Assembly (NCBI RefSeq): GCF_017993425.1
Contig: NZ_JAGOMQ010000003.1
Span: 62,001 to 126,000, forward strand
Reading direction: 5' to 3'
Source of the DNA: Amaricoccus sp.
GTDB lineage: Bacteria > Pseudomonadota > Alphaproteobacteria > Rhodobacterales > Rhodobacteraceae
Length of the DNA stretch: 64,000 nucleotides
The first letter of the stretch is position 1. Every line of letters begins with the position of its first letter. Of the stretch, positions 1 through 64,000 are shown piece by piece. The position numbers and the translations under genes were made by a program. The notes beneath the pieces are model-generated. The model saw only the letters and a program-made list of their open reading frames with translations, searched no databases and was not told the DNA's origin.

Positions 1-46
1 TCAACCATATGAAATCAATTATATATATGGTGCGGACGTCTTTTCG

Positions 47-324
47 CGCCCTGCGGGACAGTGGAGACAGGGCGCGGCCCTAGGCTGGTCGCGACGTAGA
101 AGCCAGACGGATTTGACCCGTGGCAAATCCGTCCGTGATCGCCCCTGCGGGGGGCGAGCGCGATTCCGCGCTCGCCGGGGCGCTCACGGACGGATTGCGC
201 GCGACGGGGAAATCTGGACCCCCGCCGGCCTCCGCGCCAACGCGCTCCGGCCGCCGGCGCGGCGAAAGCTGTGCTTTCGCTTGTCGCGCCGGGCCTCGCG
301 GGCAAGCCCGCTTTGGTCGGGCGC
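47..324 (+). repeat. MITE-like element, copy 1 (right end truncated)
   Basis: This is the first of four copies of a hairpin-rich intergenic repeat; the others are at 19498-19847, about 40845-41161 and 41868-42186. The left end (47-60) matches the 14-bp terminal inverted repeat of the intact copies at 10 of 14 positions. The body carries the same nested inverted repeats, including GACGGATTTG/CAAATCCGTC and CGAAAGC/GCTTTCG. Similarity stops at about 324, just before the stop codon of the M20 peptidase gene, so the right terminal repeat is missing. Its internal sequence is closer to copy 3 than to copies 2 and 4, which suggests an older subfamily. The 46 bases to its left are AT-rich and hold no recognisable gene. 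Confidence 0.8.
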
Positions 325-328
325 CCAG

Positions 329-1714
329 TCAGCTCCGGGACAGGGCGTCGAGGATGCGGGCCCAGGAGCGGATGCCGCGGTGGAAGCTCGCGAGGTCGTA
401 TTTCTCGTTCGGCGAGTGGATGCGGTCGTCGTCGAGGGCGAAGCCGGTCAGGACGACGTCCATGCCGAGCGTCTCCTTGATCTCGGTGGTGATCGGGATC
501 GAGCCGCCCATGCCGAGCATCGCCGGGGGGCGGCCCCATTCCGCCTCGAGCGCCGCGGCGGTGGCGCGGAAGGCCGGGCCGTCGGGCGAGAACGCCGTCG
601 CGCGGCCGGAGCCGTGCTCGGTGAACTCGACCTTGCAGTCCGCGGGAACGCGCGCCCGCACGAAGTCGCGGAAGGCGGCGCGGACCTTGTCGGGGTCCTG
701 GTCGAAGACCAGCCGGAACGACACCTTGGCCGAGGCGCGGCTCGGGATCACCGTCTTGAACCCGGCGCCCTGGTAGCCGCCGCCCATGCCGTTCACCTCG
801 GCCGTGGGCCGCGAGGTCACCTGCTCCAGCACGCTGCGGCCCTTCTCGCCGGCGGGGATGGAGAGGCCGATGGGGCCGAGGAACTCCGCCGCGGAGAGGT
901 CGAGCCGCGCCCAGCTCTCGCGGATCGCGTCGGGCAGCTCGCGCACGCCGTCGTAGAAGCCGGGGATGGTGACGCGGCCGTCGTCGTCGTGGAGGTCGGC
1001 GAGGATCCGCGCCAGCACGTGGTTGGGGTTGCGCGCCGCCGAGCCGTAGGCGCCGGAATGCAGGTCGCGGTCGGCGCAGGTGATGGTCACCTCCTCGCCG
1101 CAGAGGCCGCGCAGCATGGTGGTGATCATCGGCGTCTGCGGGTCCCACATGCCGGTGTCGCAGATGAGGCCGATGTCGGCCTTCAGCTCCGCGGCGCGGG
1201 ACTTCAGGAACGGCGGCAGGTGCTCGCCGCCGCTCTCCTCCTCGCCCTCGATCAGCACGCTGAGCGGGATGGGGAGCCGGCCCGTGACCGCCTTCCAGGC
1301 GCGGCAGGCCTCGACGAAGGTCATCACCTGGCCCTTGTCGTCGGAGGCGCCGCGGGCGCGGATCTGCCGCGTGCCGTCCGGGCCCGCCTCGATGGCGGGG
1401 TCGAAGGGGTCGCGGGTCCAGAGCTCCAGCGGGTCGACGGGCTGCACGTCGTAGTGGCCGTAGAAGAGCGCCGAGGGGCCGTCGCCGTCGCGCAGGTGGC
1501 CGAGCACGATGGGGTGGCCGTCGGTCGGATGCGCGGCGGCCGCGAAGCCGATCGAGGCGAGGTCGCGCGCGTGCCAGTCGGCGCAGTCGCGGCAGGCGCC
1601 GGCGAAGGCGGGGTCGGTCGAGATCGAGCGGATGCGCAGCGTCTCGAAGAGGCGCGCGAGCGCGTTGTCGAGGTCGGCGTCGATATGGGCGAGGACGCGG
1701 TCGAGGTCGGACAT
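329..1714 (-). CDS. M20 family metallopeptidase (dipeptidase-like)
   Basis: This 461-residue protein should be a cytoplasmic zinc-dependent amidohydrolase or dipeptidase that cleaves short peptides or N-acyl amino acids. The M20 signature is clear: GHYDVQPVD carries the first metal-ligand histidine, followed by SDDKGQ and then EGEEESGG with the catalytic glutamates. The middle part is the usual dimerisation insert (around AEVNGMGGGYQGAGFK), and the C-terminus has the GGSIPITTEIKE block typical of the family. Length is normal and there is no signal peptide. It lies 25 nt downstream of the iron-dependent alcohol dehydrogenase gene on the same strand and could be co-transcribed with it. The exact substrate cannot be read from sequence. 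Confidence 0.9.
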   Translation of the reverse strand: MSDLDRVLAHIDADLDNALARLFETLRIRSISTDPAFAGACRDCADWHARDLASIGFAAAAHPTDGHPIVLGHLRDGDGPSALFYGHYDVQPVDPLELWTRDPFDPAIEAGPDGTRQIRARGASDDKGQVMTFVEACRAWKAVTGRLPIPLSVLIEGEEESGGEHLPPFLKSRAAELKADIGLICDTGMWDPQTPMITTMLRGLCGEEVTITCADRDLHSGAYGSAARNPNHVLARILADLHDDDGRVTIPGFYDGVRELPDAIRESWARLDLSAAEFLGPIGLSIPAGEKGRSVLEQVTSRPTAEVNGMGGGYQGAGFKTVIPSRASAKVSFRLVFDQDPDKVRAAFRDFVRARVPADCKVEFTEHGSGRATAFSPDGPAFRATAAALEAEWGRPPAMLGMGGSIPITTEIKETLGMDVVLTGFALDDDRIHSPNEKYDLASFHRGIRSWARILDALSRS

Positions 1715-1739
1715 GCTTCTCTCCTGAAATCCCGCCGGC

Positions 1740-2894
1740 TCAGACCCGGCCTTCGGCGGCGCGCCGGTAGAGGTCGAGCGCGTCGGCGACGGCGAGCTCG
1801 CGGGGGTTCCCCCCGGCGGTCGGGTCGACCACCGCCATCGCGGCCATGGCGTCGAAGCGCGCGTCGTCGACGCGGATGCCGCCGAGGTCGTGCGGCACGC
1901 CGAGCTCGCGGCGCAGCTCCAGCACCCAGTCGATGAGCCCGTCGAGCCCGCCCGCGAGCCCGAGCCAGCCGGCGAGGCGGTCGGCCTTGTCGGCGATCCC
2001 GGCGCGGTTGAAGGCGAGCACGTAGGGCATGAAGACGGCGTTGGTGAGGCCGTGGTGGGTGTCGTAGAGGGCGCCGACCGGGTGGCTGAGCGCGTGGATG
2101 GCGCCGAGGCCCTTCTGGAACGCGGTCGCGCCCATGGCGGCGGCGGAGAGCATGTTCCCGCGCGCCTCGAGGTCGGTCCCGTCGTGGTAGGCCCGCGGCA
2201 GGTATTCCTTGACCAGCCGCACGCCCTCGACGGCGATCCCCTCGGCCATCGGGTGGTAGGAGGGGGCGAAGTAGGCCTCGAGGCAATGGGCGAGCGCGTC
2301 CATGCCGGTGCCGGCGGTCAGCGCCGGCGGCAGGCCGACGGTCAGCTCCGGATCGAGGATCACCTGCGCCGGCAGCATCTTCGGGTGGAAGATCACCTTC
2401 TTCACGTGCTCGGCGAGGTTGGTGATGACGCCGGCGCGGCCGACCTCGGAGCCGGTGCCGGCGGTGGTCGGCACGGCGACGATCGGGGCGATGCCGGCGG
2501 GGTCGGCGCGGGTCCACCAGTCGCCGACGTCCTCGAAGTCCCACATCGGCCGCGACTGCCCGCGCATGAAGGCGACCACCTTGCCGCAGTCGAGCGCCGA
2601 GCCGCCGCCGAAGGCGACGACGCCGTCGTGGTCGCCCGCCCGCAGCGCGGCGATGCCGGCCTCGACGTTGGCGTCGGTCGGGTTCGGCTTCACGTCCGTG
2701 AACACCTCGGGAGCGAGCCCGTCGGCGCGCATCACGTCGAGGGCGCGGGCGGCGATCGGCAGCGGCGCGATGCCGGGATCGGTGACGAAGAGCGGCCGCG
2801 CGATGCCGGCGGCCTTGCACGCGGCCCCCAGCTCGGCGATGCGCCCGGCGCCGAAGCGGATCGCGGTGGGATAGCTCCAGTTGGCGGTGGTCAT
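1740..2894 (-). CDS. Iron-containing alcohol dehydrogenase
   Basis: This is a group III NAD(P)-dependent alcohol dehydrogenase of about 384 residues that interconverts an alcohol and its aldehyde. The Rossmann-side motif VAFGGGSALDCGK is followed by TTAGTGSEVGR. The metal-binding region GTGMDALAHCLEAYFAPSYHP and AIHALSHPVGALYDTHHG supplies the expected Asp and His ligands. I chose the ATG at 2894, because the product then begins MTTANWSYPT like its relatives; a 13-residue longer form would start at 2933. An aldehyde dehydrogenase and a glutamine-synthetase-like ligase lie upstream on the same strand. A shared role in amino-alcohol or polyamine breakdown is possible but is only inference. Confidence 0.9.
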   Translation of the reverse strand: MTTANWSYPTAIRFGAGRIAELGAACKAAGIARPLFVTDPGIAPLPIAARALDVMRADGLAPEVFTDVKPNPTDANVEAGIAALRAGDHDGVVAFGGGSALDCGKVVAFMRGQSRPMWDFEDVGDWWTRADPAGIAPIVAVPTTAGTGSEVGRAGVITNLAEHVKKVIFHPKMLPAQVILDPELTVGLPPALTAGTGMDALAHCLEAYFAPSYHPMAEGIAVEGVRLVKEYLPRAYHDGTDLEARGNMLSAAAMGATAFQKGLGAIHALSHPVGALYDTHHGLTNAVFMPYVLAFNRAGIADKADRLAGWLGLAGGLDGLIDWVLELRRELGVPHDLGGIRVDDARFDAMAAMAVVDPTAGGNPRELAVADALDLYRRAAEGRV

Positions 2895-2946
2895 GATCGG
2901 TCTCGCAGGCGGCGGGAGACCAGTTACGGGCAAGCGCGTCCGGAGT

Positions 2947-3465
2947 TCAACGCCCCTTCGGCGCCGCGTCTCCGCCGCCGAGCTCGACCCCGGCCAGCAG
3001 GTCGTCGACGAAATGCGCGATGAGCTGCGCCCGCCCCGCCACGCCGGCCTTGCGGTAGACCGCCGCCCCCTGCGCCCGGACGGTCCCCTCGCGCGCGCCG
3101 CGCAGGGCCGCGATCTCGGCGGCGGAGAAGCCCTTGAGGGTGAGGAGCGCCACCTCGCGCTCGGCCGGGGTCAGGCCCCAGGCGGCGAAGGTCTCCGTGA
3201 CCAGCGCCGCGAAGGCGCCGCTCGCGGCCTTGAGCCGGTCGCTCATCCGCTCGGCCCGCGCCTGCATCCGCCGGACCTCGCCGGCGATCAGCGCCGAGCC
3301 GAGGAGCAGCGTCGTCACGATGGCGACCTCCAGCGCCGCGTGGCCGTGGTCCGTCGCCAGCTCGGGGAGCTCGGAGAGGATGTCGACGAGGAGGAGCACG
3401 CCGCAGAGCGCCTGGAGCGCGGCGGCGAGCCCCAGCAGCCGCCCTCGCGTGAGCCAGGCCGACAC
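2947..3465 (-). CDS. Membrane-anchored LuxR-type HTH regulator
   Basis: This 172-residue protein combines two predicted N-terminal membrane helices (about residues 10-28 and 45-65) with a C-terminal LuxR/FixJ-type helix-turn-helix. The HTH follows the pattern LTPAEREVALLTLKGFSAAEIA then GTVRAQGAAVYRKAGV, with normal spacing. There is no receiver or ligand-binding domain, so it is probably a membrane-tethered DNA-binding protein. The start is GTG. It sits 12 nt after the cytochrome b561 gene and 52 nt before the alcohol dehydrogenase gene, so it may regulate this local group. The signal it senses is unknown. Confidence 0.8.
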   Translation of the reverse strand: MSAWLTRGRLLGLAAALQALCGVLLLVDILSELPELATDHGHAALEVAIVTTLLLGSALIAGEVRRMQARAERMSDRLKAASGAFAALVTETFAAWGLTPAEREVALLTLKGFSAAEIAALRGAREGTVRAQGAAVYRKAGVAGRAQLIAHFVDDLLAGVELGGGDAAPKGR

Positions 3466-3477
3466 TTGGCGCCTCCC

Positions 3478-4023
3478 TCAGGGCCGCTTGCGGCCGGTGA
3501 TCATCGCCAGGACGAGGTTCTCGCGGTGGCGCAGGCTCTCCCAGGCTACGCCCAGCCAGTGCAGGACGACAAGGCCGACGCCGAGGTCGGCGATGGTCTC
3601 GTGAAGTTCCTCGAGCCAGCCCGCGCCCCAGAAGCGGTCGAGGCCCATCATCCAGCCGGTGGCCCCGAGCCCCGCCACCACGGCGAGGAGCGCGACGACC
3701 ATGGCGCCCCCGGCGGGGTTGTGGCCGAGATGGCGGGGCTCCGTCCCGCGCAGGACCGCCCGGGCGTAGGCGAGGAGCCCCGCCGGGCCGGGGACGAAGT
3801 CGGCGAAGCGGGCGCGGCGCGGGCCGGCGAAGCCCCAGAGGATGCGCGCGGCCGCCGCGGCGACGGCGATCCAGCCGAGGGTCTCGTGCGTCCCGCGCGG
3901 CGAGGTCAGCGCGAAGGCGCCGAGGAAGCCGGCGGCCAGCGTCCAGTGCAGGACCCGGAGCAGCGGGTCCCAGACCCGGACGGTCGCGCCCATGCCCCCG
4001 CCCGCGCCCGCCTCGCCCGGCAT
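3478..4023 (-). CDS. Cytochrome b561 family di-haem membrane protein
   Basis: This 181-residue inner-membrane protein has about four hydrophobic helices. It shows haem-ligand histidines at RVLHWTLAAG near the N-terminus, at HETLGW, at LEELHETIADLG and at VVLHWLGVAWES. That is the cytochrome b561/Ni-Fe-hydrogenase b-subunit pattern used in quinone-linked electron transfer. The start at 4023 overlaps the stop of the upstream PepSY gene in a TGATG junction, indicating translational coupling. Cytochrome b561 and PepSY genes are often paired in proteobacteria, where the pair is thought to move electrons across the membrane. The redox partner here is unknown. Confidence 0.88.
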   Translation of the reverse strand: MPGEAGAGGGMGATVRVWDPLLRVLHWTLAAGFLGAFALTSPRGTHETLGWIAVAAAAARILWGFAGPRRARFADFVPGPAGLLAYARAVLRGTEPRHLGHNPAGGAMVVALLAVVAGLGATGWMMGLDRFWGAGWLEELHETIADLGVGLVVLHWLGVAWESLRHRENLVLAMITGRKRP

Positions 4024-4277
4024 CAGTCCTCCTCGCGCTGCAGCTCGGCCCCGGTGGCGGGGTCGTAGTAGATCTCGAGCTTGGTCTCGCCGTTCTTGCC
4101 GTAGATCTCGTAGCAGCCGTCGCTGACCTTCATCTCGCGGATCGCGCCGCCGGCCTCCTCGAAGCCCTTGGCGACCTGCCACATCGGCAGGGACATCGGC
4201 GTGCCGGAGCAGTTCGGGTCGGCGAAGGCCGGCGCCGCGGCGAGCGCGGCCGCGAGGCAAAGGGCGGGTTTCAGCAT
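4023..4277 (-). CDS. Small periplasmic PepSY-like protein
   Basis: This 84-residue protein begins with a classical signal peptide (MLKPALCLAAALAAAPAFA, cleavage expected before DPN). The mature part is a single PepSY-like module: a helix (MWQVAKGFEEAGG) followed by strands ending IREMKVSDGCYEIYGKNG and KLEIYYDPATG. Mature PepSY domains of this size accompany cytochrome b561 proteins. The two genes here overlap by one base, so they are almost certainly made together. The protein has two cysteines, one just after the signal sequence and one in the strand region, which might form a disulfide. Confidence 0.8.
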   Translation of the reverse strand: MLKPALCLAAALAAAPAFADPNCSGTPMSLPMWQVAKGFEEAGGAIREMKVSDGCYEIYGKNGETKLEIYYDPATGAELQREED

Positions 4278-4401
4278 GGCGGTCTCCCATCGGCGTCGTC
4301 CGGCCTCATCGCCGGCGGGACAGCAATGGCGACGCCTGCGGGCGCGGCGCCATCGGCGTCGCGCTTATAAGCGGGCGCATAAGCATTCGCTTATGGGGGC
4401 G

Positions 4402-5790
4402 TCAGCCGGGGAGCTGCTTGCGCAGGTGGTAGGATTTCGGCCGGGTGAGGCTGAGCCAGCCGAGATAGGAGAGCGAGGTCCCGCGCCCGGTCTCCTTGCA
4501 GCCGGTCCAGCACAGCGCCGGGTCGAGGTAGTCGGCGCGGTTCATGAACACGGTGCCGGTCTCGACCCGCGCGCCGATCTCCGCCGCCGCCGCGACGTCC
4601 CCGGTCCAGATCGACGCGGTCAGCCCGTAGCGGCAGTCGTTCATCAGCGCCACCGCCTCCTCGTCGCCGGAGACGGGCATGATGCCGACGACGGGCCCGA
4701 AGCTCTCCTCGGTCATCACCCGCATGGAATGGTCGACGCCGACCAGCACCTGCGGCGCGAGGTAGGCGTCCGTGCCGGTGTCGGCCGGGAACAGCGCCGG
4801 ATCGACCAGCGGCCGGGCCCCCGCCGCGACCGCCTCGGCGACCTGGCCACGGACCGTCTCGGCGAAGCGGCGGTTGGCCATCGGGCCGAGGGTGGTCGCC
4901 TTCTCCAGCGGGTTGCCGAGTCTCAGCCCCGAGGCCCAGGCGGCGGCCTTCTCGACGAAGGGGTCGAAGAGGCTCTGGTGGACGTAGATCCGCTCGATGC
5001 CGCAGCAGCACTGGCCGGCGTTGTACATCGCGCCGTCCATTAGCACGTCCACCGCGGCGTCGAGGTTGGCGTCGGCGCGGACGTAGCCCGGGTCCTTGCC
5101 GCCGAGCTCCAGCCCCGTGCCGACGAAGGTCCCCGCCGCCGCCCGCTCGATGGCGCGGCCGCCCTCGACCGAGCCGGTGAAGTTGATGAAGTCGAACGCG
5201 CGCCCGGCGATCAGCTCCGAGGTGGCGGCGTGGGTGAGGTGGAGGTTGGTGAACACCCCCTCCGGCAGGTGCGCGAAGGCCTGCGCCAGGCGCTCGCCGG
5301 CCAGCAGGGTCTGGCTCGCGTGCTTGAGCGCCACCGCGTTGCCGGCGATCAGCGCCGGGACGATGGTGTTGATCGCGGTGAGGTAGGGGTAGTTCCACGG
5401 CGCGATCACGAGGACGAGCCCGAGCGGCTCGCGGGCGAGGTAGCGCAGGAACCGCTCGCTCTCCTCGATCACCCGGGGCGCGAGGTTCTCCTCGGCGATC
5501 CCGGCCATGTAGGCGGTGCGCTCGCGCACCCCGCCCATCTCGCCGCCGTAGCGGACGGGGCGGCCCATCTGCCAGGCGAGCTCGGTCACCACGTCGGCGT
5601 TGACCCGGTCGAGCCGCGCCACGCCCTCCTGCACGAGCGCGATCCGCTCCTCCAGCGGCCGTCGCGCCCAGTCCTTCTGCGCCGCCCGCGCGCGCGCCAG
5701 CCGGTCGCGCGCCGCGCCCACGCTCTCGGCGGGGCGCTCGGCATAGACCGATCCGTCGATCGGCGAGACGCAGCGGATCATGTCGGTCAC
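4402..5790 (-). CDS. NAD-dependent aldehyde dehydrogenase family protein
   Basis: This 462-residue cytoplasmic enzyme should oxidise an aldehyde to its acid using NAD(P). The cofactor site is represented by VIAPWNYPYLT and FTGSVEGGRAIE. The general-base glutamate lies in GLELGGKDPGYV and the catalytic cysteine in YNAGQCCCGIERIYVH. The start is GTG at 5790, only 12 nt after the VapC stop codon, so it is probably transcribed with the toxin-antitoxin genes and the upstream glutamine-synthetase-like gene. That pairing resembles gamma-glutamylated amine catabolism, where a ligase product is oxidised to an aldehyde and then an acid, but no hydrolase or oxidase for such a pathway is nearby. Confidence 0.88.
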   Translation of the reverse strand: MTDMIRCVSPIDGSVYAERPAESVGAARDRLARARAAQKDWARRPLEERIALVQEGVARLDRVNADVVTELAWQMGRPVRYGGEMGGVRERTAYMAGIAEENLAPRVIEESERFLRYLAREPLGLVLVIAPWNYPYLTAINTIVPALIAGNAVALKHASQTLLAGERLAQAFAHLPEGVFTNLHLTHAATSELIAGRAFDFINFTGSVEGGRAIERAAAGTFVGTGLELGGKDPGYVRADANLDAAVDVLMDGAMYNAGQCCCGIERIYVHQSLFDPFVEKAAAWASGLRLGNPLEKATTLGPMANRRFAETVRGQVAEAVAAGARPLVDPALFPADTGTDAYLAPQVLVGVDHSMRVMTEESFGPVVGIMPVSGDEEAVALMNDCRYGLTASIWTGDVAAAAEIGARVETGTVFMNRADYLDPALCWTGCKETGRGTSLSYLGWLSLTRPKSYHLRKQLPG

Positions 5791-5802
5791 GATGCTCGGT
5801 CC

Positions 5803-6213
5803 TCAGCAGGGCAGGGCGGCCACGTGGCCGGCCCGGGCGTAGTCCAGGATGGCGCGGTCGCGGGTCAGGATGCGGAACTGGCGGCTACGCGCCGTCGCCA
5901 GGATGATGCGGTCGGCAGGGTCGCGGGGCGGCGCGCCCGGCAGGCTCGACGAGTCGATGAGCACGTCCGGGTCGAGGGCGCAGAGATCGATCCCCGGCTG
6001 CGCGAGCACCCGCCGGAACCACGCCGATGGATGGGCGGAGAGCGAGACCCGTCCCCGGGCGACGAGGAGCCCGATCTCCCAGGCCGAGATCGGCGAGACC
6101 CAGATGGTCCGGTCCGCCTGCCAGGCCTCGTCGAGCGCGGCCGCGGCGGGCCTGCCGATCTCGCCGCCGTCGGCGAGCCAGAGCATGGCGCAGGTGTCGA
6201 GCAGCAGCTGCAC
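5803..6213 (-). CDS. PIN-domain toxin of the VapC type
   Basis: This 136-residue protein is a single PIN ribonuclease domain. The acidic active-site residues are visible: Asp6 in VQLLLDTCAMLWL, Glu46 in SAWEIGLLVARGR, Asp98 and Asp101 in RDPADRIILATA, and Asp119 in LTRDRAILDY. The arrangement is that of the Sll0205-like VapC subgroup. The start is a GTG two nucleotides after the stop codon of the upstream antitoxin-like gene. VapC toxins cleave specific RNAs, often tRNA or rRNA, when their antitoxin is degraded. Here the antitoxin is unusual (see 6216-6599). Confidence 0.88.
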   Translation of the reverse strand: MQLLLDTCAMLWLADGGEIGRPAAAALDEAWQADRTIWVSPISAWEIGLLVARGRVSLSAHPSAWFRRVLAQPGIDLCALDPDVLIDSSSLPGAPPRDPADRIILATARSRQFRILTRDRAILDYARAGHVAALPC

Positions 6214-6215
6214 GC

Positions 6216-6599
6216 TCAGCCCGGCGTGTCGGCGCCGCCCCAGTCCGGATCGGCGGGCTCTCCGGGCCGGAAGTCCGGGGCGAAGGTCACGGTGCCCTTC
6301 ATGCAGCCGAGCAGCGGATGGCGTCCCGGACGCGGGGTCCCGACCTGCTCCACGGCGGCGAACCGGTGGAAAACCAGACGCCCGGCGGCCATGTCGACCT
6401 GCTCCGTCTGGAAGCCGGCGTCGAGCCAGGCCCGGGTGATGGCGCTGTTGGATGCGTTGTTGCTCCACCACGTGCGATGGCGGCGCGACGAGGCCGGCAG
6501 GCTGAAGCCGAGGATCGCCTCGATCTCGTCGAAGGCCATCGGCACCTGCTCGCGCCGATGCCGCTGGAGATGGTCCCGCAAGGGCTCATACTTGCTCAT
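6216..6599 (-). CDS. Predicted antitoxin: DUF7662-like domain with VapC-binding tail
   Basis: This 127-residue protein precedes the PIN toxin by two nucleotides. Residues 1-80 look like the DUF7662 domain (KYEPLRDHL, then FDEIEAILGFSLPASSRRH, then WWSNN and WLDAGF). Residues 94-120 (HPLLGCMKGTVTF, then EPADPDW) resemble the toxin-neutralising tail seen at the end of many AbrB/MazE-type VapB antitoxins. No AbrB, RHH or HTH domain is present, so the DUF7662 part probably supplies the DNA-binding or other N-terminal function. The antitoxin role is inferred from gene order, spacing and the tail; I know of no experimental support. Confidence 0.7.
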   Translation of the reverse strand: MSKYEPLRDHLQRHRREQVPMAFDEIEAILGFSLPASSRRHRTWWSNNASNSAITRAWLDAGFQTEQVDMAAGRLVFHRFAAVEQVGTPRPGRHPLLGCMKGTVTFAPDFRPGEPADPDWGGADTPG

Positions 6600-6669
6600 C
6601 CCCGGGCTCCGCCTGCTGCCGGTCCGAAGAAACTCACACCGAGGCGCACAAAGGTCAAGTGTGTGTTGG

Positions 6670-8034
6670 TCACGCCCGCTCGAAGCCGCGGGCGCGGTCC
6701 CAGTCGGTGACGCAGCGGTCGCTCTCGGCGATCTCCCAGCGGGCGGCGTGGACGTAGTGGTCGACCACGTCGTCGCCGAGGGCGGCGCGCAGGACCTTCG
6801 ACTTGCGCAGCGCCTCCGCCGCGTCGCGGAGGTTCGTCGGGATCTCGCGGGCGCGCGCCGCGGCGTAGGCGTCGCCGCGGAACTCGGGCTCCAGCTCCAG
6901 CTCGCGCTCGATCCCGTCGATCCCGGCGGCGAGCAGCGCCGCATAGGCGAGGTGCGGGTTGAGGTCGGCGCCGCCGACGCGGCACTCGACGCGGATCGCC
7001 TTCGTCTCCTCGCCGACGATGCGATAGCCTGCGGTGCGGTTGTCCGCCGACCAGATCGCCTTGGTCGGCGCGAAGGTCCCCGCGGCGAAGCGCTTGTAGG
7101 AGTTGACGTAGGGCGCGAGGAAATAGGTGATCTCCGAGGCGTGCGCCAGCAGCCCCGCGAGATAGCGCCGCATCAGCGTCGACATGCCGTAGGGCCCCGC
7201 CGGGTCGAGGAAGGCGGGCGCGCCGTCGAGCGTCCACAGCGACTGGTGGATATGCGCCGACGACCCCGCCGCGCGGGTGTCGGGCTTCGCCATGAAGGTG
7301 AGCGCCCGGCCCTTCGACCAGGCGATCTCCTTGCAGCCGTTCTTGACGATGACGTGGTTGTCGGCCGAGACCAGCGCCTCGGCGTAGCGGACGTTGATCT
7401 CCTCCTGTCCGGCCGAGGCCTCGCCCTTGGAGTTCTCGACCGGGATCCCCGCGGCGTTCAGCCCGGTGCGGATCGCCCGCATCACCTCCTCCTCCTTCGA
7501 GGTCTGGAAGATGTGGTAGTCCTCGTTGTAGGCGCTGATCGGCGTCGGCCAGCGGTAGCCGGCGGCCTGCACCTCCTCGAAGCTCTCGCGGAACAGGAAG
7601 AACTCGAGCTCCGAGGCCATCATCGCCCGGAGCCCCATCGCCTCCAGCCGGGCGCGCTGGCGCTTCAGGATGGCGCGGGGCGAGTGCGGGATGTCGTGGT
7701 GGCGGTGGTCCTGCACGTCGGCGAGGACCAGCGCCGTGCCGGGCAGCCAGGGGGTGACCCGCAGCGTCGAGAGGTCGGGCTTCAGGGCGTAGTCGCCGTA
7801 GCCGGTCTGCCAGCCCGTCGATTTGTAGCCCGGGACCGTCTCCATCTCGAGGTCGGTGGCGAGGAGGTAGTTGCAGCCATGGGTCTCGCGATGGCCGCTC
7901 TCGAGGAAGAACTCGGCCTGGAACCGCTTGCCCATCAGCCGGCCCTGCATGTCGACGAGCGCCACGAGGACCGTGTCGATCGCGCCCTCCGCGACCGCCT
8001 GCTGCAGCTCTTCGATCGTGAGCGCGCCCCGCAT
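6670..8034 (-). CDS. Glutamine synthetase family ligase (gamma-glutamyl-amine type)
   Basis: This 454-residue protein has the catalytic core of glutamine synthetase. There is an N-terminal beta-Grasp part (LVALVDMQGRLMGKRF), the metal-site block MMASELEFFLF, the glutamate/ATP region with EINVRYAEAL, the GSSAHIHQSLW motif and NRTAGYRIVG near the C-terminus. It lacks the adenylylation-loop region of classical GlnA, and the divergent N-terminus matches family members that ligate glutamate to amines such as polyamines or ethanolamine. Its downstream neighbours are the TA pair and an aldehyde dehydrogenase. The start at 8034 gives MRGALTIEELQQAV; the upstream in-frame extension is arginine/proline-rich and unlikely to be coding. 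Confidence 0.85.
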   Translation of the reverse strand: MRGALTIEELQQAVAEGAIDTVLVALVDMQGRLMGKRFQAEFFLESGHRETHGCNYLLATDLEMETVPGYKSTGWQTGYGDYALKPDLSTLRVTPWLPGTALVLADVQDHRHHDIPHSPRAILKRQRARLEAMGLRAMMASELEFFLFRESFEEVQAAGYRWPTPISAYNEDYHIFQTSKEEEVMRAIRTGLNAAGIPVENSKGEASAGQEEINVRYAEALVSADNHVIVKNGCKEIAWSKGRALTFMAKPDTRAAGSSAHIHQSLWTLDGAPAFLDPAGPYGMSTLMRRYLAGLLAHASEITYFLAPYVNSYKRFAAGTFAPTKAIWSADNRTAGYRIVGEETKAIRVECRVGGADLNPHLAYAALLAAGIDGIERELELEPEFRGDAYAAARAREIPTNLRDAAEALRKSKVLRAALGDDVVDHYVHAARWEIAESDRCVTDWDRARGFERA

Positions 8035-8167
8035 TCCGTTCCCCCGCCGCAGCTTTCGGCGCGAGGCTATCGGGGCGCGCGGGACCGCGCAAGGCGGGCG
8101 CGGCGGCGGGGCTCCGCCACGCCATGGTCGCAAGGCGGGCGCGGCGCGGGCGCCGCGCCGGGGCGGG

Positions 8168-9169
8168 TCAGATCAGCTTGCCCATGGCGACGGCGGTGTC
8201 GGCCATGCGGTTGGAGAAGCCCCACTCGTTGTCGTACCAGGTGAGGATGCGCACCATCGTTCCGTCCATCACCTTGGTCTGGTCCATGTGGAAGACCGAG
8301 GAATGCGGGTCGTGGTTGAAGTCCGACGACACGTTCGGCTCGTCGGTGTAACCGAGGATGCCGTTCAGCTCGCCGTCGGCCGCCGCCTTGATCGCGGCGT
8401 TCACCTCGTCCTTGCTGGTCGCCTTGCGAGCGATGAAGACGAGGTCCACCACCGAGACGTTCGGCGTCGGCACCCGGATCGCCACGCCGTCGAGCTTGCC
8501 ATTCAGTTGCGGCAGCACGAGGCCGACGGCCTTGGCGGCGCCGGTCGAGGTCGGGATCATCGAGAGCGCCGCGGCGCGGGCGCGGTAGAGGTCCTTGTGC
8601 ATCGTGTCGAGCGTCGGCTGGTCGCCCGTGTAGGAGTGGATCGTCGTCATGAAGCCCTTCTCGATGCCGACGGCCTTGTCGAGCACGTAGGCGACCGGCG
8701 AGAGGCAGTTCGTCGTGCAGGAGGCGTTCGAGACGACGAGGTCGTCCTTGGTCAGCGTCTTGTCGTTGACGCCGAAGACGATGGTCTTGTCCGCGCCGGC
8801 CGAGGGCGCCGAGACGAGGACGCGCTTGGAGCCGTTCTGCAGGTGGACCTTCGCCTTCTCCTTGTCGGTGAAGATGCCGGTGCATTCCAGGGCGATGTCG
8901 ACGTCGCCCCAGGGCAGCTCGGCCGGGTTGCGGACGGCCGTCACCTTGATCGGGCCGCGGCCGACGTCGATGGTGTCGCCGGAGACGGTGACCTTGCCCG
9001 GGAAGCGGCCGTGGACGCTGTCGTAGCGCACCAGATGGGCGTTGGTCTCGACCGGGCCGAGGTCGTTGATCGCGACCACCTCGATATCGTCGCGTCCCGA
9101 TTCCACGATCGCGCGCAACACGTTGCGTCCGATGCGGCCGAAGCCGTTGATGGCGACCTTCACGGCCAT
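8168..9169 (-). CDS. gap: Glyceraldehyde-3-phosphate dehydrogenase (type I)
   Basis: This 333-residue NAD-dependent glycolytic enzyme converts glyceraldehyde 3-phosphate to 1,3-bisphosphoglycerate. The N-terminal Rossmann start [16 protein letters not shown], the catalytic cysteine in SNASCTTNC, the phosphate-binding [12 protein letters not shown] and the C-terminal [12 protein letters not shown] are all present and in normal order. Length is typical. It appears to be a single-gene unit; the upstream gene in the other direction is an orphan antitoxin. A strong GC-rich inverted repeat just downstream (about 8138-8160) could fold in the transcript, but it has no T-run. Confidence 0.97.
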
Positions 9170-9344
9170 GGCGTCCCCCTATCTGCGTTCCCGAAACGAC
9201 CGAGGAATTCGGCTCGCGTGGGATACAGCCCCCCGCGCCGCGCCGCAAGCGCGGGCGCGGAAGGCCGGGCGGCGCCCGGGCCGACGCGACGGGCAAGCGG
9301 CTGGCCGGCCGGGATTTTCGCGATGCGCGGGGCATGCACGATCC

Positions 9345-9593
9345 ATGGACCGCAAGCCCAAGGCGCGGATGCTCCCGCCCGACTGGCGGACGCTGGAGAA
9401 GGCGGCGCCGACCCGGCCGAGGAAGACGCGGATCACCGCGGCCTTCGACGCCGACGTTGCCCGCTGGCGCCGCGGCCTCGGCGAGGGCTGCCAGGCCCGC
9501 ATGAACGCGGTCCTGCGCGCCTACATGCTCGCGGTGGTCTCGAAGGAGATCGAGCGGCGGGGGGGCCGGGACTGGAAGGGGGATTTGATCTGA
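9345..9593 (+). CDS. Orphan BrnA-type antitoxin
   Basis: This 82-residue basic protein contains the BrnA antitoxin pattern: RKTRITAAFDADVARWRRGLGEGCQARMNAVLRAYML. In this pattern a short strand is followed by two helices, forming a ribbon-helix-helix DNA-binding fold. BrnA normally follows a BrnT toxin gene, but only about 175 bp separate this ORF from gap, so no BrnT is present. It may be a solitary regulator or a remnant of a TA pair. The ATG at 9345 was chosen because upstream in-frame sequence reads as gap-promoter DNA; the ribosome-binding site is weak. Confidence 0.65.
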   Translation: MDRKPKARMLPPDWRTLEKAAPTRPRKTRITAAFDADVARWRRGLGEGCQARMNAVLRAYMLAVVSKEIERRGGRDWKGDLI

Positions 9594-9695
9594 GGAGAGG
9601 CGCTTCGCCGATATGGCCCGGCAGGTCTGCGGTGAGGTCAGCCGATAAGTTGCCCGCCGCTTTTCTTTGCCCGTCCATACTGGTCCTGTAGCGGC

Positions 9696-11222
9696 TTAGC
9701 TACTCTCTTTGTCTTCTTTCAATTCCGCCGCAAGCGCAGCCGCTCCAGCCAGTCGATCTTCTGCGAGACGCGCGCACAGTTGCTCAACGATCTCGGACAC
9801 TTGCTCTTCTGTACCGGCGGATGGATCAAATGAAAGGCCGCCATATTTCGCATCGTCTGTAAAGAACCCAGATTTCACCGTCCGATATCGAATGGGAATA
9901 ACTTCATTTGAGCCGAATCTTTCTCTAAATGCGTCACTCTCGAACTTGGTCCAAATTCTGGTCGGATACTCGGGTGACATGAGGGCAATCACGTATTTAG
10001 CTTCACTTCTATAAATAGGCGCTAAATAATCCTCTACATTTTGTGCAATTATTCTGTGCTGCTCATTTTCGTCGTAGAATACCTCCAATTCGTGCTCCAT
10101 AAGTTTTTCAAAAATGGCGAGCGCAACATCTCTGTCAGCCCCGGCGAAGGAAAGTGCAAAGTCATACCTATTGGGGAAGTATTCAGCTTTGTATCCAACC
10201 TGTTTAGTAAAAACACGCCAAACGAGGTTCTTTAAATAGAACACTAGTCTAGGATCTTCAACTGAAAGTACTGAAGTTGATATCTCGTAGTGAAAGTACG
10301 AATCTAACCCTTTTTCCTTGTCCGCCAAGAGGGTCGCGAGGTGTCCCTTATCCAAAACCTGCCCTATGCTTCCCTTCATGTGCGGGTGCACGGCCACTGC
10401 GTCAGTCAGGTCCACCGACCACTCGTCGCTTTCCGATAGCCACTTTAGCATGTGAAGATAAGGGGCTCGACCCTCTCTTCGAATTTTTGAGCCACGCGCA
10501 AAATTTACCGTAACATCCTTAAAGACTCTAGATAAGTCGCCGAGTATATCCTCGACAACTCCGTTTACCGACGTGGTGATCTCTATCTTTTGCTCGCTAG
10601 TTATTGAAATTCCGCCCAAAACGCAAACCTTATGACAAATAAGCTGAGCTAGCTGGAAGCTCCCCTGACATCTCCTTATTATATCTTCTTTGGAGTTAAT
10701 TACAACATTGAGCGCACTCTCGCCAAGTTCAATTAAATCATATATGGACTCGTCAGGATTAGACTCTAGGCGGTACACGTCCAATCTAAGGCCAAGATCA
10801 TGCGCAACCTTCACAAGTTGCTGTCCAATTTTGTTTATCCCAATCAAAACTAGCTTTGAATTTGCATCCTCACTATCTGCTAGAACCTTCATGTAGTCAG
10901 ATAGGCTGGCCTTTGTCTCATCGCTAAGTCGGTGAAAATCATCCACTACAACTGTACCAATGCTTGCCAATTCTGGAATGCTCTCTATGTACTCTACGTC
11001 GTTCGGTCTTCGTGCTGACAAAAACGATGCTTGAGCTTCTAATCCAAGCTCTTGAAGTATACGAATAACGACGGAGGTTTTACCAATTCCGGATGGACCC
11101 TCGATCACAAGGCATCGTCCAGGGGTCCTCATAGAGACAAGTATCTCGGCATAGCGTGTCGGCTTTACAAATGTAAAGGTTGGAACTCCGGACAGACGAA
11201 ATACTTCTTCTACCTTAGCCAA
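9696..11222 (-). CDS. ATPase-TIR protein, probable anti-phage defence gene
   Basis: This 508-residue protein has an N-terminal P-loop ATPase and a C-terminal TIR domain. Walker A is GPSGIGKTS (residues 42-50) and Walker B is VVVDDFH (91-97). The TIR domain begins near residue 353 (YDFALSFAGADRDVA) and has SPEYPTRIWTKFE, where Glu428 sits at the position of the catalytic glutamate in NAD-cleaving TIR domains. The likely role is infection-triggered NAD depletion. The gene and its surroundings are clearly AT-richer than the rest of the window, which indicates horizontal acquisition. The start is TTG, supported by GGGAGAG a few bases upstream and by continuity of the N-terminus. No partner gene is adjacent. 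Confidence 0.8.
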   Translation of the reverse strand: MAKVEEVFRLSGVPTFTFVKPTRYAEILVSMRTPGRCLVIEGPSGIGKTSVVIRILQELGLEAQASFLSARRPNDVEYIESIPELASIGTVVVDDFHRLSDETKASLSDYMKVLADSEDANSKLVLIGINKIGQQLVKVAHDLGLRLDVYRLESNPDESIYDLIELGESALNVVINSKEDIIRRCQGSFQLAQLICHKVCVLGGISITSEQKIEITTSVNGVVEDILGDLSRVFKDVTVNFARGSKIRREGRAPYLHMLKWLSESDEWSVDLTDAVAVHPHMKGSIGQVLDKGHLATLLADKEKGLDSYFHYEISTSVLSVEDPRLVFYLKNLVWRVFTKQVGYKAEYFPNRYDFALSFAGADRDVALAIFEKLMEHELEVFYDENEQHRIIAQNVEDYLAPIYRSEAKYVIALMSPEYPTRIWTKFESDAFRERFGSNEVIPIRYRTVKSGFFTDDAKYGGLSFDPSAGTEEQVSEIVEQLCARLAEDRLAGAAALAAELKEDKESS

Positions 11223-11416
11223 TGAAGCTCTCCCGTTTGGTGCTAAAGAAAATCATAGAAAGATATGCGAGATTCTCGGAGATTTATTGTAGATCTCGCC
11301 CCCTATACCGCCAATCGGACGCCAACGAGCGTGCAGTTCGCGAACAGCGTTTGGGTTGCACAACAGGCTACTGGTATATTGCTTGCGTTCGTTGGGGCAT
11401 CCCAGATGGCGCACGT

Positions 11417-12913
11417 CTAACTACCTCCACCACTCAACGTCCGCTGCACCGCATCCAGCCACCCCGCATATTTCGCCTCCCGCCGCGCCTCGTCCATCGC
11501 CGGCTCGAAGCGGCGGTCCAGCGACCACGACCGGGCGAACTCCTCCGGGCCCGGACATACCCCGGCCTGCATGCCGGCGAGCCAGGCGGCGCCCATCGCC
11601 GTCGTCTCGCGCAGGCGCGGGCGGTCCACGGGCGCGCCGAGGATGTCGGCGAGGCCCTGGAGCAGCCAGTCGTTCGCCGTCATGCCGCCGTCGACGCGCA
11701 GCACCGGGGGCGCGCCGTCACCCGGCCAGTCGCGGCGCATCGCCTCGTAGAGGTCGCGGGTCTGGAAGGCGACGCTCTCCAGCGCCGCCCGGGCGAACTC
11801 GGCCGGGCCGGAGTTGCGGGTGAGGCCGAAGATCGCGCCGCGGGCCTCGGCGTCCCACCACGGCGCGCCGAGGCCGGTGAAGGCGGGGACGAGGTAGATG
11901 TCCTGGGTCGGGTCGGCCTGCATGGCGAGGCCTTGCGTCTCGGCGGCCTCGCGGATCAGCCGCAGCCCGTCGCGGAGCCACTGCACCACGGCGCCGGCGA
12001 CGAAGATCGAGCCCTCGAGCGCGTAGGTAGGGCGGCCGCCGAACTGGTAGGCGATGGTGGTCAGCAGCCGGTTCGCGCTCGCCGTCGGCGCATCCCCGGT
12101 GTTGAGGAGCGCGAAGCAGCCCGTCCCGTAGGTGGCCTTGAGCATCCCGGGCGCGAAGCAGGCCTGCCCGACCGTCGCCGCCTGCTGGTCGCCGGCGACG
12201 CCGAGGATCGGGATCGGCCGGCCGAAGAGGTCGGGACGCGTGGTCCCGAACTCGGCGGCGCAGTCGCGCACCTCCGGCAGCATCGCCATCGGCACGCCGA
12301 GGAGGCCGCAGATCTCGGGGTCCCAGCGACCCCGCCGGATGTCGTAGAGCAGCGTCCGCGCGGCGTTGGTCGCGTCGGTGACGTGCGCGGCGCCGCCGGT
12401 CATCCGCCAGATCAGGAAGCTGTCCACGGTGCCGAAGGCGAGCTCGCCCCGCCCGGCGCGGGCGCGCGCGCCCTCGACCGCGTCGAGGATCCACGCGACC
12501 TTGGTCCCGGAGAAATACGGGTCGAGCAGGAGCCCGGTGCGCTCGGCGATCATGGGCTCGTGGCCCTCGTCGCGCAGGCGGGCGCAGGTCGGCGCGGTGC
12601 GGCGGTCCTGCCAGACGATGGCGGGGTGGATCGGCTCGCCGGTGGCGCGGTCCCAGACGATGGTGGTCTCGCGCTGGTTGGTGACGCCGATGGCGGCGAT
12701 GTCGGAGGGCGCGAGGCCGGCGCGCTCGACGGCGGCGCGGGCGACGCCGGCGGTCGAGGACCAGATGTCGGCCGGGTCGTGCTCGACCCAGCCGGAGCGG
12801 GGGAAGTGCTGGGGGAACTCCTTCTGCGCGGCGGCGACGAGGCCCAGCCTTTCGTCGAAGACGAGCGCGCGGCTCGAGGTGGTGCCCTGGTCGATGGCGA
12901 GCACATGGGTCAT
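11417..12913 (-). CDS. glpK: Glycerol kinase
   Basis: This 498-residue enzyme phosphorylates glycerol with ATP to give sn-glycerol 3-phosphate. The N-terminal phosphate-binding loop [15 protein letters not shown], the substrate region [19 protein letters not shown] with IVWQDRRT, the middle [13 protein letters not shown] and the C-terminal [21 protein letters not shown] are all typical of FGGY-family glycerol kinases. Length is standard. It is divergent from a DeoR/GlpR-type regulator gene 199 bp away, which probably controls it. No glycerol transporter or dehydrogenase is adjacent. Confidence 0.96.
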
Positions 12914-12926
12914 GGCGATCCCCTCC

Positions 12927-13067
12927 CGGCGCGCCTCTGGCGGGCGGCGTCGCCCGAGCCTAGCGGCGTGCGGGGCGGGCCGGCAAGCCGTTGCCGCGCC
13001 CGGCGCGCCTCTGGCGGGCGCGTCGCGGCGGGCGGGGCGCGCGGGGGCCGGCAGGCTGTTGCCGCGC
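12927..13067. repeat. Imperfect 74-bp tandem duplication upstream of glpK
   Basis: The gap between glpK and the DeoR-type regulator contains two similar blocks, 12927-13000 and 13001-13067. Each begins CGGCGCGCCTCTGGCGGGC and ends with a GCCGGCAAGCC/GCCGGCAGGCT-type stretch followed by GTTGCCGCGC. It is non-coding. As it lies between a catabolic gene and its probable regulator, it could hold paired operator sites, but no known operator consensus was recognised. Confidence 0.6.
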
Positions 13068-13112
13068 GGCCGGGGCCGGCCTATGAGGGAACGAGCTGGG
13101 TTACGAGGCTAG

Positions 13113-13892
13113 ATGGCCGTCAACTTCCGCCATTCCGAGATCCTGACCCTCGCGCGCGAGCACGGCAAGGTGACGGTCGAGGGGCTGGCCGCGCATTTCA
13201 GCGTCACGGCGCAGACGATCCGCCGCGACCTGACCGAGCTCTGCGACATCGGCCAGCTGACCCGCGTGCATGGCGGGGCGATGATCCCCTCCGGCGTGAT
13301 CGCGCTCGGCTACGAGGACCGCCGCAGCCTCGCCTCGGAGGGCAAGGAGGGCATCGCGCGGATGGTGGCCGAGCAGATCCCCGACGGGGTCTCGCTCTTC
13401 ATGAACATCGGCACCACGACCGAGGCGGTGGCCCGCGCGCTCCTCAAGCACCGCAACCTGATGGCGGTGACCAACAACCTCAACGTCGCGAACATCCTCG
13501 CCACCTCGCCGAACATCGAGGTGATCGTCGCGGGGGGCATCCTGCGGCGGGCGGACGGGGCGCTGGTCGGCGACGTGACGGCGGAGTTCATCGGGCAGTT
13601 CAAGGTGGACTACGCGATCATCTCCTCGGCGGCGGTCGATCCCGACGGCTCGCTCCTCGACTACGACTTCCGCGAGGTGCGGGTGGCGCAGGCGATCATC
13701 AAGAACGCGCGGCGGAGCTTCCTCGTCGCCGACCACACCAAGTTCAAGATGGCGGCGCCGGTGCGCATCGCCTCGCTCGCCGAGCTCGACGGCTTCTTCA
13801 CCGACGTCACGCCGCCGAAGTCCATCGTCCAGCTCTGCGCCGACAACGACGTCTTCATCCGCACCGTCGAGCATTCGGGGCGCGGGCGCTAG
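13113..13892 (+). CDS. DeoR-family transcriptional repressor (GlpR-like)
   Basis: This 259-residue regulator has the DeoR-type winged helix at the N-terminus: ILTLAREHGKVTVEGLAAHFSVTAQTIRRDL followed by the wing TRVHGGAM. The sugar-phosphate-sensing isomerase-like domain carries FMNIGTTTEAVARAL, NNLNVANILA and the effector-site SSAAVDPDGSLLDYD. Being divergent from glpK, it is most simply the glycerol-3-phosphate-responsive repressor of that gene. A GAGG ribosome-binding site lies just before the ATG. Confidence 0.92.
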   Translation: MAVNFRHSEILTLAREHGKVTVEGLAAHFSVTAQTIRRDLTELCDIGQLTRVHGGAMIPSGVIALGYEDRRSLASEGKEGIARMVAEQIPDGVSLFMNIGTTTEAVARALLKHRNLMAVTNNLNVANILATSPNIEVIVAGGILRRADGALVGDVTAEFIGQFKVDYAIISSAAVDPDGSLLDYDFREVRVAQAIIKNARRSFLVADHTKFKMAAPVRIASLAELDGFFTDVTPPKSIVQLCADNDVFIRTVEHSGRGR

Positions 13893-14164
13893 GGCCGGCT
13901 CCCCGGGCCTGCGCGGGGTCCGGACCGGCCGTCCGCCGACCCCTGACGGCGGGGAAAGCGCGCGGTTCCGACCGGCGCGGTCCCGATGCGTTTCGGCCGG
14001 CGCCCGCATTTCGCTTGCTTTGTCGCGCCGCAGGCGCCATGCCGCATCGGCTACGTTATGACGTTCGACCTGCTGTTTCCCCCTGAGCGGCCTCAGCTTC
14101 GACCTTCCGCTGACCGAGCCAGGCCGCCGCATCCTGCGGGCGGCGCCAAGAGGAGACGATCACG

Positions 14165-14371
14165 ATGGCCAAGGGCACCGTGAAATGGTTCAACGCCACC
14201 AAGGGCTTCGGCTTCATCCAGCCCGAGAGCGGCTCCAAGGACGTGTTCCTGCACATCTCCGCCGTCGAGCGGGCTGGTCTCACCACCATCGCTGACGGCC
14301 AGAAGGTCACCTACGACCTGGAGCGCGGCCGCGACGGCCGCGAATCGGCCGCGAACCTCGCGCTCGACTGA
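14165..14371 (+). CDS. Cold-shock domain protein (CspA family)
   Basis: This 68-residue protein is a single cold-shock domain with both RNA-binding motifs: KGFGFIQPE (RNP1) and DVFLHISAVE (RNP2), starting MAKGTVKWFNATK. Such proteins bind single-stranded RNA or DNA as chaperones. An AGAGGAG ribosome-binding site precedes the ATG. The 272-bp leader between the regulator gene and this ORF has no other gene. A long 5' leader is common for cold-shock mRNAs, but no defined cold-shock element was recognised. Confidence 0.95.
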   Translation: MAKGTVKWFNATKGFGFIQPESGSKDVFLHISAVERAGLTTIADGQKVTYDLERGRDGRESAANLALD

Positions 14372-14379
14372 CCCGACCC

Positions 14380-14410
14380 TGCGGCGCCGCCCTCCGGGGC
14401 CGGCGCCGCA
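14380..14410 (+). terminator. Hairpin after the cold-shock gene
   Basis: The arms TGCGGCGCCG and CGGCGCCGCA flank an 11-nt loop, nine bases after the cold-shock stop codon. The stem is strong but lacks a T-run, so it may stabilise the 3' end or act as a weak terminator. Confidence 0.5.
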
Positions 14411-14591
14411 TCGCTCCGGGCCGCTGGCCGGGCCTGCCCGGACCGGCTCCGCGGCCGGAGCATGAGGAATTCCCCGCTGTCGCCCGATCGCGCCGCGCTC
14501 GCGGTCGCGGGTCCGCGCCTCCGGAAACCGCTTGCGAAGCCGCGCGCCCCGTCGCCCGGCGCGACCTGAGGCCAGCCGAAAGAGGTGGACC

Positions 14592-15542
14592 GTGGCCGAC
14601 GCTGACGTGACCGCCGGCCCGCGGGGCGCGAGGGGCGGGGCGTTGAGCGGGGACCGCCCCTTCCTCGGCGTCATGCTGATGCTGGCCTTCTGCGCCCTCG
14701 CCCCCGGCGGCGACGCGCTGGCCAAGCTGATCGGCGACCGGATGCCGCTCGGGCAGGTCGTGCTGGTCCGCTTCGCCCTCCAGGCCGCCATCCTCGCGCC
14801 GCTGGCGCTCGCCCTCGGCGCCGAGATGCGGCTCAGCCGCCGGGTCCTGGCGCTCACCGCGCTCCGCACCGTCGTCCATATCGCCGCGGTCGCGGTGTTC
14901 TTCCTCGCGCTCCGGGCGCTGCCGCTCGCCGACGCGGTGGCGATCGCCTTCGTCATGCCCTTCGTCATGCTGCTGCTCGGCCGGGTCTTCCTCGGCGAGC
15001 GGGCCGGGACGCGCCGGCTGCTCGCCTGCGCCGTCGGCTTCGCGGGCACGCTGATGGTGATCCGCCCGAGCTTCGCCGAGGTCGGGGCGGCGGCGCTGCT
15101 GCCGCTCGTCACCGCGCTCCTCTTCGCGCTCTTCATGCTCACCACCCGCGCCATCGCCCGCGAGGCCGACCCGATCGCGCTGCAGGCGGCGAGCGGCGCC
15201 ATGGGCGCGGCCATGCTCGCGCCGATCCTGCTCCTCGCGGACCGCGCCGGCCCGCCCGGCCTCGGCTTCGCCGCGGCGCCGGCGGAGGTCTGGGCCCTCC
15301 TCCTCGCGCTCGGCCTCCTCGGCACCGTCGCGCACCTGCTGATGACCTGGTCGCTGCGCTTCGCCCCGGCCACCACGCTCGCGCCGATGCAGTATCTCGA
15401 GATCCCCTTCGCCACGCTGATCGGCTTTCTCGTCTTCGGCGACCTGCCCGACGGCATGGCCGCCGCCGGCATCGCCGTCACCGTCGCCGCCGGCCTCTAC
15501 GTCATCCACCGCGAGCGCCGCGCCGGCGCCGCGGCGGCCTGA
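14592..15542 (+). CDS. EamA/DMT-family inner-membrane transporter
   Basis: This 316-residue protein has about ten membrane helices arranged as two EamA repeats. The first repeat includes GVMLMLAFCALAPGGDALAK and the family pattern PLADAVAIAFVMPFVMLLLGRVFLGER; the second includes GLLGTVAHLLMTWSLRFAPATTLAPMQYLEIPFA. Members export or import small metabolites, and the substrate is unknown. I chose the GTG at 14592 because AGAGGTGG lies just upstream and the longer in-frame extension is arginine-rich. Confidence 0.88.
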   Translation: MADADVTAGPRGARGGALSGDRPFLGVMLMLAFCALAPGGDALAKLIGDRMPLGQVVLVRFALQAAILAPLALALGAEMRLSRRVLALTALRTVVHIAAVAVFFLALRALPLADAVAIAFVMPFVMLLLGRVFLGERAGTRRLLACAVGFAGTLMVIRPSFAEVGAAALLPLVTALLFALFMLTTRAIAREADPIALQAASGAMGAAMLAPILLLADRAGPPGLGFAAAPAEVWALLLALGLLGTVAHLLMTWSLRFAPATTLAPMQYLEIPFATLIGFLVFGDLPDGMAAAGIAVTVAAGLYVIHRERRAGAAAA

Positions 15543-15645
15543 CGGCCACACCTGCGGCGCGTCCGCCATCTTGCGCTGGCCTCGCGCGGCGTTTGCGGAT
15601 AGCTTCCGCGCCAAAGCTGGCGAACAAGGCGCGACGAGGCCATCG

Positions 15646-16773
15646 ATGCAGCTCCTGCGGACGGCGAACCTGCCGCGCTGCCTTGCCGCGGCGCTGATCC
15701 TGCTCGTCGCCGGCTGCACCCTGCCGCGCTCCGGCCCGACCGCCAGCGAGATCCTCGACGCCGGCGACACCGACGTCCGCATCGTCCAGGTCACCCCGGC
15801 CGTCGCCCGCGCCGCCAGCACCGACGCCGCCCTCGGCTTCTCCGCCGCCTTCCTGCGCGCCGGCGTGGTGTCGCCCGACGCCATCCGCGCCGGCGACCGC
15901 GTCACCGTGACCGTCTGGGAGAACGTCGACACCGGCCTCCTCGCCGGGGTCGGCCAGAAGGTCACCTCGCTCGACGAGATCCAGGTCGACAGCCAGGGCA
16001 ACATCTTCGTGCCCTATGTCGGCGTGGTCCCCGCCGCAGGCCGCTCGCCCGACGAATTGCGCCGCGAGATCACCGCCGCGCTGGAAAGCCGCACCCCCGA
16101 GCCGCAGGTCGAGGTCCGCCGCGCCAGCGGCGTCGGCTCGACGGTCAGCGTCATGGGCTCGGTCACCAACCAGGGCGTCTTCCCGATCGAGGAGCCCACC
16201 CGGCGGCTCTCCTCGATGATCGCCCAGGCGGGCGGCGTGACCATCGTCCCCGACGTCGCCCAGGTGCGCGTCGAGCGCGACGGCCGCACCGGCTCGGTCT
16301 GGCTGCAGGACCTCTACGACAACCCGCGGAACGACATCGCGCTGCGCGCCGGCGACCGCATCATCATCGAGCAGGACCGCCGCTCCTACACGGCCCTCGG
16401 CGCGGCGAGCGTGCAGCGCCGGGTGAACTTCACCAAGCGCGACCTCTCCGTGATCGAGGCGCTCGCCGACGCGGGCGGCCTCGACGGCCGCGCCGCCGAC
16501 CCGACGGGCGTGTTCCTCTTCCGCATCGAGAGCCCGGAGGTCGCCCGCGTCGTCACCGGCCGCGCCGACCTCGTCGGGCCGCAGCGCGTCGCCTACGTGA
16601 TGAACCTGACCACCCCGGACGGGCTCTTCGCGGCGCGCGAGTTCATCGTCCGCGACGAGGACACCATCTACATCACCGAGGCCCCGCTCGCCTCGTGGTC
16701 GCGCGTCCTGAGCCTCGCCGGCCAGGCGGTGAACTTCGGCAGCTCGGTGACGGTGCTCGAGAGCCGCTTCTGA
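15646..16773 (+). CDS. Polysaccharide export outer-membrane lipoprotein (Wza/KpsD type)
   Basis: This 375-residue protein starts with a lipoprotein signal (hydrophobic helix then LLVAGC, lipid-modified Cys). It continues with a polysaccharide-export domain (GDRVTVTVWENVDTGLL, QVDSQGNIFVPYVGVVPAAG) and two soluble-ligand-binding beta-grasp repeats (VMGSVTNQGVFPIEEP and SVIEALADAGGLDGRAADP). It should form the outer-membrane channel for capsule or exopolysaccharide export. No glycosyltransferase, Wzc or other capsule gene lies beside it in this window, so it is a stand-alone copy here. The ATG at 15646 starts the signal peptide. Confidence 0.9.
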   Translation: MQLLRTANLPRCLAAALILLVAGCTLPRSGPTASEILDAGDTDVRIVQVTPAVARAASTDAALGFSAAFLRAGVVSPDAIRAGDRVTVTVWENVDTGLLAGVGQKVTSLDEIQVDSQGNIFVPYVGVVPAAGRSPDELRREITAALESRTPEPQVEVRRASGVGSTVSVMGSVTNQGVFPIEEPTRRLSSMIAQAGGVTIVPDVAQVRVERDGRTGSVWLQDLYDNPRNDIALRAGDRIIIEQDRRSYTALGAASVQRRVNFTKRDLSVIEALADAGGLDGRAADPTGVFLFRIESPEVARVVTGRADLVGPQRVAYVMNLTTPDGLFAAREFIVRDEDTIYITEAPLASWSRVLSLAGQAVNFGSSVTVLESRF

Positions 16774-16932
16774 TCCACCCGGCCCGACTGCTGCGCCCGG
16801 CCCGGCCCGCAGGCGCCGGCTTCCACCCATCGTCGCGCGTGATGAGGGCCATCTCGAACATTCGTTCGAGTGATGCGCGCCTTGGGTATATCCTCCTGCC
16901 ATGGCTGCAAGGCAGCAGCCGGGAGACCCGCC

Positions 16933-17196
16933 ATGACGATGATCGCCCCCGGGCCGCGGCGCGCCGCGGCCCCTCTCGCCGGCATGCCGCGGCACGCCGC
17001 GGCCCCCTTCGCCGGCATGCCGCGGCGCGGCGCGGCCGCCCGGACGGGCGCGCGCGGCCACCTGACCGCTGCGCTCCTCTTCGCCCTCGCCGGCGCCCTC
17101 CTCCTCCTCGCCCCCGCGCCCCCCACCTCCGAGCCCGGCCTCGCCCGCCCGGAACAGGCATGGAGCGTCGGCGGCCTCGACCCGTTCGCGCGGTAG
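16933..17196 (+). CDS. Possible small membrane protein with repeated N-terminus
   Basis: This 87-residue ORF has one predicted membrane helix (HLTAALLFALAGALLLLAP). It is preceded by two copies of a 33-bp sequence encoding roughly AAAPLAGMPRH and AAAPFAGMPRR. GGGAG lies near the ATG. No family was recognised, and the very high GC makes chance ORFs common, so coding status is uncertain. It fills the gap between the export lipoprotein gene and ribD. Confidence 0.3.
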   Translation: MTMIAPGPRRAAAPLAGMPRHAAAPFAGMPRRGAAARTGARGHLTAALLFALAGALLLLAPAPPTSEPGLARPEQAWSVGGLDPFAR

Positions 17197-17200
17197 CCGG

Positions 17201-18325
17201 CTACCCCGCCCGCTCCCACCGCGCCCGGACGTCGCCGCCCACCCGGCTGACCTCGGCCAGCCGGAAGCGCGGCGCGTCGGCGAGCGCCGCCACCTCCATC
17301 GCGCCCACCGCCGCGACGCCCTCGCCGCCGAGCGCCAGGCCGGCGACGAAGGCGACCACCTCGTCGACGAGGTCCGCCGCGAGAAGCGCGCCGGCGAGCC
17401 GGCCGCCGCCCTCGCACAGCACCCGGGTCAGCCCGCGCGCGCCGAGCTCTTGGAAGAGCGCGCCGAGGTCGAGCTGGCCGTCCGGCTGGAACGGGACCTC
17501 GATCAGCGTCGCCCCCCGCTCCGTCCAGGCGGCGCGCCGGGCCGGGGCCGCCTCGGCGTGGTGCGCGAGCCAGAGCGGCGCCTCGCCCGCCGACCGGCCG
17601 AGATGGCTGTCGCGCGAGAGCCCGAGCGCGCCCGCGACCACCACCCGCACCGGCTGGCGGTCGCCGAGCCCGATGTCGCGCACGTCGAGCCGCGGGTCGT
17701 CCGCCCGCGCGGTCCCAGACCCGACGAGCACCGCGTCCGAGGTCGCCCGCATCAGATGCACCTCGCGCCGGGCGAGCGGGCCGGTGATCCAGCGGCTCTC
17801 GCCGTCGGCGGTGGCGATCCGCCCGTCGAGCGAGGTGGCGAGCTTCAAGGTCAGCCGCGGCCGGCCCCGCCCGATCCGGCTCAGGAAGCCCGCGTTGAGC
17901 GCGGCGGCCTCGGCGGCGAGGAGCCCGGTCGCGACCTCGACCCCGGCGGCGCGCAGCATGGCGTAGCCCTTGCCGCTCACCCGCGGGTCGGGGTCCGGAA
18001 TCGTCGCGACCACCCGCGCGATCCCGGCGGCGGCGAGCTCGGCGGCGCAGGCCGGCGTCCGCCCGACATGGGCGCAGGGCTCCAGCGTCACGTAGGCCAC
18101 GGCCCCGCGCGCCCGCGCCCCCGCCACGTCGAGCGCCATCGTCTCGGCGTGCGGCCGCCCGCCGGGCTGGGTCCAGCCCCGGCCGACCACGACGCCCTCC
18201 GCCACGATCACGCAGCCCACCGCCGGATTGGGCCAGACCCGCCCGAGCCCGCGCCGCGCCAGCCCCAGCGCCGTGCGCATGTGGCCCGCGTCGATCTCCG
18301 CGTCGATCTCCGCCCGGCGCGCCAT
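17201..18325 (-). CDS. ribD: Bifunctional riboflavin biosynthesis deaminase/reductase
   Basis: This 374-residue enzyme carries out steps two and three of riboflavin synthesis. The N-terminal deaminase domain has the zinc site: GGRPHAETMALD, then LEPCAHVGRTPAC. The C-terminal reductase domain has LKLATSLDGRIATADGESRWITG, AVLVGSGTARADDPRL and CEGGGRLAGALLAADLVDEV. The start at 18325 is seven bases after the nrdR stop codon, so the two genes form an operon. nrdR-ribD linkage is common in alphaproteobacteria. Other rib genes are not in view. Confidence 0.94.
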   Translation of the reverse strand: MARRAEIDAEIDAGHMRTALGLARRGLGRVWPNPAVGCVIVAEGVVVGRGWTQPGGRPHAETMALDVAGARARGAVAYVTLEPCAHVGRTPACAAELAAAGIARVVATIPDPDPRVSGKGYAMLRAAGVEVATGLLAAEAAALNAGFLSRIGRGRPRLTLKLATSLDGRIATADGESRWITGPLARREVHLMRATSDAVLVGSGTARADDPRLDVRDIGLGDRQPVRVVVAGALGLSRDSHLGRSAGEAPLWLAHHAEAAPARRAAWTERGATLIEVPFQPDGQLDLGALFQELGARGLTRVLCEGGGRLAGALLAADLVDEVVAFVAGLALGGEGVAAVGAMEVAALADAPRFRLAEVSRVGGDVRARWERAG

Positions 18326-18332
18326 GGCGCGC

Positions 18333-18797
18333 CTAGTCGTCCGCGCTGGTCGGCCGCAGCTCGGAGACGAACTCCTCGAAGTCGTCGGCCGCCTGGAAGT
18401 TCTTGTAGACGCTGGCGAAGCGCACATAGGCGACCGTGTCGATCCGCGCGAGCGTCTCCATGACGATCTGCCCGATCGCGTCCGAGGGCACGTCGGTCTC
18501 GCCGAGGCTCTCCAGCCGCCGCACGATGCCGGAGACCATCTGGTCGACGCGGTCGGGCTCGATCGGGCGCTTCTGCAGCGCGATGCGGATCGAGCGCTCG
18601 AGCTTGTCGCGGTCGAAGGCCTCGCGCCGGCCGTTCTTCTTGATGACGACGAGGTCGCGCAGCTGCACCCGCTCGTAGGTGGTGAAGCGGCCGCCGCAGG
18701 CCGGGCAGAAGCGCCGCCGCCGGATCGAGACATGGTCTTCCGCCGGGCGGCTGTCCTTCACCTGGGTGTCGATGTTGCCGCAGAACGGACAGCGCAT
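18333..18797 (-). CDS. nrdR: Transcriptional repressor NrdR
   Basis: This 154-residue regulator represses ribonucleotide reductase genes when dATP is high. It has the N-terminal zinc ribbon ([15 protein letters not shown], then [16 protein letters not shown]) and the central ATP-cone domain ([16 protein letters not shown], then [10 protein letters not shown]). Length is standard. It heads the nrdR-ribD operon. Confidence 0.96.
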
Positions 18798-18883
18798 GCC
18801 GAGATCCCCGGGGCCGTTGAGCTCACGATCGCACCGGACTATAGGCGGCGGTCAACCTCTTGGGTAGGGATTTCTCGCGGCCA

Positions 18884-19384
18884 CTAGATGCGCCGCGCCC
18901 GGGGCGTCGCCGCCAGCCGGACGACGCTGCGAAAGGTCTGCAACGACAGTTTCGTCTCGCAGGCCCGCCCCTCCTGGCTGCCCACCCAGATCTCGTACTT
19001 GCCCTCGCGCGGGGCGGCGATGCGGATGCGGGCGTTCCGCTCGCCGCCGTTGTCGTCGTCGAAGAACCAGCGCCCCGTGGGCGTGCGCAGCAGGATCACC
19101 GTGTCGCAGTCGCCCTCGGTGCGCACCTCCAGATCCATGCGCTTGCGGTCGGCGACGTAGAGGATGCTGGCGCTCGGGTCGAAGGGGATGTTCCCGGTCC
19201 CCGGCACCCCGTCGCAGAGCTCCAGCGGCACCGTTCCGCCGGCGCGCACCTCGGCGGTGAGCGGCGTGCGCAGCCGACCGGCCAGCACGTGCAGCGGGTC
19301 GATGGCGGTCGGCCCGCCCGGACAGGCGTCGGCCACGCCGGCCCAGACCATCAGGCACAAGAGCCCCAGAACCGCCCGCAGCAT
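18884..19384 (-). CDS. Secreted protein of unknown function, beta-sandwich-like
   Basis: This 166-residue protein has a signal peptide (MLRAVLGLLCLMVWAGVADA, cleavage before CPGG). The mature part is strand-rich, with DLEVRTEGDCDTVILLRTP, FFDDDNGG and YEIWVGSQEGRACE. The FDDDxxG segment and overall layout resemble pre-peptidase C-terminal-like domains, which bind calcium or carbohydrate. Five cysteines in the full-length protein, including the one right after the cleavage site, may form disulfides. It stands alone, and no function can be assigned. Confidence 0.75.
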   Translation of the reverse strand: MLRAVLGLLCLMVWAGVADACPGGPTAIDPLHVLAGRLRTPLTAEVRAGGTVPLELCDGVPGTGNIPFDPSASILYVADRKRMDLEVRTEGDCDTVILLRTPTGRWFFDDDNGGERNARIRIAAPREGKYEIWVGSQEGRACETKLSLQTFRSVVRLAATPRARRI

Positions 19385-19488
19385 CGCCCCGCCCCCGCGC
19401 CGTCACCCCTTAACGCCACGTTAACGCCGCTCCCCTGCGTTCACCAAGCGCGGCGCGCGACACTGCTTAATCCGGCGACCGGGCCTGT

Positions 19489-19497
19489 GGGCAAGTC
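19489..19497. repeat. Target-site duplication, left side of MITE copy 2
   Basis: The 9-bp sequence GGGCAAGTC lies directly outside the left terminal repeat of the element and is repeated exactly at 19848-19856 outside the right one. A perfect flanking duplication is the hallmark of transposition. Confidence 0.9.
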
Positions 19498-19847
19498 CAC
19501 ACTGCACGACAGTGGAGAGGAAGCCCGGCCCGAGGCTGGCCGCGACGCCGACGCCAGACGGATTTGACCCGTGGCAAATCCGTCCGCGATCGCCCCTGCG
19601 GGGGGCGAGCGCGTCGCCGCGCTCGCCGGGGCGCTCACGGACGGATGGCGCGCTCCCGGAGAAATCGGCGCCCCTCACGGCTTCCGCGCCAACGCGCTCC
19701 AGCCGTCGGCGCGACAGGCGAAAGCCGTGCTTTCGCCTGTCGCGCCGGGCCTCGCGGGCAAGCCCGCTTCGGTCGGTCGGTCGGTCGGTCGGTCGGTCGG
19801 CGCGCGCCCCGTGGATCCAGCAGGGCAGACAGGTGTCGTGCAGTGTG
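19498..19847 (+). mobile_element. MITE-like non-autonomous transposon, copy 2 (intact)
   Basis: This is a 350-bp element with perfect 14-bp terminal inverted repeats, CACACTGCACGACA (19498-19511) and TGTCGTGCAGTGTG (19834-19847), flanked by the exact 9-bp duplication GGGCAAGTC. The body is nearly all nested inverted repeats: GACGGATTTG/CAAATCCGTC, GCGAGCGCG/CGCGCTCGC, CGAAAGC/GCTTTCG and GGCTTGCCCGC-type stems. A CGGT tetranucleotide tract lies near the right end. No transposase is encoded; the short reading frames across it are not conserved between copies. It fills most of the gap between the secreted-protein gene and trpA. Movement would need a transposase from elsewhere in the genome. Confidence 0.92.
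19770..19800 (+). repeat. CGGT tetranucleotide microsatellite
   Basis: Seven CGGT units plus CGG lie inside MITE copy 2. Copies 1 and 4 have about one unit at the same place and copy 3 about two, so this is a local expansion of the element, probably by replication slippage. Confidence 0.85.
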
Positions 19848-19856
19848 GGGCAAGTC

Positions 19857-19865
19857 TGTGGATAA
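19857..19865 (-). other. Consensus DnaA box (TTATCCACA)
   Basis: The + strand reads TGTGGATAA, so the minus strand carries the exact DnaA-box consensus. It lies one base after the right target duplication of MITE copy 2, in the gap downstream of trpA. A second exact match is at 25506-25514. Function is unproven. Confidence 0.4.
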
Positions 19866-19926
19866 CCTGAAATCGCAGGTATATCAGCTATTTGACTCGC
19901 GTCCCGCTGTGGGACACCCTGCCGGG

Positions 19927-20718
19927 TCAGGCCGAATGCGCCGCCTCGGCGAGGCTGCGGACGAAGGCGAGCACCTCGGCCGGGCTCTCGCCGGCGCCGA
20001 TCCGCTCGACGATGGCCGAGCCCACCACCGCCCCGTCGGCGATCGCGGCGATCGAGCCTGCGGCCTCGGGGCTGCGGATGCCGAAGCCGACGCAGACCGG
20101 CAGCGGCGTGCCCGCCTTGATCCGGGCGACCTCCGGCGCGATCGACGCGGCGTTGGCCTCCGCCGAGCCGGTGATCCCGGTGATCGAGACGTAGTAGACG
20201 AAGCCCGAGGTGTTGGTCAGCACCTTCGGCAGCCGCTTCGCATCGGTCGTCGGCGTGGCGAGGCGGATGAAGTTCAGCCCCGCCGCCTGCGCCGGCAGGC
20301 ACAGCTCCTCGTCCTCCTCGGGCGGCAGGTCGACGACGATCAGCCCGTCCACCCCCGCCCCGGACGCCTCCGCGAGGAAGCGCTCGACCCCCATCGAATA
20401 GATCGGGTTGTAGTAGCCCATCAGCACCACCGGCGTGGCGTCGTCGTCCTCCCGGAAGGCGCGAACCATGTCGAGGGTGCCCCGGAGCGTCTGTCCCGCC
20501 GCGAGCGCCCGCTGCCCGGCCCGCTGGATCGCCGGCCCGTCGGCCATCGGGTCGGTGAAGGGCATCCCGAGCTCGATCACGTCCACCCCCGCGCCGGGCA
20601 GGCCGCGGACGACGGCGAGCGAGGTGTCGGGGTCGGGATCGCCCGCCATGACGAAGGCGACGAAGGCCTTGCGGCGCTCGGCGCGCAGGCGATCAAAGGC
20701 GGCCTCGATGCGCGACAT
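19927..20718 (-). CDS. trpA: Tryptophan synthase alpha chain
   Basis: This 263-residue TIM-barrel enzyme releases indole from indole-3-glycerol phosphate. The catalytic glutamate and aspartate are in [19 protein letters not shown]. The phosphate-binding loops include [28 protein letters not shown] and [12 protein letters not shown]. The start at 20718 gives [14 protein letters not shown]. It normally works in a complex with TrpB, but no trpB or trpF is adjacent on the upstream side, where a 295-bp gap leads to a phosphatase gene. Confidence 0.96.
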
Positions 20719-21013
20719 CCCGTCCCTCCGGCGTTTCGCCGCCTTCTGCGCGAACCCGCCGCGAAACGCAATCCCGCCCGCCCGCGCTCCCGCCCGGGCC
20801 CCCCGCCGCGGCCGATCTCCTGCGTCCGCGACCGGTCGCGAATCCGGGCGCGAATCCGGTCCCGGGCCGCGCCTGCGGCGTCGGGCCGGACGGGGCGGCG
20901 GCTCGCCCGGGCGGGGGGCCGCCCTCCTCGCCACGGAGGGCGGCCGTGCGGGCGAGAGATCGGGCCGGCGGCGGTCCGGGCCCTCGCCCGGGTCCGAGGA
21001 TCCCGGAGGCGGT
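20719..21013. other. Non-coding gap upstream of trpA
   Basis: This gap of just under 300 bases has extremely GC-rich sequence with several short inverted repeats and no supportable gene. It should contain the trpA promoter, but I could not pick convincing -35/-10 elements. Confidence 0.5.
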
Positions 21014-22045
21014 TCAGGGTCCGGCGAAGATCGTCTTCCAGTCGTCCTTCATGCTGATGACCCGCCAGTCGCGACCCTTCGCCTCGTCCATCAGCGACTG
21101 CGAGAACGTGCCGATCCTGCTGTCGGGGAGCCCGCCGGCCGGCCCGTAGGCGAACTCGCGGTCCTTGTCGTCGTGGAGGACGAGGAGGCCGAGCCGGCGG
21201 CCCTCGCCGGCGGTGGTCCATTCCAGCATCTGCCGGTCGCCGTCGGAGTTGCCGAAGGCGATCTGCGGGCGCTGGCCGATGAAGAGCTCGATGCCCTGCG
21301 CCTTGCCGGGACCGTCGTCGACGAAGAAGATCTTGGGCTCGCGCAGGAGTTGCGGCTTGCCGTCCACGATCTCGTATTTCGTGGCGATGCTGGAGCCGAC
21401 CACCTGCTCGGGCGGGACGCCGTAGACGTCCTCGGCATAGACCCGGACGAACTCCTGGCCGCCGCCGGTCACGAGATAGGTGCGAAAGCCGTTGTCGCGC
21501 AGGAACGCCATGACCTCGCGCATCGGCTGGTAGGTGAGCTCCGTCACCGGCCCGCGCTTCAGCGCCGGGTTCCGCGACTTCGGCAGCCAGTCGGCGACGA
21601 GGCCCGCGAAGTCGGCCGTGCTCATCCCGGCATGGGTGACGCCGATGATCTCGACCAGGTCCTTCTCGGAGAGCTTCGCCATCGCCGCGTGGTCGCCGGA
21701 CAGGATCGCCTTGAAGGGCTCGGCGTCCTTCCACTCGGGGTGCTGCGGCGCCATCTCGGCGAGTCGGTCGAAGGCGAAGAGGCCCTGGGCGTACATCGGC
21801 TGCTCGACCCAGGTGGTGCCGTCCTGGTCGAAGGTGGCGACCCGGTCGCCGGGCTCGACATAGTCGGGGCCGCCCTCGGTGGTGACGGCCGCGACGAGGT
21901 CGAGGATCGCCTGCTTCGTGGGCGTGTCGTTCCACGACGGCAGGGGGTCGTCCTCGGCGAGGGCGGCGAGCGGCGCCGCGAGCAGCGCCATGCCGGCGAT
22001 CGCGCCGAGAAGCGCGCGTCGCGTGAGGTGCAGGAGGTCGTGCAT
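21014..22045 (-). CDS. Exported HAD-superfamily phosphatase
   Basis: This 343-residue protein has a signal sequence with a twin-arginine-like start ([24 protein letters not shown]). The haloacid-dehalogenase motifs are in order: [11 protein letters not shown] (motif I, nucleophile Asp), [13 protein letters not shown] (motif II), a lysine before the last motif, and [12 protein letters not shown] (motif IV). It should be a periplasmic phosphatase or acid phosphatase-like enzyme. The substrate is not evident. The large middle helical cap fits members that act on small molecules. Confidence 0.85.
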
Positions 22046-22222
22046 CGGAGGCCTCGGTGGCAGGGGGATGCGAAGGATAGCCGCAATGGCCTCCGTTGTC
22101 GCGGCGGTCGTTTCCGTCGGCGCGACGGGCGCCGGAGAGGCGCCGCGAGGCCATGCCTCGCCATGGGCGAGTCCAAGGCTGATGCGAGATGTGTGACGCT
22201 CCCGCGCGCAAACGCGCCCCCC

Positions 22223-22849
22223 TCAGCCCGCGGCGCGGCGCTCGCGGGCGATGTGGGCGATCACCGCGTCCCGGGTCAGGAGGTCGGCGTATTTCTGGCC
22301 GATGTCGTGCAGGTTCGCCTCGTGCGCGGCGGCGCTGCGGTCGCCCACGCAGTCGACCGCGACGATCGGCCGGAAGTTGTGGCTGATCGCGTCCACCACC
22401 GTGGCGCGCACGCAGCCGCTGGTGGTGCAGCCTGCGAAGATCAGGGTGTCCACGCCGCGCCGGATCAGGTGCGAGGCGAGGTCGGTCCCGAAGAACGCCG
22501 AGGGGAGCTTCTTCTTCAGCACCCGCTCGCCCGCCTCCGGGGCCAGCGAGGAGATGAACCGGCTCGATTCCGCGCTCTCGGTCAGCTGCCGCAGCCGCGG
22601 GGCCTTCACCGTCCAGAACCCGCAATCCGAGCCGTCGTCGGCATAGGCGATGCGGGTATGGACGATCGGCAGCCCCGCCTCGCGGGCGGCGAGCAGAAGC
22701 GGCCGGGTCCGCTGCGCCGCCTCGGTGATCGCCGGGTACTGGCTGCGGTAGAAGAAGCCGTTGACGAAGTCGATGATGAGGAGCGCCGGCCGCTCGCCGA
22801 AGCCGATCGAGCCGCCCAGTCCTTCCGTGCTGGCCTCCGGGCCCGGCAT
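22223..22849 (-). CDS. Isochorismatase-family cysteine hydrolase
   Basis: This 208-residue protein has the cysteine-hydrolase triad: Asp in ALLIIDFVNGFFY, Lys in LKKKLPSAFFGT and the nucleophilic Cys in IFAGCTTSGCVRATVVDA. The GCTTSGCVR block is typical of N-carbamoylsarcosine-amidase-like members, which hydrolyse carbamoyl or amide groups. The ATG at 22849 follows a GGAGGAG ribosome-binding site, which decides the start over the longer form at 22921. The neighbours do not reveal the substrate. Confidence 0.88.
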   Translation of the reverse strand: MPGPEASTEGLGGSIGFGERPALLIIDFVNGFFYRSQYPAITEAAQRTRPLLLAAREAGLPIVHTRIAYADDGSDCGFWTVKAPRLRQLTESAESSRFISSLAPEAGERVLKKKLPSAFFGTDLASHLIRRGVDTLIFAGCTTSGCVRATVVDAISHNFRPIVAVDCVGDRSAAAHEANLHDIGQKYADLLTRDAVIAHIARERRAAG

Positions 22850-22937
22850 GGTCTCCTCCGTCGCCGCCACTCTATCGGGCGGCCTCGCCCCATTGTTGCG
22901 CCAAGCCCGCGACGGACGCAACCGGCTCGGCTGTCGC

Positions 22938-23399
22938 TCAGCTGTCCGGCGCGGGGCTCGCGTCGGGACGGAACAGCCCCTGCTGCTTCAGCGCGTCGGC
23001 GACCTCCTTCGGCATGTAGCTCTCGTCGTGCTTGGCCAGCACCTCCGAGGCGACGAACACCCCGTCCTCGATCTCGCCCGACGCGATCACCCCCTGGCCT
23101 TCGCGGAAGAGGTCGGGCAGCACGCCCGAGAAGCGCACCGGCGTCGTGTCGCTGCCGTCGGTGACCACGAAGCGCACCTCCGCCCCCTGGCCGCGCAGCA
23201 CCGATCCCGCCTCGACGAGCCCGCCGAGCCGGAAGCGCTCGCCGGCGCGGGGCGGGTCGAGGGCGACCTGCGAGGGGGTGCGGAAGAACTCGATGCCGTC
23301 GCGCATCGCGTAGCCGATGACGCCGGTCGCGACGGCGAGGAGCGCCGCGGCGACGACGACGAGCTGGATGCGGCGGCGTTTCCTGAGGCCGACGGCCAC
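22938..23399 (-). CDS. ccmE: Cytochrome c maturation haem chaperone CcmE
   Basis: This 153-residue membrane-anchored periplasmic protein carries haem from CcmC to the CcmF/H ligase. It has the short basic N-terminus and single helix (RKRRRIQLVVVAAALLAVATGVIGYAM), the OB-fold core (RLGGLVEAGSV, VRFVVTDG, VRFSGVLPDLFREGQGVIASG) and the covalent haem-binding histidine in LAKHDESYMPKE. The start is GTG. Other ccm genes are not in the window, although they often follow ccmE in relatives. Confidence 0.95.
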   Translation of the reverse strand: MAVGLRKRRRIQLVVVAAALLAVATGVIGYAMRDGIEFFRTPSQVALDPPRAGERFRLGGLVEAGSVLRGQGAEVRFVVTDGSDTTPVRFSGVLPDLFREGQGVIASGEIEDGVFVASEVLAKHDESYMPKEVADALKQQGLFRPDASPAPDS

Positions 23400-23460
23400 G
23401 GCTGGGCTCCCCCCTTGGCTCGCGCCTATCTAGGCGCTCGCGGCCGCGGCTCCAAGCCCC

Positions 23461-24318
23461 TCAATCCGCCGGCCATGTCCCCTGCGGCCGCGGATGCGGG
23501 GCGAGGCGGTGGAGCGCCGCGTTGAGCTCGGCCCCGTAGATGATCGTCACGGCCGTGATGTAGAAGAACATCAGCGTGATGATGACGCCCGCCAGCGTGC
23601 CGTAGGTCACCGTGTAGGTCGGCGTGAAGCTCAGGTAGATCGAGAAGCCGCTGGCGGTCGCGAGCCAGATCACCGTCGTGGCGACCACCCCCGGCCAGAG
23701 GCTGCGGAGCGCGATCTTCCGCCCCGGCAGGGTGAGGTGCATGGTGAGCACGAACCCGGCGAGCACGATCACCCCGAAGCCGTAGGTCAGCCAGCCGGCG
23801 ACGAGCGGGATCTTGCGGTTGGCGAAGTCCTCGGCCGTCGCGAGCATCAGCGGGCTGAAGATGATCAGGAGCCCGAGCAGCGCCGAGACGATCGCGCCCA
23901 CGAACACCATCACGATGGCGAGCGCCCGGTTGGTGAACCAGCCGCGCGGGTCCACCACCGCATAGGCCCGGTCGAAGGCGATGCGGAAGCTGTCGACGGC
24001 GTTCGAGGCGACATAGACGGCGAAGGCGGCCGAGAGCGTCAGCACCCCCCCGCTGCGCTTGGCCAGCACCTCGAGGACGACGGGCTCCAGCGTCAGCGCC
24101 ACATGCTCCGGGGCGATGGCGAAGAGCGCGTCGATGATCTCGGCCGAGCGGGTGCTGCCGACCAGGATGCCGATCAGCGTCGCGGCGAAGATCAGGAAGG
24201 GAAAGATCGACAGGAGGCCCGAGAAGGCGATCGAGCCCGACATTACCCAGCCGTCGTTGAGGTTGAAGCGGTCTTGCGCGTCCCAGAGCGCGCGGAGGAA
24301 CCGCTTGAGCCCCTTCAC
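23461..24318 (-). CDS. YihY/BrkB-family inner-membrane protein
   Basis: This 285-residue protein has about six membrane helices and the YihY pattern ([18 protein letters not shown] near the N-terminus, then [18 protein letters not shown] and [31 protein letters not shown]). The family was once annotated as ribonuclease BN, which is not supported; the role is unknown. The start is GTG and overlaps the argC stop codon by four bases (GTGA), so translation is coupled to argC. Confidence 0.88.
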
Positions 24319-25346
24319 GGAAAGAGAGGCGCCGCCATCAGGCCCGTCGTCTCCGGCAGGCCGAGCATCAGGTTGGCGTTCTGCAGCGCCTGGCCCGAGG
24401 AGCCCTTGGTCAGGTTGTCGAGCGTCGAGAACACCATGACCCGCCCCGGCCGGCGGTCGGCGATCACGCCGAGATGGACGAAGTTCGAGCCGCGCACGTG
24501 CCGCGTCGCCGGGGCTTCGCCGAGCGGCAGCACGACGAGGAAGGGCTCGTCCGCATAGGCCTCGGCCAGCGTCGCATGGATGCGCTCCGCCTCGCCCCGG
24601 ACGTAGATCGTCGCGAGGATGCCGCGGTTCTGCGGCAGCAGGTGCGGCACGAAGGTCACCTCCACCGGCTTGCCGGCGGCCAGCGCGAACTCCTGGTCGA
24701 ACTCCGCGAGGTGGCGGTGCTTCGCCACGTTGTAGGCGGCGTAGCCCTCGGACACCTCGGAATGGAGCATCGCCTCCTTCGGCGAGCGGCCGGCGCCGGA
24801 GACGCCGGTGGCGAGGTCGATCAGGATGTCGTCGGTCTCGATCACCCCGGCGCGGAGCAGCGGGATCAGCCCGTACATGCCGGTCGCCGCGTTGCAGCCG
24901 GTCCCGGCCACGAGGCGCGCCGCCTTGATCTCGTCGCGGTAGAACTCGGTCAGCCCGTAGACCGCCTCGGCCTGGAGGTCGAGCGCGAGGTGCTCGTGGC
25001 CGTACCACCGCGCATAGACCGCGGGGTCGCGCAGCCGGAAGTCGGCGGAGAGGTCGACGATCTTCAGGTCCCGGGGCAGGGCGGCGATGACCTCCTGGCT
25101 GGTCGCGTGGGGCAACGCGCAGAAGGCGAGGTCGATCCCAGCGAGGTCGGCGTCGGGAATCGTCCCCAGCCGCGGCAGGTCGAGATGGCGCAGGTGGGGG
25201 AACACCTCGCCCATGGTCTGCCCGGCCTTGCGGTCGGCGGTGAGCGCGGCGATGCGCAGGGACGGGTGGGTGGCGATCAGCCGCACCAGCTCGGCGCCGG
25301 TGTAGCCCGACGCCCCGAGGATCGCGACGCGAAACTGCCTGTCCAA
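24315..25346 (-). CDS. argC: N-acetyl-gamma-glutamyl-phosphate reductase
   Basis: This 343-residue enzyme catalyses the third step of arginine biosynthesis with NADPH. The cofactor loop is [17 protein letters not shown], the catalytic cysteine is in [13 protein letters not shown], and the C-terminal half has [12 protein letters not shown] and [18 protein letters not shown] chose the TTG at 25346 ([11 protein letters not shown]), which has AAGGGGG eight bases upstream and gives the usual length. Longer in-frame starts would add non-homologous sequence. Confidence 0.94.
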
Positions 25347-25654
25347 CTTCGAGCCCCCTTCTGGCCGGGGCCGATCCCTAGTGGAAACCCCGGGCGCGAT
25401 CAATCCGCCGCGTGGCGCAGCCGGCCGCCGGGTCGCCAAAAGCGCCGCACAGTGCGACATGGGGCAATTGTCTGGAATAAAACGGAAAAAGTGTTAACAG
25501 GGCAGTTATCCACAGGGTCGGCGCCGGGCGTGCTCCGGAACGGAAAGGCGCCGGCGTCGTCCGGGCTCGCTTGCCGGCCTTCCCTCCACGGCGCTCCGGG
25601 CCAAACGCGCCGGGGCGAGGACCGGCGCGCGGCGGCGCGTCGGGGAAGGTGGCC
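25347..25654. other. Non-coding gap between murI and argC with a DnaA box
   Basis: This 308-bp gap contains an AT-richer core (about 25460-25515) that probably holds the argC promoter on the minus strand, and an exact DnaA-box consensus at 25506-25514. No gene is supportable. Confidence 0.5.
25506..25514 (+). other. Consensus DnaA box (TTATCCACA)
   Basis: This is an exact nine-base match to the DnaA-box consensus in the AT-rich core of the argC upstream region. It could allow DnaA to influence argC or may be fortuitous. Confidence 0.4.
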
Positions 25655-26470
25655 TCAGGCCGGCCCGAAGGGCAGGGGCTCGCCCATGAAGCGGGCGGCG
25701 CTGGCCCCGACGGCGGCGGGGTCGCCGGTGGTCAGGTAGGAGAGCCGTCCCGCGCCGCTACGGAAGGCCGGGTGGCGCCGGAGATAGTCGGCGAGGCTCT
25801 CGGCGACCACCTCGGGCTGCGAGACCAGCGTGGTCGTGGCCGGCAGCGCTGCGCGGAAGGCCGCCTCGACCAGCGGGTAATGCGTGCAGCCGAGCACCGC
25901 CGATTGCGGGCGCGGCAGGCGGGAGAGCAGGGCGGCCACGTGCTCGCGGGCCACGGCCCCGGCGCGGCCCATGTCGCCCGCCTCGATCGCCTCGACGAGC
26001 CCGACGCAGGCCTGCGGCTCCACCCGAACGTCGCGGGCGCGGAACTTCAGCTCGCGCGGGAAGGCCCCGGAGGCGACGGTGGCCGGGGTGGCGAAGAGCG
26101 CCACGTCGCGGAGGCCCGTATGGGTCGGCGGCCCGTCGTCGCCCCAGTTGCGCCGCGTCAGGTGCTCGATGACCGGGACGAAGACCCCGAGCACGCGGCG
26201 GCGCGTCGGATCGAGCCAGTCGGTCTGCAGGTCGTGCAGCGCCACCGCCGAGGCGGTGTTGCAGGCGAGGACGACGAGGTCGCAGCCCTCGCGGAACAGC
26301 CGCTTGACCCCCTCGACCGTCAGGTCGTGGATCTCGCGCGGCGGCCGGCGGCCGTAGGGCGCGTTGCGGTTGTCGCCGAGATAGACGAAGTCCTGCTCCG
26401 GCAGCCGCCGCGCCATGGCGCGCAGCACCGTCAGCCCGCCGAGCCCGCTGTCGAAGACCCCGATCGCCAA
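25655..26470 (-). CDS. murI: Glutamate racemase
   Basis: This 271-residue cofactor-independent racemase makes D-glutamate for peptidoglycan. The two catalytic cysteines are in VVLACNTASAVA and AVLGCTHYPLVEAAF, and the N-terminus shows GVFDSGLGGLTVLRAM and YLGDNRNAPYG. The start codon is TTG at 26470, preceded by AGAGG. Length matches the family. Confidence 0.95.
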   Translation of the reverse strand: MAIGVFDSGLGGLTVLRAMARRLPEQDFVYLGDNRNAPYGRRPPREIHDLTVEGVKRLFREGCDLVVLACNTASAVALHDLQTDWLDPTRRRVLGVFVPVIEHLTRRNWGDDGPPTHTGLRDVALFATPATVASGAFPRELKFRARDVRVEPQACVGLVEAIEAGDMGRAGAVAREHVAALLSRLPRPQSAVLGCTHYPLVEAAFRAALPATTTLVSQPEVVAESLADYLRRHPAFRSGAGRLSYLTTGDPAAVGASAARFMGEPLPFGPA

Positions 26471-26677
26471 GATGACCTCTCCCGTCCATGCCGCGCGCGC
26501 CCAGCGTTCTATTGCGGGCGCGGACGCGGCGCGAGGGGCATCTGCGGCGCCCGTGCGGGAAACGGCCGGGACGGGCCGGCGGATCGCATCCGGCGCAGGA
26601 GCCGGTCGGCTCCGTCCGCCTCGCCGGCCGCGCCCTGCCGGCCTGCGGCGTCGTGGCGCCCGGCGCGTCGGCGCAGC

Positions 26678-27001
26678 TCAGCCCTTCGGCCGGCGCGCCG
26701 CCTTCTCCGCGACGCCGGAGACGCCCTCGCGCCGCTCGAGCTCGGCGAGCACCGCCGCCCAGGCGACGCCGGAGGCCGCGAGCATCACCTGGAGGTGGTA
26801 GAGCGCGTCGGCCGCCTCGTGGGCCAGCGCGGCGCGGTCGCCCTGCGCGGCCGCGACGATGGCCTCGACCGCCTCCTCGCCGAACTTCTCGGCGCATTTC
26901 CCCGGCCCCCTCGCCAGCAGCGCCGCGGTGTGCGAGGCGGCCGGGTCGGCCCCGGCGCGGGCCTCGATGGTGGCGTAGAGGCGGGCGAGAACGTCGCTCA
27001 T
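26678..27001 (-). CDS. hisE: Phosphoribosyl-ATP pyrophosphatase
   Basis: This 107-residue enzyme of histidine biosynthesis hydrolyses PR-ATP to PR-AMP. It has the all-alpha NTP-pyrophosphohydrolase pattern: [16 protein letters not shown] and [16 protein letters not shown], which carry the magnesium-binding acidic residues. The ATG overlaps the hisF stop codon (ATGA), so hisF and hisE are translationally coupled. Confidence 0.95.
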
Positions 27002-27759
27002 GTCAGCCTCACCGGGATGCCGGCGGCGGCCATCGCGGCCTTGGCCTCGCCGATCGTGTGGGTTCCGAAGTGGAAGATCGAGGCGGCGAGCACCGCCGAG
27101 GCGTGCCCCTCGGTCACCCCCTCGACCAGATGCGCGAGCTCGCCCACGCCCCCCGAGGCGATGACCGGCACCGGTACCGCGTCGGCGATGGCGCGGGTCA
27201 GCGCGAGGTTGTAGCCCGCCTTCGTCCCGTCGCGGTCCATCGAGGTCAGCAGGATCTCCCCCGCCCCCCGCGCCGCCATGTCCCTCGCGAAGGCCACCGC
27301 GTCGATCCCGGTCGCCCGCGTGCCGCCATGGGTGAAGATCTCCCACCGCCCCGGCGCCACGGTCTTGGCGTCGATCGCCACCACGATGCACTGGGCGCCG
27401 AACTTGTTCGCCGCGGCGTTGACGACGTCGGGCGTCGCCACGGCGGCCGAGTTGAAGCTCGCCTTGTCGGCGCCGGCGAGCAGGAGCTGCCGCACGTCCT
27501 CCGGCGTCCGCACGCCGCCCCCGACCGTCAGCGGCATGAAGCACTGCTCGGCGGTGCGCGAGGCGAGGTCGAGAAGCGTCCCCCGGTTCTCCAGGCTTGC
27601 CGCGATGTCGAGGAAGCAGAGCTCGTCCGCCCCTTGCGCGTCATAGGCGCGAGCGGCCTCGACGGGGTCGCCGGCGTCGCGCAGGCCCTCGAAGTTCACG
27701 CCCTTGACGACGCGGCCGTCCTTGACGTCGAGGCAGGGGATGACGCGGACCTTGAGCAT
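26998..27759 (-). CDS. hisF: Imidazole glycerol phosphate synthase cyclase subunit
   Basis: This 253-residue TIM barrel works with HisH to make imidazole glycerol phosphate. Catalytic Asp residues are in [18 protein letters not shown] and [13 protein letters not shown], and the phosphate loops are [10 protein letters not shown] and [21 protein letters not shown] precedes the ATG. It is followed directly by hisE. hisH is not in the window, and hisA lies further upstream beyond two unrelated genes. Confidence 0.97.
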
Positions 27760-27950
27760 TGACCCTCCGGGCTCACGGCCGATCCGATAGACGACCGCCC
27801 GCCGCGCGTCCAGCGAGCCGCGGCGAAACCTTCGCCCCCACGCCGCGTTCCGCAGGCGGAAGCCTCACCATGCTCGCCGACAGGTCGATCAGGCCCGGCG
27901 ACGTCATCTCGCTTGGCGAGACCTTCGGCTGACCGAAGGGCGCCGCGAAG

Positions 27951-28448
27951 TCAGCCCGAGGGCTGGGCGTCGGGCTGGTTCACGTAGATCAGCACGAGCA
28001 GAATGGTGACGTAGAAGCGGAACGCCGGCTCCTGCCCGTTCCATGTCGGCGATTGCCACATCTCGAACCACTCCCCGCCGATCGCCATGAAGCCGAGGAA
28101 CCAGACGAGAAACCCCGCCAGCGCGCCCGGATGCGCCAGCGCCTTCGCCCGCGCGAAGTCGGCGGCCGGCGCATTCCGCGCGGCCAGCATCCGCAGGCCC
28201 GCGGCGGCGAAAAGCAGCGCGGTCAGCGCCTCGCCGGCGATGATCAGCCAATAGCCGGCGGTCACGGCCCACGGCGCCTCGATGGCGCGATACGCCACGG
28301 CCGGGTCGCGGAACGTGGTGTCCATGCTGAGCACATGGCGCCCGAAGGGCGCGTTGCCGCCGTAGTCGGTGACGTTGGTGAAGGCGACGAGGAAGGCGAA
28401 GACCGCGAGGCAGAGCACCATCGCGATCTTGGTCCAGCGCGCCGCCAT
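27951..28448 (-). CDS. DUF2165-like small integral membrane protein
   Basis: This 165-residue protein has about four membrane helices. It carries the DUF2165 block in the first half: VAFTNVTDYGGNAPFGRHVLSMDTTF followed by AIEAPWAVTAGYWLIIAGEALTALLF. No function is known for the family. Its ATG overlaps the LysE-type exporter stop codon by one base (TGATG), so the two are coupled and may work together. Confidence 0.82.
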   Translation of the reverse strand: MAARWTKIAMVLCLAVFAFLVAFTNVTDYGGNAPFGRHVLSMDTTFRDPAVAYRAIEAPWAVTAGYWLIIAGEALTALLFAAAGLRMLAARNAPAADFARAKALAHPGALAGFLVWFLGFMAIGGEWFEMWQSPTWNGQEPAFRFYVTILLVLIYVNQPDAQPSG

Positions 28449-29068
28449 CAGGCGTGCCGCATCGTCGCCGCCGCCGCCCCGGCCGCGATGAGCGCCGTGC
28501 CGCCGGCGCGGTTGACGAGGCGGATGGCGCTCGGGCTCGACGCCAGCCGCCGGGCGCGGGCTGCGAGCAGCGCGTAGCCGAAGGCGTTGGCGAAGGCGAG
28601 GGTGACGAAGGTCGCCTCGAAGATCGCCATCTGCGGCCAGAACGCCCGCCCCGGGTCGAGGAACTGCGGCAGGAAGGCCACGAAGAACACGATGGATTTC
28701 GGATTGAGCGTGGTCACCAGCCAGGCATGGCCCAGCATCCGGGCGGGATGGACCGGATCGGTGCGCGCCTCGGCGTCGATCATCGCGCCGGCGCGCCAGA
28801 GCTTGATCCCGAGCCAGACGAGGTAGCCGGCGCCGATCCACTTCAGCGCCGTGAAGAGCGCCGCCGACGAGGCGAGGAGCGCGCCCACGCCCAGCATGGA
28901 GAGCGTCATCGCCGTCAGGTCGCCGAGCGCCACCCCGGTCGCGACCGGGGCGGCCACCTTCCAGCCGCGGCCGAGCGCGTAGGAGACGACGAGCAGGATC
29001 GTCGGCCCGGGGATCATCAGCAGCAGGGCCGAGGCGGCGACGAAGGCGGCCCAGGTCTCGATGGCCAT
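28448..29068 (-). CDS. LysE/RhtB-family amino-acid exporter
   Basis: This 206-residue inner-membrane protein has about six helices with the family signature PGPTILLVVSYALGRGWK near the N-terminus, then GAGYLVWLGIKLWR and LNPKSIVFFVAFLPQFLDP. It exports amino acids or homoserine-lactone-like compounds; the substrate is not evident. It begins one base after the hisA stop codon, so it is part of the histidine-gene operon. Confidence 0.9.
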   Translation of the reverse strand: MAIETWAAFVAASALLLMIPGPTILLVVSYALGRGWKVAAPVATGVALGDLTAMTLSMLGVGALLASSAALFTALKWIGAGYLVWLGIKLWRAGAMIDAEARTDPVHPARMLGHAWLVTTLNPKSIVFFVAFLPQFLDPGRAFWPQMAIFEATFVTLAFANAFGYALLAARARRLASSPSAIRLVNRAGGTALIAAGAAAATMRHA

Positions 29069-29069
29069 C

Positions 29070-29792
29070 TCAGTCCTCCAGCAGGCGGACGGCGGCGGCG
29101 AGGTCGAGCTTGCCCTCGTAGAGGGCGCGGCCGGAGATGGCGCCGTCGAGCGGCGCGCCGGAGGCCTTCAGCGCCGCAAGGTCGTCGAGCGAGGACACCC
29201 CGCCCGAGGCGATCACCGGGATCGCGACGGCGCGGGCGAGCGCGGCGGTCGCGGCGACGTTCGGCCCGGCCATGGCCCCGTCGCGCTCGATGTCGGTGTA
29301 GATGATCGCGGCGACGCCCGCGTCCTCGAAGCGGCGGGCGAGGTCGGTGGCGGTCGTCGCGGTGGTCTCGGCCCAGCCCTCGACGGCGACCCTGCCGTCG
29401 CGGGCGTCGATGCCGACGGCGACGCGGCCGGGATGCGCGGCGGCGGCTTCGCGGACGAAGGCCGGGTCGCGCACCGCGGCGGTGCCGAGGATGGCGCGCC
29501 GCACCCCGCGGTCGAGCCAGGCTTCCAGCGTCGCCCGGTCGCGGATGCCGCCGCCGAGCTGCACGGGCACGTCGACCGCGGCGAGGATCGCCTCCACCGC
29601 CGCGGCGTTCCGCGGCGCGCCGGCGAAGGCGCCGTCGAGGTCGACGAGGTGCAGCCAGCGGCACCCCGCCGCGACGAAGGCGCGGGCCTGCGCCGCCGGG
29701 TCGGTCCCGAACACCGTGGCCTGCGCCATGTCGCCGCGCAGCAGCCGCACGCACTGGCCGTCCTTGAGGTCGATGGCGGGGTAGAGGATCAT
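29070..29792 (-). CDS. hisA: ProFAR isomerase of histidine biosynthesis
   Basis: This 240-residue TIM barrel isomerises ProFAR to PRFAR, the substrate of HisF. The catalytic residues lie in [19 protein letters not shown] and [15 protein letters not shown], with phosphate loops [11 protein letters not shown] and [12 protein letters not shown]. The start at 29792 gives MILYPAIDL. It is separated from hisF by the LysE and DUF2165 genes, whereas the two are usually adjacent. Confidence 0.96.
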
Positions 29793-29949
29793 CGCTCGGC
29801 GCTCGCGCAGGGAACCGCCGGGGGGATAGCCGCTTTCGCCCGCGCCGCCAAGCGGCCGCCGTGCCGGCGGGGGTTGGGGCTCCGCGGCGACGTCCCTCGG
29901 ACGCCGCACGTGTGGACAGGCCGGCCCCGTCGCGGCAGGATGCCGGGCC

Positions 29950-30150
29950 ATGTCCCACGGGTTCTTCGACCTCGACCACCCGTTCTTCCGCCCGCTCTGG
30001 ATCCGGGCGGGGATCGTGGTCCTGTGCGGGGTCTGGGCCGGGCTCGAGGCGTTCACCGGCTCGATCGCCTGGGCGATCCTGTTCGGCGCACTCGGCGTCT
30101 ACGCCGCCTGGCGCTTCTTCGTGACCTTCAACCCGCGCGAGAAGCCCTGA
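29950..30150 (+). CDS. Small two-helix membrane protein (DUF3329-like)
   Basis: This 66-residue protein starts [17 protein letters not shown] and has two membrane helices ([19 protein letters not shown] and [19 protein letters not shown]). The [12 protein letters not shown] start is a recognisable feature of small alphaproteobacterial proteins annotated DUF3329 or hypothetical. The last 23 bases overlap the end of sfsA in the opposite direction. Function is unknown. Confidence 0.75.
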
Positions 30151-30853
30151 CGGGCTCGACCGGGATCTCGCGGCCGAGGACGACGCCGCGCGGGCTGAGG
30201 TCGGCGACATGGGCCACCGCCTCGACCCCGGCGGCGCGCGCGGCGGCGAAGGCCGCCGCATAGGCCGGGTCGAGGTCGCCCGCGACCCGCATCCGCGCGC
30301 AGTCGCCGCGCTGGACGAGGTAGAGCATCACCGAGCGCGCCCCCTCCGCGACCATGGCGGCGAGCTCGCGCAGGTGCTTCGCGCCCCGGGCGGTCACGCA
30401 GTCGGGGAACTCGGCGAGCCCGGGCGTGCGGCTGAAATGCACGTTCTTCACCTCGACATAGGCGGGCGGCAGGCCGGGCCCGGTGGCGAGGAAGTCCACC
30501 CGGCTCGCCGCTCCGTAGCGCGTCTCCGGCCGGAACGCCGCATAGCCCGCGAGGGCCGGCACGCGGCCCACCGCCAGCGCCTCGGCGACGACCCGGTTCG
30601 GCAGGCTCGCGTCGATGCCGACGAGCCCGCCGCCCTCGGTCTCCGCCAGCCGCCAGGCGAAGCGCAGCGACCGGCGCGGGTCGTCGTTCGGCTCGACCCA
30701 GACCGCCTGCCCGGGCGCGACGAGCCCGAGCATCGCGCCGGGGTTCGGGCAATGCGCCGTGACGGCAACCCCGTCGTCGAGCATGACGTCCGCGAAGAAT
30801 CGCTTATACCGTCGCACAAGGCGGCCACGGACGAGGGGGCGGGCAAACTCCAT
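30128..30853 (-). CDS. sfsA: SfsA-family protein
   Basis: This 241-residue protein has the SfsA features: LVRGRLVRRYKRFFADVML with HCPNPGAMLGL near the N-terminus, LPNRVVAEAL, the nuclease-like VDFLATGPG and YVEVKNVHF, and FPDCVTARGAKHLREL. The family is linked to sugar fermentation regulation in E. coli and probably binds DNA. The ATG at 30853 was chosen because the protein then starts MEFARPLVRGRL like its relatives. It is divergent from a CinA-like gene 39 nt away. Confidence 0.93.
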   Translation of the reverse strand: MEFARPLVRGRLVRRYKRFFADVMLDDGVAVTAHCPNPGAMLGLVAPGQAVWVEPNDDPRRSLRFAWRLAETEGGGLVGIDASLPNRVVAEALAVGRVPALAGYAAFRPETRYGAASRVDFLATGPGLPPAYVEVKNVHFSRTPGLAEFPDCVTARGAKHLRELAAMVAEGARSVMLYLVQRGDCARMRVAGDLDPAYAAAFAAARAAGVEAVAHVADLSPRGVVLGREIPVEPVRASRAG

Positions 30854-30892
30854 CCCCCGACCGTGGCCCGCCGCTGCAGCGAGGGCAAGCCG

Positions 30893-31630
30893 ATGCCGAA
30901 TCCGACCGCCGCCATGCTCGTCGTGGGTGACGAGATCCTGTCCGGGCGCACGCTCGACACCAACACCAACCACCTCGCCCAGGCGCTCGCCGCCGTCGGC
31001 ATCGACCTCCGCGAGGCCCGCGCGGTGCCCGACGAGGCGGCCGAGATCGTCGCCGCGGTGAATGCGCTCCGGGCGCGCTACGACCACGTCTTCACCTCGG
31101 GCGGCATCGGCCCCACCCACGACGACATCACCGCCGACGCGGTGGCCGCCGCCTTCGGGGTCGGGATCGACATCCGCGAGGACGCCCGCGCCATCCTCGC
31201 CTCGAACTACGCCGACCCGGAGCGCGAGCTGAACCCCGCGCGGCTCCGCATGGCGCGCGTCCCCGACGGGGCGACGCTGATCCTGAACGAGGTCTCCAAG
31301 GCCCCGGGCTTCACCCTTGGGAACGTCCACGTCATGGCCGGCGTGCCGCGGGTCTTCGTCGCCATGGTGGCCTGGCTGCTCCCGCAGCTCGCCGCCGGCG
31401 TGCCCGTCGGCAGCGTCTCCCGCCGCATCCGCCGGCCCGAGGGCATCATCGCCGGCCCGCTGGCCGAGCTCGCCGCCCGGCACCCCGCGGTGGCGATCGG
31501 CAGCTATCCCTTCCGCGACGAGGCGGGCTTCGGCGCGACCATCGTGCTCCGCGCCGCGGACCCCGCCGCCCTCGCCGCCGCCGAGGCCGGCCTCGCCGCC
31601 CTCGCCGCCGAGCTGGAGGCGCCGGCGTAA
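30893..31630 (+). CDS. CinA-like molybdopterin-binding-fold protein
   Basis: This 245-residue protein contains the MoaB/CinA N-terminal fold: MLVVGDEILSGRTLDTNTNHLAQAL, VFTSGGIGPTHDDITADAVA and APGFTLGNVHVMAGVPRVF. It lacks the C-terminal nicotinamide-deamidase domain of full CinA, so it is the short form common in alphaproteobacteria. It may act on damaged pyridine nucleotides, but this is uncertain for the short type. Confidence 0.9.
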   Translation: MPNPTAAMLVVGDEILSGRTLDTNTNHLAQALAAVGIDLREARAVPDEAAEIVAAVNALRARYDHVFTSGGIGPTHDDITADAVAAAFGVGIDIREDARAILASNYADPERELNPARLRMARVPDGATLILNEVSKAPGFTLGNVHVMAGVPRVFVAMVAWLLPQLAAGVPVGSVSRRIRRPEGIIAGPLAELAARHPAVAIGSYPFRDEAGFGATIVLRAADPAALAAAEAGLAALAAELEAPA

Positions 31631-31639
31631 GCCCGGCCG

Positions 31640-31664
31640 GGAACCCGACGCCTCCGGGGACGTT
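31640..31664 (+). promoter_or_regulatory. EcfG-type stress promoter upstream of csbD-like gene
   Basis: GGAAC (31640-31644), a 16-nt spacer and CGTT (31661-31664) match the alphaproteobacterial general stress sigma EcfG consensus exactly. It is 46 bases before the CsbD-family start codon, a typical distance. Confidence 0.8.
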
Positions 31665-31710
31665 TGTTCCCCGACGGCCGACGACGTGGCCGGCCCTGAA
31701 GGAGGACGCG

Positions 31711-31908
31711 ATGAACTGGGACCAGATCGAAGGCAAGTGGAAGGAATACACCGGCGCCGCGCAGAAGCGCTGGGGCAAGCTCACCGACGACGATCTACAG
31801 ATGGTCAAGGGCAATCGGCGCGAGCTCGCCGGCAAGATCCAGTCCGCCTACGGCGTGACCAAGGAAGAGGCCGAGAAGCAGGTCGACGACTGGGCCAAGA
31901 AGCACTGA
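31711..31908 (+). CDS. CsbD-family general stress protein
   Basis: This 65-residue hydrophilic protein starts MNWDQIEGKWKEYTGAAQ and ends with YGVTKEEAEKQVDDWAKK, the CsbD-family pattern. CsbD-like proteins are strongly induced by general stress sigma factors, though their biochemical role is unknown. GAAGGAGG precedes the ATG, an EcfG promoter match lies upstream and a clear terminator follows, so this is a single-gene stress-induced unit. Confidence 0.92.
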   Translation: MNWDQIEGKWKEYTGAAQKRWGKLTDDDLQMVKGNRRELAGKIQSAYGVTKEEAEKQVDDWAKKH

Positions 31909-31931
31909 CCGGCTCTTGAGGATTTCTTTCG

Positions 31932-31956
31932 GGGCGCTCCATCTGGAGCGCCCTTT
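31932..31956 (+). terminator. Rho-independent terminator after csbD-like gene
   Basis: The arms GGGCGCTCC (31932-31940) and GGAGCGCCC (31945-31953) enclose a four-base loop and are followed by TTTCCGTTT. Confidence 0.85.
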
Positions 31957-32012
31957 CCGTTTCAAGATCGCCCTGAAGTTGCAGAAACGCTCATTTCATG
32001 CACGGCTTTTTC

Positions 32013-32037
32013 GGAACCCCGGCCGGACCGGGGCGTT
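32013..32037 (+). promoter_or_regulatory. EcfG-type stress promoter upstream of PRC-barrel gene
   Basis: GGAAC (32013-32017), a 16-nt spacer and CGTT (32034-32037) form the second exact EcfG match. It is 58 bases before the PRC-barrel ATG. Confidence 0.78.
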
Positions 32038-32095
32038 GTTCAGGCGGTCCGGAGCCGCTGGCTTCCGGCAAGAACAGAGACTGAAGGAGTAATCC

Positions 32096-32542
32096 ATGTT
32101 CAAGACCGCTCTCGCCTTCGCCGCCGTCGCCGCCCTGATGACGGTCGGCGCCCAGGCCCAGACGCAGCCGGCGGATCCCGCCGCTCCGGCCACGCCTCCC
32201 GCGGTCGCGCCGGCGCCGATGGAGCCGGCCGCCGACCCGATGGTCCCCGAAGGCTACACCGCCGCGGAGCTCTCGACGATCTCCACCGACCAGCTGATCG
32301 GCGCGAACCTCGTCAACCACGAGAACGAGACCGTGGCGTCGATCGACGACGTGCTGATCACCGACGCCAACGCGGTCGAGGGCGTGGTGGTGACCTTCGG
32401 CGGCGTCCTCGGCTTCGGCGCCAACAAGGTTCTGCTGCAGCCGGACGAGATCCAGGTGCTGAAGGACGCGAACGGCGCGCTCATCGTGCGCACCAGCCTG
32501 ACGCCGGAGAGCATCGAGAGCCGGCCGCTCTACGAGGGCTGA
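32096..32542 (+). CDS. Exported PRC-barrel domain protein
   Basis: This 148-residue protein has a signal peptide (MFKTALAFAAVAALMTVGAQAQ), a proline/alanine-rich linker and a C-terminal PRC-barrel (IGANLVNHENETVASIDDVLITDANAVEGVVVTFGG, then LLQPDEIQVLKD). Exported PRC-barrel proteins are frequent members of stress regulons in alphaproteobacteria. GAAGGAGT precedes the ATG, an EcfG promoter match lies upstream and a palindromic terminator follows. Confidence 0.85.
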   Translation: MFKTALAFAAVAALMTVGAQAQTQPADPAAPATPPAVAPAPMEPAADPMVPEGYTAAELSTISTDQLIGANLVNHENETVASIDDVLITDANAVEGVVVTFGGVLGFGANKVLLQPDEIQVLKDANGALIVRTSLTPESIESRPLYEG

Positions 32543-32565
32543 CCTCGCAGGGCCTCGCACGGATC

Positions 32566-32600
32566 GGGCGCCGCTCCCGGGAGCGGCGCCCTCTTCTTTT
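32566..32600. terminator. Bidirectional terminator between PRC-barrel gene and ecfG
   Basis: A perfect 26-bp palindrome (arms 32566-32578 and 32579-32591) is followed by TCTTCTTTT on the + strand. It separates two convergent genes. Confidence 0.85.
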
Positions 32601-32631
32601 GCGCCCGTTTCTCTTGCGCGACGAAGAAGGA

Positions 32632-33198
32632 TCAGCTCGCGAAGGCGCGGGTCACCACCGGCGCCGAGGTCGCCGCGTCGGGGCCATAGTCGCTCGCGCC
32701 GGCGACCCCGAGCAGATCCTGCAGCCGCGTCCGCGCCCGGCTGACCCGGCTCTTGACCGTGCCGACGGCGCAGCCGCAGATCGCCGCCGCCTCCTCGTAG
32801 GAGAAGCCCGCGGCGCCGATCAGCAGCAGCGCCTCGCGCTGGTCGTGCGGCAGCCGGTCCAGCGCCCGGCGGAAGTCGGCGAGGTCCATGCGCCCGTCAT
32901 GGCTCGGCGCGACGCCGACCTTGGCCGAGAACGCGCCCTCGACGTCCTGCACCTCGCGGCCGCGCTTGCGCATCTGGCTGTAGAAGAGGTTGCGCAGGAT
33001 GGTGAACAGCCACGCGTTCATGTTGGTGCCGAGCGTGAACGCGTCCTGCTTGGCCCAGGCGCGCGTCACCGTCTCCTGCACGAGGTCGTCGGCCTGGTCG
33101 TGGCGGCCGGTCAGCGACATCGCGAAGGCGCGCAGGGAGGGCAGCGCGGCGATCAGCGACGTCTTGAAGCTCGGTGGCCGGGATTCCTCAGCGGTCAC
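32632..33198 (-). CDS. ecfG: General stress response sigma factor EcfG
   Basis: This 188-residue ECF sigma factor has sigma region 2 (LRAFAMSLTGRHDQADDLVQETVTRAWAKQ, then MNAWLFTILRNLFYSQMRKR) and sigma region 4 (LPHDQREALLLIGAAGFSYEEAAAICGCAVGTVKSRVSRAR). The context, next to nepR and phyR, identifies it as EcfG. The GTG start at 33198 overlaps the end of nepR by 11 bases, as is usual for this pair. It should direct RNA polymerase to GGAAC-N16/17-CGTT promoters, four of which are found nearby. Confidence 0.93.
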   Translation of the reverse strand: MTAEESRPPSFKTSLIAALPSLRAFAMSLTGRHDQADDLVQETVTRAWAKQDAFTLGTNMNAWLFTILRNLFYSQMRKRGREVQDVEGAFSAKVGVAPSHDGRMDLADFRRALDRLPHDQREALLLIGAAGFSYEEAAAICGCAVGTVKSRVSRARTRLQDLLGVAGASDYGPDAATSAPVVTRAFAS

Positions 33199-33406
33199 GA
33201 GCGGCTCCGCGGCGCTCGACCTCGTCGAGGCGCTCCAGAAGCTCGATGATCTCGGACGGGATCGGCTCCCGCTCGAGCTCGGTGTAGAACTCACGGAGCC
33301 GCGCCCCGATCTCGCTCTCCGGCCCGAGGAGCTTCTTCCGGCGCGGACTGGCCCGGCGGAAGGCGGGGGGCGGGGGAGGGGTGTCGTCAGGGGGGGGCTC
33401 GGTCAC
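33188..33406 (-). CDS. nepR: Anti-sigma factor NepR
   Basis: This 72-residue protein holds EcfG inactive until phosphorylated PhyR binds it. The conserved two-helix core is GARLREFYTELEREPIPSEIIELLERLDEVE, preceded by a proline-rich start and a basic RKK stretch. GTG at 33406 gives the family length; an ATG further upstream would add about 37 residues of unlike sequence. It overlaps ecfG and is divergent from phyR. A weak EcfG-like site (GGAAC at 33475-33479 on the minus strand, -10 GCTT) lies upstream. Confidence 0.88.
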   Translation of the reverse strand: MTEPPPDDTPPPPPAFRRASPRRKKLLGPESEIGARLREFYTELEREPIPSEIIELLERLDEVERRGAARDR

Positions 33407-33488
33407 GGCGCCTGATCTCAACTCTCTAGTCCTCGTCGTCGAACATACCCCGGCAAGCGCCGCAAGCCGAAAAGGTTCCGGGGCCGAC

Positions 33489-33513
33489 GGAACTTTTGGC
33501 GCCAGCGTGCGTT
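33489..33513 (+). promoter_or_regulatory. EcfG-type stress promoter upstream of phyR
   Basis: GGAAC (33489-33493), a 16-nt spacer and CGTT (33510-33513) lie 64 bases before the phyR ATG. This implies positive feedback of the stress response on its own regulator. Confidence 0.8.
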
Positions 33514-33577
33514 TCAAGCCATACTGCCCGTTCGAAAGCCCGAGCGCGCACCTGCTATGCGCCTACACGGAGCCGCC

Positions 33578-34375
33578 ATGTCCCTATCCACGCGGATCGC
33601 ACCGCATCTCCCGTATCTGCGCCGCTATTCGCGCGCCATCACGGGCAGCCAGGCCTCGGGAGACGCCTATGTCCGGGCGCTCCTCGAGATGCTGATCGCG
33701 GACATCTCGATCTTCCCCGAGGCGTCGAACGACCGGATCGCCGTCTTCAGCCTCTACGCCCGCAGCTTCGGCGAGTTGCAGGTCGCCATCGAGCCGACGG
33801 CCTCGTCCTCGGCCTGGGAGCGCCGCTCGGCCGGCAATCTCGCCCAGATCTCGCCGCGCTCGCGGCAGGCCTTCCTGCTCGCCGCGCTCGAGGGCTACAA
33901 CCGCGAGGAGGTGGCCGAGATCCTCGGCGTCACCCCGGAGGAGGCGACGGAGCTGCTGCGCCGCGCCTCCGAGGAGATCTCCCGGCAGGTCGCCACCTCG
34001 ATCCTCATCATCGAGGACGAGCCGCTGATCGCCATGGACATCGAGCAGATCGCCGTCTCGCTCGGGCACCGGGTGACCGGGATCGCCCGCACCAAGGACG
34101 AGGCGCTCGAGCTCTACCGGGCCGATCCGCCGGGCATGGTGCTCGCCGACATCCAGCTCGCCGACGGCTCCTCCGGGATCGACGCGGTGAACGAGATCCT
34201 CGCGGAGACGCCGCTGCCGGTGATCTTCATCACCGCCTTCCCGGAAAGCCTGCTCACCGGCGAGAGGCCCGAGCCGACGTTCCTCGTGAACAAGCCGTTC
34301 AACGAGGACCAGGTGAAGGCCTATATCAGCCAGGCGCTGTTCTTCAACGACGCCGCCCGCGCCGCGGCTGCGTGA
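33578..34375 (+). CDS. phyR: General stress response regulator PhyR
   Basis: This 265-residue protein is an anti-anti-sigma factor. Residues 1-130 mimic an ECF sigma factor (LPYLRRYSRAITGSQASGDAYV and SPRSRQAFLLAALEGYNREEVAEILGV). Residues 140-260 are a receiver domain with acidic pair Glu146/Asp147, phospho-acceptor Asp191 (VLADIQLADG), Thr219 and Lys239. When phosphorylated it captures NepR and frees EcfG. It is divergent from nepR-ecfG and is followed by an HWE-type kinase gene. GGAG precedes the ATG. Confidence 0.96.
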   Translation: MSLSTRIAPHLPYLRRYSRAITGSQASGDAYVRALLEMLIADISIFPEASNDRIAVFSLYARSFGELQVAIEPTASSSAWERRSAGNLAQISPRSRQAFLLAALEGYNREEVAEILGVTPEEATELLRRASEEISRQVATSILIIEDEPLIAMDIEQIAVSLGHRVTGIARTKDEALELYRADPPGMVLADIQLADGSSGIDAVNEILAETPLPVIFITAFPESLLTGERPEPTFLVNKPFNEDQVKAYISQALFFNDAARAAAA

Positions 34376-34388
34376 CGCTCGGCCGCCC

Positions 34389-34414
34389 GGAACCCTTCCC
34401 CGCGCCGCGGCGTT
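34389..34414 (+). promoter_or_regulatory. EcfG-type promoter upstream of the HWE kinase gene
   Basis: GGAAC (34389-34393), a 17-nt spacer and CGTT (34411-34414) lie 51 bases before the kinase ATG, just after the phyR stop codon. Confidence 0.72.
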
Positions 34415-34465
34415 GCGGAGGGTGACGGGCGCCGAGGCGGGCGACCCTGGCGGGACCGGCTTAAG

Positions 34466-35443
34466 ATGGGCGAAGGCGCGAAGGAACGGACGCGAACGCT
34501 GCTCCGCGGCATCCGGAGCGGCGGGATCTGCGTGCTCTACCACGACGCCGACATGGCGCTCCGCACCATCGAGAACGTCCCGGCGAGCTGGCCCGACATC
34601 GAGGCGGTCATGCTCGGCGGCGACGCCGCGATCTTCGATCCGTTCACCGCCGAGCGGGTGATCGCGGTCAAGCGCGACGTGCTGGTCTCCGGCCGGCCGC
34701 GCCGCCTCGAGGCGATGCAGCAGCGCGACGGCGAGCCGCCGGTCTGGTTCGAGATGAGCGTCGAGCGCGACGAGGGCCCGGATGGCGCGCCCCGCGGCCT
34801 CTTCGTCTCGGTCGCCGACATCAGCCTGCTGAAGCGCCGCGAGGCGGCGCTGCGCGAGCTGCTCTACGAGGTCAGCCACCGCTCGCGGAACCTCCTCGCC
34901 ATCCTGCAGAGCATCCTCGGCCAGACCGCGAGCAGCGCGACCAGCGTCGCCGAGTTCGAGGAGAAGTTCCGCGGCCGCATCGCCTCGCTGGCGCAGAGCC
35001 AGGACCTGATCACCTACGCCAACTGGCAGGGCGTGCGCTTCCGCCGGCTGGTCGAGGTGCAGACCGAGGCCTTCGCCGCGGACGCCGGGGTCGCGGTCGA
35101 GGTCGAGGGCCGGGATCCGGTCCTGCCGCCGAACGTGACGCTGCATCTCGGGCTCGCCCTGCACGAGCTCGCCGCCAACGCCCGCAGCTTCGGGGTGCTG
35201 GCGGCCGAGGCCGGGCGGCTGCGGGTGCGCTGCGAGATCATACCCGGCGGCTGCCGGATCGAATGGATCGAGGAGCCGGACCGCCCGGTCGGCCGGGTGC
35301 AGGCCTGGGGCTTCGGGCGGACGATCCTGCAGAACGTCACGCCCCGCGCGCTCTCCGGCGAGGCGCATTACTCGGTCGGCCCGGAGGGGGTGCGCTACAG
35401 CCTCGACTTCCCCGTCCGCGAGGAGCAGGAGGCCGCGTCCTGA
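34466..35443 (+). CDS. HWE/HisKA_2-type sensor histidine kinase
   Basis: This 325-residue soluble protein has an N-terminal PAS-like region (about 15-120) and a kinase core. The phospho-acceptor is His138 in EVSHRSRNLLAILQSI. The ATP-binding N-box is HELAANARSFG (233-243, Asn238) and the G-box is GFGRTIL. Kinases of this type phosphorylate PhyR in other alphaproteobacteria, and the gene directly follows phyR behind its own EcfG-type promoter. It has no membrane helix, so it senses an internal signal or depends on partners. Confidence 0.9.
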   Translation: MGEGAKERTRTLLRGIRSGGICVLYHDADMALRTIENVPASWPDIEAVMLGGDAAIFDPFTAERVIAVKRDVLVSGRPRRLEAMQQRDGEPPVWFEMSVERDEGPDGAPRGLFVSVADISLLKRREAALRELLYEVSHRSRNLLAILQSILGQTASSATSVAEFEEKFRGRIASLAQSQDLITYANWQGVRFRRLVEVQTEAFAADAGVAVEVEGRDPVLPPNVTLHLGLALHELAANARSFGVLAAEAGRLRVRCEIIPGGCRIEWIEEPDRPVGRVQAWGFGRTILQNVTPRALSGEAHYSVGPEGVRYSLDFPVREEQEAAS

Positions 35444-35503
35444 CGGGCGCGGCGCCCGACCGGGCCGTCGCGGCGCCGGCCGGACAGCTGCGGGCCGGCA
35501 GCG

Positions 35504-36211
35504 TCAGGGCCGGGTCAGCGCGATCAGCCCGCCGTCGGGGAGCGAGGTCAGCTCCGCCTCCGGCAGCGTCAGCTCCGCCCGGAGCCCGAGCGGCGTCTGG
35601 CGCACCTTCAGCGGCGCGCCGAAGCGCTCCTCGAGGAGCGGCAGCAGGCTCGCGCCCGCGCCGAGCCGCAGCCCGCTCTCGACCGGCGGCCCGCCGATGT
35701 CGCGCCACGAGATCCGCAGGCCGGAACGCCAGCGGCTCCACGCCACCAGCACCCGCCCTTCCGCTCCCGACAGCGCGCCGCGGCGCATCGAGAGGCCGGC
35801 GAGCTCGAAGAGCGTCAGCGCCACCAGCCGCGCCGCCTCGGCCGAGACGCCGACCGCGGGGCCGCCGGCGGCGATGCGCGGGCCGGCGCCGGTCTCGAAG
35901 GGCGCCAGCGTGCGCTCGACCAGCGCGGCGAGGTCGCTGCCGCCGCCGACGGTCTCGCCGGCGGCCAGCGCCTCGCGCATCCGGCTCGACAGCGCGTCGA
36001 GCCGCGCCGAGGCCTCGGCGATGTCGCCCGCCTCGGCCAGCGCACGCCGCGCCAGCGCCTCGACGACGTCGAGGAGCCCGCGGCTGCGCTGGGCGAGCGC
36101 CTCGGCGATCTGCGTCTCGGCCCGCAGGGCGGCGCGGAGGAGGCCGAGTTCGCCCTGGCCCCGGTCGGGCGGTCGCGCCGGGGTCTCGCCCCGGCTGCGG
36201 ATTGCGGTCAT
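35504..36211 (-). CDS. Degenerate HWE-kinase-like protein (predicted pseudokinase)
   Basis: This 235-residue protein aligns by eye with HWE kinase cores but has lost key residues. The H-box reads ALAQRSRGLLDVVEALARR, with Gln41 where the phospho-acceptor histidine should be. The N-box reads FELAGLSMRRGALS (135-148), with Leu140 replacing the ATP-binding asparagine. The C-terminal strand pattern PLGLRAELTLPEAEL is kept. It should therefore be unable to autophosphorylate and could act as a docking or histidine-phosphotransfer-like protein without phosphate. The ATG at 36211 has GGAGGG upstream. It converges on the intact kinase gene. Confidence 0.75.
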   Translation of the reverse strand: MTAIRSRGETPARPPDRGQGELGLLRAALRAETQIAEALAQRSRGLLDVVEALARRALAEAGDIAEASARLDALSSRMREALAAGETVGGGSDLAALVERTLAPFETGAGPRIAAGGPAVGVSAEAARLVALTLFELAGLSMRRGALSGAEGRVLVAWSRWRSGLRISWRDIGGPPVESGLRLGAGASLLPLLEERFGAPLKVRQTPLGLRAELTLPEAELTSLPDGGLIALTRP

Positions 36212-36312
36212 CGAGAATCCCTCCAATGCCGGCTGTGCCGGCTACGCCGCGACATTGCGCTCGTTCGCGGGGGGGCGCATTTAACTGTGACATAGGAGGA
36301 GGGTTCTCCCCG

Positions 36313-37041
36313 GTGCCCGTCGATTGCCGCGACTGTCCGCTGCGCCGCCGCAAGGCGTTCCAGCCGTTCACGGACGCCGAGCTCGCCTTCATGCGGCGCT
36401 TCAAGGCCGGCGAGCTGGTCGTCTCGCCGCGCACGACGATCCTGCTCGAGGGCGCCGCGAGCCCGCAGCTCTTCACCGCGCTGGCCGGCTGGGGGGTGCG
36501 CTACAAGCTGCTGCCCGACGGCGGGCGGCAGGTCATCAACTTCGTGATGCCGGGCGACCTGATCGGGCTCCAGGCCGGGCTCCTCGGCGAGATGCAGCAC
36601 GGCGTCGACGCGGTCACCGACATGACGCTCTGCGTCTTCGCGCGCGCCGACCTGTGGAGCCTCTTCCGCGACATGCCGTCGCGGGCCTACGACCTCACCT
36701 GGCTCGCCGCCCGCGAGGAGCATTTCCTCGGCGACATGCTGGCGACGATCGGCCGGCGGAGCGGGCTCGAGCGGGTGGCCTGGGGGCTGGTCACGCTCTA
36801 TCGCCGCGCCGAGGCGCGCGAGCTGGTGAAGGGCGGCCGGATGCCGATGCCGTTCCGCCAGCAGGATCTCGCCGACGCCTTCGGCCTGTCGCTCGTCCAC
36901 ACCAACAAGACGCTGCGCACGCTGCGCGCGCGCGGGCTCATCCGCCTGTCCGACGGCACGCTGCACATCCCGGACCTCGCCCGGCTGGAGGCCTGCTCGA
37001 ACATGGAGGTCACCCCCGAGCCCCCGCGCCCCCTGATCTGA
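36313..37041 (+). CDS. Crp/Fnr-family transcriptional regulator
   Basis: This 242-residue regulator has an N-terminal CRDCPLRRRKAFQPFT motif, a cyclic-nucleotide-binding-like beta barrel (GELVVSPRTTILLEGAAS to VDAVTDMTLCVFAR) and a C-terminal winged helix (MPFRQQDLADAFGLSLVHTNKTLRTLRARGLI). Only two N-terminal cysteines are seen, fewer than an Fnr iron-sulfur site needs. GTG at 36313 follows AGGAGG. It is divergent from the pseudokinase gene and may control it. Confidence 0.9.
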   Translation: MPVDCRDCPLRRRKAFQPFTDAELAFMRRFKAGELVVSPRTTILLEGAASPQLFTALAGWGVRYKLLPDGGRQVINFVMPGDLIGLQAGLLGEMQHGVDAVTDMTLCVFARADLWSLFRDMPSRAYDLTWLAAREEHFLGDMLATIGRRSGLERVAWGLVTLYRRAEARELVKGGRMPMPFRQQDLADAFGLSLVHTNKTLRTLRARGLIRLSDGTLHIPDLARLEACSNMEVTPEPPRPLI

Positions 37042-37277
37042 CCTGCCCCCTGATCTGACCCGCCGCCGCCCGCGCGCCGCGTAGGCGCCGCGGCCGTGCG
37101 AAGTCCCGCCTCTCGGCGCCACGCCCCTCGACCTTCCCTGTCGTGCGAGGCCCCCCGCCCGCCCGCCGCACGTCCACCGCACGACGCCCCCGTCCAGGTC
37201 GCCTTCTCGCCCCGAACCCCCGCCCGATCGCCCGCAGCCGCCGTTGACGCCCGCCGCCGGCTCGGCGCAGATGGCCC

Positions 37278-38210
37278 ATGCCCGACGCCGCCGTCCCCGC
37301 CGAGCCTGTCGCTCCCATGCCGGGCGCCGCCGCCGCCGCGCTGCCGCGCCGGCCGCTCACCGGCGTCGCGCTCCTCGCCGTCGCGGTGCTGCTCTTCGCC
37401 TCGATGGACACCACGACGAAGTATCTCGTCGGCTCCTACGACCCGCGCCTCGTCGTCGCGGTGCGCTACATCCTGCACTTCCTGCTGATGCTCGCCATCG
37501 TCGGCCCCATCCACCGCACCCGGATGGCGCGGACGCGGCGGCCCGGGCTCGTGCTGGTCCGGGCGGCCTGCCTCGTCCTCGCCTCGCTCCTCATGGGGCT
37601 CGCGCTGCGGCGGATGCCGGTCGCCGAGGCCACGGCGATGGTCTTCCTGGCGCCCATCCTCGTCGTCCTCGCCGCGCCCTGGGTCCTGCGCGAGCGGTTC
37701 AGGGGCGCCGACGCCGCGGCCGCGGCGGTCGGCTTCGCCGGGGTGCTGCTGATCGCCCGGCCGGGAAGCGCGCTCGACCCGCTCGGCGTCCTCCTCGTCC
37801 TCGGCGCCGCGGCGCTCAGCGCCGGCTACATGCTGCTGTCGCGCCACCTCGCCAGCACCGAGACGACCATGGTCCTGCTCTTCTACACCGCCCTCGTCGG
37901 CGCGGTCGCCTGCGGCCTCGCCCTGCCGTGGTCGGTGGGCGGCCCCGCGCCCACGGCGACGCAGCTCGCGCTCTTCCTCTGGACGGGCTTCGTCGGCGGC
38001 GTCGGCCACTACCTCTTCACCGCCGCCCACCGCTACGCCCCGGCGTCTTTCCTCGCGCCGGTCAACTACCTCCAGATCCTCTGGGCCGGCCTCCTCGGCT
38101 GGCTGGTGTTCGGCCAGGTCCCGGACGCGATCAGCGTCGCCGGGATGGCGCTGGTCGTCGCCGCCGGGGTCGCCATCGCGCTCCGCTCCGCGGCCCGCCG
38201 GAGCGCGTGA
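37278..38210 (+). CDS. EamA/DMT-family inner-membrane transporter
   Basis: This 310-residue protein has about ten membrane helices in two EamA repeats, with [26 protein letters not shown] in the first helix pair, [29 protein letters not shown] ending the first repeat and [29 protein letters not shown] in the second. It is distinct from the paralogue at 14592-15542. The substrate is unknown. A cupin gene follows after 36 bases. Confidence 0.88.
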
Positions 38211-38246
38211 GACGAAGAGGGGCCGCAATCAGGGAGAGGCAGCAGG

Positions 38247-38663
38247 ATGGACGTCACCCGCATCGGATCCGCCCCGCCGCGCCGCGGCCCGGCGGAGTAC
38301 TTCACCGGCGAGGTCCGCATCGACCCGGTCGCCGAGCCGCCCGCCCCGGCGCGGGTGGTCGCCGCCAGCGTCAGCTTCGAGCCCGGGGCGCGGACGGCCT
38401 GGCACACCCACCCGCTCGGCCAGACCCTCGTCGTCACCGCGGGCCTCGGCCGGGCGCAGGCCTGGGGCGGCCCGGTCCGCGAGCTCCGCCCCGGCGACGT
38501 CGTCTGGTTCCCGCCCGGCGAGAAGCACTGGCACGGCGCCGGCCCCGGGACCGCGATGACCCATCTCGCCATCCAGGAGGCGCTCGACGGCCGCGCCGCC
38601 GACTGGCTCGAGCAGGTCGACGACATCCAGTACCGCGTCGAGCCCGTCGACGGCACGCCGTAG
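38247..38663 (+). CDS. Cupin-domain protein
   Basis: This 138-residue single-domain cupin has motif 1 [25 protein letters not shown] (metal-ligand histidines) and motif 2 around [18 protein letters not shown]. It resembles carboxymuconolactone-decarboxylase-linked and quercetinase-like small cupins. The last codons and the TAG stop fall in the first unit of a 28-bp tandem repeat that continues beyond the gene, so the natural C-terminus may have been replaced. Confidence 0.85.
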
Positions 38664-38747
38664 CGTCGAGCCCCTCGACGGCACGCTGTAGCGTCGAGCC
38701 CCGCGACCGCACGCAGCAGCGTCGAGCCCCGCGACGGCGCGCAACGC
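38636..38747 (+). repeat. 28-bp tandem repeat, four units
   Basis: The units are 38636-38663, 38664-38691, 38692-38719 and 38720-38747, each starting CGTCGAGCCC and followed by a CGAC-rich stretch. The first unit encodes the cupin C-terminus and stop codon; the rest are non-coding. The third and fourth units have diverged most. Confidence 0.9.
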
Positions 38748-38842
38748 CGCGGCGGCTGACGCGCCCCTTGCGGGCCTGCGCGCGCCGCGACAAGGTGCGC
38801 CCCGCGCCGGCGCGGGACCGGCCCGAGACCCGGGGGGAAGCG

Positions 38843-39625
38843 ATGATCCGAGCCGTCGTCTGGAACGAGTTCCAGCATGAGCGCGAGAACGAGGTGGTGC
38901 GCGCGATCTATCCCGACGGGATCCACGCCGCCATCGCCGCGGCCCTCGCCGCCGACCCGGGGATCGAGGCGACGACGGCCACGCTCGACGAGCCGGAGCA
39001 CGGGCTGCCGCAGGCCCGCCTCGACGCCACCGACGTCCTCGTCTGGTGGGGCCACAAGGCGCATGGCCGCGTCTCCGACGAGGTCGCCGCCCGCGTCGCC
39101 TCCCGCGTCCACGAGGGGATGGGCCTGATCGTCCTCCATTCCGGGCACTTCTCGAAGCCGTTCATCCGGCTGATGGGCACGCCCTGCTCGCTCCGCTGGC
39201 GCGAGGCCGGCGAGCGCGAGCGGCTCTGGGTCCTGAACCCCGCCCACCCGATCCTCGCCGGCGTCGGCGACCGGATCGAGCTCGCCAGCGAGGAGATGTA
39301 CGGCGAGCCCTTCCTGGTGCCCGAGCCGATGGAGACGCTGATGATCTCGTGGTTCGAGGGCGGCGAGGTGTTCCGCTCCGGCCTGACCTGGAAGCGCGGC
39401 GCGGGCAGCGTCTTCTACTTCCGCCCCGGCCACGAGACCTATCCCACCTACCACGACGCGACGATCCAGCAGGTGCTGCGCAACGCCGTGCGCTGGGCCC
39501 ATAACCCGGCGCCCGCCTGGAAGGCGGTCGGCGAGGCCCCGAACGTGCCCGTCGACAAGGCCCCGGAGAAGATCGTCCAGAAGGGCGGCTCGCTGCACAA
39601 GGCCGGCGAGGAGGGCTATCGGTGA
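38843..39625 (+). CDS. thuA: ThuA-domain protein
   Basis: This 260-residue protein is a ThuA-like class-I-glutamine-amidotransferase-fold protein: [15 protein letters not shown] at the start, [41 protein letters not shown] and [18 protein letters not shown]. In rhizobia thuA works with thuB in conversion of trehalose and related disaccharides to 3-keto derivatives. The next gene is a thuB-type oxidoreductase overlapping by four bases (GTGA), which supports the pair. No sugar transporter is adjacent. Confidence 0.9.
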
Positions 39626-40677
39626 TCGCCGAGCCGCGCATCCTCCTCCTCGGGACCGGCTCGATGGCGAACAGCCACGCCGAGCGCTTCGCGACGATCC
39701 CGGGCTGCCGCCTCGTCGCCGCGGTCGACGTCGACGCCGGCCGCGCCGCCGGGTTCGCGACGCGGCACGGCATCCCGCAGGCGTTCGGCGATCTCGGCGA
39801 GGCGATCGCCTGGGGCGGCTTCGACGCCGCGGTCAACGTGACGCCCGACGGCGCGCACAAGGCGACCTCGCTGGCGCTGATCGCCGCCGGCAAGCACGTC
39901 CTCTGCGAGAAGCCGCTCGCGGTGAACCACGCGGACGCCGTCGAGATGGCCGACGCCGCCGAGGCGGCGGGCGTCATCAACATGGTGAACTTCACCTACC
40001 GCAACGCCGCCGCCCTCCAGGCCGCCCGCGCGCTGGTCGCGGCCGGCGCGATCGGGCCGGTCCGCCATCTTCAGGCGAGCTACCTGCAGAGCTGGCTCAC
40101 CGCCAAGCACTGGGGCGACTGGCGCACCGACGAGCGCTGGCTGTGGCGGCTCTCCTCCGCGCACGGCTCGATGGGCGTGCTGGGCGACGTGGGCGTCCAC
40201 ATCCTCGACCTCGCCACCTACGCCGCCGGCGAGCCCGTCGTGGCGCTCGGGGCGCGGATGAAGGTGTTCGACAAGGCCGAGGGCGGCGCGATCGGGAAAT
40301 ACCGTCTCGACGTGAACGACAGCGTCGTCATCAACGTCGAGCTCGCCGGCGGCGCGCTGGGGGTGGTCCACGCCACCCGCATGGCGACCGGCAAGGCGAA
40401 CGAGCTCGACCTGCTGCTGCACGGCGAGCTCGGCGCCCTGCGGCTGTGGACGGACGGCGGCTCCTCGACGCTGGAAGCCTGCCTCGGCCCCGACATCGAG
40501 ATCCAGCGCTGGCGCCCGGTCGAATGCGCCCCGCCGCCCCGCATCGCCGACCGTTTCGTCGCGGCGTTGCAGACGGGCGTCAACGGCGAGCCGGACTTCC
40601 GCCGCGGGGCGGAGATGCAGCGCCTCGTCGATCTGGTCGCCGCCGCCGACGCCGAGGGGCGGACGCTCCCGGTCTGA
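39622..40677 (+). CDS. thuB: Gfo/Idh/MocA-family oxidoreductase (ThuB-like)
   Basis: This 351-residue NAD(P)-dependent enzyme has the N-terminal dinucleotide fold ([22 protein letters not shown]) and the family motif [20 protein letters not shown] with the catalytic lysine. The C-terminal substrate domain includes [22 protein letters not shown]. With ThuA it is expected to oxidise a sugar to its 3-keto form. The start is GTG inside the thuA stop region. Confidence 0.88.
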
Positions 40678-40752
40678 TCAGCCGATCCCGACGAAGGACA
40701 GGACGGCGATGACGATCACGACCAGGCCGACCATGTAGATGATGCTGTTCAT
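40678..40752 (-). CDS. Conserved-looking 24-residue membrane micro-protein
   Basis: This is a 24-residue single-helix peptide: MNSIIYMVGLVVIVIAVLSF followed by VGIG. A GGGAGGGG ribosome-binding site precedes the ATG. Very similar tiny proteins occur, as I recall, in other Rhodobacterales genomes, usually unannotated or called hypothetical. It ends one base after the thuB stop codon on the opposite strand. Function is unknown; a membrane-stress or regulatory micro-protein is possible. Confidence 0.55.
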   Translation of the reverse strand: MNSIIYMVGLVVIVIAVLSFVGIG

Positions 40753-40844
40753 CGGGCGTTTCCCCTCCCTTGCCTGGAAGGGGAAACGTGACTCCGCCGG
40801 CTTTGGTTCCGCGCAGCATGGCGCGGCGCCGGGCAAGCCGGTGT

Positions 40845-41161
40845 TGCCACACGACCAGACGCCGGTTGCCCCCCCCGGGACGCCGACCGACCGAAGCGGG
40901 CTTGCCCGCGAGGCCACGGCGCGACAAGCGAAAGCACGGCTTTCGCCGCGCCGGCGGCCGGAGCGCGTTGGCGCGGAGGCCGGCGGGGGTTCAGATTTCC
41001 CCGTCGCGCGCAATCCGTCCGTGAGCGCCCCGGCGAGCGCGGAATCGCGCTCGCCCCCCCGAGGGGCGATCGCGGACGGATTTGCCACGGGTCAAATCCG
41101 TCTGGCGTCCCCGTCGCGGCCTGCTTCCGGCCGGGCTTCGGCTCCACCGTCGTGCCGGATG
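40845..41161 (-). repeat. MITE-like element, copy 3 (degraded ends)
   Basis: This is a reverse-orientation copy of the element seen intact at 19498-19847. The right end (41148-41161) matches the terminal repeat at 10 of 14 positions; the left end near 40845 is more degraded and no target duplication could be recognised. The internal sequence shares variants with copy 1 (such as the GGGGTTCAGATTTCC region), so these two form an older subfamily. It occupies most of the 488-bp gap between the micro-protein gene and mscL. Confidence 0.78.
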
Positions 41162-41240
41162 ATCTGTTCCGGTCGGTGGCGGGATCGGCAAGGCTCGCCC
41201 CATGCGTAGGCAGGTCGGAGCCGACCCGCCGGATCCCTGC

Positions 41241-41657
41241 TCACACCGCCGGAGGAATGCGGGCGCGGTCGGCCTTCAGCAGATCGCGGATCTCGATCAG
41301 CACCTCCTCCTGCGTCGGGCCGGCGGGGGTGTCCGCCTTCTTCTCCGAGGTGTCGACGGTGGCGCGGACCTTGTTGACCGCCTTGACCAGCATGAACACC
41401 ACCCAGGCGATGATCATGAAGTTGATGACGGCGGTCAGGAAGGCGCCGTAGCGGAAGGTGGCGGCGTGCTCGCCGCCGCCGAGCGACAGCTGGTAGCTCG
41501 AGAAGTCGATGCCGCCGATGACGAAGCCGATCAGCGGGTTGATCAGGTCGTTGACGAGGCTGGTCACGATCGCGGTGAACGCCGCGCCGATGATGATGCC
41601 GACGGCGAGGTCCATGACATTGCCGCGGGCGATGAAGTCGCGGAATTCCTTGAGCAT
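41241..41657 (-). CDS. mscL: Large-conductance mechanosensitive channel
   Basis: This 138-residue inner-membrane channel opens under membrane tension to release solutes. The first helix has the family pattern [35 protein letters not shown] and the second [22 protein letters not shown], with a C-terminal helix ([13 protein letters not shown]). The start at 41657 gives [18 protein letters not shown] copies 3 and 4 lie on either side of this gene. Confidence 0.96.
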
Positions 41658-41858
41658 CCTGAGGATCCCTTCTTGCTGCCGGCCGAGTATCGGGGCGGCG
41701 GCCCCGGGGTTCAAGCCATGCGTCCGCGCCGGTGCGGCGCGCCGCCGCCGCCGCGTCCGAGGGCCGGATGCGCCGCGTTCCGCCACGCGGCCGGCTGCGG
41801 GGATGGCGCGGCCGCGGAGCGTCGCGGCCCGCTTTCGGGACGGGTCCGGTGACTGTGC

Positions 41859-41867
41859 GGCCCGATT
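41859..41867. repeat. Target-site duplication, left side of MITE copy 4
   Basis: GGCCCGATT is repeated exactly at 42187-42195, on the other side of the element. The 9-bp length equals that at copy 2. Confidence 0.9.
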
Positions 41868-42186
41868 CACATTGCACGACACCTGCCCTGCCGGATCCAC
41901 GGGGCGCGCGGGCGACCGAAGCGGGCTTGCCCGCGAGGCCCGGCGCGACAAGCGAAAGCATGGCTTTCGCCGCGCCGACGGCTGGAGCGCGGTTGCGCGC
42001 GGAGGCCGTCAGGGGCGCAGATTTCTCCGGAAGCGCGCCATCCGTCCGTGAGCGCCCCGGCGAGCGCGTCCGCGCTCGCCCCCCGCAGGGGCGATCGCGG
42101 ACGGATTTGCCACGGGTCAAATCCGTCGGGCTTCACCGTCCCGCACCCTCCCGACCGATATTTCTCTCCACTGTCGTGTAGTGTGG
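41868..42186 (-). mobile_element. MITE-like non-autonomous transposon, copy 4 (intact)
   Basis: This 319-bp element lies in the opposite orientation to copy 2. The terminal repeats are CACATTGCACGACA (41868-41881) and TGTCGTGTAGTGTG (42173-42186), which differ from the copy 2 sequence by one base each, and the flanking 9-bp duplication is perfect. The internal sequence is closest to copy 2, with a shorter CGGT tract. No transposase is present. It lies between mscL and tonB. Confidence 0.92.
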
Positions 42187-42219
42187 GCCCGATTAGGTTC
42201 ACATTAACCACTCCAATAA

Positions 42220-42254
42220 AATCAATGGCTTGGATAATTTTCACGCGTGAACAG
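42220..42254 (+). repeat. 35-bp dispersed repeat, copy A
   Basis: This copy shares 34 of 35 bases with the reverse complement of 49544-49578. It contains the perfect 12-bp palindrome TTCACGCGTGAA at one end and the segment CAATGGCTTGG at the other. It lies in AT-rich sequence about 100 bp beyond the tonB stop codon and just outside MITE copy 4. Confidence 0.8.
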
Positions 42255-42349
42255 CACGCGATTGCGCGGGCCGTGACCACGCGCCCGACGGGTTGGCGTC
42301 ACCTCGGGGACGGCGGCGGTGAAGCCGCTCCCGCCATGCCTCGCGCGGC

Positions 42350-43240
42350 TCAGCGGATGTTGAACTGGACCGGCGCGGTGATGTCGCGGGGCGCGCCGGG
42401 CGGCGGGGCCGGGACGGGCGAGGCGCGGCGGACGAGCGCCACCACCTCGGCGTCGAGCTCCGGGAAGCCCGAGGACCGGCTGAGCCGCACCGACCGCACG
42501 TTGCCGCTGTCGTCGATCGAGAAATGGACATGCGCGACCCCTTCCTCGCCGCGCTTGCGCGCGCCGGAGGGGTAGCGCTTGCGGCGCTCCAGATGGGCCA
42601 TCAGCCGCGCCTGCCACTTCGCCGGCGACACCGCGCCCGAGCCGCCCGCCGAGGGGGTCGGCGAGGGGGCGGCCGCGGTCTCGGCCGGCGGCGCGATCGC
42701 CTTCGCCTTCACCGCGGCCTTGGAGGGCGCGGGCGGCGGCTTCTTCTCGACCACCTCCTTCGGCGGGTCGGGCGGCTGCTCCAGCCGCAGGTCCGGCGGC
42801 CGCGCCGTCGGCGGCTCGACGACCTCCGCCGGCTGCGGCGGCGTCTCGACCTGCGGCGGCTGCGGCAAGGGCGGCTCCGGCGTCGGCGGCGGCGGCACGT
42901 CGGGCGGCGGCTCCTCGAGGAGCGGCGGCGGGTCGAGCGGCGGCGGCGGCTCGATCGGCGTCGCCTCGGTCAGCTCGACCCCGGTCGTCAGGTTCTCCGG
43001 CGCCTCGACCATGTCGGGCGCGATCTCCTCGATCTCGGCCGGGGGCGAGAGGATCTCCGGGGCGAGCTCGATCATCATCGCCGGCGGCGCGGATTCCGCG
43101 ACCGGCTCCGGACGGTGCCGCAGCGCCCAGGCCGCGGCGCCGGCATGGGCCGCGACCGCCAGCACCGCCGCGCTCGCCCAGAGCAGCGCGGGACGGGCGA
43201 GGCTCTCGCCGCCGGGAGGGTTCGTCATGGCGAGGCTCAT
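42350..43240 (-). CDS. tonB: TonB-family energy transducer
   Basis: This 296-residue protein has one N-terminal membrane helix (ALLWASAAVLAVAAHAGAAAWAL), a long proline-rich periplasmic spacer full of PPPP and EPP runs, and a C-terminal TonB domain (RLMAHLERRKRYPSGARKRGEEGVAHVHFSIDDSGNVRSVRL). It transmits inner-membrane energy to outer-membrane receptors. Its ATG overlaps the exbD stop codon (ATGA), so exbB-exbD-tonB form one operon. No receptor gene is in the window. Confidence 0.93.
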   Translation of the reverse strand: MSLAMTNPPGGESLARPALLWASAAVLAVAAHAGAAAWALRHRPEPVAESAPPAMMIELAPEILSPPAEIEEIAPDMVEAPENLTTGVELTEATPIEPPPPLDPPPLLEEPPPDVPPPPTPEPPLPQPPQVETPPQPAEVVEPPTARPPDLRLEQPPDPPKEVVEKKPPPAPSKAAVKAKAIAPPAETAAAPSPTPSAGGSGAVSPAKWQARLMAHLERRKRYPSGARKRGEEGVAHVHFSIDDSGNVRSVRLSRSSGFPELDAEVVALVRRASPVPAPPPGAPRDITAPVQFNIR

Positions 43241-43677
43241 TGCGTCGCCGGCCCCAGCGTCTCCAGGGTGACCAGCGCCACCTTGAGGTAGCCGGCGCCG
43301 CGCATCTGGTCCATGACCTTCATCAGCTCGCCATAGGGCACCGCCTCGTCGGCCCGGACGAAGATCCGGGTCTCGCGGTCGCCATTGGTGACGCTCTCCA
43401 GCGCCGGCCCGAGCCCGCCCGCGGGGACGGGCGCCTCGCCGAGGGTGAGGCCGAGGTCCTGCCGGACGGTCAGGTAGATCGGGTCGGCGGGCCGCGGCTG
43501 CGGCGTGGCGGCCGAGCTCGGCAGGTCGACGGGGATGTCGACCGTGGCGAGCGGGGCGGCGATCATGAAGATGATGAGCAGCACCAGCATGACGTCGATG
43601 AACGGCGTCACGTTGATCTCGTGGGTCTCCTCGATCTCGTCGCCGCCGGCGCGGCGCGGCTCCAGGCTGCCGGCCAC
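43237..43677 (-). CDS. exbD: ExbD/TolR-family proton-channel component
   Basis: This 146-residue protein has one membrane helix containing the essential aspartate ([32 protein letters not shown]), followed by a periplasmic domain ([32 protein letters not shown]). It works with ExbB to energise TonB. The start is GTG, four bases after the exbB stop region. Confidence 0.93.
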
Positions 43678-43681
43678 GGCG

Positions 43682-44902
43682 CTACTCCGCCGCCCGGGCG
43701 AGCAGCGTCGGCGCGAGCCGGCGGTGGTCGAGGTCGCGGCTCACCAGCCGCTCCACCGCCGCTGCCACGTCGGCGAGCCGGGCGCGGCAGGCGGCGATCC
43801 AGCGGGCGAAGAAGTTGTAGATCACCACCGCCGGGATGGCGGCGACGAGGCCGATCGCGGTGGCGAGCAGCGCCTCGGCGATGCCCGGGGCCACGACCGC
43901 GAGGTTGGTGGTCTGCGCCTCGGAGATGCCGATGAAGCTGTTCATGATGCCCCAGACGGTGCCGAAGAGGCCGACGAAGGGGGCGGTGGCGCCGATGGTG
44001 GCGAGAAGCCCGGTGCCGATGGCGAGCCGCCGCCCGGCCATCGCCTCGATCCGCGAGAGGCGCGATCCGACGCGGGCGAGGAGGCCTGGGCCGCCCCCGT
44101 CGGCGGCGAGGGCCTGCGCGGAGACCGCGGCCTCCTCGCGCGCCGCGAGCACCATGCGCGCCGCCGGGCCGCGCCGCCCGGCGAGCGCGCGGTCGGCCTC
44201 CTCGAGGTCGGCGGCGTCGGACACGACGCGGAGGCCGCTGCGGAGTCCGGCCCCGGCGGCGAGGAGCTCGAGGCTCTTGGCGATGAGCACGGTCCAGGTG
44301 ACCACGGAGGCGAAGGCGAGGCCGACCATGACGCTCTTCACGATCATGTCGGCGGCGAGGAACATGCCCCACGGCGACAGGTCCTGCGGCAGGAGGCTGT
44401 CCTCGTGGCCGATCCCGGGCGCGCCCGGGGCGGTCGCCGGGCCGGGGTCGGCCGTCGTCGCGCCCGGCTGGCCCCCGGCCGCCGGAGCGGCGCCGGCGGG
44501 GGCCGGCTGGCCGGCGATCGCGGCGGGGGCCGGGGCTGCGGCGGGGTCCGAGGGCGCGGCAGGGGCATCCGCTGCGACCGGCGCGGCGACGGGCGGGGCG
44601 TCCGCGGGCGCCGGAGCGACGGCCGGCGCCGGGGGCGCGGCCGCCGGCGTCGCGATGGCCGGCGGCGTGTCCGCGGGCTGGGCGTCCGTCATCGGGGCAG
44701 GGGTCGCGGCCGCCGGCGCCGGCGGCGAAGCGAGGGTCTGGCTCGCGCCCGTCTGGTTCGCGTCCGTCTGGGTCTCGCCAGTCCGGGCATCGCTCGTCTG
44801 GGCGGCGGCCGGGGCGGACAATGCCGCCGCGACGAGGATCGCCACGCCGATGCGCCGCCACGCCGCGCGCGGCTCCGCCTGCGACCGTCGCCGCTTCGCC
44901 AT
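43682..44902 (-). CDS. exbB: ExbB-family protein with long periplasmic N-terminus
   Basis: This 406-residue protein is longer than classical ExbB. It starts with a signal sequence ([22 protein letters not shown]), then about 120 residues rich in alanine and proline, then three membrane helices with the MotA/TolQ/ExbB core ([27 protein letters not shown] and [32 protein letters not shown]). Long ExbB forms with such extensions occur in alphaproteobacteria. It heads the exbBD-tonB operon. Confidence 0.9.
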
Positions 44903-45203
44903 GAAGACCTCCACCAACGCTGGCGCGCCGCTCCGGGAGCGGGACGCGCTTGCGCGCCCGGGCGGGCGCGCTACCCCTGACCTTGCCGGACTTGGCTGAC
45001 GCGCGTCGCGCCTGGCTGGCCCGCGGCGGCGGCGCCGCCTCTCGTGCATTCCCGCAGAAATTAGTCGGGTTAACGGGGAATGCCAAGAGCGCCTGTCCGG
45101 GCGGCGGAGCAGGGGCTCGCGCGGCGGCGGCCGGGAGGCTCTGGCCGCGGCGGGCGGGGCGGGGTAGACCTGCGCCCGCCCGTCCTGCGCCGCGTCGAGG
45201 CCG
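44903..45203. other. Divergent control region exbB / AEC transporter
   Basis: This 301-bp gap holds no gene. It contains an inverted repeat GCATTCCC (45046-45053) and GGGAATGC (45076-45083), with AT-richer sequence between the arms, which could be an operator for the exbBD-tonB operon. No classical Fur box was recognised. Confidence 0.4.
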
Positions 45204-46151
45204 ATGCCCGAGACCCTGTCCCTTACCGGCACGATCTTCGTCCTGATCGGCGTCGGCTACCTCGCCGTGCGCGGCGGCCTGCTCGGCCCGGGGGCGGCGG
45301 GCGCGCTCGGCGGCTATGTCGCCAACCTGGCGCTGCCGGCGCTGATCTTCGCCGCGCTGACCACCCGGCCGCTCGGCGAGGTGGTCGACGCCGGCTATCT
45401 CCTCGCCTATGGCGCGGGGTCGCTGGCCGTGCTCGGGCTCGGCTACGGCTGGAGCCGGGCGAGCGGCTACACGGCGGTCGCGAGCACGTTCCGCGCCATG
45501 GGAATGTCCTGCGCGAACAGCGGGTTCATCGGCTATCCCGTGCTGATGATGGCGCTGCCCGCGGTGGCGGCGCCGGCGCTGGCGCTGAACATGATCGTCG
45601 AGAACCTGCTGCTGATCCCGCTGGTCCTCGCCCTCGCCGAGGCGGCCCGGGGCGGGGCGGGGGGCGGGGCCGGCCCTATCCTGCGCCGGCTGTCGCGGAA
45701 CCCGATCATCCTCGCGCTGGTGGCGGGCGTGGCCGTGTCGGCCGCCGGCGTGGCGCTGCCGGGGCTCGTCGCGCGGAGCGTCGGCCTCCTCGCGCAGTCG
45801 AGCGCGGCGGCGGCGCTGGTGGCGATCGGCGCGTCGCTCGCGGCGCTGCCCGCGGAGGGCGCGGCGGGGGGCAGGGGGCTCGCCGGGATCGCTCCGGTGG
45901 CGCTCGGCAAGCTCGTGCTCCACCCGCTCGCCGTGCTGGCCGGGCTCGGGATCGCGGGGCGCATGGGCCTCGCCGTCGCGCCGGATCTGGCCAAGGCGGT
46001 GGTGATCATGGCCGCGACCCCGGCGATGGGGATCTACCCGATTCTCGCCGGCCAGTATGGCGAGGGGCGGCCGGCCGCGCTGGCGATGCTCGCGATGACC
46101 GTCTGCGCCTTCGCGACGCTCAACGCGCTCCTCGTCATTCTGGGACCGTGA
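45204..46151 (+). CDS. AEC-family (auxin-efflux-type) transporter
   Basis: This 315-residue inner-membrane protein has about ten helices. The pattern is that of the AEC family: [19 protein letters not shown] at the start, [39 protein letters not shown] and a C-terminal [21 protein letters not shown]. Such carriers move organic acids such as malate. Its last 17 bases overlap the end of a LysR-type gene on the other strand. Confidence 0.88.
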
Positions 46152-47070
46152 CGGCCTCCGCCAGGGCGTCGACGACCGCCTTGCGGCAGGCGGCGACCAT
46201 GTGGTCGATGAAGAGCCGGACCTTGGGATCCTGCAGGCGCTTGTGCGGGAAGAGCGCGGCGAGGCTGACGCTCTCGGGCGGCGTCTCCTCGGCGACGACG
46301 ACGAGCTCGCCGGAGCGCAGGTAGTCGACGATCTCGAAGACCGGCTTCAGGACGATGCCGCGCCCGGAGAGCGCCCAGCCGGTCAGCACGTCGCCGTCGT
46401 CGGATTCGAAGGGGCCGGAGACGTCGAAGCGCTGCGGGCCGGCGGGGGTGACGAGGGTCCAGACGAACTCGCGGGTGCCGGGAAAGCGCAGCATCAGGCA
46501 GCTGTGGCGGTCGTCGACGAGGTCCTGGCCGCCGCGCGGCTTGCCGCGGCGGGCCACGTAGTCCGGCGAGGCGACGAGCGCCCGCGGGCAATCGGCGATC
46601 GGGCGGACCCGCAGGCTCGAATCCTCGAGCGCGCCGAGCAGGAAGGCGACGTCGAGGCCCTCCGCGGTGACGTCGACGCGGCGGTCGGACAGGCGCAGGC
46701 GCACGTCGATCTGCGGGTAGAGGTCCTTGAAGCCAGGAATCAGCGGCGCGATCAGGCGCTTGCCGATGCCGAGGGGGGCCGCGACGTGGATCGAGCCGCG
46801 CGGGCTGCGCGAGACGTCCGCCACCGCGGCCTCGGCTTCCTCGATCGTCTCGAGGATCTTGATGGCGCCCTTGTAGAAGATCGCGCCCTGCTCGGTCGGC
46901 TGCAGGCTGCGGGTGGTGCGGTTGAACAGGCGCACCCCGAGATGCCGCTCGAGCTCGGCGACGCGCGCCGAGGCGACGGCGGCGGAGACGCGCTGGTCCC
47001 TCCCGGCCGCCGACATCGAGCCGAGCTCGTAGACCCGCACGAACGTCCGGAGCGTGTTGACGTAGGACAT
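46135..47070 (-). CDS. LysR-family transcriptional regulator
   Basis: This 311-residue regulator has the N-terminal winged helix ([56 protein letters not shown]) and the effector-binding domain ([23 protein letters not shown]). It is divergent from the puuD gene. A CACTTTC-N11-GAAAGTG palindrome in the gap between them fits a LysR operator. It probably controls its own gene and puuD. Confidence 0.92.
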
Positions 47071-47084
47071 CGCCGGGACGCTAC

Positions 47085-47109
47085 CACTTTCTTGGAAATC
47101 GCGAAAGTG
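47085..47109. promoter_or_regulatory. Probable LysR-type operator
   Basis: CACTTTC (47085-47091) and GAAAGTG (47103-47109) form a perfect inverted repeat with an 11-base spacer, the spacing of LysR-type binding sites. It lies between the divergent LysR and puuD genes, close to the LysR start. Confidence 0.65.
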
Positions 47110-47183
47110 CTGTGGCGCTTGCGGGATTTTCGCGGAGAGGGTTCTCGGTCATTCTGCGCCGATCGGGTTTGGGAGGACCGCGC

Positions 47184-48410
47184 ATGTACGATTTCGCCGT
47201 CGTCTGGGAATGGCTCGCCTTTGCGGTGCGATGGCTACACGTCATCACCGGCATCGCCTGGATCGGGTCGTCGTTCTACTTCGTGGCGCTGGACCTCGGT
47301 CTGCGCAAGGTCCCCGGCCTGCCGGCGGGGGCGCATGGCGAGGAGTGGCAGGTCCACGGGGGCGGTTTCTACCACATCCAGAAATACCTGGTGGCGCCGG
47401 AGCGGATGCCGGAGCACCTCGTCTGGTTCAAGTGGGAGAGCTACGCGACCTGGCTCTCGGGCTTCGCGATGCTCTGCATCGTCTATTATGCCGGCGCGGA
47501 GATCTTCCTGATCGACCCGACGGTCTGGGCGCTGTCGGTGCCCTTCGCCATCCTGATCTCCATGGCGTCGCTGTCGCTCGGGTGGCTGCTCTACGACAAC
47601 CTCTGCAAGTCGCGGCTCGCCGAGAACCCGACATTCCTGATGGTGCTGCTCTTCGGCATCCTCGTCGTCATGGCCTGGGGCTACACCCACATCTTCACCG
47701 GGCGGGCGGCGCTGCTGCATCTCGGCGCCTTCACGGCGACGATCATGTCGGCCAACGTGTTCTTCGTGATCATGCCGAACCAGCGCATCGTCGTCGCCGA
47801 CCTGAAGGCCGGGCGGTCGCCCGATCCGAAATACGGCAAGATCGCCAAGCTGCGCTCGACGCACAACAACTACCTGACGCTGCCGGTCCTGTTCCTGATG
47901 CTGTCGAACCACTACCCGCTGGCCTTCGCCACCGAGTACAACTGGCTGATCGCGAGCCTCGTGTTCCTGATGGGCGTCACCATCCGGCACTACTTCAACA
48001 CGATCCACGCCGGCGGCGGCAACCCGACCTGGACCTGGCCGGTCACCGCCGCGATCTTCGTCGCCATCATGTGGCTGTCGACGATCGGCGGCCCGACCGA
48101 GACCAACGAGGACCAGGCGCTGACCGCCTTCCAGCAGCAGTTCGCCTCGGTGGACGGCTTCGGGGATGTGGCCGACACGGTGCGGGGGCGCTGCTCGATG
48201 TGCCATGCCCGCGAGGTCTACTGGCCCGGGCTGATCCATGCGCCGAAGTCGGTCTATCTGGAGACCGACCAGGACATCGCCAGCCGGGCGCGGGAGATCT
48301 ACCTCCAGGCGGGACGGTCGCACGCCATGCCGCCGGGCAATGTCAGCGGCATGGAGACGGTGGAGCGGCAGCGCATCGTCGACTGGTACCGGACCGCCGT
48401 GGCGGGGTGA
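47184..48410 (+). CDS. puuD: Urate hydroxylase PuuD, cytochrome-c-fused type
   Basis: This 408-residue membrane protein oxidises urate to 5-hydroxyisourate. It has eight or so helices with conserved histidines (RWLHVITGIAWIGSSFYF, STHNNYLTLPVLFLMLSNHYP, RHYFNTIHAGG) and a C-terminal cytochrome c domain with CSMCH as haem site and MPPGNVSGM as the likely distal ligand region. GGGAGG precedes the ATG. It passes electrons to the respiratory chain through the cytochrome. No allantoin or xanthine genes are adjacent. Confidence 0.92.
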   Translation: MYDFAVVWEWLAFAVRWLHVITGIAWIGSSFYFVALDLGLRKVPGLPAGAHGEEWQVHGGGFYHIQKYLVAPERMPEHLVWFKWESYATWLSGFAMLCIVYYAGAEIFLIDPTVWALSVPFAILISMASLSLGWLLYDNLCKSRLAENPTFLMVLLFGILVVMAWGYTHIFTGRAALLHLGAFTATIMSANVFFVIMPNQRIVVADLKAGRSPDPKYGKIAKLRSTHNNYLTLPVLFLMLSNHYPLAFATEYNWLIASLVFLMGVTIRHYFNTIHAGGGNPTWTWPVTAAIFVAIMWLSTIGGPTETNEDQALTAFQQQFASVDGFGDVADTVRGRCSMCHAREVYWPGLIHAPKSVYLETDQDIASRAREIYLQAGRSHAMPPGNVSGMETVERQRIVDWYRTAVAG

Positions 48411-48438
48411 TCCGGTCCTCGTTAAGCAAGGTCTGGAC

Positions 48439-48465
48439 GGGGGGCTTCACGCGCCCCCCGCTTTG
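48439..48465 (+). terminator. Probable terminator after puuD
   Basis: The arms GGGGGGC (48439-48445) and GCCCCCC (48453-48459) enclose a seven-base loop and are followed by a short T-containing tail (GCTTTGCGTT). Confidence 0.6.
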
Positions 48466-48542
48466 CGTTAGTATGTTGCACGTGCGAAATGGGTGCTGTG
48501 CGCCGCGGGGGGGATTCTGCGGCCTGTGTGCGAGCGAGCGAC

Positions 48543-49424
48543 ATGAACGCGATGACGGGAGACGAGTACCGCCGGTCCGGCCGGGGCGGCGCCGGCAGGC
48601 TTGAGCCCGTCATGGTCGATCTGCCTCCCGATCCCTTCGAGGACCTTGCCGCCCCGCCGATGCGGCTGGGGCCGCCGCCGCCCCGACCGGCGCCGGCGCG
48701 TCCCGTGGAGCCGGTCGCTCCGCCGGCGCCGCCGGCCGTGTCGCTGGCGTCGCACGAGGATCTGGCGGACCATCCGTTCGAGCTGACCGATGCCGGGCCG
48801 GAGGCGCCGCATGAGGGCGGCGCGGCCGAGGCGCGGCCTTCGTTCGAGGCGACGTTCGCCGGCGTCTCCGACCCGGTTCCGCAGCCGGCGCTGGCGGTGC
48901 GGCAGCGGGCGGCCGTGGCGCCGCCGCCGGCGCCCGCGTCGCGGGGGCTGCGGCAGCTGCGGGCGGCGGTGCTGGTCGGGCTGCTCACCGCGGCGGCGAT
49001 CGTGGCGCTGGCGGTGATGTTCCGGCCCGAGCCGGCGGCCGAGGTCGCGGCCGACGCCGCGGCGGTTCCGACGGAGCTCGGCTCCGGGCCGGTTCCCGCG
49101 CCTGCCGCCGCCGGGCCGGCGGCGACGGCGGTCGCCGCGGCGAAGGTGCGGCTGCGGGTCGATCCCGACATGCCGGAGGCGCGGCGGGCGGCGCTGGGGG
49201 CGGCGATCGACACCGCCGGCTATGGCGCGCTCGAGGTCTCGCCGACCACGGCCCCGATCGACCGCGGCCGGGTCGAGTATTTCCACCCCGCCGACGAGGC
49301 GGCCGCCGAGGCGCTGGCGCGGAGCCTCGCGCCGCTGACCGGCGGGCCGCTCGACGTGCATGACCTGTCGGCCATCACGCTGGGGGCCGAGCCTGGCCGC
49401 ATCGACGTCTGGGTCGCGCAGTAG
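48543..49424 (+). CDS. Membrane protein with C-terminal LytR_C-like domain
   Basis: This 293-residue protein has a proline-rich cytoplasmic part, one central membrane helix (LRAAVLVGLLTAAAIVALAVMF) and a C-terminal domain resembling the LytR/CpsA/Psr C-terminal fold (KVRLRVDPDMPEARRAALGAAIDTAGYG, then RGRVEYFHPADEAAAEALARSL). This is a type II membrane topology facing the periplasm. The start is uncertain: ATG at 48543 is used here and 48489 is possible. Function is unknown; a cell-envelope role is likely. Confidence 0.65.
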   Translation: MNAMTGDEYRRSGRGGAGRLEPVMVDLPPDPFEDLAAPPMRLGPPPPRPAPARPVEPVAPPAPPAVSLASHEDLADHPFELTDAGPEAPHEGGAAEARPSFEATFAGVSDPVPQPALAVRQRAAVAPPPAPASRGLRQLRAAVLVGLLTAAAIVALAVMFRPEPAAEVAADAAAVPTELGSGPVPAPAAAGPAATAVAAAKVRLRVDPDMPEARRAALGAAIDTAGYGALEVSPTTAPIDRGRVEYFHPADEAAAEALARSLAPLTGGPLDVHDLSAITLGAEPGRIDVWVAQ

Positions 49425-49543
49425 GCCCCTGCGGGCCGGGGGGGCAGCGCGGCAGGGGGCGTGCCGGCCGGCGGGTCGCGTGGGCGGAGAGCGCCGGTCA
49501 AGCGGTTTGGAATCACGCCGTGGGCGCCGGGTTCCGTACAGCG

Positions 49544-49578
49544 TGTTCACGCGTGAAAATTACCCAAGCCATTGATTT
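49544..49578 (-). repeat. 35-bp dispersed repeat, copy B
   Basis: This is the reverse complement of copy A at 42220-42254 with a single base difference. It has the same TTCACGCGTGAA palindrome and is also embedded in AT-rich sequence. Confidence 0.8.
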
Positions 49579-49808
49579 ATCATGATTTGTTATAATATAA
49601 CGTCAACGGAATACGCTGCAAGACGGAGGCGGCAGCGGTCGACCAGCGGCGAGGTCTCGCCTTCCCGACGGGTCCCACAGGGTGACATGCGCATGTCAAC
49701 CTGCTCGACGCGGAGCGGGTGGGGCAGGGAGGGCGCCAGTTCCAAGGGAGTCGAACGGCGCCGCGAGATGCGCCTCGTGTCCCGTAGTGCGTTGGCGAGA
49801 TCCGGCAC

Positions 49809-49835
49809 AAAAAAGGGGCCCGCGAGGCGGGCCCC
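49809..49835 (-). terminator. Rho-independent terminator of the atp operon
   Basis: On the minus strand GGGGCCCGC pairs with GCGGGCCCC around a three-base loop, followed by six T. It lies 20 bases after the atpC stop codon. Confidence 0.92.
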
Positions 49836-49854
49836 CGGATTCGGAGCAGAGAGG

Positions 49855-50253
49855 TCAGATGCCGAGGATGCCGCCGAGGTGGCGGGCGTCGCGGAGGCGC
49901 TGGTCGATCTGCTGGCGGAGGTCGTCGCTCGCGCCGGCGAGCTCCTTCTCCACCGCCGCGATCATGTCGGCGATCATCTCCTTGGCGCCGGCGTCGCGGG
50001 GCGTCGCCTGCTCGGCGAGGATGGTGGCCGCCTCGCGCGAGACCTCGGCGAAGCCGCCGGTCACCACGAACTCGGCCGTCTCGCCCGCCGATTCGACCCG
50101 GACGACGCCGGGCCGCAGCGTGGTCAGGAACGGCGCGTGGTTCGGCATCGCCGTCATGTCCCCGGACATGCCGGGGATGACGACGCGCGTCGCCGCCACC
50201 GAGGCGAGCTTGCGCTCGGGGCTGACGAGGTCGAACTGGAGGGTGTCCGCCAT
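49855..50253 (-). CDS. atpC: ATP synthase epsilon subunit
   Basis: This 132-residue subunit of the F1 central stalk has the beta-sandwich domain ([45 protein letters not shown]) and a short C-terminal helical part. It regulates ATP hydrolysis in F1. It is the last gene of atpHAGDC and begins four bases after atpD. Confidence 0.96.
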
Positions 50254-50257
50254 CGGA

Positions 50258-52580
<2,323 letters not shown>

Positions 52581-52606
52581 GGGCCGCGCTCCCTAGTCGA
52601 CGCGGC

Positions 52607-54144
<1,538 letters not shown>

Positions 54145-54145
<1 letters not shown>

Positions 54146-54705
54146 TATCCGACCTCTTTCATGACGTTCTGCAGCTTGGCCAGCTTCGAGCGGATCGAGG
54201 TGTCGATCATGCGCGAGCCGATCCTGACGACGAGGCCGCCGATGAGGCTCTCGTCGACCTTGACGTTGAGCTCGACGTCCTTGCCGACGCGTTCCTTGAG
54301 CGTGGCCTTGAGCGCGGCGGTCTGCTCGTCGCTGAGCGCCGTGGCGGAGGTCACCTCGGCGGAGACCTGGCCGCGCTCGGCGGCGATCATGCCCTTCACC
54401 GCGGCGATCAGCGCCGGGGCGACGAAGAGGCGGCGGTTCTTCGCCATCAGGCCGAGGGTGTTGGCGACCTCGGGGCCGAGGCCCATGCGGGCGGAGAGCG
54501 CCTTCACCGCCGCGGCCGTCTCGTCGCGGGGGAAGACCGGCGAGGCGATGAGCTGGCGCAGGTCGGCGCTCTCGGCGAGGGCGGCGGAGACGGCGTCGAG
54601 ATCGGTCTCGACCGCGTCGAGCCTGCCGCCTTCCTTCGCGAGTTCGAAGAGCGCCGTCGCGTAGCGGCCGGCTATTCCGGAGGTCAAGGATTCAGAACCG
54701 GCCAC
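54145..54705 (-). CDS. atpH: ATP synthase delta subunit
   Basis: This 186-residue protein links F1 to the peripheral stalk. It has the N-terminal helical domain starting [17 protein letters not shown] and the C-terminal segment [29 protein letters not shown]. The GTG at 54705 has GGAAGG six bases upstream; the alternative GTG at 54711 would sit directly against the ribosome-binding site. It is the first gene of the operon. Confidence 0.95.
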
Positions 54706-54795
54706 GACCACCCTTCCGTTCCAGAGACCCCTCGGCCCCGCCCGGCGCGCGCCTTCGCAGTCGCGAGAAGCTCACGGCCCGGTGAGGTCGGCGCG

Positions 54796-54824
54796 GTGAT
54801 AGCAGAGGGATCGCAGGGTGGCAA
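54796..54824 (-). promoter_or_regulatory. Sigma-70-type promoter of the atp operon
   Basis: On the minus strand TTGCCA (54824-54819), a 17-base spacer and TATCAC (54801-54796) lie about 90 bases before atpH. Both elements are close to consensus. Confidence 0.65.
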
Positions 54825-54877
54825 TACGGCCGAGCAACTTCCGTTCGCGGTCGCGGGAGCCGGCTTTCCGCGGATTT

Positions 54878-55669
54878 TCAGCGCCCCGCCCGGGAGTTCC
54901 GGGCCGCGACGGCGGCGCGTCCCCGGACGGGCTCCGGGCGCGGGCGCGCCAGGCCCTCGAGCGCCTCGAGCGGCCCGAGGATCGACGCCTTCGCGCCGGG
55001 GCGCGGCCGCGCATAGACCTGCTTCGTCGCCTCGACGAGCAGCGCGCCGGCGACGAGGTGGGGGTCGAAGCGGCGGCCGAGGCGCTCCCAGAGATGCGCC
55101 GTCTGCAACCAGAAGCGCCGGTGCGAGGGCGGCGCGTAGAGCGCCGCGGCGTGGCGGCCGGCGGCGAGGCCGTGGCGGTCGAGAATCGCCTCGACCTGGC
55201 CGAAGGTGTAGGGACGCCCGAAGCCGAAGGGGGTGCCCTCGCGCCGCGCCCAGAGGCCGGAGCGGTTCGGCACGATGAAGGCCGCCTGGCCCTGCGGCGC
55301 GAGGACGCGCCAGATCTCGGCGAGGAGCGCGTCGGGCCGCTCGCAGGTCTCGAGCCCGTGGGCGACGATCAGCCGGTCGACGGAGCCGGTCTCGATCGGC
55401 CAGCGCGTCTCCTCGACCAGCGCGCTGACGTTCGGGCCGCCGACCGGCCAGTGCATCACCCCCTGCTGCGCCGGCATCAGCGCCACCACCCGGCGGGCGT
55501 CGGCGAGGAACGGCCGCAGCATCGGCGCGGCGAAGCCGAAGCCGACCACGGTCATCGCCCGCGTCTCCGGCCAGAGCCCGCGCAGGGCGTCCTGCAGCGC
55601 GCGCTGCGTCGTCCGGCCGAGCTTCGTCCGGTAGTAGAAGGCGCGCAGGTCGAGCACGTCGAGATGCAT
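54878..55669 (-). CDS. SAM-dependent class I methyltransferase
   Basis: This 263-residue protein has a methyltransferase fold with [28 protein letters not shown] as the SAM-binding region, [39 protein letters not shown] as the catalytic core strands, and a basic C-terminal tail. It starts [13 protein letters not shown], typical of an alphaproteobacterial group found next to gloB. The substrate is unknown. It is divergent from gloB with a 71-bp gap. Confidence 0.88.
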
Positions 55670-55740
55670 TGCGCGACCCTAGCCGATCCGGCAGGGTGCC
55701 GCCACGCCGAAGACCGCCACGCGAAGGCCGGGAGGCCGCC

Positions 55741-56499
55741 ATGCCGCTCGAGATCGTCACGGTTCCCTGCCGGACCGACAACTACGCCTACCTGGTCCGC
55801 GACGCCGACCTCGGGACGACGACGCTCGTCGACGCGCCGGAGGCCGGGCCGATCGCGGCCGAGCTCGACCGGCGGGGCTGGGGGCTCGACGCGATCCTGA
55901 TCACCCATCACCACGACGACCACATCGCGGCGGTGGACGCGCTGCGCGATCGCTACGGGGCGGAGGTCTGGGGCGCCGCCGCGGACGCGCGCCGGCTGCC
56001 GCGGCTCGACCACGCCGTCGCGCCGGGCGACAGGGCCGGGCCGGTGGGCGCCGAGGTGCTGAAGGCGCACGGGCACACGCTGGGGCACGTCGCCTATCAT
56101 GTGCCGGCGGCGGAGGCGCTGTTCTCGGCCGACAGCCTGATGGTGATGGGCTGCGGCCGGCTCTTCGAGGGGACGGCGGCGGACATGTGGGAGACGCTGG
56201 GCCGGCTGTGCGCGCTGCCGCCGGCGACGCGGCTCTATTCCGGGCACGAGTATACGGAGGCGAACCTGCGCTTCGCCCGCTCGCTCGGCTCCGACGCCGC
56301 GCTGGAGGCGCGGGCGGCGGAGATCGCGGCGACGCGGGCGGCGGGCCGGCCGACGATGGGGCCGACGCTGGCGCTGGAGCGGGAGACGAACCCGTTCCTG
56401 CGCGCCGCCGACGCCGACATGAAGGCCCGCGTCGGCATGGCGGGCGCGCCGGACGTCGAGGTCTTCGCCGAGATCCGCCGGCGCAAGGACGCCTTCTGA
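55741..56499 (+). CDS. gloB: Hydroxyacylglutathione hydrolase (glyoxalase II)
   Basis: This 252-residue metallo-beta-lactamase-fold enzyme hydrolyses S-D-lactoylglutathione. The metal site is THHHDDHIAAVDAL, then AHGHTLGHVAYHV, then SADSLMVMGCGR and LYSGHEYTEANLRFA. The C-terminal glutathione-binding domain ends with RRRKDAF. The sizes and motif order are standard. Confidence 0.95.
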   Translation: MPLEIVTVPCRTDNYAYLVRDADLGTTTLVDAPEAGPIAAELDRRGWGLDAILITHHHDDHIAAVDALRDRYGAEVWGAAADARRLPRLDHAVAPGDRAGPVGAEVLKAHGHTLGHVAYHVPAAEALFSADSLMVMGCGRLFEGTAADMWETLGRLCALPPATRLYSGHEYTEANLRFARSLGSDAALEARAAEIAATRAAGRPTMGPTLALERETNPFLRAADADMKARVGMAGAPDVEVFAEIRRRKDAF

Positions 56500-57043
56500 G
56501 GCGACATGCGCTGGAGCGCCTCGCCCCCGGGCGGGGCGCGGCGGGCGCCCCCATCCCCGCCGATGCTCCCGCGAGATGTCGATGGGCCGGGGCGCAACCG
56601 CCGACGCGGGAGCGGGCGCGGCGCTCGTCCGGGGCCCCGCCGGCGCGACCGGCGCCAACGGATCGGCCGTCTGTCGCCCGCGGCGTGACGCCCCGCGCGG
56701 CGAGCCGCCGGGGACCCCTTGCGCGGGGCGGTCGCGGCGCCGATATGAGCGTCGTCTCCCACCCCTCGCGACCCCGGAACGCCGGAAAGGCGTTGTTCCG
56801 GCGCCGCCGCCCCGGGCAGGAAGGCGTTCCGGCTGTCCGGTGCGTGACCAGAACGTGACACCCGGTAACCTAGCCGAATAAGTGTTTTGCCCTTTGCCCG
56901 ACGCGTGGGCATAATCCTTCCCCAGCGGCCCTTGAAGGATGGTGGGCAAAACCGAAGTTTAAGGGACGACGGGTAAGGATCGAGGTCACTTGCCCGCGCC
57001 GGCGGGAACCGCTGGCGGGTTTCAGACCGGAAGGACGTGGATT
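56500..57043. other. 544-bp gap upstream of clpA
   Basis: No gene is supportable. ORFs here are arginine-rich chance frames. There is no clpS, which usually precedes clpA. The right part is less GC-rich and holds the clpA promoter. Confidence 0.6.
56887..56915 (+). promoter_or_regulatory. Sigma-70-type promoter upstream of clpA
   Basis: TTGCCC (56887-56892), a 17-base spacer and CATAAT (56910-56915) lie about 130 bases before the clpA ATG. A heat-shock sigma-32 pattern was looked for and not found. Confidence 0.55.
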
Positions 57044-59374
57044 ATGCCCTCTTTCTCGAGTACCCTCGAAGCCGCCATCCACAACGCGCTCGGGCATGCG
57101 AACCAGCGCAAGCACGAGCTTGCGACGCTGGAGCATCTCCTGCTCGCACTCCTCGACGAGCCCGAGGCCGCAAAGGTGATGCGGGCCTGCGGGGTCGACA
57201 TCGAGAAGCTGCGCAAGAACATCGTCGCCTTCCTCGACGAGGAGCTCGACGCGCTCATTTCCGACGTCGACGGCTCGGAGGCCGCGCCGACCACCGGCTT
57301 CCAGCGGGTGATCCAGCGCGCGGCGATCCATGTCCAGAGCTCGGGCCGCTCGGAGGTCACCGGGGCGAACGTGCTGGTCGCGATCTTCGCCGAGCGCGAG
57401 AGCCACGCCGCCTATTTCCTGCAGGAGCAGGACATGACCCGCTACGACGCGGTCAACTACATCAGCCACGGCGTCGCCAAGGACCCGTCCTACGGCGAGA
57501 GCCGGCCGGTGAAGGGCGCCGAGCCCGCGCCGGAGCAGAAGCAGTCGGCCTCCGCCTCCGCCTCGAAGGAGGGCGAGGAGACGGCGCTGCAGAAGTACTG
57601 CGTCGACCTGAACGAGAAGGCCCGCAAGGGCGACGTCGACCCGCTGATCGGCCGCGACCTCGAGGTCGAGCGCTGCATCCAGGTCCTGTGCCGGCGGCGC
57701 AAGAACAACCCGCTGCTCGTGGGCGACCCGGGCGTCGGCAAGACCGCGATCGCCGAGGGCCTCGCGCGCAAGATCGTCGACGGCGAGACGCCGGGCGTGC
57801 TCGCCGACACCACCATCTTCGCGCTCGACATGGGCGCGCTCCTCGCCGGCACCCGCTACCGCGGCGACTTCGAGGAGCGGCTGAAGGCGGTGATGAAGGA
57901 GCTGGAGAACCACCCGAACGCCATCCTCTTCATCGACGAGATCCACACGGTGATCGGCGCGGGCGCGACCTCCGGCGGCGCGATGGACGCGTCCAACCTG
58001 CTGAAGCCGGCGCTCCAGTCGGGGACGCTGCGCTGCATGGGCTCGACCACCTACAAGGAGTATCGCCAGCACTTCGAGAAGGACCGGGCGCTGGCGCGGC
58101 GGTTCCAGAAGATCGACGTGAACGAGCCGTCGGTCGAGGACGCGTTCAAGATCCTCAAGGGGCTGAAGCCCTATTTCGAGGACCACCACGACGTGCGCTA
58201 CACCCAGGACGCCATCCGCTCGGCGGTGGACCTGTCGGCGCGCTACATCCACGACCGCAAGCTGCCGGACAAGGCGATCGACGTGATCGACGAGGCCGGC
58301 GCGGCGCAGCACCTGCTGCCGGAGAGCCGGCGGCGCAAGACCATCACCTCGAAGGAGATCGAGGCGGTGGTGGCGAAGATCGCGCGGATCCCGCCGAAGA
58401 ACGTGTCGAAGGACGACGCCGAGGTGCTGAAGGATCTCGACACCACTCTGAAGCGGGTGGTGTTCGGCCAGGACGCGGCGATCGAGGCGCTGGCCTCGGC
58501 GATCAAGCTGAGCCGGGCCGGGCTGAGGGAGCCGGAGAAGCCGATCGGCAACTACCTGTTCACCGGGCCCACGGGCGTCGGCAAGACCGAGGTGGCCAAG
58601 CAGCTCGCCGACAAGCTCGGCGTGGAGCTGCTGCGCTTCGACATGTCGGAGTACATGGAGAAGCACACCGTCAGCCGGCTGATCGGCGCGCCGCCGGGCT
58701 ATGTCGGCTTCGACCAGGGCGGGCTGCTGACCGACGGCGTGGACCAGCATCCGCATTGCGTGCTGCTGCTCGACGAGATGGAGAAGGCGCATCCGGACGT
58801 CTACAACATCCTGCTGCAGGTGATGGACCACGGCAAGCTCACCGACCACAACGGCCGGACGGTGGATTTCCGCAACGTCGTGCTGATCATGACCTCGAAC
58901 GCCGGCGCGGCCGAGCAGGCGCGGGAGGCGATCGGCTTCGGGCGGTCGCGGCGCGAGGGCGAGGATTCGGCGGCGGTCGAGCGGATGTTCACGCCGGAGT
59001 TCCGCAACCGGCTCGACGCGGTCATCAGCTTCGCGCCGCTGCCGCGGGAGGTGATCCTCCAGGTGGTGGAGAAGTTCGTGCTCCAGCTCGAGGCGCAGCT
59101 CCTCGACCGCAACGTGCAGATCGAGCTGACGCCGGAGGCGGCGGACTGGCTGGCGGAGAAGGGCTACGACGACAAGATGGGCGCGCGGCCGCTCGGCCGG
59201 GTGATCCAGGAGAACGTCAAGAAGCCGCTGGCCGAGGAGCTGCTGTTCGGCAAGCTGACCAAGGGCGGGCTGGTGCGGGTGACGGTGGCCGACGGCGCGC
59301 TGAGGCTCGTCATCGAGGCCGCCGAGGCGCCGCGCATCGCCTCCAAGCGGCCGCCTTTGCTGACGGCGGAATAA
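57044..59374 (+). CDS. clpA: ATP-dependent Clp protease ATP-binding subunit ClpA
   Basis: This 776-residue AAA+ unfoldase has an N-domain ([32 protein letters not shown]), a first AAA module with Walker [14 protein letters not shown] and Walker [14 protein letters not shown], and a second with [13 protein letters not shown] and [15 protein letters not shown]. It works with ClpP, which is not in the window. GGAAGGA precedes the ATG at 57044. Confidence 0.97.
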
Positions 59375-59402
59375 GCGGCGGCGGGGACCTTCGCGACGAC
59401 AG

Positions 59403-59430
59403 GGCCCGGGCGGCGACGCCCGGGCCTTTT
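59403..59430 (+). terminator. Rho-independent terminator after clpA
   Basis: GGCCCGGGCG (59403-59412) and CGCCCGGGCC (59417-59426) enclose a four-base loop, followed by TTTT. Confidence 0.88.
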
Positions 59431-59525
59431 GCTTTCGGGGCGGGCGGATGCCCCGATTGGATCGGCGCGACGATCGTGACGAAGCGTTACGCACTTAGCC
59501 ACCGCGACGGAATTTGTGTCTTGGC

Positions 59526-60644
59526 TCAGGATGAAACCGGCGGTAGGTCTGAAAAAATTTCAGGCTGGCGCACTCTCAGTGCGAGGGACAAGGCTTGTTG
59601 TTCTTCGCCGCTCGCGCTGCGCTTGCGCTCAGCAATCTCGCGTATTTGATCCTCAGGCATCGACAACAACGACGAGAGTTGAGCAAGATTGACTCCCGAA
59701 GCTTCGATTGCCTGATTCAATCCGATGGCCCAGCGGCGTACGTCTTGGTTAACGGAGAAAAAATCGGAACCTATGGTCGATATTCTGGTATATGCCCGCT
59801 CCGAAAGCATGCCCGAGACAATGCCTACAAATGAAATAAAGAATGGATCTAACGGAACCTCCGCACCGGAAGCATTTATGGATAGCTGTCCAGCCTTAAG
59901 AAAAACCAATATGATCAGTGCGCTCATGCTTCCTATAAATGGAAGAAGCATAAATCGTCTAGGGGAAAGATCGTCGTCCATACGGACAAAGGACCATGTC
60001 ATGGCTATAACGCTTCCAAGTAAACCCATAAACATCATCAATAAAAGTGTAAGAATTTCTTGAGGAAGTTTTATTAGCTCGCCATAAAGCGGGATCTCTT
60101 CATAAAATCTGCGCACGTCGAAGAATCTGGTTAAATTGTGACTGCTCTTTATTTTATCAATTTCTGCTAGCTTCGTGGCTTCAAATTGCGCAAACCTTTC
60201 GGCCTCGCCCTCCGAATAGAGGTTGTCACGCGTCTGCGCGGCGGCAGTGAACCGAGCGAATGCATCGCATCTCTCGTCTCGGGGCCCTTCGCCACTACCG
60301 CAGTTTTCTATAAGACTCTGAAAAAGGGGGGATACCACAAAGTCCTGCTCGTCTATCCAGAAATTCCCTTCCGTCATTACATTTAGAGCGCTTTCAATCT
60401 CCCCTTTAACTCGGTAGAGTTTGTCATTGTGCTCTATTTCCTGATAGACGCGAGCAATGGCTCGTGTCACATTTCCTTCCGCATCGAGCAAATCCTCGTA
60501 ACGTAGCACTTTCAGGTCGCTCATAGCTTCTCGCACCTGCATAGTACTTAACAAGCCAACCACAGAGAAAACTGCAATCGCGTAGAGGACCAGTAAATAA
60601 ATCCCAGAAAAAACTGAATATAAAAAACGAATAATTCGAAGCAT
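59526..60644 (-). CDS. Unrecognised membrane protein in AT-rich insert
   Basis: This 372-residue protein was not assigned to a family. It has one N-terminal membrane helix (about residues 8-33), an extended charged region with EIEHNDKLYRVKGEIESALNVM (about 34-190), two or three helices in the second half (LTLLLMMFMGLLGSVIAMTWSF, MLLPFIGSMSALIILVFL, FFISFVGIVSGML) and a C-terminal stretch resembling a helix-turn-helix (LNQAIEASGVNLAQLSSLLSMPEDQIREIA). The gene is much AT-richer than its neighbours clpA and dxs, which points to horizontal acquisition. A membrane-linked defence or stress effector is possible but unproven. Confidence 0.75.
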   Translation of the reverse strand: MLRIIRFLYSVFSGIYLLVLYAIAVFSVVGLLSTMQVREAMSDLKVLRYEDLLDAEGNVTRAIARVYQEIEHNDKLYRVKGEIESALNVMTEGNFWIDEQDFVVSPLFQSLIENCGSGEGPRDERCDAFARFTAAAQTRDNLYSEGEAERFAQFEATKLAEIDKIKSSHNLTRFFDVRRFYEEIPLYGELIKLPQEILTLLLMMFMGLLGSVIAMTWSFVRMDDDLSPRRFMLLPFIGSMSALIILVFLKAGQLSINASGAEVPLDPFFISFVGIVSGMLSERAYTRISTIGSDFFSVNQDVRRWAIGLNQAIEASGVNLAQLSSLLSMPEDQIREIAERKRSASGEEQQALSLALRVRQPEIFSDLPPVSS

Positions 60645-60747
60645 ATCGTGAGCCTCATTCTGATCGAGCGGATCGTCTCCAGAAAAAATGACGTAGTCTA
60701 AAATTGTATCACAATTAAATCAAAAAATCAATACACATCAACCGCAG

Positions 60748-62691
60748 CTAAGTCGCCTTCCATTTGCCCACCCGCGCCACGCCCAGCACCGCCAGAACCT
60801 TCGCCTCGATCTGCTCGGCGTTCATCGCGGCGGCGGCGTACATCTTCGCCGGGCTGTCCTGGTCGATGAAGGTGTCGGGCAGGACCATGGAGCGGAACCG
60901 CAGGCCGCGGTCGAAGACGCCCTCCTCCGCCAGCAACTGCGCGACGTGGGAGCCGAAGCCGCCGATGGCGCCTTCCTCGATGGTGATCAGCGCCTCGTGC
61001 TCGCGGGCGAGGCGGAGGATCAGGTCGCGGTCGAGCGGCTTGGCGAAGCGGGCGTCGGCGATCGTCGGGGCCATCCCGCGCGCCGCCAGCGCCTCGGCCG
61101 CCTTCAGCACCTCGGCGAGGCGGGCGCCGAAGGAGAGGATGGCGACGCGCGCGCCCTCGCGGATCACCCGGCCTCGGCCGATCTCCAGCGGGCGGCCGCG
61201 CTCCGGCATCTCGACGCCGACGCCGTCGCCGCGCGGGAAGCGGAAGGCGGAGGGGCGGTCGTCGAGCGCCGCGGCGGTCGCGACCATGTGGACGAGCTCG
61301 GCCTCGTCCGCCGCGGCCATCACCACGAAGTCGGGCAGCGAGGCGAGGAAGCCGATGTCGAAGGCGCCGGCATGGGTCGGCCCGTCGGCGCCGACCAGCC
61401 CGGCGCGGTCGATCGCGAAGCGCACCGGCAGGCGCTGGATCGCCACGTCGTGGACGACCTGGTCGTAGCCGCGCTGCAGGAACGTCGAGTAGATCGCGCA
61501 GAACGGCCGCATCCCCGCGGCGGCCAGCCCGGCGCAGAAGGTCACGCCGTGCTGCTCGGCGATGCCGACGTCGAAGCAGCGCCGCGGAAAGCGCTCGGCG
61601 AAGAGGTTCAGGCCCGTGCCGTCCGGCATCGCGGCGGTCACCGCGACGATGCGGTCGTCCGCCTCGGCCTCGCGGATCAGGCTCTGCGCGAACACCTTGG
61701 TGTAGGAGGGCGCGTTCGACGGGGCCTTGACCTGTGCGCCGCTCGTGACGTCGAACTTCGCGACGCCGTGGTACTTGTCCGAGGCGCGCTCCGCCGGCGC
61801 GTAGCCCTTGCCCTTCTTCGTCAGCGCATGGATCAGCACCGGCCCGTCGGCGCGGGTCTTCACCGTGCGCAGCGTCGCGAGGAGCTGGTCCATGTCGTGG
61901 CCGTCCACCGGGCCGACATAGGAGAAGCCGAGCTCCTCGAAGAGCGTGCCCCCGACGGTCGCGTGCTTCACCATGTCGCGCGCCCGCTTCGCCCCCTCCT
62001 GCAATGGCGGCGGCAGCAGGCGCACCGCCCCCTTGGCGACGGAATAGAGCTCCTGGAACGGCTCGCCGGCGTAGAGCCGCGCGAGGTAGGAGGACATCGC
62101 GCCGACCGGGGGCGCGATCGACATCTCGTTGTCGTTGAGGATGACGATCAGCCGCTTCTTCAGATGGCCGGCGTTGTTCATCGCCTCGTAGGCCATGCCC
62201 GCCGACATGGCGCCGTCGCCGATCACCGCGATCACGTCGCCGACGTCCGGGGCGCCGAGGTCGCGCGCCACCGCGAAGCCGAGCGCGGCGGAGATCGAGG
62301 TCGAGGAATGCGCCGCCCCGAACGGGTCGTAGGCGCTCTCCGCGCGCTTGGTGAAGCCCGAGAGCCCGCCGCCGGCCCGCAGCGTGCGGATGCGGTCGCG
62401 CCGCCCGGTCAGGATCTTGTGCGGATAGCACTGGTGGCCGACGTCCCAGATCAGCTTGTCGGTCGGGGCGTTGAAGACCGCGTGGATCGCCACCGTCAGC
62501 TCCACGACGCCGAGCCCGGCCCCGAGATGGCCGCCCGTCACCGAGACGGCGGAGATCGTCTCGGCGCGCAGCTCGTCGGCGACGGCGCGCAGCTGGGCGT
62601 TCGACAGGCCGCACAGGTCCGAGGGCAGGTGGATGCGGTCGAGATGCGGGGTGTTCGGACGGGGGTCGCTGTTCAGGGGGTCGCTGGACAT
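60748..62691 (-). CDS. dxs: 1-deoxy-D-xylulose-5-phosphate synthase
   Basis: This 647-residue thiamine-diphosphate enzyme makes the first intermediate of non-mevalonate isoprenoid synthesis. The N-terminal region has [23 protein letters not shown] and [19 protein letters not shown], the cofactor loop [20 protein letters not shown], and later [37 protein letters not shown]. The start at 62691 gives MSSDPLNSD. It follows ispA on the same strand with a 17-bp gap. Confidence 0.97.
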
Positions 62692-62708
62692 CTGGCTTCC
62701 TTCGCGCG

Positions 62709-63599
62709 TCAGGCCGGGCGCTCGACGACAAACGCCGCGGCCTGCCGGAGGGTTTCCGCCGCCGAGCCGTAGGGCGCAAGGGCGTCGCAGGCGCTGGCGG
62801 CGAGCTCGCGCGCCCGCGCCCGCGCCCCGTCGAGCCCGAGCAGCCCGACGAAGGTCGCCTTGCCCGCCGCCGCGTCCTTGCCGACGCGCTTGCCGGCGGT
62901 CTCGGGATCGCCCTCGACGTCGATGATGTCGTCGCGGATCTGGAAGGCGAGGCCGAGGTCGGCGGCGTAGCGGCGCATCGGCTCGGGGTCGGAGCGGCCG
63001 AGGATCGCGCCCGCCTCCGCCGCCCAGACGATCAGCGCCCCGGTCTTCAGCGCCTGGAGCCCGGAGATGGCGGCGAGGTCGAGCGGCTCGGCCGCCCGCT
63101 CGGCGGCGAGGTCGAGCGACTGCCCGCCGACCATCCCCGCCGCCCCGGCCGCCTGCGCCAGCCGATGGATCAGCCGCACCTGCATCCGCGGGTCGATGCC
63201 GCCCTGCGGCGCGGCGAGGATCTCGAAGGCGAGCGCCTGCAGCGCGTCGCCGGCCAGCACCGCGGTCGCCTCGTCCCATTTGACATGGACGGTCGGCTGG
63301 CCGCGCCTTGTGTCGTCGTCGTCCATGCAGGGCATGTCGTCATGGACGAGGCTGTAGGCGTGGACGCATTCCACCGCCGCCGCCGCCCGCAGCGCCTGCG
63401 CGGCCGGGGCATGGAACAGCGCCGCGCTCTCCATGGCGAGAAAGGCGCGCAGCCGCTTGCCGCCGCCCAGCGTCGCGTAGCGCATCGCCTCGGCGAGCGG
63501 CGTCTCCGGCGGCGGCAGCAGCGCCGCGAGCGTCGCCTCGACGGCGGCGGCGTGCGCGCGCAGGCGCTCCGTGAAGCGGGTCAGCGTCGCCTCGTCCAT
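62709..63599 (-). CDS. ispA: Farnesyl/geranyl diphosphate synthase
   Basis: This 296-residue prenyltransferase has both aspartate-rich motifs: [17 protein letters not shown] and [13 protein letters not shown]. It also has [10 protein letters not shown] near the N-terminus. It chains isopentenyl units made by the Dxs pathway. It lies between xseB and dxs, a common alphaproteobacterial arrangement. Confidence 0.96.
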
Positions 63600-63602
63600 G
63601 GC

Positions 63603-63848
63603 TCAGGCCGGGTCGAGCGGCTTCGCGCCGATGGCGGTTCCGTCCGGCCCGGCGACGATCTGCGCCACCCGGGCCTCGGCGGCCTTGAGCTTCGCCTCGC
63701 AATGCCCGCGCAGCTCGGCGCCGCGGGCGTAGAGCGCGATCGATTCCTCGAGCGGCGCGGCGCCCGATTCCAGCCGATGCACCACCGCCTCGAGCTCGGC
63801 CAGCGCCGCCTCGAAGCTCATCTCCCCGACCGGGGTCTCCTCAGCCAT
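63603..63848 (-). CDS. xseB: Exodeoxyribonuclease VII small subunit
   Basis: This 81-residue protein has the XseB pattern: MSFEAALAELEAVVHRLESGAAPLEESIALYARGAELRGHCEAKLKAAEARV. It pairs with XseA, not in the window, to digest single-stranded DNA. The ATG overlaps the end of the deacetylase-family gene by eight bases. Confidence 0.95.
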   Translation of the reverse strand: MAEETPVGEMSFEAALAELEAVVHRLESGAAPLEESIALYARGAELRGHCEAKLKAAEARVAQIVAGPDGTAIGAKPLDPA

Positions 63849-64000
63849 GGCCGCGCTCCATCAGCACGCGCACATGCGCCGCCACCGAGCCCGCCAGCGC
63901 CCCGAGGTCGTAGCCGCCCTCCAGCGTCGAGACCACGCGCCCCTCGCAGCACATGTCGGCGAGGTCGCAGAGCCGGCTGGTCGCCCAGGCGAAGTCGGCC
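63841..64000 (-). CDS. Histone-deacetylase-family protein, C-terminal part (cut by window edge)
   Basis: The last 53 codons of a gene running off the right edge read DFAWATSRLCDLADMCCEGR, then VVSTLEGGYDLGALAGSVAAHVR, and end ERGHG. This matches the C-terminus of bacterial histone-deacetylase-like amidohydrolases, including the GGYD motif. The TGA is at 63841-63843, overlapping xseB. The deacetylase-xseB-ispA-dxs order is typical of Rhodobacterales. Confidence 0.85.
   Translation of the reverse strand, partial: ADFAWATSRLCDLADMCCEGRVVSTLEGGYDLGALAGSVAAHVRVLMERGHG

Follow-up and report, generated by a model that had tools for sequence, protein, structure and literature searches.

What might explain how a 350-bp stretch of Amaricoccus DNA, bounded by perfect inverted repeats and free of a transposase, came to stand behind trpA? 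The element occupies 19498-19847 of the window, which is the whole 64,000-nt stretch analysed (C12:62001-126000), between trpA, which runs on the reverse strand and terminates at 19927, and a short gene prediction (18884-19384). A sequence-only reading had seen in it an intact MITE with perfect 14-bp TIRs and exact 9-bp duplications on both sides, and this is borne out: the inverted repeats at its ends (TIR1, CACACTGCACGACA) are identical over 14 bp, or 15 bp if one base of each duplication is included, and GGGCAAGTC on either flank is a true target duplication. The accompanying description of a hairpin-built element also holds, no transposase being present inside 19498-19847 and both strands folding better than all of 100 shuffles (z -5.1 and -7.5). 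The element is a real mini-transposon, and the label given to it was right.

The element and its copies

TIR1 ends are not a product of chance, since the 14-mer with up to two mismatches occurs four times in the window against 0.20 expected, and the pattern CACAYTGCACGAC with at most one mismatch is found 195 times in the draft genome (4.24 Mb, 102 contigs) against three for the reversed control. A BLAST search of the genome gave 80 matches, where a single copy can account for more than one, and a covariance model of the folded core (R1), with 150 candidates scored, gave at least 151. Of the 142 core matches listed, DNA was analysed for 124, and 122 of these were scored for ends and duplications. 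At least 10 of 14 bases are kept in both TIRs of 83 copies, perfectly in 22. With the ends placed by TIR alone, the flanks of 52 of these 83 match at nine (34 copies) or eight (18 copies) of nine bases and those of 24 at five or fewer, whereas 20 nt further out no copy exceeds five. Further copies have decayed ends or are truncated and lack ends. Identity among 65 aligned copies is 79-99% (mean 90%), with lengths of 311-374 bp. The genome holds more than 100 insertions of mixed age, which are short, non-coding, TIR-bounded and flanked by duplications of one length (9 bp), and autonomous insertion sequences (IS) with the same ends exist, whole in two other genera (L236, L234) and as pieces in this genome. 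A comparison with plasmids and phages gave no match to the element.

Table 1. Features of the element and related sequences in the window
Feature	Position	Strand	Basis
Left target duplication GGGCAAGTC	19489..19497	.	sequence
Left TIR1 CACACTGCACGACA	19498..19511	+	sequence
Folded core, covariance model R1 match	19557..19771 (C12:81557-81771)	+	covariance search
Hairpin A (fold 1)	19557..19584	+	
Hairpin B (fold 1); TIR2 MITE entry point in other copies	19585..19613	+	
Fold 2 long stem, arms 19578-19600 / 19624-19646; excludes hairpins A and B	19578..19646	+	
Hairpin E, 19-bp perfect arms	19707..19747	+	
Right TIR1	19834..19847	-	
Right target duplication GGGCAAGTC	19848..19856	.	sequence
Imperfect palindrome GTCCCGCTGTGGGAC, centre 61 nt from element edge	19901..19915	-	M3 type, by eye; falls short of the 7-of-8 pair rule
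Second window copy with clear ends, inverted, 318 bp (41868-42185), duplications GGCCCGATT	41859..42194	-	
Core of older copy, decayed ends	106..315	+	
Core of older copy, decayed ends	40892..41102	-	
M1 motif pointing at second window copy	42219..42251 (C12:104219-104251)	-	
M1 motif without core MITE, E-type repeat next	49546..49578	+	

Copies also stand in tandem. The fetched loci contain 23 junctions of a right end with a left end, with spacers of 4-13 bp (8-10 bp in 19), and the tandem partners in C4 and C92 differ in length class, so the duplication of an older copy can serve as the exact landing place of a newer one. A tandem pair on C68 (L006:1157-1835) has an 8-bp spacer that reads as the outer duplication in reverse complement, as though it had been flipped between its flanking inverted ends. 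On C25 (L052:3737-3900) a core MITE is broken mid-way and joined to coding-like sequence, perhaps by an adjacent deletion.

Presence of the same element and flanks at the orthologous place would speak against recent movement, and the trpA loci of relatives are without the element: behind trpA, in the seven with a full locus, there is no hairpin A (four mismatches allowed) and no TIR1 pair within 1.5 kb. The gene order behind trpA differs, so this is an absence rather than a clean empty site.

Insertion sequences with the same ends

The sequence-only reading could not name the helper, a question now largely answered: it proposed looking for an IS that shares the ends and makes 9-bp duplications, and two such ISs were found. 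Two whole ISs in genera other than Amaricoccus have perfect 13-bp ends, one of 1175 bp (L236; TIR CACACTACACGAC, duplication ATCACGAAT, 9/9 bases) and one of 1168 bp (L234; TIR CATACTACACGAC, duplication CTTGGACTT, 9/9), and these are the 13-bp ends of the MITE save for position 7 (A for G). The transposases of the two ISs score 159 and 173 bits with NCBIfam transpos_IS4_2 (cut-off 152) and are above the cut-off of PF01609. Both contain DDE and YREK motifs; the D-D spacing is about 65 and the D-E spacing about 100 and 104, values close to the minimum of the IS4 ranges D(60-110)D(100-150)E with Y(2)R(3)E(6)K. Their length, 5'-CA ends and 9-bp duplication fit IS4Sa (1150-1750 bp, CA------T ends, 8-10 bp duplications; Table 1 of PMC2266710), base 9 being A where the consensus has T. 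Going by these ends, the element very probably uses the transposase of this IS family, and it is likely to be a type II MITE of an IS4Sa-like IS.

The assembly of this genome contains the TIR1 IS only in pieces, which stop at contig ends, and the piece on C65 is interrupted. IS left ends are present on C101, C8 (behind an M1 motif, described below) and C23. The last 311 bases of C101 (C101:72909) start with CACACTACACGACA followed by a transposase start, and this 78-residue piece has matches in seven of 295 family genomes. A C-terminal transposase piece lies at C65:3-116 and an IS right end at C65:2148-2161. The repeats of C23 and C65 read GGTCCGCC on the inner and AACGAGGG on the outer side, and the two contigs may be the two sides of one MITE - IS - MITE array across contig ends. 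Among this genome's fetched loci no TIR1 pair stands at IS distance with matching flanks. The lone exact TIR1 ends inspected belong to core copies; of the solo right ends found at junctions, several are part of the IS or of other repeats. PF01609 matches eight places in this genome, with TIR2 ends (see below) only at C67, and the TIR1 end at C101 lies outside that place's own element. Across 295 family genomes the TIR1 pattern has 17 matches in 15 others (three in G238) against seven in seven for the reversed pattern, a slight excess, and in none of the loci fetched around these matches (1.5 kb either side) does a left end precede a right end. Two further elements were seen: a transposase that by eye resembles the IS1595 type, with a second long frame, flanked by CAATTTAA within the TIR1 IS on C65 (L063:117-2150), and another IS4-type element on C101 (L228:540-2051) with transpos_IS4_3 above cut-off and ends CTTTCAGTTACCCACA / CTTTCAGTTACGCACA.

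A subset of core copies starts with CTACGGCATTCACAC and ends with GTGTGAATTCGCTAG, a second end pair (TIR2). Both ends could be placed in 10 of the 11 TIR2 MITEs examined; four have a 9/9 duplication at the fitted ends, and the other six have 7-9 duplication bases with one base of shift allowed. A 1492-bp IS with a TIR2 end (C67:371-1862) encodes an apparently Tn5-like, frame-broken transposase, whose broken piece matches Tn5 with E 2e-11 and reaches 130 bits with transpos_IS4_3, against a cut-off of 160. Its length is within the IS50 range and six of seven consensus end bases agree, the last W differing (1350-1550 bp, CW------Y---CA-A--W- ends; Table 1 of PMC2266710). No duplication is visible at this IS, the one copy found, where three of nine bases match. 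The IS stands at the start of C67 (L208:1-1885) inside an apparent CRISPR array, at a repeat. Two of the ten TIR2 MITEs lie inside hairpin B of another core (C41:43614 and C52:22232, joined flanks aligning across the junction), and the copy at C101:31673 combines a TIR2 left end with a TIR1 right end.

Placement beside palindromes and the folded core

By our own gene call, none of 114 copies extends further than 60 nt into a predicted gene. The gaps that hold them are convergent in 51 cases, co-directional in 53, divergent in eight and undetermined in two; equal numbers of convergent and divergent gaps would be expected, so either promoter regions are avoided or gene ends are sought. In co-directional gaps the core orientation is even (28 vs 25).

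Many copies stand beside a palindromic motif, M1, scored by its first 16 bases with two mismatches allowed and present 102 times in this genome. M1 lies within 120 bp of 46 of the 83 TIR1 copies, pointing at the element every time and at 49-52 nt in 43; the other 37 lack M1 in that range. Of the 80 copies whose flanks are long enough, 44 have M1 on one side and none has it on both, and the motif is conserved at about 1 bit per base, compared with almost nothing on the opposite flank. M1 was absent from 10 other genus genomes and, at three mismatches, from 393 other family genomes. Thirty exact M1 places were fetched irrespective of MITEs, and 28 of them follow the end of a co-directed predicted gene by 5-222 nt. 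Next after M1 comes, by the rule used here, a core in 21, an E-type repeat in five, the IS in one and none of these in three, and a TIR1-like end (at most four mismatches) lies 30-35 nt past the motif in 20. These E-type repeats are no more than putative TIR1 elements, as four of the five differ from TIR1 at 6-8 positions. They belong to a core-less family (..GACGGAGGCGGCAGCGGTCGACC..) seen at window 49501-49740 and at loci on C88, C67, C2, C68 and C79, also behind M1, which is perhaps another TIR1 MITE. Empty sites are also seen: when the flanks of the insertions at C88:23286, C79:13901 and C17:115143 are joined, each matches, through the junction and at 74-80%, the uninterrupted stretch 49541-49736 of the window. 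Target choice at M1 is the likely reading of this spacing.

Is a palindrome needed, or M1 itself? Around the 36 non-M1 copies, TCAAN4TTGA (one mismatch) is centred 42-43 nt away in eight of its 10 occurrences. A perfect-arm palindrome rule is not convincing (13 of 36 vs 3-11 in shifted windows). A 7-of-8-pair palindrome centred at 59-63 nt is found in 11 of 36, other 5-nt windows having a mean of 3.5 and a maximum of nine. The same rule applied to IS ends in other genomes gives two of 11 (other windows: mean 0.16, maximum one), and these two palindromes are of unrelated sequence, each with its centre 62 nt away. A palindrome rule beyond M1 is modestly supported by these counts.

The core itself, a covarying multi-hairpin of about 215 nt, occurs in seven of 11 genus genomes (this one, G003, G004, G005, G006, G007 and G009), model R1 giving no match in G001, G002, G008 and G010. 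In this species it is carried by both TIR1 and TIR2 ends. The 44 core loci from other species, on which the statement that the core is free of TIR1 there rests, contain five stretches equal to TIR1 at three mismatches and no pair around a core; of these species, only G009 was searched whole for TIR1. Fold 1 (hairpins A and B) and fold 2 (the long stem and hairpin C) have arms in common and are mutually exclusive. In alignment A2, 97.5% and 95.7% of cells are paired for folds 1 and 2, and 13 and 15 pairs are changed on both sides; none of 500 shuffles is as high, and slid versions are at most 47% paired. In alignment A3 (seven species, 5' domain only) the double-changed cells number 51 and 67 against 17 and 27 in shuffles, and the double-changed pairs number 10 and 11, values that two and 24 of 500 shuffles attain. 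In hairpin A, rows G3c-e do not align in register, and they weigh against that hairpin. Further pair types do not outnumber those in shuffles (for fold 1 on A3, 57 of 500 attain the same number). Both mutually exclusive folds covary, in structures derived from the same sequences and with scores inflated by relatedness. Arms 1, 2 and 3 change together and both folds stay paired; loops and single-stranded stretches are also conserved in A3. The two fold-2 stems have 23 and 11 A-C against four and two G-T mismatches, whereas hairpin B has 13 G-T against one A-C, a lean that hints at the opposite strand for fold 2 from few, non-independent events. Rfam gave nothing at gathering score; its one hit, to mir-278, is weak (E 0.14) and confined to a single hairpin. 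The hairpin A pattern was also seen in two Rhodobacter sp. MAGs (L246, L249).

Competing readings and known systems

The fixed distance to M1 could be inherited rather than chosen, if pad and element moved together as one larger unit. Restriction of M1 to this genome among the 11 genus and 394 family genomes searched would suit such co-mobilisation, as would the core MITE, E-type repeat or IS next to 27 of 30 exact M1 places and the weak correlation of pad with element sequences (Mantel r 0.165, p 0.006), where full independence would give none. However, the duplications adjoin the TIRs and vary between copies, orientation to the pad is free (26 vs 20 of 46, the same in only 41 of 74 pairs with near-identical pads), the IS, the core MITE and the E-type repeat all occupy the same position, and one M1 place (C4:69539, L275) looks empty; we consider joint movement quite improbable. 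It is far more improbable still that this is a REP/REPIN-like repeat rather than a transposon with DDE chemistry: palindromic, intergenic, multi-copy sequences with truncated copies that lack ends resemble REPs, but REPINs are dispersed by a tyrosine transposase (RAYT) that is not known to make 9-bp duplications, and the TIRs, the duplications and an IS with the same ends all argue against it.

What maintains two exclusive folds is a separate matter. The core could be a functional RNA or an attenuator-like switch, with selection acting on an RNA of two alternative folds and the transposon ends as incidental carriers, and covariation far above shuffles and slid controls, persistence without TIR1 in loci of other species, and fold-2 mismatches that lean to G-U on one strand all point that way. 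Against it are the lack of an Rfam match at gathering score, the even orientation among co-directional genes, the four genus genomes that lack the core, and pair types no more numerous than in shuffles; we consider an RNA role unlikely. We give a better chance, somewhat short of even, to upkeep at the DNA level with no RNA function: palindromic arms and copies could be kept alike by template switching or gene conversion, or hairpins could persist as an aid to termination behind genes. Arms that co-change while both folds stay paired are consistent with this, as are the excess of convergent gaps and the absence of a strand preference; conserved loops and single-stranded stretches speak against it.

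We hold, with a probability of about 0.85, that the element, a type II MITE, is mobilised in trans by an IS4Sa-like transposase, with palindrome-biased insertion and a genus-wide folded cargo. The enzyme would belong to the IS4 family, resembling IS4Sa in length, 5'-CA ends and 9-bp duplications, and would act in trans on the 13-14-bp TIR1. Elements are placed behind a gene with a palindrome centred about 60 bp away, most often M1, of which the genome has about 100, and the transposase, alone or with a host protein, would pick the palindrome. The genus-wide core could be viewed as cargo, carried between TIR1 and between TIR2 ends, that ISs would have captured after it arose. A more far-reaching version, doubtful as a whole, is that a group of IS4-type transposases targets by geometry, recognising nearly any palindrome behind a gene, perhaps extruded or protein-bound, cutting at a fixed distance of about 60 bp from its centre and filling nearly all of the roughly 100 pads in one species, with a cargo of conserved nucleic acid whose two exclusive folds are both kept.

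MITEs are common, but helper, placement rule and cargo origin are rarely all visible together. Here a single genome offers more than 100 insertions of mixed age, empty sites and placement precise to 1-2 bp, with matching ISs in other genera. The top results of the open-licence literature contained no paper on such elements from Amaricoccus. What is new is a core with two exclusive folds that is spread across the genus, its use by two end types and the fixed-distance placement; the core, the second set of ends and the placement lay beyond the reach of the sequence-only reading. The two-fold core also lends itself to telling RNA-level from DNA-level causes of covariation apart.

If the proposed placement is true, a transposase that measures from a palindrome to stay at gene ends would be a safe-site strategy outside Tn7. 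At attTn7, Tn7 inserts a set distance away from a gene-end signal, and TIR1 elements likewise keep a fixed distance from such a signal; unlike in Tn7, no targeting protein was found, either orientation occurs, the duplications are 9 bp and there are about 100 sites. ISs such as ISPsy8, ISPpu9/10 and ISRm22 choose palindromic extragenic repeats and insert into the REP (PMC1525189). TIR1 elements, by contrast, stand off to one side, with the palindrome about 60 bp away, while two TIR2 MITEs did enter a hairpin. ISRm22 is described as an IS4Sa member with conserved target arms (PMC2266710). The TIR1 IS shares with the IS4Sa described there its size (1168-1175 bp), 5'-CA ends, 9-bp duplications and DDE and YREK motifs, and differs in base 9 (A for consensus T) and in a palindrome about 60 bp off. 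The TIR2 IS is reminiscent of IS50 of the Tn5 type in its 1492 bp, six of seven end bases, apparent Tn5 transposase likeness and the 9-bp duplications at TIR2 MITEs, and differs in that its sole copy found is frame-broken and without visible duplication. Type II MITEs such as Chunjie, QMITE and Correia are under 500 bp, intergenic, bounded by TIRs and target duplications and without transposase, with likeness to the helper confined to the TIRs and with older copies that have lost their ends (PMC10969869), all of which the Amaricoccus element shares. It differs from them in being GC-rich, in its at least 151 core copies and fixed-distance placement, and in a covarying core that is present in relatives without these ends and that carries two end pairs.
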